This document shows, in pieces, positions 1 through 24,583 of a stretch of 24,583 nt of DNA. Positions within the stretch are counted from its first letter, which is position 1. The number at the start of each line of letters is the position of its first letter. A program made the position numbers and the translations under genes. The DNA comes from a virus, in the IMG/VR virus record IMGVR_UViG_3300030109_002952, positions 24,749 to 49,331 of that record, one strand, 5' to 3'. Below the pieces are notes generated by a model. The model saw only the letters and a program-made list of their open reading frames with translations, did not search any database and was not told where the DNA came from.

Positions 1-1
1 A

Positions 2-1123
2 GATTTTATGTTTTTATTTAATTCTGATTATTTAGTAGATAGAAGAGGTGGATTAAGATTAGATATAAATGAAGCTGATCTTGTGGCTGCTGCTAAAAGA
101 AATGGGCCTCAAGGTGTGATTGCAAAAATATTAAAAGCTGGGTTTTTACCTACACAATTTATGGATAGTTTTGCAATATCTTTAGGTGGTGGTACATTTT
201 ATAGAAACAGAATAAAAACATATTTAAGGAGAGGTTTAGATCAAAAAGAAGCTGAAAAAAGAGCTTTTAAAGATTTTAGAGCAACAGCAGAAGAATCACA
301 ACAATCAAGTAATCCAGATAAAATTAGTATGGAACAATCTGGTTCATTAGGTCGTGTAATATTAGCATATGCAAATACTCCACAACAGTATTATAGAATA
401 AAAGTAAAATTAATTAGAGATATAATTAATAAGCGTAGAATACAAGGTTTAACTTTAAATGAAAGTAGAGCAGTACAATTTAGTAGGATAACATATTATT
501 TAGCTATTCAAAACTTTATATTTAACAGCATGCAACAAGCCTTGTTTGCACTTATGTTTGACGAATGGGATGAAGATGAGGAAAAAAATAAGTATTTTGA
601 TGTTAGTAACAACATGGCTGATTCCATATTAAGAGGGATGGGTTTCAAAGGTGTTTTTATATCAACAGCAAAAAATATAATAGTACAATATGTACAGGAA
701 AAAAGAAAAGAAGAGGACGGTAATTGGAAAACGCAAGCTGATTATGTTAAAATGGCTGATAGATTAATGGATATATCTCCCCCTGTAGATACAAAGTGGG
801 GAAAACTAAGACAAATTGCAAATCTTTATACATATGAAAGAGACGCTTTAGAAAATGAAGGTTTTTCTTTAGAAAACCCTGCTTTTATGATGGCAGGATT
901 AGCAATTTCTTTTTTATTCAATGCGCCAGGGGATAGAGTATTAAGAAAATATGAAAATATTAACGCGGCGTTTGATAGTGAATTGGAGTGGTGGAGAAAA
1001 ATAGCATTGCTTTCAGGTTTTCAACCATATCAACTAACACCTGATGAAAATGACACATCTCCTAAAATAAAAATCAAGTTAACTAAACCACGTAAAATTA
1101 AAATAAACAAAATAAAATATTAA
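2..1123 (+). CDS. C-terminal part of a large phage protein (5' end outside window)
   Basis: The frame is open to the left edge of the window (codons before the first Met at position 8 are Asp-Phe), so this is most likely the end of a longer gene. The 371 visible residues are mostly helical and rich in Lys/Arg, with long amphipathic stretches, an acidic patch (DEWDEDEE, about residue 184-191) and a strongly basic tail of alternating Lys and Ile. The style, including the YANTPQQYYR-type segment, recalls C-terminal regions of the large polyvalent or virion-associated proteins of marine podoviruses. That is recollection, not a verified match. No catalytic motif was seen. It heads a same-strand run of small late-type genes, which fits a structural or ejected protein. 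Confidence 0.55.
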   Translation, partial: DFMFLFNSDYLVDRRGGLRLDINEADLVAAAKRNGPQGVIAKILKAGFLPTQFMDSFAISLGGGTFYRNRIKTYLRRGLDQKEAEKRAFKDFRATAEESQQSSNPDKISMEQSGSLGRVILAYANTPQQYYRIKVKLIRDIINKRRIQGLTLNESRAVQFSRITYYLAIQNFIFNSMQQALFALMFDEWDEDEEKNKYFDVSNNMADSILRGMGFKGVFISTAKNIIVQYVQEKRKEEDGNWKTQADYVKMADRLMDISPPVDTKWGKLRQIANLYTYERDALENEGFSLENPAFMMAGLAISFLFNAPGDRVLRKYENINAAFDSELEWWRKIALLSGFQPYQLTPDENDTSPKIKIKLTKPRKIKINKIKY

Positions 1124-1129
1124 AATATT

Positions 1130-1261
1130 ATGGCAAAAGACGCATGTTATAAAAAAGTAAAGGCAAGATATAAAGTTTTTCCTTCTGCATATGCTAGCGG
1201 AGCAATCGCTAAATGTAGAAAAGTAGGAGCAGCTAACTGGGGTAATAAATCTAAAAAATAA
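1130..1261 (+). CDS. Small basic Cys-containing phage protein (43 aa)
   Basis: The ATG lies 6 nt after the preceding stop and the frame closes with TAA just before the next ATG at 1265, so it fills the gap exactly. The 43-residue product is Lys-rich with two Cys (near residues 6 and 29) and a core reading CYKKVKARYK, then PSAYASGAIAKCRKVGAANW. I recall this core from short proteins of many marine phages and some giant viruses; no function is known to me. Its placement beside two other small basic proteins suggests DNA- or virion-associated packing proteins, which is only inference. Confidence 0.7.
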   Translation: MAKDACYKKVKARYKVFPSAYASGAIAKCRKVGAANWGNKSKK

Positions 1262-1264
1262 ATT

Positions 1265-1498
1265 ATGACAAAAAAATATAAACCACATATGATGTATTGC
1301 AAAGATGGTTCTGAAAAGAAAGCAACGACATATAAAGAACATTTAGCATTAAAGAAAAAAGGATGCGGACATAAAAAACCAAAAGGTGGAAATTCACCTA
1401 TGAAGTCGGATCCTTATAGAGATGTAGATCCATCTCCAGTAGACCCTAAAACTGGCAAAAAAACGTCAAAACCTAAATATGGCCGTAAGAAAGACTAA
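1265..1498 (+). CDS. Small Lys-rich hypothetical protein (77 aa)
   Basis: A 77-residue, very basic protein with three Cys/His-containing spots (MMYCKDG, GCGHKK) and a Lys/Pro/Gly-rich C-terminal half that is likely disordered. The start is 3 nt after the upstream stop. Its 3' end overlaps the next gene by 20 nt. No family recognised. The composition resembles its two neighbours, suggesting a set of small basic proteins that accompany phage DNA or particles. Confidence 0.65.
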   Translation: MTKKYKPHMMYCKDGSEKKATTYKEHLALKKKGCGHKKPKGGNSPMKSDPYRDVDPSPVDPKTGKKTSKPKYGRKKD

Positions 1499-1757
1499 AA
1501 AAGGAGCGGCTCTTAAACGTTGGTTTAAAGAAAAATGGATTGATGTGCGTACAGGTAAGCCATGTGGTAGAGGTAAAGATGAAAAGCGTGGTGTACCATA
1601 TTGTAGACCAAGTAAAAGAGTATCGAGAGATACTGTAAAAACAGCTTCTGAGATGTCTGCATCGGAAAAAGCAGCAAAAATAAAAGAAAAAAAGAATTTA
1701 GGTCAGCCTGCAGGTAAACCAAGAAGAGTAAAAAACGTTAAAAGACGTAAAAAATAG
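1479..1757 (+). CDS. Small basic protein of the RWFKEKW / PYCRPSKRVS family (92 aa)
   Basis: The 92 residues carry a recognisable pattern: an N-terminal KRWFKEKWIDV segment, then KPCGR, then PYCRPSKRVS, followed by a helical Lys/Ala-rich tail ending RRKK. I associate this arrangement, with its two conserved Cys, with a small domain of unknown function (DUF5872-like, from memory) found in phages and large DNA viruses. The spacing of Cys and basic residues could bind metal or nucleic acid; this is inference. It overlaps the previous gene by 20 nt, typical of the tight packing here. Confidence 0.7.
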   Translation: MAVRKTKKGAALKRWFKEKWIDVRTGKPCGRGKDEKRGVPYCRPSKRVSRDTVKTASEMSASEKAAKIKEKKNLGQPAGKPRRVKNVKRRKK

Positions 1758-1788
1758 GTAATTACATATATTATACAAACTTAACATT

Positions 1789-2979
1789 ATGAAACAAATT
1801 TTAACTATTTTAGTATTATTAATATCATTTAATATTACCGCACAAGAAGAAAAAGAAAAAGGTAAATTTTTTAAATCACTTTATGGTGATTTTTTAAAAT
1901 ACGGTACATTTTATATTGCTGGTGATGTACAAAACCCCAAAGAAGAGCCAAAAGATTATTTTGTAAGAACTAACCCTGATGGTAATTTATATACACCACC
2001 TGTTGTAGTTGATGGTACTGACTATTACGATTTTGATTATCGCTATGGTTTTGGGTTTAGAAAGATAGCTAGATTTGATTATGAAATAAAAAGTAAACAT
2101 TACTTTGATGGGACTGAATCTAACGTAGCTATGACAGCACCTAATTCAGCTTTTAAAGGATTGGAATATGTATTTCATTGGGAAAAAGAAAGGTCCAGAG
2201 ATGAGATATTTGAAAACCACCGTTATTTTATAAAGCATAGTGGTAAATATCACATGGTTAAATTAGAAAGTAGAGAGCAGGGTAAAGTTAATTTTAATTA
2301 TAAATCTGCAGAAATAAGAGCTAAATTACCTATTGGTAAAAAGTTTAGTTTATCAGCTGGTGCAATGTATCGCACACATGAAAGAGCTTATGGATATAAT
2401 CCAATAGAAATATGGTTAAATGAAACAGATAGTAATGGTTGGCCAATTAATTATTGGTATCAATTAGGTTATCAATACGGATATACAGATCAATGGGTAA
2501 CTATCGATATTGATGGTGAACAAGTATATGATTATTATTGGTATGACCCACAAGGAAACGAGGTGGCATATACTGATTTACAGTTCCGCGATACCATATT
2601 TGAATCATTGATTAATCGTTACAACAACGAACAATGGGATTTACTAGACCCATTTGGTGTTGTATCACCTGTGGTCGGTTTTGATTTTTATCATTATAAA
2701 AACAATTTCTGGCTTCACGCATATGGTTCTTATTTATTACCTTATCATAAATATGTTTCTGGTGATGAAGATTTTTCATATTTAAACCGTAACAATTGGG
2801 GCTTAGGAGGATTAAGACAAGATTCTGAATTAGAACAATGGGAAGATTACCAAGCAGGTGTAATGTTTGGATGGAAATTAAGTCGCTCAGTTGGTGTATT
2901 TTTTGAAGGAGAATATACTAAATTTTGGGATAGTAAAATATATAATGGGTCTGTAGGATTCAACATAACACTTAGATAA
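1789..2979 (+). CDS. Exported beta-rich protein, outer-membrane barrel-like (396 aa)
   Basis: The N-terminus (residues 1-19) is a clear signal peptide: Lys, a hydrophobic run of Ile/Leu/Val, then cleavage after NITAQ in the style of Flavobacteriia. The mature protein is rich in Tyr, Trp, Phe, Gly and Asp in alternating patterns, and the last ~15 residues form an amphipathic strand ending in Leu-Arg, as in outer-membrane beta-barrels. There is no sign of a receptor-binding or enzymatic motif. A phage product sent to the host envelope could alter the cell surface, for example to exclude other phages, or help lysis; both are inference. It could be a cargo gene taken from a host, but its AT-rich composition matches its neighbours. 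Confidence 0.7.
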   Translation: MKQILTILVLLISFNITAQEEKEKGKFFKSLYGDFLKYGTFYIAGDVQNPKEEPKDYFVRTNPDGNLYTPPVVVDGTDYYDFDYRYGFGFRKIARFDYEIKSKHYFDGTESNVAMTAPNSAFKGLEYVFHWEKERSRDEIFENHRYFIKHSGKYHMVKLESREQGKVNFNYKSAEIRAKLPIGKKFSLSAGAMYRTHERAYGYNPIEIWLNETDSNGWPINYWYQLGYQYGYTDQWVTIDIDGEQVYDYYWYDPQGNEVAYTDLQFRDTIFESLINRYNNEQWDLLDPFGVVSPVVGFDFYHYKNNFWLHAYGSYLLPYHKYVSGDEDFSYLNRNNWGLGGLRQDSELEQWEDYQAGVMFGWKLSRSVGVFFEGEYTKFWDSKIYNGSVGFNITLR

Positions 2980-2980
2980 A

Positions 2981-3313
2981 ATGGGAAAATATATACAAAA
3001 ACACAATTACAAAGGAGTATTTAAAATGCAAGAAACGCCTATGACTGATGCAGAGGTAAGGGCAAAATATGATAGAACTGCACCAAAACCAAAACCTGTT
3101 GATGATTGGTCTGAAAATGCAACTCCTGCGGTAATGCCAACACCAGTTAAAAAACCAACAAACTTTTCAAAAATTATAAATACAGTAGCTAAAGGGACAG
3201 GTTTAAAATCAAAAATTTTAAAAGCAGCAGCGGTTCCACCAGCGCTTAGAGCACTTAGTTTAGGAGTTGGATTAGTTGGTAAAGCAATAAAATCATATAA
3301 AAATAAAAAATAG
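2981..3313 (+). CDS. Hypothetical protein, Pro-rich N-terminus and hydrophobic basic C-terminus (110 aa)
   Basis: The start is uncertain. An ATG at 2981 follows the previous stop by 1 nt, matching the packing of neighbouring genes. An in-frame ATG at 3026 is preceded by AAAGGAG at 3011-3017, one of the few good Shine-Dalgarno-like sites in the window. The product has a Pro/Lys-rich middle (residues 35-60) and a C-terminal Ala/Leu/Gly-rich segment (about 80-103) followed by KSYKNKK, which could associate with membranes. No family recognised. Confidence 0.6.
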   Translation: MGKYIQKHNYKGVFKMQETPMTDAEVRAKYDRTAPKPKPVDDWSENATPAVMPTPVKKPTNFSKIINTVAKGTGLKSKILKAAAVPPALRALSLGVGLVGKAIKSYKNKK

Positions 3314-3315
3314 TC

Positions 3316-3603
3316 ATGGCAAAACAAGTAGGCGAGGACACTAAAGTAACACTAGATTTAAAGACATTGGGAATTATTGCGGCAGGTATAGCATCTTTAG
3401 TTGGTATGTGGTTTGCATTACAATCTGATATAGCTCTTGCTAAAGAACTACCAGCTCCAGTAATTGATAGAATTGAATATGATTTGAAAGATGAATTAAT
3501 TCGCCAAACAATTATGGACACCCAAGAAGATGTAGAAGAGATAAAGGAAACTATTGATAAAATAGACGAGAGGCTATACGAAATACAAAGTAAACAAAGA
3601 TAG
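3316..3603 (+). CDS. Single-pass membrane protein with C-terminal coiled coil (95 aa)
   Basis: Residues 18-37 (GIIAAGIASLVGMWFALQSD) form one transmembrane helix. Residues 50-95 form a charged heptad-like coiled coil (EDVEEIKETIDKIDERLYEI). This layout resembles small phage inner-membrane proteins of lysis modules (holin-associated or i-spanin-like), and a peptidase and a holin-like gene follow within 2 kb. The family is not certain. It starts 3 nt after the previous gene, without a Shine-Dalgarno site. Confidence 0.65.
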   Translation: MAKQVGEDTKVTLDLKTLGIIAAGIASLVGMWFALQSDIALAKELPAPVIDRIEYDLKDELIRQTIMDTQEDVEEIKETIDKIDERLYEIQSKQR

Positions 3604-3604
3604 T

Positions 3605-4003
3605 ATGAAATACTTAAATATATTTTTATTATTAATTGCATTTAATTCATATGGACAAGAGTGGATAACAGACGCAAATTTTGATAGTAAAATAAATGAA
3701 AAAAAAGCTTTTGGTGATAATCAAAGTTTGCCTGTAATAGTTGAATTTTATGCGTCATTTAATGATGCTAATAAATTTGAGGATTGGGTAAAGCTAGAAA
3801 ATGTTATATATTATAGAGCTGATATAGCTAAAGCGCCTGAAGCAAAAAAGAAATACAGAGTACGTATGGCCCCAACATTAATTATTTTTAAAGAAGGCAT
3901 AAAAGAAATAGTATTTAAAGCAGGGTTAGATTTAATGTTACCTGCTAGTGTAAAAGAAATACAAGAATCCATTAACGAAGTCAATACGGCTTCACAATTT
4001 TAA
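3605..4003 (+). CDS. Exported thioredoxin-fold protein lacking the CXXC site (132 aa)
   Basis: Residues 1-17 form a signal peptide ending NSYGQ. The mature part has the thioredoxin layout: a strand with PVIVEFYASF, then a position where thioredoxins have CGPC but this protein reads NDAN, and later VRMAPTLIIF, the cis-proline loop (APT) and following strand. Both catalytic Cys are Asn, so it should be redox-inactive. It may act as a binding or structural domain in the periplasm. The thioredoxin assignment comes from the fold pattern and is fairly confident; the role is unknown. The start lies 2 nt after the previous stop. Confidence 0.68.
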   Translation: MKYLNIFLLLIAFNSYGQEWITDANFDSKINEKKAFGDNQSLPVIVEFYASFNDANKFEDWVKLENVIYYRADIAKAPEAKKKYRVRMAPTLIIFKEGIKEIVFKAGLDLMLPASVKEIQESINEVNTASQF

Positions 4004-4007
4004 AAAC

Positions 4008-4403
4008 ATGAGTGATGCAAAATTTATGAGTAAGATGTACAATAAGCCTACTCAAAACATGAATCAAAAAGAGACAGAAGCGTATAGTTCAGGTCAAAAC
4101 AAGGGAATAATAGCTGGTATATCTATGATACCTATTGGTAGAGGAATACAAGCCGTTGGAAGTGTTATATCAAAAGCACCCGCGTTAGCAAGGGCTATTA
4201 AAGCTTTTACAGCAGCGCCTAAGCAATATCTTAATTTAGCAACGAAGGGTGTTAATACTGGCGATAAAGTTAAAAAAGTAAGTGCTGTTAAAGATTTAGC
4301 ACAACAAACGCCAAGAACAAAGGCTGGTGGTGGTCCTCACCCTATTATTTCCGGGGGTAGAGATATGACTAAATTTAATAGCGGAAATTGGACCGGATTT
4401 TAA
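4008..4403 (+). CDS. Hypothetical protein with Gly/Ala-rich hydrophobic segment (131 aa)
   Basis: The 131 residues contain a hydrophobic stretch (about 34-50, IIAGISMIPIGRGIQAVGSV) followed by an Ala/Lys-rich amphipathic region and a Gly-rich C-terminus (KAGGGPHPIISGGRDMTK). No catalytic motif or family was recognised. The middle resembles membrane-active or ejection-type small proteins, but the evidence is weak. The gene is packed 4 nt after the thioredoxin-like gene in the same run. Confidence 0.6.
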   Translation: MSDAKFMSKMYNKPTQNMNQKETEAYSSGQNKGIIAGISMIPIGRGIQAVGSVISKAPALARAIKAFTAAPKQYLNLATKGVNTGDKVKKVSAVKDLAQQTPRTKAGGGPHPIISGGRDMTKFNSGNWTGF

Positions 4404-4416
4404 ATAAAAAATATGA

Positions 4417-4755
4417 GTGAAAAAGATACTTGTCCTTTTTGTGGCGGTTACTGTGGGCTGTGCTAGCGCACAAGATATAGGGAAAGATAAATATTATCAT
4501 TTTGCAGCAGGCGCAACAAGTGCTGCGGTTGCAAATGAAATGGAATTACCAAAAGTAGCATCTGCATTTGCGGCAGGATTTGCTAAAGAAAGTTATGACT
4601 ATATAAGAAACGGTCATTTTGATGCTAAAGACTTGGTAGCCACCACATTAGGTGGAATAGTTATGAAATATATAATTAAATTATTAAAAAAGAAAAAACA
4701 TGTGGAAATTAACGAAAAAATACCTGAAGGACGTATGGGTCCTATTATGGAGTAA
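4417..4755 (+). CDS. Exported YfiM-like small protein (112 aa), GTG start
   Basis: The likely start is GTG at 4417, giving a good signal peptide (KKILVLFVAVTVGCASAQ) with cleavage after SAQ, or possible lipid attachment at the Cys. The mature region reads DKYYHFAAG, then GFAKESYDYI, then FDAKDLVATTLGG. This H..G...G..KE..D...D...T..GG pattern is like YfiM-type periplasmic lipoproteins; that family link is recalled, not tested. A hydrophobic segment follows, ending in a Lys-rich tail. An ATG at 4413 in another frame encodes only 17 codons. Its position just before the peptidase suggests an envelope role during lysis. Confidence 0.65.
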   Translation: MKKILVLFVAVTVGCASAQDIGKDKYYHFAAGATSAAVANEMELPKVASAFAAGFAKESYDYIRNGHFDAKDLVATTLGGIVMKYIIKLLKKKKHVEINEKIPEGRMGPIME

Positions 4756-4939
4756 AACTGAAGTAGACGAAAAAGCAATAGCTACTTTAAAAGAAGTTCA
4801 AAAAAGATATAAGCTTACAGCTCAAGAAATAGAAGATGTGGCTTCAGCAATGAAAGAAGTTGCAAATCAAATAGAAGATATACCTGGTGCATTAAAAGGT
4901 AACGGACGTAAAGGTAGAAAGAATGGAAAAAATAAGTAA
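4700..4939 (+). CDS. Small helical protein with basic tail (79 aa)
   Basis: The frame overlaps the previous gene by 56 nt and the next by 17 nt, but the stretch between 4756 and 4922 has no other coding candidate. The protein has an N-terminal Trp/Lys/Leu helix (WKLTKKYLKDVWVLLW), an acidic helix pair (residues 22-60) and a C-terminal GRKGRKNGKNK basic tail. No family with known function; similar small proteins often sit in phage lysis/tail regions. A shorter start inside the overlap cannot be excluded. Confidence 0.6.
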   Translation: MWKLTKKYLKDVWVLLWSKTEVDEKAIATLKEVQKRYKLTAQEIEDVASAMKEVANQIEDIPGALKGNGRKGRKNGKNK

Positions 4940-5384
4940 ACATATAAGCTATAGAGAAGGTGTGTATAGCAATACAGCTGATAGAAAAGGAATTGAAAAT
5001 ATTCCTAACGATGAGCAGCTGGCTAACATGAAAGTAATAGCTGAAAAAGTTTTTGAACCATTGCGTAAATTTGTAGGTGGCCCAATAAAAATTAATTCAT
5101 TCTTTCGCTCAGTAAAATTGAATAGAGCTATTGGTGGGTCTGCAAAGTCACAGCATTGTAAGGGGCAAGCAATTGATATTGATGATACTTTTGGAACCGC
5201 TATAAATGCAGTTATGTACCGTTGGATTAAAGAAAATTTAGATTTTGATCAAATGATATGGGAATTTGGAGACGATAAAAACCCTAATTGGGTTCATATT
5301 AGTTACGTGTCAGAAGATAAAAATAGAAATAGATGCTTGAAAGCATATAAAGAAGATGGTAAAACTAAATACATGGAAATATAA
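4923..5384 (+). CDS. Peptidase M15 family endolysin (D-Ala-D-Ala/L-Ala-D-Glu type)
   Basis: The product shows the zinc-peptidase M15 signature SQHCKGQAIDID (about residues 77-88), i.e. S.H..G.A.D with the zinc-binding His and Asp. The second His motif, WVHISYV, follows about 42 residues after the Asp. INSFFRS matches the conserved N-terminal strand with its Arg. Total length of 153 aa suits a compact single-domain phage endolysin that cleaves peptidoglycan peptides. No signal peptide is seen, so release through a holin is expected; a holin-like gene follows two genes later. Its ATG overlaps the end of the preceding gene and its stop overlaps the next ATG by 1 nt. Confidence 0.88.
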   Translation: MEKISKHISYREGVYSNTADRKGIENIPNDEQLANMKVIAEKVFEPLRKFVGGPIKINSFFRSVKLNRAIGGSAKSQHCKGQAIDIDDTFGTAINAVMYRWIKENLDFDQMIWEFGDDKNPNWVHISYVSEDKNRNRCLKAYKEDGKTKYMEI

Positions 5385-5749
5385 TGTACGAATATAAAGT
5401 AATGATAGATCGCTGGGTTGATGGTGATACTGTAGATGTAGATATAGATTTAGGGTTTGATGTCGTATTAAAAAAACAACGTGTAAGGTTACATGGCATA
5501 AATGCGCCTGAATCTAGAACTAGAGATTTAGAAGAAAAAGAAAAAGGATTAGCAGCAAAAGAATATTGTAAAAACTTTTGTAAAGAAGGTGAGGCTGCTA
5601 TTCTTAAAACAAAAACCTATGATGCTAGCGGTAAATACGGTAGAATATTAGGTGAAATATGGTCAGCAGGAGAATTTGCTGACAAATCATTAAACGAATA
5701 CTTAATTGAAAAAGGACACGCCACTGAATATTTTGGCGGTAAAAGATAA
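5384..5749 (+). CDS. Staphylococcal nuclease-like (SNase) endonuclease
   Basis: The protein shows an SNase OB-fold pattern: VDGDTVDVDIDLG (Asp-rich metal loop), RVRLHGINAPESR with the catalytic-type Arg and Glu, and GKYGRILGEIW with the second catalytic Arg. The family hydrolyses phosphodiester bonds in DNA and RNA with Ca2+. At 121 residues it is a minimal domain with no export signal, so it probably acts in the cytoplasm, perhaps in host DNA degradation or repair. The start codon shares one base with the stop of the M15 peptidase gene, implying translational coupling. Confidence 0.85.
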   Translation: MYEYKVMIDRWVDGDTVDVDIDLGFDVVLKKQRVRLHGINAPESRTRDLEEKEKGLAAKEYCKNFCKEGEAAILKTKTYDASGKYGRILGEIWSAGEFADKSLNEYLIEKGHATEYFGGKR

Positions 5750-5752
5750 ATT

Positions 5753-5977
5753 ATGTGGAGCTTATTTAAAGAAAAAAACGAAATAAACGAAAAAAATATA
5801 GTTGGATTTGCGTCATTTGTAGTGATGGTATTATTTGCTATAGCAGACTTAGTAACTAGTTTTATATTTGTAGATGGTGAACTTGTTATAAATGAAGTAA
5901 TATATAATTCATTTGTATGGGTAACACTTGGTTGTTTTGGAATAAGCTCATTCGAAAAAGTAAAGGGAAGCAAATAA
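5753..5977 (+). CDS. Small two-helix membrane protein, holin-like
   Basis: The 74-residue product has two hydrophobic segments (about residues 19-38 and 49-64) joined by a short acidic loop, with charged ends (KEKNEINEKN and EKVKGSK). This is the shape of small phage holins, and it follows an M15 peptidase, so a holin role is a reasonable inference but no family motif proves it. It is the last plus-strand gene before a terminator, and its stop codon is inside the terminator hairpin. Confidence 0.65.
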   Translation: MWSLFKEKNEINEKNIVGFASFVVMVLFAIADLVTSFIFVDGELVINEVIYNSFVWVTLGCFGISSFEKVKGSK

Positions 5978-5992
5978 GCCTCCCTTTTTTTT
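5964..5992. terminator. Terminator hairpin between convergent blocks
   Basis: GGGA at 5965-5968, then AGC, pairs with GCC and TCCC at 5978-5984 around an AT-rich loop, and is followed by a run of eight T on the plus strand. The minus-strand side also runs into TTTACTTTTTC, so it may stop transcription from both sides. It lies exactly where the plus-strand lysis block meets the minus-strand RNR operon. Confidence 0.8.
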
Positions 5993-5993
5993 A

Positions 5994-7715
5994 TTATCCA
6001 TCACAAGCTAAACAATTCTCATCCATAGCTTGTTGAGCAATATCTCCCCTTAGTACAGATTCTGTACGAACATAATACAAAGTTTTAATACCTTTCTTCC
6101 ATGCTTCTAAATGAACTTTATTAATCCATTTAGGTGTAGCCACAGAAGGAAATGCTAAATTTAAACTAACGGATTGGTCAATATATTGTTGACGTATACC
6201 CGCTTGATTAACTAATTCTAACTGATTAATTTCCTTGAAAGTTTTGAATATTTCTTTGACGGGTATGTCGTGACTTCCGTAAGTAATTTTGTCTAATGCT
6301 TTGATGCCTTGGATTGATCCTCCGTCTTGAAGAATTTTGTTCCATATCTTTTCGTTATCTAATTTATGTTTCTTTAATATCTTTTTTAATGTAGGATTTT
6401 TTCTTATAAAGGTTCCTTTCGCAGACTGCTCAGTAAAAATATTAGCGGCCCAAGGCTCAATGCCAGGACTAACGTTACCACTAAGCTTACTATTAGACAC
6501 AGTAGGAGCAATAGCCCTGAGATGCGTGTTACGCATACCAGTACCACGGCACCATAACGGTTCACCATATGTTTCAGCCAACCCACGACTTGCTCTTTCG
6601 CTTTCAATTTTAATTTGTGAAAATATTCTACGAGTTTCAAACTGCGCAAGTAAACCTTCAAAAGGAATGCCTTTGTTTTGTAAATAGGTATGCCAACCAA
6701 GAACACCAAGTCCAAGAGCTCTACCCTTTTCAGCCGACCTAACAGCGTTTTCAAATCCATACCTATATTTTGCTCTTTGTATAAATTCTTCAAGTACCCC
6801 ATCCAAGAACCATATCGCGTCGTGGATGATGTTTGTATTTTTCCATTCTTCATATTTTGCTAAATTTAATGATGATAAACAACAAACAAAACTATGTGAC
6901 TCATCAGTATGTAATGTAATTTCACTACATATATTTGTCATGTGAACTTTTAAAGCGTTGTCTTTGTAAGCCGCTGGATTTTGTTTGTTAGTGTTCCCCT
7001 TAAAAAGCACGTAAGGTTCTCCAGTAGCTTTACGCTTTTGAAGTAATTTGCTCCAACGTTTTCTAGCTTCCCCATCTCCTTGTTCAAGTCGTCGCATAAA
7101 TTTATCGCCGACGACAGCGCATTGATGTAAGTTAAGCGATTGTCTGTTAATGTCTCCCTTAGGTTCACGTATTTCAATCCATTCATCGAAATCGGGGTGT
7201 TCAATGTTAATATTAACTGATGCAGCTCCTCGTCTGACAGATCCTTGATTAGTGGCAAGTATTGTTGAATCGTATATTTTACAAAAAGGCACAACTCCGT
7301 CGCTTGTTCCATTTCCTGTTATTTTAGCGCCAGCGGGTCTAATCATATTAATTCCAATGCCAACTCCACCGCCGTGCTTAGCGAGTAACATCATCTCTAA
7401 ATTCTTTTGCCCAATATCTTGTATGCTATCAGCAACATCAATTCCAAAACAACTAATAGGTAAACCTCTATCTATACCTGTATTAGAAAGCACTGGTGAC
7501 GCTAAACATAACCAACCCTTCCATATATATTCAAAAAAGGTTTCGGCTAATTCTGGACGATATAAACGCTTTGCAACAGTTGTAGCAACACGCTCATAAG
7601 CATCTTTAGGTGACTCACCATTATATAAATAACCACCAGTAATTGTTTTTTTATAAACATCCGTATCTCCCCAGGTTGGGTAATCAACTCCTTTTTTCCA
7701 ATCTTTATTCCACAT
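5994..7715 (-). CDS. nrdA: Class I ribonucleoside-diphosphate reductase, alpha subunit
   Basis: It reduces ribonucleotides to deoxyribonucleotides together with the beta subunit encoded two genes upstream. Visible catalytic features are Cys89 in ISCFGI, the N-x-C-x-E site NICSEI (Asn261, Cys263, Glu265), the partner Cys in FVCCLSSLN (278/279), the paired Tyr547-Tyr548 for radical transfer in YYVRTES, and the C-terminal redox pair CLAC (568, 571). At 573 residues it is shorter than bacterial NrdA/NrdE, and the N-terminal ATP-cone is absent, so overall dATP shut-off should be missing, as in many phages. It is the last gene of the long minus-strand block, before the shared terminator. Confidence 0.95.
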   Translation of the reverse strand: MWNKDWKKGVDYPTWGDTDVYKKTITGGYLYNGESPKDAYERVATTVAKRLYRPELAETFFEYIWKGWLCLASPVLSNTGIDRGLPISCFGIDVADSIQDIGQKNLEMMLLAKHGGGVGIGINMIRPAGAKITGNGTSDGVVPFCKIYDSTILATNQGSVRRGAASVNINIEHPDFDEWIEIREPKGDINRQSLNLHQCAVVGDKFMRRLEQGDGEARKRWSKLLQKRKATGEPYVLFKGNTNKQNPAAYKDNALKVHMTNICSEITLHTDESHSFVCCLSSLNLAKYEEWKNTNIIHDAIWFLDGVLEEFIQRAKYRYGFENAVRSAEKGRALGLGVLGWHTYLQNKGIPFEGLLAQFETRRIFSQIKIESERASRGLAETYGEPLWCRGTGMRNTHLRAIAPTVSNSKLSGNVSPGIEPWAANIFTEQSAKGTFIRKNPTLKKILKKHKLDNEKIWNKILQDGGSIQGIKALDKITYGSHDIPVKEIFKTFKEINQLELVNQAGIRQQYIDQSVSLNLAFPSVATPKWINKVHLEAWKKGIKTLYYVRTESVLRGDIAQQAMDENCLACDG

Positions 7716-7716
7716 A

Positions 7717-7965
7717 TTATTTTAAAAAATGATTAATCCATGCTGCCAAACCATTTAAGTTTAGAGCTACTAAGTTCCATTGCTTACGTGATGATACCTG
7801 TACTATCACACATAAAAAACCTATTATAAATAATATAGGTTCTAATGTCCATTGCCCAGCCATCAAAAAGGCTGCGCCCGCATATCCAACACGAGACGCA
7901 AACTTTTGATAACTTGTTAATTTATTTGTATAGACTAATAGTCTAAGTAATTTTCTTTTTACCAT
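7717..7965 (-). CDS. Small membrane protein between the RNR subunit genes (82 aa)
   Basis: Two hydrophobic segments are visible (about residues 26-39 and 42-57, WTLEPILFIIGFLCVIV), followed by RKQWNLVALNLNGLAAW and a basic N-terminus. The gene overlaps the beta-subunit stop by 7 nt and ends 1 nt before the alpha start, so it is firmly part of the RNR operon. Function unknown; no nucleotide-metabolism motif. The KQW...N...W pattern is seen in several small phage membrane proteins. Confidence 0.68.
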   Translation of the reverse strand: MVKRKLLRLLVYTNKLTSYQKFASRVGYAGAAFLMAGQWTLEPILFIIGFLCVIVQVSSRKQWNLVALNLNGLAAWINHFLK

Positions 7966-8918
7966 ATATCTTCAAAATCTTCACCTTCATTAGCTTTGCT
8001 ATAATCAGTTGGCCTAATTGCAAAAAAGTCTGTATGAGTGTGACCACCAGTAAGATGATAAAACCAGTTAAGATTATTTGCACAGCCTTCATCATAAGTA
8101 AAAACGCCGTTATAACCCAATTCATTAAGTTTTTCATTTAATCTTTTCTTTATAAAATGTTTTAAATTTTTTGCTTTAAGGTTTTCAATATCACCCATTT
8201 CAAACATTTTATCAATATATTTCATTTCAGCATCATGCATTAAGCTAGCCGCTTCTAATATATCTTTTTCAGCATCTTTTTTAAGTGTAGGCATTTCTTC
8301 GCACATATGTCTAAATAATCTACATCCCATTTTACTGTGTAGTGATTCGTCTCTTACAGACCATTTCATTTGTTGGCCAACACCCTTGAGCAAATTACGT
8401 AATTGAAAGCTGTATAGCACAGCGAAAGCGCTGTATAAGCTAACACCTTCTGCAAAGGCACTAAAAATAGCGAGACTACGACCAATCCCAACAGGGTCGT
8501 CACCATCGTAGCTAACCAAATTTTCAAATCGTTCAGCTGTTGCTGGTTCATGTAAAAAAGCTTCAAAATCTTCGAGTCCGAGTGTTTCATTTAAATAACT
8601 ATAAGCTACAGCGTGTATTGTTTCTTGTGAGCCGAATATCATAGCCATTTGCTGTATCTCATGTTTTGGAAACCATGATACGACTTTTTGTGTCCAGTAG
8701 TCTGATACTGCACATTCTGTTTGAGCAAAACCTAGCAAGATATTTCCTACTAAATTTTTTTCTGCTGGTGTTAATTTTTCATTCCAGTCTTTAACATCAC
8801 CCGACATCGGGATTTCTGTATGTAACCAAAACGCCTGAGCTTGTTTTAACCAGCCTTCTGTATAATACTCAGGGTATTCAAAAGGTTTATACGGTATTCT
8901 TTCATCAAATAATCCCAT
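7959..8918 (-). CDS. nrdB: Class I ribonucleotide reductase, beta subunit
   Basis: The radical-generating subunit. Metal ligands can be placed by spacing: Glu68 (in AQTECAV), Glu99 and His102 (in SQETIHAV), Glu157 (FAEGVS), and Glu191 and His194 (RDESLH). The radical Tyr106 is present four residues after His102. The first ligand is Glu where the E. coli enzyme has Asp84; the 31-residue spacing to the second Glu matches the family exactly. The acidic C-terminus ending FEDIW is the expected alpha-binding tail. Length is 319 aa, close to NrdF. The gene starts 2 nt before a small gene's stop and is transcribed with alpha. Confidence 0.95.
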   Translation of the reverse strand: MGLFDERIPYKPFEYPEYYTEGWLKQAQAFWLHTEIPMSGDVKDWNEKLTPAEKNLVGNILLGFAQTECAVSDYWTQKVVSWFPKHEIQQMAMIFGSQETIHAVAYSYLNETLGLEDFEAFLHEPATAERFENLVSYDGDDPVGIGRSLAIFSAFAEGVSLYSAFAVLYSFQLRNLLKGVGQQMKWSVRDESLHSKMGCRLFRHMCEEMPTLKKDAEKDILEAASLMHDAEMKYIDKMFEMGDIENLKAKNLKHFIKKRLNEKLNELGYNGVFTYDEGCANNLNWFYHLTGGHTHTDFFAIRPTDYSKANEGEDFEDIW

Positions 8919-8919
8919 A

Positions 8920-9066
8920 TTAATTAGGTATTGTAAGCGCTATATCCACAAATGGAATATAAAACACATAAGTTAATTTATCTTCTTCTTCATAGGCTCT
9001 TGAGCCAAACAATATACCTGGGTAAAATCCTAAAGATAAACTCCAGTTTAATTTTTCTTCTTCCAT
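8920..9066 (-). CDS. Short conserved-looking protein (48 aa) upstream of nrdB
   Basis: An open frame from ATG at 9066 to TAA one base before the nrdB ATG. The protein begins MEEEKLNW and contains SLGFYPGILFGSRAYEEED, then YVFYIPFVDIALTIPN. The aromatic/hydrophobic pattern resembles short proteins I recall from marine phage genomes, but no function is known. It fills a gap that otherwise has no coding content and keeps the tight spacing. Confidence 0.68.
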   Translation of the reverse strand: MEEEKLNWSLSLGFYPGILFGSRAYEEEDKLTYVFYIPFVDIALTIPN

Positions 9067-9070
9067 ATTA

Positions 9071-9202
9071 TTATTTTTCATTAAATACAGCGTATACCTT
9101 TACTTTACCTGAAGCAATTAATTCTTTACGCTCTTTTGTTTTTTCCTCTTTAACGGGATAGTATTTAGGGTTAGTACTATTTAATTTTCTTTTTTTAGCC
9201 AT
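9071..9202 (-). CDS. Short basic protein (43 aa)
   Basis: The frame runs from ATG at 9202 to TAA at 9071. It encodes a Lys-rich peptide beginning MAKKRKLNSTNP, then PKYYPVKEEKTKER and a possible strand KVKVYAVFNEK. The start overlaps the end of the preceding gene by 3 nt, and the stop is 4 nt from the next start, as expected for a real phage gene. Family and function are not recognised. Confidence 0.6.
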   Translation of the reverse strand: MAKKRKLNSTNPKYYPVKEEKTKERKELIASGKVKVYAVFNEK

Positions 9203-9365
9203 AACATTTTATTGAGTATTTATCATGTATAAACATTAAGTCCTTCCATCTTAAACCTCCTCTTGATTTAATGCTCCACTTGATAAACGTATCTATTTTA
9301 CGTTCTTTATACTTTCTCCTGGCAATGTGCTTGGAGTTCGAAGTATTTCTATTACTTTGTCGCAT
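9195..9365 (-). CDS. Short basic protein (56 aa) overlapping the nuclease gene
   Basis: The frame opens at ATG 9365 inside the 3' end of the PD-(D/E)XK nuclease gene and closes at 9195. Its C-terminal half, KIDTFIKWSIKSRGGLRWK then DLMFIHDKYSIKCYG, looks like a genuine folded small protein and lies largely outside the overlap. The N-terminal 20 residues are read from the overlapping frame, so translation may begin later. The stop overlaps the next ATG (ATGGCTAA). No family recognised. Confidence 0.5.
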   Translation of the reverse strand: MRQSNRNTSNSKHIARRKYKERKIDTFIKWSIKSRGGLRWKDLMFIHDKYSIKCYG

Positions 9366-9778
9366 TCTTTTTGATTTTGTGGTTTAAATAATTTGTAGTT
9401 AGGAAATTGTTGCATAACTAATCTTTTAAATAATTTCCATCTCATTGGAAATGATTCATTGGGTCTTCCTTTAGTTTCAATAATAAAGTCTTTACCAATA
9501 AAATCTGGTGTATATTTAATAGGTAAGATTCTTTTCTCACCTCTGTTTTTAAAATCTCCTTTACTATTTGATTGTCTTTCCCAACATTCATTTTCAAAAT
9601 GAAATCCATTTAATAATACAAAGGTTTCACCTTCATAGCTAGCTTTAATATGTGCTTTTTTCAAAGCTTGATACATATATTTTTCTAACCCGGAAGCGAA
9701 GGTGATACCATCGTATGTTACTTTTTTCGAAACTACAGGGCCTCTTTTTTTTCTTCTTTTATAACTCTTCTTCCTCAT
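9293..9778 (-). CDS. PD-(D/E)XK endonuclease (DUF1064-like)
   Basis: A 161-residue basic protein with VTYDGITFASGLEKYMY (the conserved Glu helix), then KYTPDFIG and FIIETKGR, giving the E...D...ExK triad of PD-(D/E)XK nucleases. The layout matches small phage nucleases annotated as DUF1064 or endonuclease-I-like junction resolvases; the exact subfamily is inferred. The N-terminus (RKKSYKRRKKRG) is highly basic, suiting DNA binding. It sits among replication and recombination genes, so branch cleavage or host DNA breakdown is likely. Its ATG overlaps the upstream gene by 20 nt. Confidence 0.78.
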   Translation of the reverse strand: MRKKSYKRRKKRGPVVSKKVTYDGITFASGLEKYMYQALKKAHIKASYEGETFVLLNGFHFENECWERQSNSKGDFKNRGEKRILPIKYTPDFIGKDFIIETKGRPNESFPMRWKLFKRLVMQQFPNYKLFKPQNQKECDKVIEILRTPSTLPGESIKNVK

Positions 9779-10010
9779 CGAATTGTGTTCTTTTTAGCAT
9801 ACATTCTTCAATCTCATCACATAATACAAGTTTTGCTTTTTCAATATAATTAACAGCATCCATTAATTCTTCTTGTATATGTGTTAACCATGTTTCGAGA
9901 GATTGATCATCATCGTTTAATGTAACACCATATTTTTTATAGCCTACATCTGAACGTGATTTAATCTTATTAATAACACGTTCAATTACTTTATCTCTAA
10001 TCTTACTCAT
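9759..10010 (-). CDS. MazG-neighbour helical protein, pyrophosphohydrolase-like (83 aa)
   Basis: I chose the start at 10010 (MSKIRDKV), where ATGAGTAA overlaps the stop of the upstream gene; an upstream in-frame ATG at 10028 would add six residues. Residues 23-62 (GYKKYGVTL, then LETWLTHIQEELMDAVNYIE) follow the pattern of small all-helical phage proteins with conserved EE...D, as in the NTP pyrophosphohydrolase superfamily. The full set of metal ligands is not clear. It is adjacent to a MazG-domain gene and two genes from the TS-family gene, which supports a role in the nucleotide pool. Confidence 0.68.
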   Translation of the reverse strand: MSKIRDKVIERVINKIKSRSDVGYKKYGVTLNDDDQSLETWLTHIQEELMDAVNYIEKAKLVLCDEIEECMLKRTQFDEEEEL

Positions 10011-10773
10011 CTTTAACAAATGTTCCATTAATCATTTTACCAGTTCTATTTGATATTTGATTATAAGCAGACGCTATGCACGTTTCAATTCTAACGTTTC
10101 TTTGTTCTGCTAAATTAGTTAGTACAACTACCATGTCTCCAATTGCATCAACAAATTCAGCTTGGTCATCTTTTAGCATTGCTTTAGCTAATTCACCAGC
10201 TTCTTCTTGTAACTTAATATATTGAGTTCTAGCATCACCATTTTCATATATACCTCTTACTTCAGCCCAATTTCTAATTGAATCGAATATACTTTGTTGA
10301 GACTCTACATATTCTGCTAAGCTTTCTAAACTATTAGCATTATTAAAGGACTCAATCATTGCTTTATTATATACATAACATCTGTTTTTGTTATACATTG
10401 ATTCATGAGCGTTATCTACTATCCAATGTGCTAAGTCCATATCTAATGACACTTTGCCAAATTCTGTTTTCCAGTTCATTCCTAAACTATCCATTAGTCT
10501 ACCCTTTAATTTATTAAGGGGAACCGGAAAGGTTGTGGTTTGTTCGGTTACGTTTATTTTCATTTTAATTAAATTTTTATAAAGTTTATTATCAATCTTA
10601 TATCCATAAGACTGTTGAAGTTCTATTTCTTTGTCAGATATATAATCTATATCTTCCGATTGATCAAGAACTTCGTACTCTCCAGGCTTGTAGCCCTGCG
10701 TTAGCGTAACTCTATTATTAAGATTACGTGTTACGCCAATTTTTTTACCAGGTATGTGATAAATATAATACAT
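10003..10773 (-). CDS. Fusion: GIY-YIG-like N-terminus with MazG-type C-terminus
   Basis: Residues 1-45 (MYYIYHIPGKKIGVTRNLNN, then R and the GYKPGEYEVL segment) resemble the first strands and helix of GIY-YIG proteins, though YIG is replaced by KIG and the catalytic Glu is not evident. After a linker, residues 165-256 show a MazG-type NTP pyrophosphohydrolase: IRNWAEVRGIYENGDART, QEEAGELAKAM (EExxE) and AEFVDAIGDMVVVL (ExxD). Such enzymes hydrolyse (d)NTPs to monophosphates. The gene lies directly after the TS-family gene, sharing an ATG/stop junction, so it may supply that enzyme's substrate. The function of the N-terminal part is unknown. Confidence 0.78.
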   Translation of the reverse strand: MYYIYHIPGKKIGVTRNLNNRVTLTQGYKPGEYEVLDQSEDIDYISDKEIELQQSYGYKIDNKLYKNLIKMKINVTEQTTTFPVPLNKLKGRLMDSLGMNWKTEFGKVSLDMDLAHWIVDNAHESMYNKNRCYVYNKAMIESFNNANSLESLAEYVESQQSIFDSIRNWAEVRGIYENGDARTQYIKLQEEAGELAKAMLKDDQAEFVDAIGDMVVVLTNLAEQRNVRIETCIASAYNQISNRTGKMINGTFVKDE

Positions 10774-11615
10774 TATTTTCCAACGTTTAACTTTGCCTTT
10801 ATTGGAGGCAAATAATTATAATTAAGTATTTTAAATTGTTTTTTCTTTGGTATTTTTAGACCAGGGTTACTTCTATGCCCACCCTCATATATAATACCAT
10901 CACCAGTTATTTTTAACTTAGGTAATTCAATATTACTTACATCTCTATATACATATTTTTGTGCAGCTTCAAGATGATTAAGGTATAAATGACAATCACC
11001 AAGCTGCGCAATAAGTTTCCCTGGTTTATATTCTGTATTATGACAAAGTAATTCAAGCAGTATAGCATACATTGCAATGTCATATGGTAAACCTAAAAAT
11101 ACATCTGCTGAACGCTGAATCCACATTAAATCCATTTTATCATCATTTATATTAACTTGCATTGCATAATGACATGGTGGTAAAACCATATTCTTTAATT
11201 TATCTGGTCTCCAAGCATTTATAATATGTCTTCTTGATGATGGGTCAATACTAATACCTTTTATTAAATTCATAAGTTGGTCATAGCCATTAAAGTCACG
11301 CCATTGTGCACCGTATACTGGGCCAAGCTTTCCGTCTTTACGACCAGACCTTGCATAATCATCATCCCAATAATGAACATTATTTTCATGTAGATAACCT
11401 AAGTCTGTTCTACCTTGCAATATCCATAATAATTCAGTAATAGCATGATTAAAATATATTTTCTTTCCAACTAATAATGGAAAGCCTATAGACATATCAT
11501 GTTCTAATTGCCTACCGAATAAAGATTTAGTACCAACTCCGGTTCTGTCTTTTTTTGTAGGAGCATGTAATAAATTTGCCATTAAAGCTCTATATTGATT
11601 TTCTATATTTGTCAT
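10773..11615 (-). CDS. thyA: Thymidylate synthase-family enzyme, possible dCMP (hydroxy)methylase
   Basis: From the chosen start at 11615 (MTNIENQY) the product is 280 aa; an earlier in-frame ATG at 11696 would lie well inside the upstream gene. Motifs: Arg24 in DRTGVGT, Glu61 in TELLWILQG, LGPVYGAQWR, the catalytic Cys148 in LPPCHYAMQ, the phosphate-binding QRSADVFLGLP and DCHLYLNH. Where thymidylate synthases have Asn (LPFNIA), this protein reads LPYDIA, with Asp179. That replacement is the known mark of T4-type dCMP hydroxymethylase and switches preference from dUMP to dCMP. So it may make 5-methyl- or 5-hydroxymethyl-dCMP rather than dTMP; family membership is certain, substrate is inferred. 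Confidence 0.92.
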   Translation of the reverse strand: MTNIENQYRALMANLLHAPTKKDRTGVGTKSLFGRQLEHDMSIGFPLLVGKKIYFNHAITELLWILQGRTDLGYLHENNVHYWDDDYARSGRKDGKLGPVYGAQWRDFNGYDQLMNLIKGISIDPSSRRHIINAWRPDKLKNMVLPPCHYAMQVNINDDKMDLMWIQRSADVFLGLPYDIAMYAILLELLCHNTEYKPGKLIAQLGDCHLYLNHLEAAQKYVYRDVSNIELPKLKITGDGIIYEGGHRSNPGLKIPKKKQFKILNYNYLPPIKAKLNVGK

Positions 11616-11874
11616 AATAATATTTACACATTCTATAATATTCAGACCATATTGTATGTTTATCATAAATTGATGGAGATACATTTGCTCTCTCACCTCT
11701 TTTATATGGCCCCATTCTAATTTCTATTTTCCAAGCTTGGTTGTCTTCTTTAATTCCTATTGGTGATATTCTTATGTTATTTCTAACACAATAATTATAT
11801 GCTGCTATTTCTTCCTCATTAGGAAGATAATCTGGCATCCTATAATTTTTTCTTTTACCGTATATGCTTTTCAT
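11590..11874 (-). CDS. Conserved-looking phage protein of unknown function (94 aa)
   Basis: The product starts MKSIYGKRKNYRMPDYLP and continues with EEIAAYNYCVRNNIRISPIG, then WKIEIRMGPYKRGE and a Tyr-rich C-terminus (MCKYYYDKYRK). I recall similar proteins in several marine phages but no function. It overlaps the TS-family gene start by 26 nt and begins immediately after the primase-helicase stop, so it is part of the replication operon. High Tyr/Arg/Lys content could suit nucleic-acid contact, which is speculation. Confidence 0.7.
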   Translation of the reverse strand: MKSIYGKRKNYRMPDYLPNEEEIAAYNYCVRNNIRISPIGIKEDNQAWKIEIRMGPYKRGERANVSPSIYDKHTIWSEYYRMCKYYYDKYRKSI

Positions 11875-13596
11875 TTATTCCCAAGGCATTGGTTCTGCAT
11901 CTAACTGCAGAGGTTCATGTGGTATAAAACTTCCTGACCTTGGTTCCCATGTAAAATGACATTCAGCACCATTCTCACCAAGATTCTGGAATTTTACTTT
12001 AAGCACTTTTGCTTTAACTGTTTTAGCTTCATAATCCCTATGAACTAATAAGCCGTGATAACTTGCATCGTACCATTCGCCACCACCTTTAATGTTATAC
12101 ATTGTAGGTTCTTCAATTTTACCTTCACTTGTTTTATACATTTTAGTTGGATGCGCTACTATGAAAACCAACACATCATACTTTTTAGCAAACATTTCAA
12201 TTTTGCTTAAGTATTCCATTGTATATCTATTTACATCTTCAGTTTTAGCATCCACATCTCTAATCTTATTAAATGGGTCTATAACAAGACATTTGATACC
12301 TTTACGCTTAACTAATTCTGCGCCTTTACGTAATACTGTTTCAAGAGTATAACGTTCCATATCGATGAAGAAAAAGTTATCGTTAACGTGTTCTGCTACT
12401 TGTTTCCATTTAGCTGTGCCAATATCAGATTTTCGTGGCATATCTTGCCAGACTTTACGCATTAATTTATGCGCATGTAAATATGTGGGTGCATTTTCTG
12501 GTGATGCAAATGCTGTTTTCCAGCCGTAGTTATTATTATACCCTACAACCATTTGATCGACAAAATCAGACTTCCCACTGCTAGGGATACCAGTAACAGT
12601 AATAAACTGTCCAGTATAAGTGCTGAATATTTCGTCGAAGTTTTTGATACCAATTTGGTACCCTTTCTTAAAACCGTTTTGTACAAAGTCAGTAACTTCA
12701 TGTTCTATATCTTTAAAAGTTGTTACATTTTCTAATGGTACTGGTCTACATTCAGTAATTGTTTTTGCTAAATCTTCTTTACCATATTTTAATAAATATT
12801 CATTAGCATCTTTACAATCAATAAAATTAACTAAGAAACAAACTTCTGCTCCAAGCCGTCTAATTAATTCTGTCTGAAGTGCTATACCAGCTTCATCAGC
12901 GTCTACTGCTAAGATTATTTTTTCTTTATCTTCAAAGTAATCTATACAGTTATCTAAATAATCTAAATTGTTATGATTTAATGTAGCTCCGTTTGGTACG
13001 GATATTACATTATGTATTCCCGCTTCATGGTAAGACAGTACATCCATCTCACCTTCAACAATAACACAAGTGTCATAACCCACTATGCTATTAATATTAT
13101 AAAAGACTTTCTCAGCACCTTTATATAATTTAAAATGCTTACGTCCGTCTCTATATTTTATATTGATAAGCTCATCACCTATCATGTAGTTGAATTTAAT
13201 TGTGTTTTCAACCTTGCCTGTTTGTGGCATGAATTCTGGGCCTTCAGATACATTTACTTCTTCTAATGTATCTTTTGATATGCCTCTCTGTTCAAACCAT
13301 TCAATTACTTTACTACTAACTGGCTTATGCGTTTTTGTAGAATAATCTGGTTTAATATATTCTTTATCCCCGCCGCCTTTACGTTGATAAGTATGTAATT
13401 GAAATGTTGAGTTACAGTTGTGGCAAGTACCAAGACCACGCTCCCAATCATAACTAGCACATTTTTGTTTCCTGTTTTCAGGCTTACGGTCATGTGAACA
13501 CAGGGGACAAATCCCCTGCGTTGCACCAACCTTCAAATCATGCTGGTTAAACTGGTCGATTAAGAATCCATTAATCTCCGCGTTGTTTACTTGCAT
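11875..13596 (-). CDS. T7 gp4/Twinkle-type DNA primase-helicase
   Basis: One 573-aa chain carries a zinc ribbon (Cys30, Cys33, Cys58, Cys61), a TOPRIM domain with VIVEGEMDVL (Glu181) and ILAVDADEAG (Asp232, Asp234), and a RecA-like helicase domain with Walker A GIPSSGKS (336-343), Walker B CLVIDPFN (about 436-443) and VFIVAHPTK. It unwinds DNA as a hexamer and makes primers at the replication fork, supported by the SSB encoded just upstream. The C-terminus is acidic (ending LDAEPMPWE), as in T7 gp4 where the tail contacts polymerase. No DNA polymerase gene is present in the window. Confidence 0.94.
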   Translation of the reverse strand: MQVNNAEINGFLIDQFNQHDLKVGATQGICPLCSHDRKPENRKQKCASYDWERGLGTCHNCNSTFQLHTYQRKGGGDKEYIKPDYSTKTHKPVSSKVIEWFEQRGISKDTLEEVNVSEGPEFMPQTGKVENTIKFNYMIGDELINIKYRDGRKHFKLYKGAEKVFYNINSIVGYDTCVIVEGEMDVLSYHEAGIHNVISVPNGATLNHNNLDYLDNCIDYFEDKEKIILAVDADEAGIALQTELIRRLGAEVCFLVNFIDCKDANEYLLKYGKEDLAKTITECRPVPLENVTTFKDIEHEVTDFVQNGFKKGYQIGIKNFDEIFSTYTGQFITVTGIPSSGKSDFVDQMVVGYNNNYGWKTAFASPENAPTYLHAHKLMRKVWQDMPRKSDIGTAKWKQVAEHVNDNFFFIDMERYTLETVLRKGAELVKRKGIKCLVIDPFNKIRDVDAKTEDVNRYTMEYLSKIEMFAKKYDVLVFIVAHPTKMYKTSEGKIEEPTMYNIKGGGEWYDASYHGLLVHRDYEAKTVKAKVLKVKFQNLGENGAECHFTWEPRSGSFIPHEPLQLDAEPMPWE

Positions 13597-13606
13597 TTAA
13601 TTTAAT

Positions 13607-13912
13607 TTAAAATGGTAAATCATCTACCGGCTGTGATACTGGTGCTGCTGCCGGTTGATCAGTTCGAGGTGCAGCGTCTACGTTGTCGCCATTTGTCCAA
13701 ACAACTTGAACATTACCTAAGTAAACTTTAGGTACTTTAGCATCACGCTCCTCTTTCGTTTGAGCTACTACAACTGGACCTTGATTTCCGAACTGGTCGA
13801 CTTCATCATTAATCGTAATTGTAATAGGTAAGTACTTCCCTTTTTTACCTTCGATAATCTTTGATTTATCTATGTTATTAAGGTTAATACTTGTTTTAAT
13901 AATACTTGCCAT
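13607..13912 (-). CDS. ssb: Single-stranded DNA-binding protein
   Basis: The 101-residue protein has a beta-rich N-terminal part (residues 1-75) consistent with an OB fold, a Pro/Ala/Gln-rich flexible linker, and the C-terminal DDLPF tip that is the hallmark of bacterial and phage SSBs (partner-binding tail). It is short for the family. It starts 10 nt upstream of the primase-helicase and overlaps the preceding stop (TAATG), so the two are co-expressed. The identification rests mainly on the acidic tip and the operon context. Confidence 0.8.
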   Translation of the reverse strand: MASIIKTSINLNNIDKSKIIEGKKGKYLPITITINDEVDQFGNQGPVVVAQTKEERDAKVPKVYLGNVQVVWTNGDNVDAAPRTDQPAAAPVSQPVDDLPF

Positions 13913-14091
13913 TATGCGTATTGATTTAATTGGTTAAACATTCTTTGTAACTGTTCTTTATTAGCTCCAGTTACTCTTCTGAAATTATCTACAGCTTTCA
14001 GGTGATTTTGATTCTTGTAAAAGTTATTTACTGAAGTTTCTAATCCTGTTACTGAGCAAACTTTTGTTTGCATTTTTCTTGTTCTTGCCAT
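13912..14091 (-). CDS. Short basic protein upstream of ssb (59 aa)
   Basis: The frame runs from ATG at 14091 to TAA at 13912, overlapping the ssb ATG as TAATG. The sequence begins MARTRKMQTKVCSVTGLET and continues with NNFYKNQNHLKAVDNFRRV and a Gln/Asn-rich helical end. CSVTGLETSVNNFYKN has the look of a small zinc-finger remnant or phage DNA-binding peptide, but only one Cys is present. Located between the exonuclease and SSB genes, so a role in replication or recombination is plausible. No family recognised. Confidence 0.7.
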   Translation of the reverse strand: MARTRKMQTKVCSVTGLETSVNNFYKNQNHLKAVDNFRRVTGANKEQLQRMFNQLNQYA

Positions 14092-14098
14092 AATTTAA

Positions 14099-14830
14099 TT
14101 ATAATGTTAAGTTAATAAAATATTGTGATGGGTCAAATCCATCTGTCTTGTAGAATAAATCGTAAGCTTCTACTGCTCTCTTAACCTTGTCCTTACCTGA
14201 TTCTAAAAAATCTGGTGAACAATCCACTACTGCTATTTGATGTGTATTTTTATCAATAACAATAAAACAAAAATCATAACCAAATAGTGTACTATATATG
14301 TATGCCTGTGAGTCATAATTCCAACGGTAAGCAGAGCGCTTGAAAGAATTTATGTCTGAGGTAGTCTTCAAATCAATCACGAGTTTTTCATCATGATTAA
14401 TTATATCAGCCTTACCTTTCCACATTAAACCTTCAAGCTCTGCAATACCTGGCTTCTCATACTCAACATCAATACCGCGAATAAGTCCGCGACATATATC
14501 ATTTTCTAATACTTTTTCGGTCATTAAATAAATCTTGTCAACTTCATGTTGTAGTAAACACAACTCTCCGTTTGACATTTCTTTATATGCCTTAGTGTTT
14601 CTAGTAGACGCTTCTATTATCTTAAACTTCTTAAGCTTATCTGGCTCAAGTATAGCAGTGTGAAAATAGCCGCCTACTAAAAACGCTGGGCTTGGTTTGG
14701 ATGGTTGTCCAAGGGCTAAGGGGTTAGTTAATAAAGTTCCAATATCAGAATTACTTAAATACTTTTTACCAAAGTCTCCATAGTAATGTTCATCAATTCT
14801 TAACTTTTCAATAACCTTTTCTTTTTCCAT
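14099..14830 (-). CDS. RecE/Exo VIII-type PD-(D/E)XK exonuclease
   Basis: The 243-residue protein shows YLSNSDIGTLLTNP, an early FLVGGYFHTAILEP (conserved His of the family), GKADIINHDEKLVIDLKTT (the D...DxK core) and YDSQAYIYS (motif IV Gln-Tyr). This order matches PDDEXK-like exonucleases of the RecE C-terminal/DUF3799 group, which resect double-stranded DNA ends. The ERF-family annealing protein is encoded just upstream, forming a standard phage two-component recombination pair. The ATG follows directly on a promoter-like motif (14831-14865), so the mRNA may be nearly leaderless. Confidence 0.87.
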   Translation of the reverse strand: MEKEKVIEKLRIDEHYYGDFGKKYLSNSDIGTLLTNPLALGQPSKPSPAFLVGGYFHTAILEPDKLKKFKIIEASTRNTKAYKEMSNGELCLLQHEVDKIYLMTEKVLENDICRGLIRGIDVEYEKPGIAELEGLMWKGKADIINHDEKLVIDLKTTSDINSFKRSAYRWNYDSQAYIYSTLFGYDFCFIVIDKNTHQIAVVDCSPDFLESGKDKVKRAVEAYDLFYKTDGFDPSQYFINLTL

Positions 14831-14865
14831 TTATATTATCTGTATTGATTCGTATTTAGTTTGTA
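14831..14865 (-). promoter_or_regulatory. Two-box promoter-like motif, copy 1
   Basis: On the minus strand: TAAATACGA (14850-14858), 9 bases, then GATAATATAA (14831-14840), with the exonuclease ATG immediately following. It lies between the ERF and exonuclease genes. One of eight copies with the same spacing. Confidence 0.7.
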
Positions 14866-15405
14866 TTATACAGCTTTACTTAATGTTGAAAGCTGACCGG
14901 GTGTTAAATCATATTTAGCTTTTATAGATTCTAATTTCCCGCCTGCTTTTAAATAATCAATTGCTTTAGTTACATCACTAAGTATCTGTTTAGTCTTTTT
15001 AGATGCAGCTTTGCCATGATTATTTGTAGCATCACTATCTTGTGTATCGTCAATTAATAATAGGTTTCCTAACGCATATTTTTTTGCATAACTCGACGCT
15101 GACCCAAATTGTTGTGGAGTCTGCATACCTTTTTGGTTGAGGTCCACGCCAACTATCGCAACAGCAGTTAATTCCATACCTTTATCATCAGTTAACCTTG
15201 CGGTCGACTGTATAATAGGCATAGGTTCTGTAGCAATTAATTCTTCATTAATTGTAACTGCAATTCCTAACTCGTCGTTAAACGGTTTAATAGCTTCGAG
15301 AATGTCTTCGGCTGAGCGAAAGTAATATTTGCCGAATGAATTAAATCTACTCTTCTTCGATTTAAATTTTGTTTGAATTTTTGCTAGTTTTTGGTATATG
15401 GTCAT
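14866..15405 (-). CDS. ERF-family single-strand annealing protein
   Basis: The 179-residue product has the ERF core: GKYYFRSAEDILEAIKP at the N-terminus, TARLTDDKGMELTAVAIVG in the middle, and QQFGSASSYAKKYALGNLL followed by DDTQDSD, the conserved signature of the family. ERF proteins anneal complementary single strands during phage recombination and concatemer formation. It pairs with the RecE-type exonuclease downstream; a promoter-like motif separates the two, so they may also be expressed independently. The C-terminal 45 residues are a helical extension. Confidence 0.92.
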   Translation of the reverse strand: MTIYQKLAKIQTKFKSKKSRFNSFGKYYFRSAEDILEAIKPFNDELGIAVTINEELIATEPMPIIQSTARLTDDKGMELTAVAIVGVDLNQKGMQTPQQFGSASSYAKKYALGNLLLIDDTQDSDATNNHGKAASKKTKQILSDVTKAIDYLKAGGKLESIKAKYDLTPGQLSTLSKAV

Positions 15406-15439
15406 AATAATATAATTACATAATTTTAATTAAACTTAA

Positions 15440-15456
15440 ACGGTAATATTCACCGT
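15440..15456 (-). terminator. Short hairpin after the sigma-factor gene
   Basis: On the minus strand ACGGT (15452-15456) and ACCGT (15440-15444) enclose a 7-base loop, 4 nt after the sigma-factor stop, followed by a mixed A/T stretch. It may be a weak terminator, an RNA-processing site or an operator; the stem is only 5 bp. Confidence 0.35.
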
Positions 15457-15459
15457 AAC

Positions 15460-16224
15460 TTATAGGTAATCAAGCACTTGCGAGGAATCAACATTATTAA
15501 TTAAACACTGTATAGCATCCCGTTTTATCTGCGAGATACGTACATGAGCAGTGGTAACATTGATGTCTAGCTTGGCTGCAATTTCATTTGCAGAGTGCTT
15601 ATCACAGTCAAGGCCGTAGCTTAATCGCAACACCTCATACTGCTTAAAATCTAAATGCTTTTTCATTAGTTGTAGTAAATAAGCATTGAGTAAATGTATG
15701 TTATATGGTTCTGATTTATCAACAACTTGATAAGCCATATTTTCATCATCATTGGGTTTATCATCAATACTTGCAAATACACTATTAAAAAACATAGCAA
15801 CCATTTTTTCATTATCAGGGTTGCGTCTTATTTCATTTAGTTTATGTTCAGGGATGCGTACGCCGCCTCTATTAATGTCTACGGCTCTCCGTATCGCGCC
15901 CTTAATTCTTTTAGATAGAAATGACTTAATTGTTTTTTCTTGGTCATCAGAATTCTTTAATGTTTCTCTATCTATTTTACTAGAAGCAGCGGTTAATCCA
16001 TATCCACCTTCTTGTAGTAAATCATTTATACTTAATACACCTGATGCTTGGTCAGATGTTGATTGTTTTCTTGCTAGTGTTTCAACTAGCGGTAAAAAGT
16101 TGATTACTATTTCTTCATTTGTTAAATGTGTATAATCACCATTAATTGGTTTTCTAACTCGTTTAACAGCTTCCTCAACTTCTTTTTTATACCTAACATA
16201 GTTAGCTATATTATATTTTCTCAT
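15460..16224 (-). CDS. Phage-encoded sigma-70-family factor
   Basis: The 254-residue protein shows region 2 (NFLPLVETLARKQST, then SINDLLQEGGYGL, FLSKRIKGAIRRAVD and an RIPEHKLNEIR segment like the end of region 2/3) and region 4 with a helix-turn-helix (QYEVLRLSYGLDCDKHSANE, then IAAKLDINVTTAHVRISQIK). It should direct host RNA polymerase to a subset of promoters. The eight-copy two-box motif of this window is an attractive target, but late plus-strand promoters are an equally valid possibility. Its ATG overlaps the upstream HTH gene by 4 nt (ATGA), indicating coupling. Confidence 0.88.
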   Translation of the reverse strand: MRKYNIANYVRYKKEVEEAVKRVRKPINGDYTHLTNEEIVINFLPLVETLARKQSTSDQASGVLSINDLLQEGGYGLTAASSKIDRETLKNSDDQEKTIKSFLSKRIKGAIRRAVDINRGGVRIPEHKLNEIRRNPDNEKMVAMFFNSVFASIDDKPNDDENMAYQVVDKSEPYNIHLLNAYLLQLMKKHLDFKQYEVLRLSYGLDCDKHSANEIAAKLDINVTTAHVRISQIKRDAIQCLINNVDSSQVLDYL

Positions 16225-16859
16225 AATTCTTTATTTAGTATTTCTTTTTCTCTCTTTAGTTGATTTCCCATATTTCTATATATAGTCCGAGTAGTGCAAT
16301 CCAATGACTTAGCTAATTTAGCTATAGTTATTTTTTGTTTACTATCGTTTAAATCTATCATGCATTGGTATATGTCATCTTCACATACTTTTTTACTTCT
16401 ACCAATTAATTTACCAACTATACTTAGTTTTTCACTTAATGATAAACCAGTATAATCCTTAAATATTACTTTACGTATACGATTACGAGGAGGGGTATCA
16501 CCAACTCCAAATACTTCTGTAATCATGTTTTCTAATAATTTATTTTTAATAAAGAAGGTAACAAAACCGTTTTCTTTATTAGCTATAAATTTAAACACAT
16601 GTCGCATATCATCTTCAAGTGACAAATCGTCACCTTCTATTCCATCTATATTTAAATAGTATAGTACTAAAAAATGCCACTTCAATGATTTGTAAGTAGT
16701 TATCTTAGCCTTACTTCTAAATAGACTGTAACATTCATATGTACCTTCTGCGTAGTAATCATATAGATCGGTACTCTCAGTAGGAACATCTGTAATAGGA
16801 TTTCTTCTGTAATTTACTCTCCTATCATTCAGCCACTTAATATTTCTTTCATGTGACAT
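16221..16859 (-). CDS. HTH protein coupled to the sigma-factor gene (212 aa)
   Basis: The C-terminal part contains a helix-turn-helix (KITIAKLAKSLDCTTRTIYR, about residues 175-194) followed by a basic helix. The N-terminal 150 residues are helical with many aromatics (DLYDYYAEGTYECYS, KWHFLVLYYLNIDG) and no known motif. Translation is coupled to the sigma gene by an ATGA overlap, so it may be a co-regulator or an anti-/appropriator-type partner. A DNA-replication role is an alternative. The name is limited to the HTH. Confidence 0.75.
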   Translation of the reverse strand: MSHERNIKWLNDRRVNYRRNPITDVPTESTDLYDYYAEGTYECYSLFRSKAKITTYKSLKWHFLVLYYLNIDGIEGDDLSLEDDMRHVFKFIANKENGFVTFFIKNKLLENMITEVFGVGDTPPRNRIRKVIFKDYTGLSLSEKLSIVGKLIGRSKKVCEDDIYQCMIDLNDSKQKITIAKLAKSLDCTTRTIYRNMGNQLKREKEILNKEL

Positions 16860-16869
16860 TTGCTTATTA

Positions 16870-16980
16870 CTATTTATTATTTCTAGCTTTTGTCGCCCTT
16901 GGCTTTTTAAACTGTTTTATTGCTGAGGCAATATTTCTATAATTAGTTTCAATTAAATGTTTATATAGTCTTCTTCTCAT
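16870..16980 (-). CDS. Very short basic protein (36 aa)
   Basis: ATG at 16980 overlaps the preceding stop as ATGA, and the frame ends with TAG at 16870, ten bases before the HTH gene. The peptide MRRRLYKHLIETNYRNIASA then IKQFKKPRATKARNNK is a strongly basic amphipathic helix, which could bind nucleic acid. Too short for a family call; the start/stop coupling is the main support. Confidence 0.5.
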   Translation of the reverse strand: MRRRLYKHLIETNYRNIASAIKQFKKPRATKARNNK

Positions 16981-17213
16981 TTTCTTGTATATTTTACATC
17001 ACCGTAAACAATCAATTGTATATCAGAATCTGTATACACCGACTTATCTGGGTAATTTAAGTATCTATTTACTATTTGTGTGTTTTTATCCAGCGGTAGA
17101 TTGTAATTTATATATATCGCTGTGAATAGTGCAGAATTGATTGCTATCAATATCACTATAATAATTTTCGACAACGTCTCTAGGAATTGTGTCGTGGGTA
17201 TAAGGTGTTTCAT
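16977..17213 (-). CDS. Small membrane-anchored protein overlapping the upstream gene (about 78 aa)
   Basis: The frame extends far into the upstream gene. I place the start at ATG 17213, giving MKHLIPTTQFLETLSK and one transmembrane helix (IIIVILIAINSALFTAIYI), then a polar tail ending YGDVKYTRK. The 109 bases outside the overlap (16977-17085) have no other gene, and the stop is joined to the next ATG as ATGA, so some product of this frame is likely. GTG or TTG codons nearer 17150 are possible starts, so the N-terminus is uncertain. Confidence 0.5.
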   Translation of the reverse strand: MKHLIPTTQFLETLSKIIIVILIAINSALFTAIYINYNLPLDKNTQIVNRYLNYPDKSVYTDSDIQLIVYGDVKYTRK

Positions 17214-17652
17214 TTTTGTTGCATATTTTTCGTTTATCAATAATATAATAACGCCAGTAACCGTGTATAGCATTTACCATTTTATATTCATCTGGCATAC
17301 ATTGTGGTGGACGTTCAAATTCTTTAGTGGGCATACCGGCGGGTGGATGCATTAAAGCTTCAGCACATTTAGTAATAGTTAAATGTCTTTTGCCGTAGCG
17401 TTTAGTATATTCATTGCCTAGTGCCAACATATGTTCATACAGCCAATAATAATGGTGTGTATTACTGCGTGTCCATATAGTAGATGGATGATTAAGGTGA
17501 GCTTGTTTATAGGGCACATTGTCGCCATTATTATAAACATGGTGTGCAGTGCATAACATTTGTGCGGATTCCAATATCATCTTTACTTTGTGCTTATCAT
17601 AAACATATGAAGCGGCACGCTTAGGGCAATCATGTAAGTAAAATATATTCAT
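17086..17652 (-). CDS. Conserved phage protein, MNIFYL / DKHKVKM family (188 aa)
   Basis: The N-terminus MNIFYLHDCPKRAASYVYDK, followed by HKVKMILESAQMLCTAHHVY, then HPSTIWTRSNTHHYYWLYEH and EYTKRYGKRH, matches a family I recall from many cyanophages and marine phages. Some are annotated as pyrimidine-dimer glycosylase-like, but I cannot confirm that. His/Lys/Glu-rich helices with conserved YRYY-type aromatic residues hint at nucleic-acid binding. The gene ends inside the next small gene and starts 4 nt into the upstream gene's stop. Confidence 0.8.
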   Translation of the reverse strand: MNIFYLHDCPKRAASYVYDKHKVKMILESAQMLCTAHHVYNNGDNVPYKQAHLNHPSTIWTRSNTHHYYWLYEHMLALGNEYTKRYGKRHLTITKCAEALMHPPAGMPTKEFERPPQCMPDEYKMVNAIHGYWRYYIIDKRKICNKNETPYTHDTIPRDVVENYYSDIDSNQFCTIHSDIYKLQSTAG

Positions 17653-17927
17653 AGTTTGTTTTGTAAATCGTTAATTCTTTGGTTTATTATTGCGGCTTTT
17701 TCGTACTCTTCTGTTATTAAATATTCTTGTAATATTAATTTTAAATTTTTAATTTCATTTAAAATACTATTTTCACCGTGATTTTTATTAACCCAGCCAT
17801 CAATACTTTCGTATATTTCTTCATTTAAAATATCCGCTCCATAAGTTGCAGTGTCTGGGTCTAAAAATTCTTCGTATAAATCTTTTTTAATACGATTATA
17901 TAGCGCTTTATATTCTTTATCTGTCAT
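17649..17927 (-). CDS. Acidic helical protein with a UVR-like motif (92 aa)
   Basis: Residues 63-92 (LILQEYLITEEYEKAAIINQ, then RINDLQNKL) fit the UVR/McsA-type helical hairpin pattern L..L...EEYE.AA....I..L, a protein-interaction motif of UvrB, UvrC and McsA. The N-terminal 60 residues are acidic and helical with no motif. The ATG comes two bases after the GATAATATAA box of promoter copy 2, so the transcript is probably nearly leaderless. Function unknown; the UVR resemblance is by eye. Confidence 0.7.
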   Translation of the reverse strand: MTDKEYKALYNRIKKDLYEEFLDPDTATYGADILNEEIYESIDGWVNKNHGENSILNEIKNLKLILQEYLITEEYEKAAIINQRINDLQNKL

Positions 17928-17929
17928 GT

Positions 17930-17957
17930 TTATATTATCAATTATTATTCGTGTTTA
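17930..17957 (-). promoter_or_regulatory. Two-box promoter-like motif, copy 2
   Basis: Minus strand: TAAACACGA (17949-17957), 9 bases, GATAATATAA (17930-17939), 2 bases, then the ATG at 17927. The stop codon of the upstream gene (17955-17957) is the first TAA of the motif. Confidence 0.72.
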
Positions 17958-18512
17958 ATCTGTAGTTAGTATATCAATTATTTTTTGGGCACTAGCTCTA
18001 ATTTTGTTATAATCTGATACTTCTTTTGCATTACTAAATTTACCTTTAGGTATTTCTGGAACATCACCGAATCTAGTTTTACCATTAGCAAAATCAGTAT
18101 AATCTAACCACGAATCGTCTTTATATTTTTCAATTATTTTATTAGCGGGTAAAACAAATATACACTGTTCTTTGTATCTATCGTGACAAGCAACCATAGT
18201 TCTATCTTTGTCACCAGTCCATATTATATATGTATATTGGTGGTCTATATTATCTACGTCAGTGTATAAGTAGCAACTGTCATAATACATATCATGTACC
18301 AATTTAGCTGCAATTGCCGAGCCGTCTTGTCTATTATTCTCATTTAACCAATTAGCAATTTGTACACCTTGCCACTCAGGATAACCGTCGTGATGGTGAT
18401 ACATATGTACATAACTGTGCTGAGTTACATGTTCAGGGTGTATAGCAAGACCATAAGAACTACCTCTTGCATGTCTTCGGTCTACGACCATAATTAAATT
18501 TCTAGTTGCCAT
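17955..18512 (-). CDS. Conserved-looking phage protein, HHHDGYPEWQG type (185 aa)
   Basis: The protein reads YVHMYHHHDGYPEWQGVQIA, then LVHDMYYDSCYLYTD and IDHQYTYIIWTGDKD. The His/Asp/Trp-rich N-terminal half might be metal-binding, but no enzyme family is assigned. I recall related unnamed proteins in other phages. The C-terminal 50 residues are helical and Lys/Asp-rich. It overlaps the upstream gene by 11 nt. Its stop codon forms part of promoter copy 2. Confidence 0.75.
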   Translation of the reverse strand: MATRNLIMVVDRRHARGSSYGLAIHPEHVTQHSYVHMYHHHDGYPEWQGVQIANWLNENNRQDGSAIAAKLVHDMYYDSCYLYTDVDNIDHQYTYIIWTGDKDRTMVACHDRYKEQCIFVLPANKIIEKYKDDSWLDYTDFANGKTRFGDVPEIPKGKFSNAKEVSDYNKIRASAQKIIDILTTD

Positions 18513-18810
18513 ATTCTATATCTTCGTTATTAGTTACCATCCATTCGCAATCACCTAGTTTGTGACCAGCACCTAATAAAAATGCTTCACAAGATTCATG
18601 GTCTGGATTCCATTCGTTTTTTTCGTTACATAATGCTCTAATATTATATTTATATACTTTACCGTCGTTAAAGTCTAGTACAAATATATATTTAGTACGT
18701 TCAAATTTTTCAGTATAAGCCTCTTGTAATATTTCTTTCATAGACTTACCTTCATGACCCGGTCTTATATCCGTACCATGTTCTAATTCATATGCTTTAC
18801 TACTATTCAT
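18502..18810 (-). CDS. Hypothetical protein (102 aa)
   Basis: A mixed alpha/beta protein: N-terminal YELEHGTDIRPGHEGKSMKE, a beta segment KYIFVLDFNDGKVYKYNIRA, then CNEKNEWNPDHESCEAFLLG and a C-terminal acidic end. The strand pattern FVLDFNDGKVYKY suggests a small globular domain. It overlaps both neighbours by 8-11 nt, as expected inside one transcript. No family recognised. Confidence 0.72.
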   Translation of the reverse strand: MNSSKAYELEHGTDIRPGHEGKSMKEILQEAYTEKFERTKYIFVLDFNDGKVYKYNIRALCNEKNEWNPDHESCEAFLLGAGHKLGDCEWMVTNNEDIEYGN

Positions 18811-19261
18811 TTTCTTCTAATTTATATTCACCTGTGTCTAATAACTCATCTCTTTTTTCATTCATTAATTCCTCATATACATCTTGCCACCATTCTCCTA
18901 ATCTATGATTAAAATCATATTCCATATCACCCCATATATGATTTTCTATCCATACATTGCTACCACTAGTTAACTCATCTAATGCTCTGTCTGACCAGTC
19001 AGAATAATCTTCATAGTAGTAACCATCTTGTGATACATAAGGTTTATCTTCTTGAGTACACCAGAATATATCATAGCCATCATAAGTTGATTCACTATAT
19101 ATTTTTAAAGTCCATTTGTCATCTACAAAGTCACTTGTAGTGTCAAGGTTGCCGCCGTATTCTGACTCAATATATTCGAGTAGCCACGGTCCATCAGGCT
19201 CTTCCATAAAGCCATCTTGTTCTAAATGTTCGATGATTATTTCATCTGTTAAAATTTCCAT
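18803..19261 (-). CDS. Strongly acidic Trp/Tyr-rich protein (152 aa)
   Basis: About one third of the residues are Asp or Glu, with many Trp and Tyr (LLEYIESEYGG, DIFWCTQEDK, GYYYEDYSDWSD, IWGDMEYDFNH). Such acidic, aromatic small phage proteins sometimes mimic DNA and block host DNA-binding enzymes, for example restriction systems. That is only a hypothesis drawn from composition. It is the first protein gene downstream of the tRNA. The start at 19261 is preceded by an AT-rich leader. Confidence 0.72.
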   Translation of the reverse strand: MEILTDEIIIEHLEQDGFMEEPDGPWLLEYIESEYGGNLDTTSDFVDDKWTLKIYSESTYDGYDIFWCTQEDKPYVSQDGYYYEDYSDWSDRALDELTSGSNVWIENHIWGDMEYDFNHRLGEWWQDVYEELMNEKRDELLDTGEYKLEENE

Positions 19262-19282
19262 AATTAATTGGTTTTCAGTTAG

Positions 19283-19357
19283 TTGCGCGAGTAGGATTCG
19301 AACCTACGACCTCAGGGTTATGAGCCCTGCGAGCTGACCAAACTGCTCCATCGCGCT
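19283..19357 (-). tRNA. Initiator tRNA-fMet (CAT)
   Basis: A full cloverleaf folds on the minus strand: acceptor GCGCGA/TCGCGC, D-arm GAGC/GCTC, anticodon arm CAGGG-CTCATAA-CCCTG, T-arm GTAGG-TTCGAAT-CCTAC. Two initiator marks are present: an unpaired first acceptor pair (A1 with A72) and three consecutive G:C pairs in the anticodon stem (GGG/CCC). The 3' CCA is not encoded (CTA follows the discriminator A), so host CCA addition is needed. Confidence 0.93.
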
Positions 19358-19359
19358 AT

Positions 19360-19741
19360 AATATTTTAGGTGTGCTCGTATGTTTTTCGGTCGAGTAACA
19401 GCACCACACTCGTGCCCACACCTATAGTCTCGGGTCGCTCATATTATTTTACTGATGTAGTTGTATACGACTACCAATTTCAAATAATAGCGGTGCGCCT
19501 CCGACTTTAATATTTTCGGGGGAAGAAACCCCAGCAGTCTCTTCTTATTACAGGTGATTCACATATCGGCACTTAGTCCCTAATGTGATTTGTCTTGGGA
19601 GTCACCAACCCTTAAACGAGCCATTCACTTATGTAACTTCTCGGAGACATCCGGTAATCTTTCAACCGTTCCAACCGTTCGTCGTTCTAATTAAGCTACT
19701 CGTCTCTGTGTAACAAACACTAAACTTTGGTGTATAGCACC
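19360..19741 (-). ncRNA. Structured non-coding RNA candidate upstream of tRNA-fMet
   Basis: About 380 bases without an ORF on either strand that fits its neighbours, and with G+C near 43% by hand count, above the flanking genes. On the minus strand many stems are visible: GAGAC/GTCTC (19702-19706 with 19644-19648), CGGT/ACCG, GGTGA/TCACC (19602-19606 with 19553-19557) around TCACAT/ATGTGA, with TCCC and GGGA placed so that a pseudoknot could form; GGGG/CCCC near 19518-19532; GTAGT/ACTAC near 19457-19474; and GGTGTG/CACACC (19417-19422 with 19369-19374) enclosing CGAGT/ACTCG. GAACGGTTG is repeated in tandem (19663-19680). Strand is inferred from the adjacent tRNA and genes. It does not match tmRNA, RNase P or group I intron signatures that I could recognise. 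Confidence 0.55.
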
Positions 19742-19744
19742 GAA

Positions 19745-19942
19745 CTATAATTCTTTGTGATAGTTCAGCATATACTCAATTGTTCTTTTTAGTATTGCAT
19801 TTTTCATTTGCATATATTCGTCGCCTTCTAGCTTGTCAATACTTGTACCATCAACAGCCCAGTCAATTGAGTCATATATTTGTTCTATCATTACTTCATG
19901 CAAGTACTCTGCTATCCTGTCTATTTCTTTCATTTTACTCAT
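19745..19942 (-). CDS. Small helical protein (65 aa)
   Basis: An acidic, helical 65-residue protein (MKEIDRIAEYLHEVMIEQIY, then DSIDWAVDGTSIDKLEGDEY and KRTIEYMLNYHKEL). The ATG overlaps the preceding gene by 8 nt. No family recognised. It is the last protein gene before the structured non-coding stretch on this strand; the stem-loop GGTG-loop-CACC begins 4 bases after its stop. Confidence 0.68.
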   Translation of the reverse strand: MSKMKEIDRIAEYLHEVMIEQIYDSIDWAVDGTSIDKLEGDEYMQMKNAILKRTIEYMLNYHKEL

Positions 19943-20168
19943 CGTTAAATAATTTATCTCCGTATTTTAAATCAATTCTACTCCACTCAAAATCGTTTAC
20001 ATCGCCAAATACTAGTAAGGTTTTTATTACATTCATTTTTAAGTCACCATATGACGTGAACCTGTGTAACTCTGCGATTACTTCACGTGGACCGTATTCG
20101 TATTTTAGTGCATTTTGTTTTAGCTTTGCTTTGATTTCTGGTTTTAGTTTTTGGTATAATGTTTTCAT
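19935..20168 (-). CDS. Small hypothetical protein (77 aa)
   Basis: The product is basic at the N-terminus (MKTLYQKLKPEIKAKLKQNA) and mixed afterwards (LKYEYGPREVIAELHRFTSY, DFEWSRIDLKYGDKLFNDE). It is the first gene after promoter copy 3, with 20 nt between the motif and the ATG. No family recognised. It is translationally overlapped with the following 65-aa gene. Confidence 0.7.
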   Translation of the reverse strand: MKTLYQKLKPEIKAKLKQNALKYEYGPREVIAELHRFTSYGDLKMNVIKTLLVFGDVNDFEWSRIDLKYGDKLFNDE

Positions 20169-20188
20169 AATTACTTTTTTTGTTACAT

Positions 20189-20216
20189 ATATATTATCTA
20201 CACCTATTCGTGTTTA
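20189..20216 (-). promoter_or_regulatory. Two-box promoter-like motif, copy 3
   Basis: Minus strand: TAAACACGA (20208-20216), 9 bases, GATAATATAT (20189-20198), then ATGTAACAAA and the next gene's ATG about 20 nt on. The upstream gene's TAA is inside box 1. An upstream TACGAA forms a direct repeat with TACGA-like box 1 at one helical turn. Confidence 0.75.
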
Positions 20217-20411
20217 GTTCGTATAATCTTTTTCAATTGTTAAACCTAATTCGTTTGCAACGTAGTTGATATGTTTTTGGGTTGTTACACTCCACCATCC
20301 GTGTTGTACTAATTTTCCCGGATATTCGATTGTTGCGACGTGCGTTGAGTAAGACCATATAGCATTACCTACTCGTCTTAAATTTTCTTTGTACCTGTTA
20401 AACTTTCTCAT
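20214..20411 (-). CDS. Small basic phage protein, WWSVTTQKHINYVA type (65 aa)
   Basis: The product includes YSTHVATIEYPGKLVQHGWW, followed by SVTTQKHINYVANELGL. I recall this segment from other marine phage genomes, where it has no assigned function. The N-terminus is Arg/Lys-rich. Its ATG overlaps the preceding stop by 3 nt, and its stop codon is part of promoter copy 3. The gene is real by context; the role is unknown. Confidence 0.72.
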   Translation of the reverse strand: MRKFNRYKENLRRVGNAIWSYSTHVATIEYPGKLVQHGWWSVTTQKHINYVANELGLTIEKDYTN

Positions 20412-20581
20412 AATTTTTCTATTTTTTCTATTTCTTTTAATATCTTATTTACATTTTCAAAAGGTTCACCAGAGTCTCTAGCTTGGGTGAGCATGAGATG
20501 TAGTGATAGTGTTAATAGTGGTTTATCTAATTCTTCTATTAAACTTAGTTTTTTACCGATTTTATTTATTGTACTTTTCAT
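20408..20581 (-). CDS. Short helical protein (57 aa)
   Basis: The frame starts at ATG 20581, overlapping the preceding stop (TAATG), and ends with TGA overlapping the next ATG. The peptide MKSTINKIGKKLSLIEELDK, then PLLTLSLHLMLTQARDSG and a charged end EKIEKL, looks like a small helical protein. Both junctions are the tight type seen throughout this block, which is the main support. Family not recognised. Confidence 0.68.
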   Translation of the reverse strand: MKSTINKIGKKLSLIEELDKPLLTLSLHLMLTQARDSGEPFENVNKILKEIEKIEKL

Positions 20582-20787
20582 TAGTATATTTTTTTAGCGT
20601 ATATTTCTTGATTTGCGTTAGCGAGGGCTTGTCTCCATTGCCACTCTTTTTTCCTGTACTCATAATCAGTACACCATTTTCTCCATGCTTTTGTTAGGTC
20701 GTTAGAGCCATACTTTACTTCAAACTCTTCAACTTGTTTTAGCTTATTAGCTATTTTTACTGGGTCAAAATCTTTAAATGTTACCAT
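20581..20787 (-). CDS. Small charged protein (68 aa)
   Basis: The 68-residue product is helical and rich in Lys, Glu, Trp and Tyr (KLKQVEEFEVKYGSNDLTKA, WRKWCTDYEYRKKEWQWRQA). It overlaps the upstream gene by 7 nt and the downstream gene by one base (TAATG). Repeated W/Y with K/R suggests nucleic-acid or protein contacts. No family recognised. Confidence 0.7.
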   Translation of the reverse strand: MVTFKDFDPVKIANKLKQVEEFEVKYGSNDLTKAWRKWCTDYEYRKKEWQWRQALANANQEIYAKKIY

Positions 20788-20996
20788 GGTAGTATAGTTT
20801 TTTCAACATAGGTTAAACCTTTGAATTTAAGCCAGTGTGATTTACCAAATTTATATTGGTCAATACCTTCTTCATCTTGTCCAAGGTATTTAGCTTTGAA
20901 ACCAAATGAGTTAGGTAAATTGCCAACTGTATAGCCTTGGTAGTAAGTGTTATTTACTTTAATAACATTGTCTTTTAAGAATTTAATTTTAGTCAT
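20781..20996 (-). CDS. Small beta-rich protein (71 aa)
   Basis: A 71-residue beta-rich protein (IKFLKDNVIKVNNTYYQGYT, then NSFGFKAKYLGQDEEGIDQY, HWLKFKGLTYVEKTILPW). The alternation of hydrophobic and polar residues suggests a small barrel or SH3-like fold. It is the first gene after promoter copy 4, about 24 nt from the motif. No family recognised. Confidence 0.7.
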   Translation of the reverse strand: MTKIKFLKDNVIKVNNTYYQGYTVGNLPNSFGFKAKYLGQDEEGIDQYKFGKSHWLKFKGLTYVEKTILPW

Positions 20997-21020
20997 AATT
21001 ATATTTTTTATTTGTTACAT

Positions 21021-21048
21021 TTATATTATCCAGAGTTAATCGTATTTA
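21021..21048 (-). promoter_or_regulatory. Two-box promoter-like motif, copy 4
   Basis: Minus strand: TAAATACGA (21040-21048), 9 bases, GATAATATAA (21021-21030), then ATGTAACAAATAAAAAA. The preceding gene's stop (21046-21048) is inside box 1, and an extra TACGAAC lies 11 bases upstream, as in copy 3. Confidence 0.76.
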
Positions 21049-21219
21049 GTTCGTATAAAATTTCTTTCTGAATACTTGTTTTTGTGGTAATTTATATCTT
21101 CTATTACCCATACCACTACAGGTGCCGTATAGCATTACCATTTCAATATGGTGATGTTTTCGTGCTTTTCGTTTTTTCTCTGCATACTGGCAAAGTTCTT
21201 TCATATTATTTACTTTCAT
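21046..21219 (-). CDS. Small basic His-rich protein (57 aa)
   Basis: A longer reading from 21270 would overlap the upstream gene by 65 nt, so I prefer ATG 21219. The product MKVNNMKELCQYAEKKRKAR then KHHHIEMVMLYGTCSGMGNR and RYKLPQKQVFRKKFYTN is very basic, with two Cys and three consecutive His, and could bind nucleic acid or metal. It ends TYR-THR-ASN because the conserved promoter sequence supplies its last codons. No family recognised. Confidence 0.62.
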   Translation of the reverse strand: MKVNNMKELCQYAEKKRKARKHHHIEMVMLYGTCSGMGNRRYKLPQKQVFRKKFYTN

Positions 21220-21391
21220 GTGCTTCGGTATATGTTTTAGTGTATCTTGGTGGCTTACCGTCATATTCAAAGTAACTATAGTGATAGTGCTCGTGAATTT
21301 CCTGTAATGCCGTCATAAAATCTTGTTCGTCAATCATGTCATTTTCAAACATTTTCATTTGAAATGCCAGTTCTTCTAGTAATTTTTTCAT
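21206..21391 (-). CDS. Small acidic helical protein (61 aa), related to its neighbour
   Basis: The 61 residues include FENDMIDEQDFMTALQEIHE and HYHYSYFEYDG. The segment D..DF..A..EIHEHYH strongly resembles the KDEFIQAINEIHEYYNT segment of the next gene upstream (21388-21597), so the two probably arose by duplication. The ATG overlaps the preceding stop by 4 nt. Function unknown. Confidence 0.7.
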   Translation of the reverse strand: MKKLLEELAFQMKMFENDMIDEQDFMTALQEIHEHYHYSYFEYDGKPPRYTKTYTEAHESK

Positions 21392-21597
21392 AGTATAGTT
21401 GTATTATAGTATTCATGGATTTCGTTTATTGCCTGTATGAATTCGTCTTTGTCTGACCATCCTTGATTTAGAGACTCTATTTGGTTACCTATTTCAGTCA
21501 TTACTTCTATGAAGTGAGACACAACTGGTCTTGGTTTTGCTGGTGGAATTTTTGACAATTCGTATAATTCCATAGCTACTTTGCTTACTTTACTCAT
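21388..21597 (-). CDS. Small helical protein (69 aa), paralogue-like of next gene
   Basis: Helical and acidic (MSKVSKVAMELYELSKIPPA, then RPVVSHFIEVMTEIGNQIES). Residues about 49-66 (KDEFIQAINEIHEYYNTT) match the corresponding region of the downstream 61-aa protein, suggesting a tandem gene duplication. It starts 3 nt after the upstream stop. No family recognised. Confidence 0.7.
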   Translation of the reverse strand: MSKVSKVAMELYELSKIPPAKPRPVVSHFIEVMTEIGNQIESLNQGWSDKDEFIQAINEIHEYYNTTIL

Positions 21598-21600
21598 AAT

Positions 21601-21825
21601 TTACTTATTTAATTTGGTTAATAATTCTTCTAATAATTCTACATTTGTATACTTTAATCTTTCGTCAAACCAGTCTTGGTTCACTATATCTAAGTCAAGT
21701 GCATAGTTAAATATTAAACTTTCATTGTGGTTATTCTCTTCAGTACCCCAATAATCTGGTATTGTTTTATGGTTATAAATTTCAGTATTTATAAAACCTA
21801 TTAAGTAATTGTAATCAGTGTTCAT
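21601..21825 (-). CDS. Small acidic protein (74 aa)
   Basis: The 74-residue product is Tyr/Asn/Asp/Glu-rich (MNTDYNYLIGFINTEIYNHK, TIPDYWGTEENNHNESLIFN, LDLDIVNQDWFDERLKYT) and ends with a Leu/Glu helix. It is the first gene after promoter copy 5, about 22 nt from the motif. No family recognised; the composition suits a small early protein that binds a host target, which is speculative. Confidence 0.7.
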   Translation of the reverse strand: MNTDYNYLIGFINTEIYNHKTIPDYWGTEENNHNESLIFNYALDLDIVNQDWFDERLKYTNVELLEELLTKLNK

Positions 21826-21847
21826 ATTAATTTTTTATTTGTTACAT

Positions 21848-21875
21848 TTATATTATCAATATAATTTCGTAACTA
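21848..21875 (-). promoter_or_regulatory. Two-box promoter-like motif, copy 5
   Basis: Minus strand: TAGTTACGA (21867-21875), 9 bases, GATAATATAA (21848-21857), then ATGTAACAAATAAAAAATTA before the ATG at 21825. Box 1 differs from consensus at two positions; box 2 and spacing are exact. This copy has no gene ending inside it. Confidence 0.7.
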
Positions 21876-21879
21876 CATT

Positions 21880-22085
21880 GTAAAGGTATATCAATTGTTT
21901 AATAGTATAAAAAGTGTATTAGGTATAACACAATTCCCCTCATTGTACAAAGTAAAAATAGTGACGTTAGCTAGTAAATATAGTAATAATAATAAGCTTT
22001 TGTCACACTATTTACCTAATTGACACAATGTCATGTTAGTAAGTATATATGACAATACGGCATACGGTGACTATTCCGGCGCGGT
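21880..22085. other. Gene-free AT-rich stretch with TGTCA/TGACA sites
   Basis: About 200 bases without a credible gene. TGTCA or TGACA occurs at 22001, 22021, 22029 and 22049; the middle two form the inverted repeat TGACA-CAA-TGTCA (22021-22033). These could be binding sites for a regulator. Otherwise I see no ORF or promoter-like motif. Confidence 0.5.
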
Positions 22086-22088
22086 TTT

Positions 22089-22190
22089 TGCTATACGCAA
22101 TGCTATACATTGCTATACATTTCCTTATTCTTCTTTTATTTCTCTATCCACCGAAATTGCTATACAATGGAAGAAACATTTTTGCTATAC
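22089..22190. repeat. Five direct TGCTATAC repeats (iteron-like)
   Basis: TGCTATAC occurs at 22089-22096, 22101-22108, 22111-22118, 22158-22165 and 22183-22190, all in the same orientation; most copies extend to TTGCTATACA. The first three are spaced 12 and 10 bases. A sixth copy, in the opposite orientation (GTATAGCA, 19732-19739), sits at the 5' edge of the structured RNA. The array could be replication-initiator iterons or a repressor/activator operator. No gene overlaps it in a believable frame. Confidence 0.65.
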
Positions 22191-22193
22191 AAA

Positions 22194-22217
22194 CCCACCT
22201 AGCTTTCACTAAGTGGG
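22194..22217 (-). terminator. Stem-loop after the 102-aa gene
   Basis: CCCAC (22194-22198) pairs with GTGGG (22213-22217), extended by TAG/CTA across a single bulge, with a short loop. On the minus strand it lies 15 bases after the stop at 22232 and is followed by GGTTTGTATAG, a weak T-tract. Probably a terminator or a 3' stability hairpin. Confidence 0.5.
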
Positions 22218-22231
22218 AGTATTTAGAGAAT

Positions 22232-22540
22232 TTACTTAACTTCAACTCTCTCTATTACAATCTCTCTTACATTACTAGGCATTCGAGTACTTTGAGACCA
22301 ATAACCTCTCTTCAACCAACATGGCATTATACTTAGCTTTGGTAACATTACTTTTAATACTTCATCATGGTTGTAAGTTACTTTTTCATTTTTGTTGTTA
22401 ATGAATGTTATTACTTGGTTACGTCCATACCATGATTTTCTTACTACAAAGTTTTTTCTGGTTATTGGTGGAAAAATTTCTTTTAGTTCTTTCTTACTTA
22501 ATTTACTAATTGCTTGATTTAATTTAGTGTTTGTTGTCAT
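22232..22540 (-). CDS. Hypothetical basic protein (102 aa)
   Basis: The product is mixed alpha/beta: N-terminal KLNQAISKLSKKELKEIFPP, then KNFVVRKSWYGRNQVITFIN, then PCWLKRGYWSQSTRMPSNVR. Its basic, strand-rich middle could be a small nucleic-acid-binding fold, but no family is recognised. It is preceded by promoter copy 6, about 40 nt upstream of the ATG, and followed by a stem-loop, so it looks like an independent transcription unit. Confidence 0.72.
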   Translation of the reverse strand: MTTNTKLNQAISKLSKKELKEIFPPITRKNFVVRKSWYGRNQVITFINNKNEKVTYNHDEVLKVMLPKLSIMPCWLKRGYWSQSTRMPSNVREIVIERVEVK

Positions 22541-22581
22541 AATTTAAAATTTAATTGTTATTATTATTATTTGTTATTTAC

Positions 22582-22609
22582 TATTATTATCGTCTTTATA
22601 TCGTATTTA
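22582..22609 (-). promoter_or_regulatory. Two-box promoter-like motif, copy 6
   Basis: Minus strand: TAAATACGA (22601-22609), 9 bases, GATAATAATA (22582-22591), a slightly diverged box 2. The TAA stop of the 48-aa gene (22607-22609) is the first codon of box 1. TACGAA lies one helical turn upstream. Confidence 0.68.
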
Positions 22610-22753
22610 CTTCGTAGGCATTGATAGTTTTATATTCCAGTCAATATTCTCAAACTCATCAAAATATTCTCCATCATAAAATATCTTCTCTAATATATTA
22701 TTTATCTGGTCAAATGTTAGTTCTGATTTAAATTCTACTGTTACTTCTTTCAT
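22607..22753 (-). CDS. Short acidic protein (48 aa)
   Basis: The frame from ATG 22753 to TAA 22607 encodes MKEVTVEFKSELTFDQINNI, then LEKIFYDGEYFDEFENIDWN and IKLSMPTK. It is an acidic beta-alpha type protein that looks foldable. The stop codon is inside promoter copy 6. No family recognised; support comes from reading-frame quality and from the same stop-in-promoter arrangement as neighbouring genes. Confidence 0.68.
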   Translation of the reverse strand: MKEVTVEFKSELTFDQINNILEKIFYDGEYFDEFENIDWNIKLSMPTK

Positions 22754-22789
22754 AGTTATTATATTTAATTGTTATTGTTATTTATTATA

Positions 22790-22966
22790 TTATTTATATA
22801 GTTTATATTTATAGTAATGTTTATTTAATAATTTAGTTAATAAATCAGTATTAATTGTATGAGTGAATATTAATTTATTATTTAATATTATAAAATTGTA
22901 ATGTAAGTTATTAATAATGAGTGATGATATTAATTTAATTTGGTATTTATTTAGTATTAGTTGCAT
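22790..22966 (-). CDS. Asn/Leu/Ile-rich small protein (58 aa)
   Basis: The ATG at 22966 lies 12 bases after promoter copy 7, and the frame stays open for 58 codons: MQLILNKYQIKLISSLIINN, LHYNFIILNNKLIFTHTINT, then a Lys/Tyr-rich end. The region is extremely AT-rich, so the composition follows the bases and the evidence for a folded protein is weak, but the promoter and the clean frame argue for expression. Confidence 0.5.
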   Translation of the reverse strand: MQLILNKYQIKLISSLIINNLHYNFIILNNKLIFTHTINTDLLTKLLNKHYYKYKLYK

Positions 22967-22977
22967 TGTTTTGTTTA

Positions 22978-23005
22978 TTATATTATCAGGTTAATGTCGT
23001 GTTTA
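22978..23005 (-). promoter_or_regulatory. Two-box promoter-like motif, copy 7
   Basis: Minus strand: TAAACACGA (22997-23005), 9 bases, GATAATATAA (22978-22987), then TAAACAAAACA and the ATG at 22966. The preceding gene's stop (23012) is just upstream. Confidence 0.73.
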
Positions 23006-23011
23006 CTTTGT

Positions 23012-23155
23012 TTATTTATTTGTATAAGACTTAATTAATTTATTTAAACTCTTTAAATTTTTAAGTTGATAGTGACAATAAAAATTATTGTTGAGGTTAA
23101 TTGTTAAGTCATATAGTTTAAATTTTTTGGAGTAGTAAATTGTGAATGAATACAT
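23012..23155 (-). CDS. Lys/Tyr/Asn-rich small protein (47 aa)
   Basis: The frame from ATG 23155 to TAA 23012 encodes MYSFTIYYSKKFKLYDLTIN, then LNNNFYCHYQLKNLKSLNKL and IKSYTNK. The first strand-like segment and the basic helix could fold. It is the first gene of the whole minus-strand block, 22 nt after promoter copy 8, so probably among the earliest expressed. No family recognised. Confidence 0.55.
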   Translation of the reverse strand: MYSFTIYYSKKFKLYDLTINLNNNFYCHYQLKNLKSLNKLIKSYTNK

Positions 23156-23177
23156 AGTTGTTATTTATTTGTTACAT

Positions 23178-23205
23178 ATATATTATCACCAAAGTCCCGT
23201 ATTTG
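23178..23205 (-). promoter_or_regulatory. Two-box promoter-like motif, copy 8
   Basis: Minus strand: CAAATACGG (23197-23205; two differences from consensus), 9 bases, GATAATATAT (23178-23187), then ATGTAACAAATAAATAA. It is the first copy of the block and faces away from the divergent control region. Confidence 0.68.
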
Positions 23206-23260
23206 TATTGTAATTGATGAGGAGAAATACGTTCGGCGTCGAGACCTTGCGTAGTTACGA

Positions 23261-23288
23261 CGAAAACGAAAAACGAAAACGAAAAACG
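23261..23288. repeat. Tandem 13-base repeat
   Basis: CGAAAACGAAAAA occurs twice, exactly back to back (23261-23273 and 23274-23286), followed by a further CG. The plus strand is almost entirely purine here. It sits between the leftward promoter copy 8 and the rightward genes. Confidence 0.85.
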
Positions 23289-23368
23289 TGGAGGGGAGTG
23301 GGGTAAATAAATTAGTTTTTATTTAAGCGATGTGTTCACGAACATATGGCGCAACCCATTTTTTCCCT

Positions 23369-23435
23369 ATATCTTATAATATACGTACCTTATAATAAAT
23401 AATGTTATTATTTATTTATATATGACATAAGATAT
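23369..23435. repeat. Nested inverted repeats in AT-rich DNA
   Basis: ATATCTTAT (23369-23377) is matched by ATAAGATAT (23427-23435). Inside, AATAAATAAT (23394-23403) is matched by ATTATTTATT (23407-23416) with a 3-base loop. The arrangement could extrude as a cruciform, help DNA unwinding at an origin, or act as an operator. Confidence 0.7.
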
Positions 23436-23503
23436 AATTATATAATAGTAGATAGCAAGTGTCGCATTATTAAAATTTTAATATTACAAGTAATAATATA
23501 TAT

Positions 23504-23734
23504 ATGGCACAGAAATTATCACCAACAGCACGCCGAGCAAAGGCAGCAAGAGACAAAAGATACGCAATGTCTGAGTGGGGTAAGTATAAAAAACGAACCG
23601 CACAAAAGAAGAAGTGTAAAAAAGGTTATGATTATGACCATAGGACCTGTAAATGTGTAAAAGCTTCTAAAAACAGGGCCGGAGGCAAAGGAGGTACCAA
23701 AAACGAAAAAACTAAATCAAGTTACGGGTACTAA
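23504..23734 (+). CDS. Small basic Cys-containing protein (76 aa)
   Basis: The product begins MAQKLSPTARRAKAARDKRY and continues AMSEWGKYKKRTAQKKKCKK, then GYDYDHRTCKCVKAS and a Gly/Lys tail. Three Cys near residues 38-51 and the surrounding basic residues could bind metal or nucleic acid. Similar short basic phage proteins are common, without known function. It is the first rightward gene after the control region, with an AT-only leader and no Shine-Dalgarno site. Confidence 0.7.
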   Translation: MAQKLSPTARRAKAARDKRYAMSEWGKYKKRTAQKKKCKKGYDYDHRTCKCVKASKNRAGGKGGTKNEKTKSSYGY

Positions 23735-23778
23735 AACCAACAATTTTACACAATTATACTAATTTAAAACCAAAACCA

Positions 23779-24066
23779 ATGACATTTTATTACAAAACCT
23801 ACTCCTGGGCGAATAATAGTAGCCAAGAAGTACCTGAAGAAACCAGAAAACTCTGGGAACATCTTGCAGAAAAGAAAAACTGGAGAATTGTTGAACTACC
23901 AAACGGCTTTTATCAAGCAGAATATCAAAAAGATGAAGAATGGGTTGACGTTACAAGGCGTGAAACCATAGAATCAGCTGAAAAAGCAATAGATGGGAGC
24001 ATTGAACACTACAAAAAGAAATTAGAGTTCGCTAATGGGCCTAAAGTAGTAAAAACTTTTAAATAA
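23779..24066 (+). CDS. Hypothetical protein upstream of groEL (95 aa)
   Basis: A soluble 95-residue protein: YYKTYSWANNSSQEVPEETR, then LWEHLAEKKNWRIVELPNGF, YQAEYQKDEEWVDVTRRETI and a Lys-rich helix at the end. ESAEKAIDGSIEHYKKKLE looks like a helical C-terminus after a small beta sheet. It does not look like GroES: no mobile-loop pattern is present. It is 44-45 nt from its neighbours on both sides, looser than the left-hand genes. Confidence 0.7.
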   Translation: MTFYYKTYSWANNSSQEVPEETRKLWEHLAEKKNWRIVELPNGFYQAEYQKDEEWVDVTRRETIESAEKAIDGSIEHYKKKLEFANGPKVVKTFK

Positions 24067-24093
24067 TAACCACTTAAACACAAATTTAATCAA

Positions 24094-24583
24094 ATGGAAT
24101 ATAATAACCCAAGTGAGATAGTAAAAGATCTGTCTTTCGGGACAGATGCAAGAAAAAAAATCATGCACGGGGTTGATAAACTAGCAAATGCAGTAAAATC
24201 GACCCTTGGTGCTTCCGGTAAATGCGTTATATATGAAGACGCTATGGGCCGGCCGGTCATTACAAAAGACGGTGTAACCGTTGCGGAAAGCGTAGTCTTA
24301 TATGATCCGGTCGAAAACATAGGCGCAACTTTAATTAAGGAGGCAGCTAGAAATACAGTAAAAGAAGCTGGTGACGGCACAACAACAGCAACAGTGTTAG
24401 CGCAAACATTGCTGCATTTAGCGTATGCTAAGATTGATTCTGACGGTATTCGTGATATTAAATTAGGTATATCATCAGGATTGGATAAAGTGACTGAGTA
24501 CTTACAGGAGGAAGCATTACCGGTCGAAGGGGACATGTTAAGATCCGTAAGTGCTATCAGTTGCAATAATGATGAAGCTCTAG
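24094..24583 (+). CDS. groEL: GroEL-type chaperonin (N-terminal part, runs off window)
   Basis: From ATG 24094 the frame stays open to the window end (163 codons of a family usually near 540). The group I chaperonin equatorial domain is plain: LSFGTDARKKIMHGVDKLAN, TLGASGKCVIYED (where hosts have TLGPKGRNVVL), ITKDGVTVAESVVL, IGATLIKEAA and the nucleotide site EAGDGTTTATVLAQ with its Asp. The Pro and Lys of GPKG are replaced by Ala and Ser, so it is diverged. A phage GroEL may fold capsid or other virion proteins, with host GroES or alone; no groES-like gene is seen just upstream. Confidence 0.93.
   Translation, partial: MEYNNPSEIVKDLSFGTDARKKIMHGVDKLANAVKSTLGASGKCVIYEDAMGRPVITKDGVTVAESVVLYDPVENIGATLIKEAARNTVKEAGDGTTTATVLAQTLLHLAYAKIDSDGIRDIKLGISSGLDKVTEYLQEEALPVEGDMLRSVSAISCNNDEAL

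Follow-up and report, generated by a model that had tools for sequence, protein, structure and literature searches.

A thymidylate synthase homologue with aspartate at the uracil-reading position, predicted to act on dCMP, alternates with dCMP hydroxymethylase-type enzymes in one operon slot of marine phages

The thymidylate synthase (TS) homologue described here carries aspartate at the position where canonical TS reads uracil with asparagine, and in sequence terms this is a natural, clade-wide fixation on the TS scaffold of a change known before from laboratory mutants. The stretch of DNA analysed, hereafter the window, comprises 24,583 nucleotides and makes up the final half of an IMG/VR virus record 49.3 kb long (IMGVR_UViG_3300030109_002952). 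Given the residues of the enzyme and the genes that accompany it, a cytosine nucleotide (dCMP) is well supported as its predicted substrate. The best explanation of the whole, to which we assign a probability of roughly 60%, is that a dCMP-acting TS homologue produces 5-methyl-dCMP, leading to 5-methylcytosine (5mC) in the phage DNA.

The preliminary description had located LPYDIA in this gene, with Asp179 where E. coli has Asn177, together with a retained catalytic Cys, and both are present, on the minus strand: the plus-strand translation of the interval contains many stops, while the minus strand gives an uninterrupted protein from its ATG. The protein begins MTNIENQY, a start common to its relatives, and carries the motif QRSADVFLGLPYDIAMY. 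A full-domain match to PF00303 thymidylate synthase (E 4.8e-77 over residues 7-277; also phrog_160), together with the catalytic Cys148, places it in the TS superfamily. Asp179 aligns to both E. coli Asn177 and T4 gp42 Asp179, so that where the dUMP-specific ThyA has Asn, the window protein has the residue expected of a dCMP-acting member of the family. Cys148, His149, Arg128/129, Arg168, Ser169, Asp171, His209, Tyr211, Glu61, and Tyr101 are kept and are invariant in a 30-member alignment. The earlier statement that all other core residues were retained thus holds for the catalytic and phosphate-binding residues but not for two others, as Tyr occupies the position of E. coli F176 and E. coli W83 is not conserved, the latter also in T4 td. 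The AlphaFold model (pLDDT 91.4) superposes on ThyA structures with Z ~34.9 over 256 residues, at ~40% identity to solved TS structures. The fold, the cofactor-site and catalytic residues and the C-terminal tail are shared with ThyA and T4 Td, and the differences are Asn177 to Asp, Phe176 to Tyr and a Gly-Lys ending that runs two residues beyond the usual terminal Val. Comparison with relatives gave dN/dS of ~0.1-0.2, indicating purifying selection on the gene, and this, together with the invariance of the Asp in relatives and clade, leads us to reject chance or error as the origin of Asp179.

The Asp is found in all 21 close relatives (76-93% identity). Since a whole-protein search is biased, wider sampling relied on a residue-blind scan, a profile search with DNA patterns (M[AV]LPPCHY and QRS[AV]DVFL) that leave out position 177, and it recovered Asp in 67/67 clade members and Asn in 13/13 of the nearest outgroup sequences. 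In a tree of 112 sequences the window protein belongs to a clade of 58 rows, all with Asp, that has an SH-aLRT of 99 and is surrounded by Asn enzymes; changes between Asn and Asp number five on the best tree, and at least two are forced by supported branches. The Asp clade is viral and uncultured, its members from bacterial assemblies being three short contigs from two MAGs, and a phage isolate collection held no close match to the protein (best ~41%). Tyr at 176 goes with Asp at 177 (65/70 vs 2/42), with too few independent pairs for a test. It weighs against the best explanation that one TS clade amounts to about one evolutionary event, and the independent-pairs test was not significant, the pairs being too few. 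A separate Asp lineage occurs in L078 (IMGVR_UViG_2706795394_000001, 171 kb, a large phage) and L148, whose T4 Td-like TS has LPFDIG (Asp177); in L148 a DHFR gene lies directly upstream.

The gene belongs to a minus-strand operon in the order primase-helicase, small ORF, TS, T5orf172-MazG fusion, 89-aa protein, DUF1064 endonuclease, and the small and large subunits of ribonucleotide reductase (RNR) (Table 1). Searches of Pfam and PHROG returned no family for the 94-aa ORF, and Pfam, PDB and Foldseek returned no match for the 89-aa protein, the family of which has a KYGVTL..EEL.DA motif (phrog_17558/11184) and occurs also near a separate Asp177 TS (L154). The terminase is 45% identical to that of Flavobacterium 'elemo' podophages and 62% to that of an unassigned podovirus, and several secreted proteins have Bacteroidota-like signal peptides (judged by eye), from which the host is probably a flavobacterium. 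Elsewhere in the window, a partial GroEL gene lies at 24094-24582 (plus strand), and in the relative L033 (8025-9834) a GroES-like gene comes after GroEL; at 17086-17652 (minus strand) the predicted product resembles pyrimidine dimer DNA glycosylases (phrog_624; PF03013 at threshold). The first ORF of the window continues from a very large protein, and in L003 a few undetermined bases, translated as four X in the reading frame, stand just upstream of it.

Table 1. Operon genes around the TS slot and the codon of the substituted residue (window coordinates).
Feature	Coordinates	Strand	Evidence
Toprim primase-DnaB helicase, conserved upstream neighbour bracketing the TS slot	11875..13596	minus	PF13155, PF03796
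94-aa small ORF just upstream of the TS gene	11590..11874	minus	homologues upstream of TS in many clade loci
TS-family enzyme, Asp179 (= E. coli Asn177), 280 aa; predicted dCMP methylase (5-methyl-dCMP)	10773..11615	minus	PF00303, invariant Asp179/Cys148, AlphaFold model
Asp179 codon (GAC) in LPYDIA	11079..11081	minus	residue count from ATG at 11615
T5orf172/MUG113 (GIY-YIG-like) N-terminal half fused to MazG-type NTP pyrophosphohydrolase	10003..10773	minus	PF01503 4e-6, PF03819
89-aa all-helical protein, third operon gene	9759..10028	minus	conserved beside MazG in class A and class B operons
DUF1064 / Holliday-junction-resolvase-like endonuclease	9293..9778	minus	PF06356 3.2e-8, phrog_190
Class I RNR small subunit	7959..8918	minus	PF00268 1.4e-57
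Class I RNR large subunit	5994..7715	minus	PF02867 2e-93

The presence of a MazG-type gene follows the substituted residue closely. Of the clade loci, 64/64 have such a gene close to the TS, vs 0/13 Asn-sister loci, and in the first, pattern-based sets the figures were 89/104 Asp and 0/99 Asn loci. Searched from the MazG side, 154 of 160 loci contained a TS-family gene, and every one of the 153 that could be classified had Asp177. The fusion with T5orf172/MUG113 is maintained throughout the clade, and among homologues of the fusion protein MazG is present in 26/26 and T5orf172 in 11/26. A MazG gene that stands alone comes after the TS in another Asp group (L049, L084, L079), and that of L049 aligns to the C-terminal half of the fusion with 61% identity; the enzymes of AXL1 and L066 (Xp12 type) also adjoin a PF01503 protein. 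MazG relatives of 37-52% identity are present in many phages, so that the MazG domain alone is no marker of cytosine modification. By analogy with T4 gp56, a dCTPase, and with human DCTPP1, the MazG of the fusion is predicted probably to hydrolyse dCTP to dCMP. Human DCTPP1 is a dCTP pyrophosphatase of the MazG fold (PMC7162842, PMC4491611).

The slot between the primase-helicase and the MazG gene is occupied by two kinds of enzyme. Class A resembles the window protein, with Leu three residues before the catalytic Cys (Cys-3), Pro two residues before Tyr (Tyr-2) and ~67 residues after the HLYLNH motif. In class B the two positions hold Asp (DTPC) and Ser (SNYG), a GFCND motif occurs and there is almost no tail, in agreement with the published signature of dCMP hydroxymethylases, which combines Asp at Cys-3 and Ser at Tyr-2 with the lack of a C-terminal tail (PMC6400193). 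The best PDB match of class B is T4 dCMP hydroxymethylase (E 1.1e-19), followed by MilA. Loci with the fusion MazG hold class B in 50/77 cases and class A in 24/77. The operons are syntenic and neighbours of the slot are ~64-89% identical across the classes, and in the closest pairs the primase-helicase reaches 76-89% and MazG 75-76% vs only 22-27% for the slot enzyme itself. Of the class A operons 23/24 include the DUF1064 endonuclease, as do 48/50 of the class B operons, and long genomes of both classes have terminase, portal, capsid, helicase and RNR in common. The class changes at least twice on supported branches of the MazG tree (four times on the best tree) and at least five times on those of the RNR small-subunit tree (nine on the best tree), a count possibly inflated by recombination between loci. 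These changes indicate that the slot has been exchanged repeatedly between distantly related enzymes, both with the cytosine-reading Asp. The class B loci (L530-L601, e.g., L536:3265-3996 of IMGVR_UViG_3300021373_001378) come from marine phages that are near relatives of the window phage. Among cultured phages, BF486P2 of Bacteroides also carries a class B enzyme, and MazG of the fusion family was absent among the six neighbouring proteins tested.

Gene content also differs between the classes. An ATP-dependent DNA ligase is found in 7/7 class B vs 4/9 class A genomes (e.g., L610:14773-15657, minus strand), and a 177-aa protein with neither a Pfam nor a PHROG match (L612:342-875, minus strand) in 5/7 vs 0/9, making the latter a candidate for a step specific to 5-hydroxymethylcytosine. 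No recognisable extra modification enzyme appeared among the genes enriched in class B genomes.

The preference for dCMP put forward in the preliminary description fares well to the extent that the fixed Asp and the MazG partner support a cytosine-nucleotide substrate, with the strongest support coming from the repeated replacement with a gp42-type enzyme in the same slot. The gene could instead encode an ordinary or dual-specificity TS serving mainly the supply of dTMP, with the Asp as a tolerated variant. Many phages carry TS genes, which raise dTTP, and the window protein keeps the canonical TS fold and catalytic residues; moreover, the record yielded no other TS and no ThyX. Such a role is nevertheless improbable in view of the strict fixation of Asp, including all classified enzymes beside MazG, the gp42-type replacement, and the loss of dUMP preference in published Asn-to-Asp mutants.

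As to the product, for which 5-methyl- and 5-hydroxymethylcytosine nucleotides had both been proposed, the hydroxymethyl half gains no support from the published signature, and the residues point to the methyl half. The window protein has Leu145 at Cys-3 and Pro99 at Tyr-2, positions at which a hydroxymethylase would be expected to have Asp/Glu and Ser/Thr, and a tail of TS length that would close over the folate, with 67 residues after HLYLNH vs 26 in gp42. The Cys-3 residue is Asp in the T4 gp42 (dCMP) and SPO1 gp29 (dUMP) hydroxymethylases and Leu in E. coli ThyA, T4 td and the window protein, and replacing this Asp in T4 gp42 (D145N) abolishes activity (PMC6400193). The Asn-to-Asp TS mutant is a dCMP methylase according to the title of Liu and Santi (1992). 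Together with the Leu, the Pro and the TS-type tail, this favours 5-methyl-dCMP as the likelier product, by about two to one over 5-hydroxymethyl-dCMP. The enzyme may still hydroxymethylate dCMP as T4 gp42 does, having arisen from the TS scaffold by another route, and would then give phage DNA with 5-hydroxymethylcytosine. The repeated swap with gp42-type enzymes in one slot suggests equal roles and could mean the same product from both. A phage DHFR, for which a hydroxymethylase would have no use, was not found in the records scanned, although hydride transfer yields dihydrofolate, and in most members the tail is two residues longer than in TS, which might loosen closure. We consider this unlikely, though well worth bearing in mind, given the absence of the hydroxymethylase residues, the intact tail and the published mutants. 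The Gly-Lys extension was also considered as a mark of hydroxymethylases and dropped, as some clade members end at the usual place.

Family scans of the 21 records did not find a second TS, ThyX, dCMP deaminase, DHFR or family-A polymerase, and since most of these records are fragments the absence is only suggestive. Without a phage dCMP deaminase or second TS among the genes found, and with a genome that is AT-rich (mostly 28-38% GC), 5-methyl-dCMP might be an intermediate that a host dCMP deaminase converts to dTMP, so that the phage would gain thymidylate and keep unmodified DNA. This is very improbable, as it leaves the exchange with dCMP hydroxymethylases unexplained, the product of which would give 5-hydroxymethyl-dUMP.

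Under the preferred reading, with 5-methyl-dCMP as product, Asp179 in place of the uracil-reading Asn would let the enzyme bind cytosine, as published mutants suggest, after which Cys148 would attack C6 of dCMP and methylene-tetrahydrofolate would give the one-carbon unit. The TS-type pocket and the closing tail, both retained, would favour hydride transfer to 5-methyl-dCMP rather than hydration to 5-hydroxymethyl-dCMP. The MazG encoded directly downstream would probably turn dCTP into dCMP, depleting the unmodified dCTP and at once supplying the enzyme with substrate, in the manner of T4 gp56 and gp42. The 5-methyl-dCMP would then be phosphorylated, probably by a host kinase, and 5mC polymerised into phage DNA, where it would block host restriction; related phages have a gp42-type dCMP hydroxymethylase in the same slot. 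Protection of virion DNA by modified cytosine, as the preliminary description had proposed, is plausible. It counts against this scheme that the family scans revealed no phage dNMP kinase. The Pfam matches listed (25 of 26 families) for 45 ORFs of a 64-kb relative, the large virion proteins left out, include no glycosyltransferase, carbamoyltransferase or kinase.

Several known systems resemble the window enzyme. In MetaGPA, no family was more strongly associated with modified-cytosine phage DNA than TS, and Asp177 was the key residue; Asp177 TS and PF01503 occurred together in APOBEC-resistant, modified-cytosine phage contigs, to which DNA ligases were also tied (PMC8670742). The window enzyme is alike in TS family, Asp177, phage origin and a nearby PF01503 pyrophosphohydrolase; however, the second position singled out by MetaGPA, 147, is the canonical His here, which argues against the best explanation, and neither a dCMP deaminase nor, in the scanned relative, a carbamoyltransferase domain was found. 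In phage Xp12, all cytosine is replaced by 5mC (PMC7653180). Its relative, Stenotrophomonas phage AXL1, has restriction-resistant DNA and, like the window, an Asp177 TS beside a PF01503 pyrophosphohydrolase, but the AXL1 enzyme is divergent, with Asn at Cys-3 and no TS tail, and adjoins dCMP deaminase and DHFR genes, whereas the window protein is near canonical TS and has neither partner. Since 5mC is believed to be present in AXL1 DNA, the tail is not a fully reliable guide, a further point against the best explanation. T4 gp42 shares Asp179 and the catalytic Cys, and a gp42-type enzyme fills the slot of sister phages, yet the two differ at Cys-3 (Asp in gp42, Leu here), at Tyr-2 (Ser in gp42, Pro here) and in the C-terminal tail, which gp42 lacks and which is complete here. 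The L. casei N229D and E. coli N177D mutants carry the same single change on a TS scaffold, reported to give a dCMP methylase; those are laboratory products, while the Asp of the window protein occurs naturally and has become fixed across a viral clade.

MetaGPA has already published the residue switch and connected it with modified-cytosine phages. The Asp clade, its operon partner and the enzyme exchange appear to be new, as a search of the open-licence literature returned no report of the clade, of the T5orf172-MazG partner or of the exchange between classes A and B. Our results also raise the possibility, tentative and somewhat short of even odds, that a laboratory-type Asn-to-Asp TS occurring clade-wide makes 5-methyl-dCMP and that a marine flavophage-like podovirus lineage has gone back and forth between DNA with 5-methylcytosine and DNA with 5-hydroxymethylcytosine through the exchange of a single gene, which adjoins a dedicated dCTP pyrophosphohydrolase while the rest of the operon stays the same.

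Viruses of the window type probably build their DNA with chemically tagged cytosine, and a textbook specificity switch would thereby be seen in nature on a nearly canonical TS scaffold. The TS slot with its MazG gene would offer a genetic cassette for predicting cytosine modification in uncultured phages, and the label 'thymidylate synthase' is probably wrong for many of the marine phage genes that carry it. If the enzymes of the slot make different bases, the exchange of one gene would alter the chemistry of the DNA, providing these phages with a simple escape from restriction, including from enzymes that cut modified DNA.

Follow-up and report, generated by a model that had tools for sequence, protein, structure and literature searches.

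A structured RNA upstream of tRNA-fMet in an uncultured phage, probably composed of modules that are exchanged between phages

Does the 387-nt gap on the 5' side of a tRNA-fMet gene in an uncultured phage encode a structured RNA, and if so, what kind of RNA is it? This question is raised by the window analysed here, the 24,583-nt stretch at positions 24,749-49,331 of the record IMGVR_UViG_3300030109_002952. All coordinates are relative to the window unless a related locus (L and a number) is named. The source record is a 49.3-kb IMG/VR virus of marine type that encodes terminase, portal and virion proteins, and also ribonucleotide reductase, primase/helicase, thymidylate synthase, exonuclease VIII and an Erf-like annealing protein. 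Its primase is nearest to that of Cellulophaga phage phi10:1 (43%), and a Shine-Dalgarno-like motif was found in only one of 27 phage genes; both observations fit a Flavobacteriia-type host. A sigma-factor-like protein is encoded at 15460-16224, and a very A+T-rich segment (22501-23250, GC 0.18-0.19) shows a sharp rise in GC skew where two gene blocks meet. The gap lies between an ORF and a tRNA-Met gene, with the minus strand used throughout (Table 1). This tRNA is the initiator, as the earlier note on this DNA had claimed, because it has the A1:A72 mismatch, the GGG/CCC anticodon stem, A11:U24 and a CAT anticodon.

Table 1. Features of the RNA locus, of its neighbours and of related loci.
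Feature	Position	Strand	Remark
Structured RNA region, entire	19358..19744	-	387-nt gap; adjoins tRNA-fMet on its 5' side
M1 5' strand, GACGAGTAGCTTAATTAG	19687..19704	-	near-identical core, 74 instances
M18, insert within M1, carries tandem AACGGTTG	19632..19686	-	also in tmRNA-like domains of L029 and L155
M1 3' strand, CATAAGTGAATGGCTCGT	19616..19633	-	M1 core
M17: GGUGA/UCACC, inner CACAU/AUGUG, GGGG/CCCC hairpin	19510..19612	-	99% identical to L162 over the exact span
M3: GUCGGAGGCGCACCGCUA ... UAUGAGCGACCCGAGAC	19427..19505	-	96% identical to L008; outer helix covaries
Insert within M3: hairpin with UGAAA/CAGUAA internal loop	19442..19489	-	common to L008
M20: three-way junction, two hairpins	19367..19424	-	covariation; 3' end module
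tRNA-fMet (initiator)	19282..19357	-	CCA not encoded
65-aa ORF, upstream of RNA	19745..19942	-	no family match
152-aa ORF, downstream of RNA	18803..19261	-	no family match; query for finding relatives
Exonuclease VIII (RecE-like)	14099..14830	-	candidate agent of module exchange
Erf-like single-strand annealing protein	14866..15405	-	candidate agent of module exchange
tmRNA-like domains with exchangeable modules at the centre	L163:1112-1192, L162:9426-9511, L044:1390-1480, L167:3729-3834, others		

The gap is richer in GC than its surroundings, as had been noticed from the sequence; at 0.426, its GC content exceeds the window value of 0.324, and about 1% of 387-nt windows are as rich. The outer GGTGTG/CACACC stem described earlier is present at 19424-19367, and so is the tandem repeat, two copies of AACGGTTG starting at 19679 and 19670. 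Each copy supplies the 5' strand of its own helix within M18, and both helices change in step in L029 and L155, as judged by eye. The earlier note had also seen nested complementary arms. Folding of the single sequence gave z -1.52 for the minus strand and z -0.91 for the plus strand; because this energy is unremarkable and lies within chance, the case for an RNA rests on the homologues, and it is their covariation that shows the arms to be real. The covariation check that had been proposed gave a strong signal: in M20, both partners have changed in 13 of the 17 pairs, and every cell is paired (100%), compared with 24-45% in slid controls. The possible pseudoknot (GAGU/ACUC) did not survive the comparison. 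This pairing is lost in two of six homologues, L162 and L190, while a rival hairpin is maintained by compensation (CUCG/CGAG, CUUG/CAAG or CCCG/CGGG), and the pseudoknot is therefore unsupported and was rejected. An RNA on the plus strand was rejected because of its weaker fold and because the asymmetry of G-U over A-C (20 versus 5 in M1 helices) favours the minus strand. A coding role was also rejected, since the longest stop-free stretch on the RNA strand is 39 aa and the gap holds no long ORF. A relaxed Rfam search, likewise proposed earlier, matched no family to the RNA, so that a group I intron, RNase P and other known RNAs were rejected. Thus, the minus strand at 19358-19744 encodes a structured, non-coding RNA that matches no Rfam family.

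Relatives were collected with the 152-aa downstream protein as query, which gave 11 contigs, some with a clearly related RNA at the equivalent place, and with patterns of conserved blocks, which gave about 80 further real IMG/VR contigs, for a total of about 90 phage contigs. L034 was a chance match and was dropped, and pattern scans for M3 gave matches mostly by chance. All relatives are metagenomic contigs, and module boundaries were drawn partly by eye; as some contigs come from related samples, the instances are not fully independent. A pattern scan for M1 over 84,980 bacterial and archaeal genomes matched a single contig of 6.7 kb, binned as Ilumatobacteraceae, which is likely a phage. 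Searches of the INPHARED phages matched only the tRNA and not the RNA itself. These results suggest that, as far as searched, the RNA is a feature of uncultured phages, and it was not described in the literature searched (open PMC papers only).

The RNA of the window reads M1 with M18 inserted, M17, M3 with a loop-E-like hairpin inserted, M20 and tRNA-fMet, in this order. Inside M1 lies a slot; the core of the module is near-invariant, and its outer helix varies. The core has the general form GACGAGTAG[C/G]TTAATTAG ... ACATAA[G/C]TGAATNGC and is almost invariant among its 74 instances. At the variable position, C occurs in 58 and G in 16, and the partner is complementary in all 74, although the search pattern permitted either letter at either side, mismatches included. 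Hence this helix (CUUA/UAAG or GUUA/UAAC) covaries without exception. The inner helix is paired in 85% of cells compared with 52% in shuffles, and the outer helix in 90% compared with 74% after shuffling; in the window and a few other instances, the closing helix is ACGAG/CUCGU instead. The 73 inserts found in the M1 slot fall into 34 unrelated families, about 19 of which are also known from other contexts, where they are nested within other modules or lie inside tmRNA-like tRNA domains. A tRNA-Met lies within 1 kb downstream on the same strand in 32 of the 74 M1 loci and is antisense in none. A 62-aa protein with four cysteines precedes the core at about 40 of the 74 M1 loci; the distance from its end to the core is 1-127 nt (mostly 1-10), and its stop codon is sometimes inside the M1 outer helix. 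This protein (L008:3179-3367, L038:4332-4520 and 36 more) has a CxC...CxxC pattern and an invariant VHxxWRRK end, and by eye it is similar to a DksA/TraR-type zinc finger. Neither Pfam nor PHROG gave a match above threshold, and the predicted model of the Zn-ribbon-like protein (pLDDT 68) was too uncertain for a fold search. A search of the window genome found neither this protein nor a tmRNA-like domain. At L019, L042, L043 and other loci, TAAATACGAA-N-GGATAATATAAT recurs before start codons, upstream of many small genes, and is likely a phage promoter.

The other modules are found in fewer relatives. Since M17 and M18 have three to five homologues each, their structure is weakly tested; the inner hairpin of M17 is replaced in L215. 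M3 has the general form GCGCACCGCTA ... TATGAGCGACYCGAG, and its nine instances combine invariant strands with several different inserts, while its outer helix appears as GUC/GAC, ACC/GGU or UAC/GUA. The internal loop of the hairpin inserted in M3 of the window resembles a loop E (bulged-G) motif, a name given by eye. In a different phage (L131:9590-10500, minus strand), M3 belongs to an RNA that ends in a terminator and also contains tandem repeats of another module, GAGTTGCAAGACACATCATAAAATT...AATATAGTGTAAACCACCTCAA. M20 is also found in L140, L162, L167, L172 and L190. In L167 it lies inside a tmRNA-like domain, and there nearly all of its outer helix has a changed sequence with the pairing kept.

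Comparison by Blast showed that the nearest relative of the window RNA differs from stretch to stretch: it is L002 at the start of M1, L029 and L155 in M18, L015 and L204 from M1 to M17, L162 in M17, L008 in M3, and L162 and L190 in M20. The identity of M17 with L162 extends over exactly 103 nt, whereas outside M17 the two are mostly 71-76% identical (about 84% over M20 and the tRNA). L002 is the closest phage, with about 90% identity over 9 kb and in the flanking genes; yet in the interval from the M1 5' strand to the tRNA, the one part that it clearly has in common with the window is the M1 3' strand. Furthermore, L174, L186 and L157 have flanks that are 98.5-99% identical (98.5-98.8% for the pairs L174/L186 and L157/L186), but the M1 insert of L186 is unrelated to that of L174 and L157, and a refilled M9 slot with a long insert is seen in L157 alone. 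Of the 17 phage pairs whose flanks share 85% identity or more, 11 carry inserts from different families. Modules are also found in different hosts, where host means the enclosing RNA context: M5, M6, M7, M12 and M13 each occur in at least two. M5 occurs in M1, M4, M9 or M13 or alone, M6 in tRNA-like domains, in M9 or alone, and M7 in M2 or M3. These comparisons show that modules are often exchanged, within limits set by structure. The locus appears to be an RNA cassette system that recombines and is hypervariable, carried by phages with a Flavobacteriia-type host.

The tRNA-like domains of the relatives resemble a known RNA, tmRNA. They have the form GGGCGUGAAAUGG-[module]-CGCAGGUUCGAUUCCUGCCACGUCC-A, span about 80-140 nt and match the tmRNA model RF00023 at both ends with 32-66 bits, one of them exceeding the gathering threshold of 47. 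The G3-U70 acceptor pair, which is the alanine identity element, and A73 are present. No tag reading frame was seen by eye, and the RF00023 matches cover only these 80-140 nt, with an insert that differs from module to module; a very short frame may still be present. The domains differ from tmRNA (ssrA) in that exchangeable modules appear to occupy the place of the tag frame. Marine phages such as Melnitz carry ssrA genes for complete one- or two-piece tmRNAs (PMC9004378), whereas the relatives described here show the tRNA-like part only. A tmRNA match is absent from the whole 49-kb window record. Mini tRNA-like elements with only an acceptor and a T arm, joined by a GCTACGGTACTAA linker, were seen at L011:3050-3090 and in L027, L028, L030, L049 and L140, alone or within M1; they are a minimal RNase P type substrate.

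GOLLD and ROOL are ornate phage RNAs near tRNAs, and the GOLLD example studied, from a marine sample, lies downstream of a Met-tRNA (PMC12286853). It is possible, but not favoured by us, that the window RNA is of this type and forms a homo-oligomeric particle with the modules as peripheral helices. It is likewise phage-encoded, ornate and adjoins a tRNA, GOLLD combines a conserved 3' with a variable 5' part, and ROOL is an elaborately structured RNA of phages and prophages near tRNA islands (PMC12286853). However, GOLLD is about 800 nt long (PMC12286853), and the 387 nt between ORF and tRNA are about half of this. The GOLLD and ROOL covariance models matched nothing in relaxed cmscans of the window and 31 related loci. 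Of the earlier proposal, a new class beside tRNA-fMet or a small GOLLD/ROOL member, the new class agrees with the absence of Rfam matches and the strong covariation, while membership of either family is not borne out. ROOL is reported as a single class with a defined fold, whereas RNAs of the window type consist of modules that change order and host between phages, with no fixed overall architecture. GOLLD is a 14-mer nanocage and ROOL an oligomeric nanocage; an architecture that varies between phages, as predicted here from sequence, would hardly be tolerable for a symmetric cage.

Three further explanations have to be weighed against a modular, exchanging RNA. The gap could hold chance complementarity and no functional RNA, in keeping with a folding energy of just z -1.5, but covariation beyond shuffled and slid controls and an M1 core conserved across 74 loci make this very hard to believe. 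The RNA might simply be an extended leader belonging to the tRNA-fMet precursor, or a cis-regulatory UTR, whose hairpins are filler for adjusting processing or stability. It does adjoin the 5' side of the tRNA, both in the window and in many relatives; on the other hand, the modules of several relatives have no tRNA-fMet nearby or are followed by tmRNA-like domains, and module sequences are conserved far beyond what filler would lead one to expect, so this reading is improbable. The modules might also be selfish or mobile hairpin elements of RNA, spreading by insertion into RNA loops and useless to the phage; this would explain why nesting is precise, host contexts are many and replacement is rapid. 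We consider this unlikely, because neither a mobility gene nor a target duplication was noticed, all insertions seen lay inside RNA arrays, and cores both conserved and compensated are unneeded in a neutral passenger. A modular, exchanging non-coding RNA upstream of tRNA-fMet is therefore the best explanation of the whole, and we hold it to be rather likely.

Such an RNA would fold as a string of autonomous modules separated by A/U-rich linkers, and for M1, M3 and M20 covariation shows the helices. Each module would be an open-ended two-strand motif whose loop serves as a slot for a further hairpin or module. The RNA and tRNA-fMet probably come from one precursor, from which tRNA-processing enzymes would release the RNA. 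Related phages would draw on a common pool to refill the slots through recombination; the exchange itself is seen in the comparison of phages, and it may be carried out by the phage RecE and Erf proteins with the conserved cores as short homologies or anchors. As the most likely use, the constant scaffold modules may present changing hairpins to RNA-binding or RNA-cleaving factors of the host. Turnover this fast looks like an arms race, so a first guess is that the hairpins act as decoys, either against host defences that keep changing or against translation factors; a scaffold function of this kind is put forward only tentatively. The invariant cores could be kept for a function other than insert presentation. 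A broader proposal, for which we see the case as evenly balanced, is that marine Flavobacteriia phages share a recombining pool of RNA modules that very rapidly refills scaffolds and tag-less tmRNA-like domains, and that this is a diversifying system of host interaction.

The large phage RNAs known so far, GOLLD and ROOL, have a recognisable fold, whereas here the unit of inheritance would be the helical module. Such a modular, exchanging architecture is beyond what the earlier reading of a single sequence could reveal, and the modules with covariation support are many and available for structural work. The purpose of ornate phage RNAs beside tRNAs becomes testable. If the explanation is true, this would be a natural combinatorial RNA architecture with rapid horizontal exchange below the level of the gene, drawn from a pool comparable to gene cassettes but operating at the level of the RNA helix.
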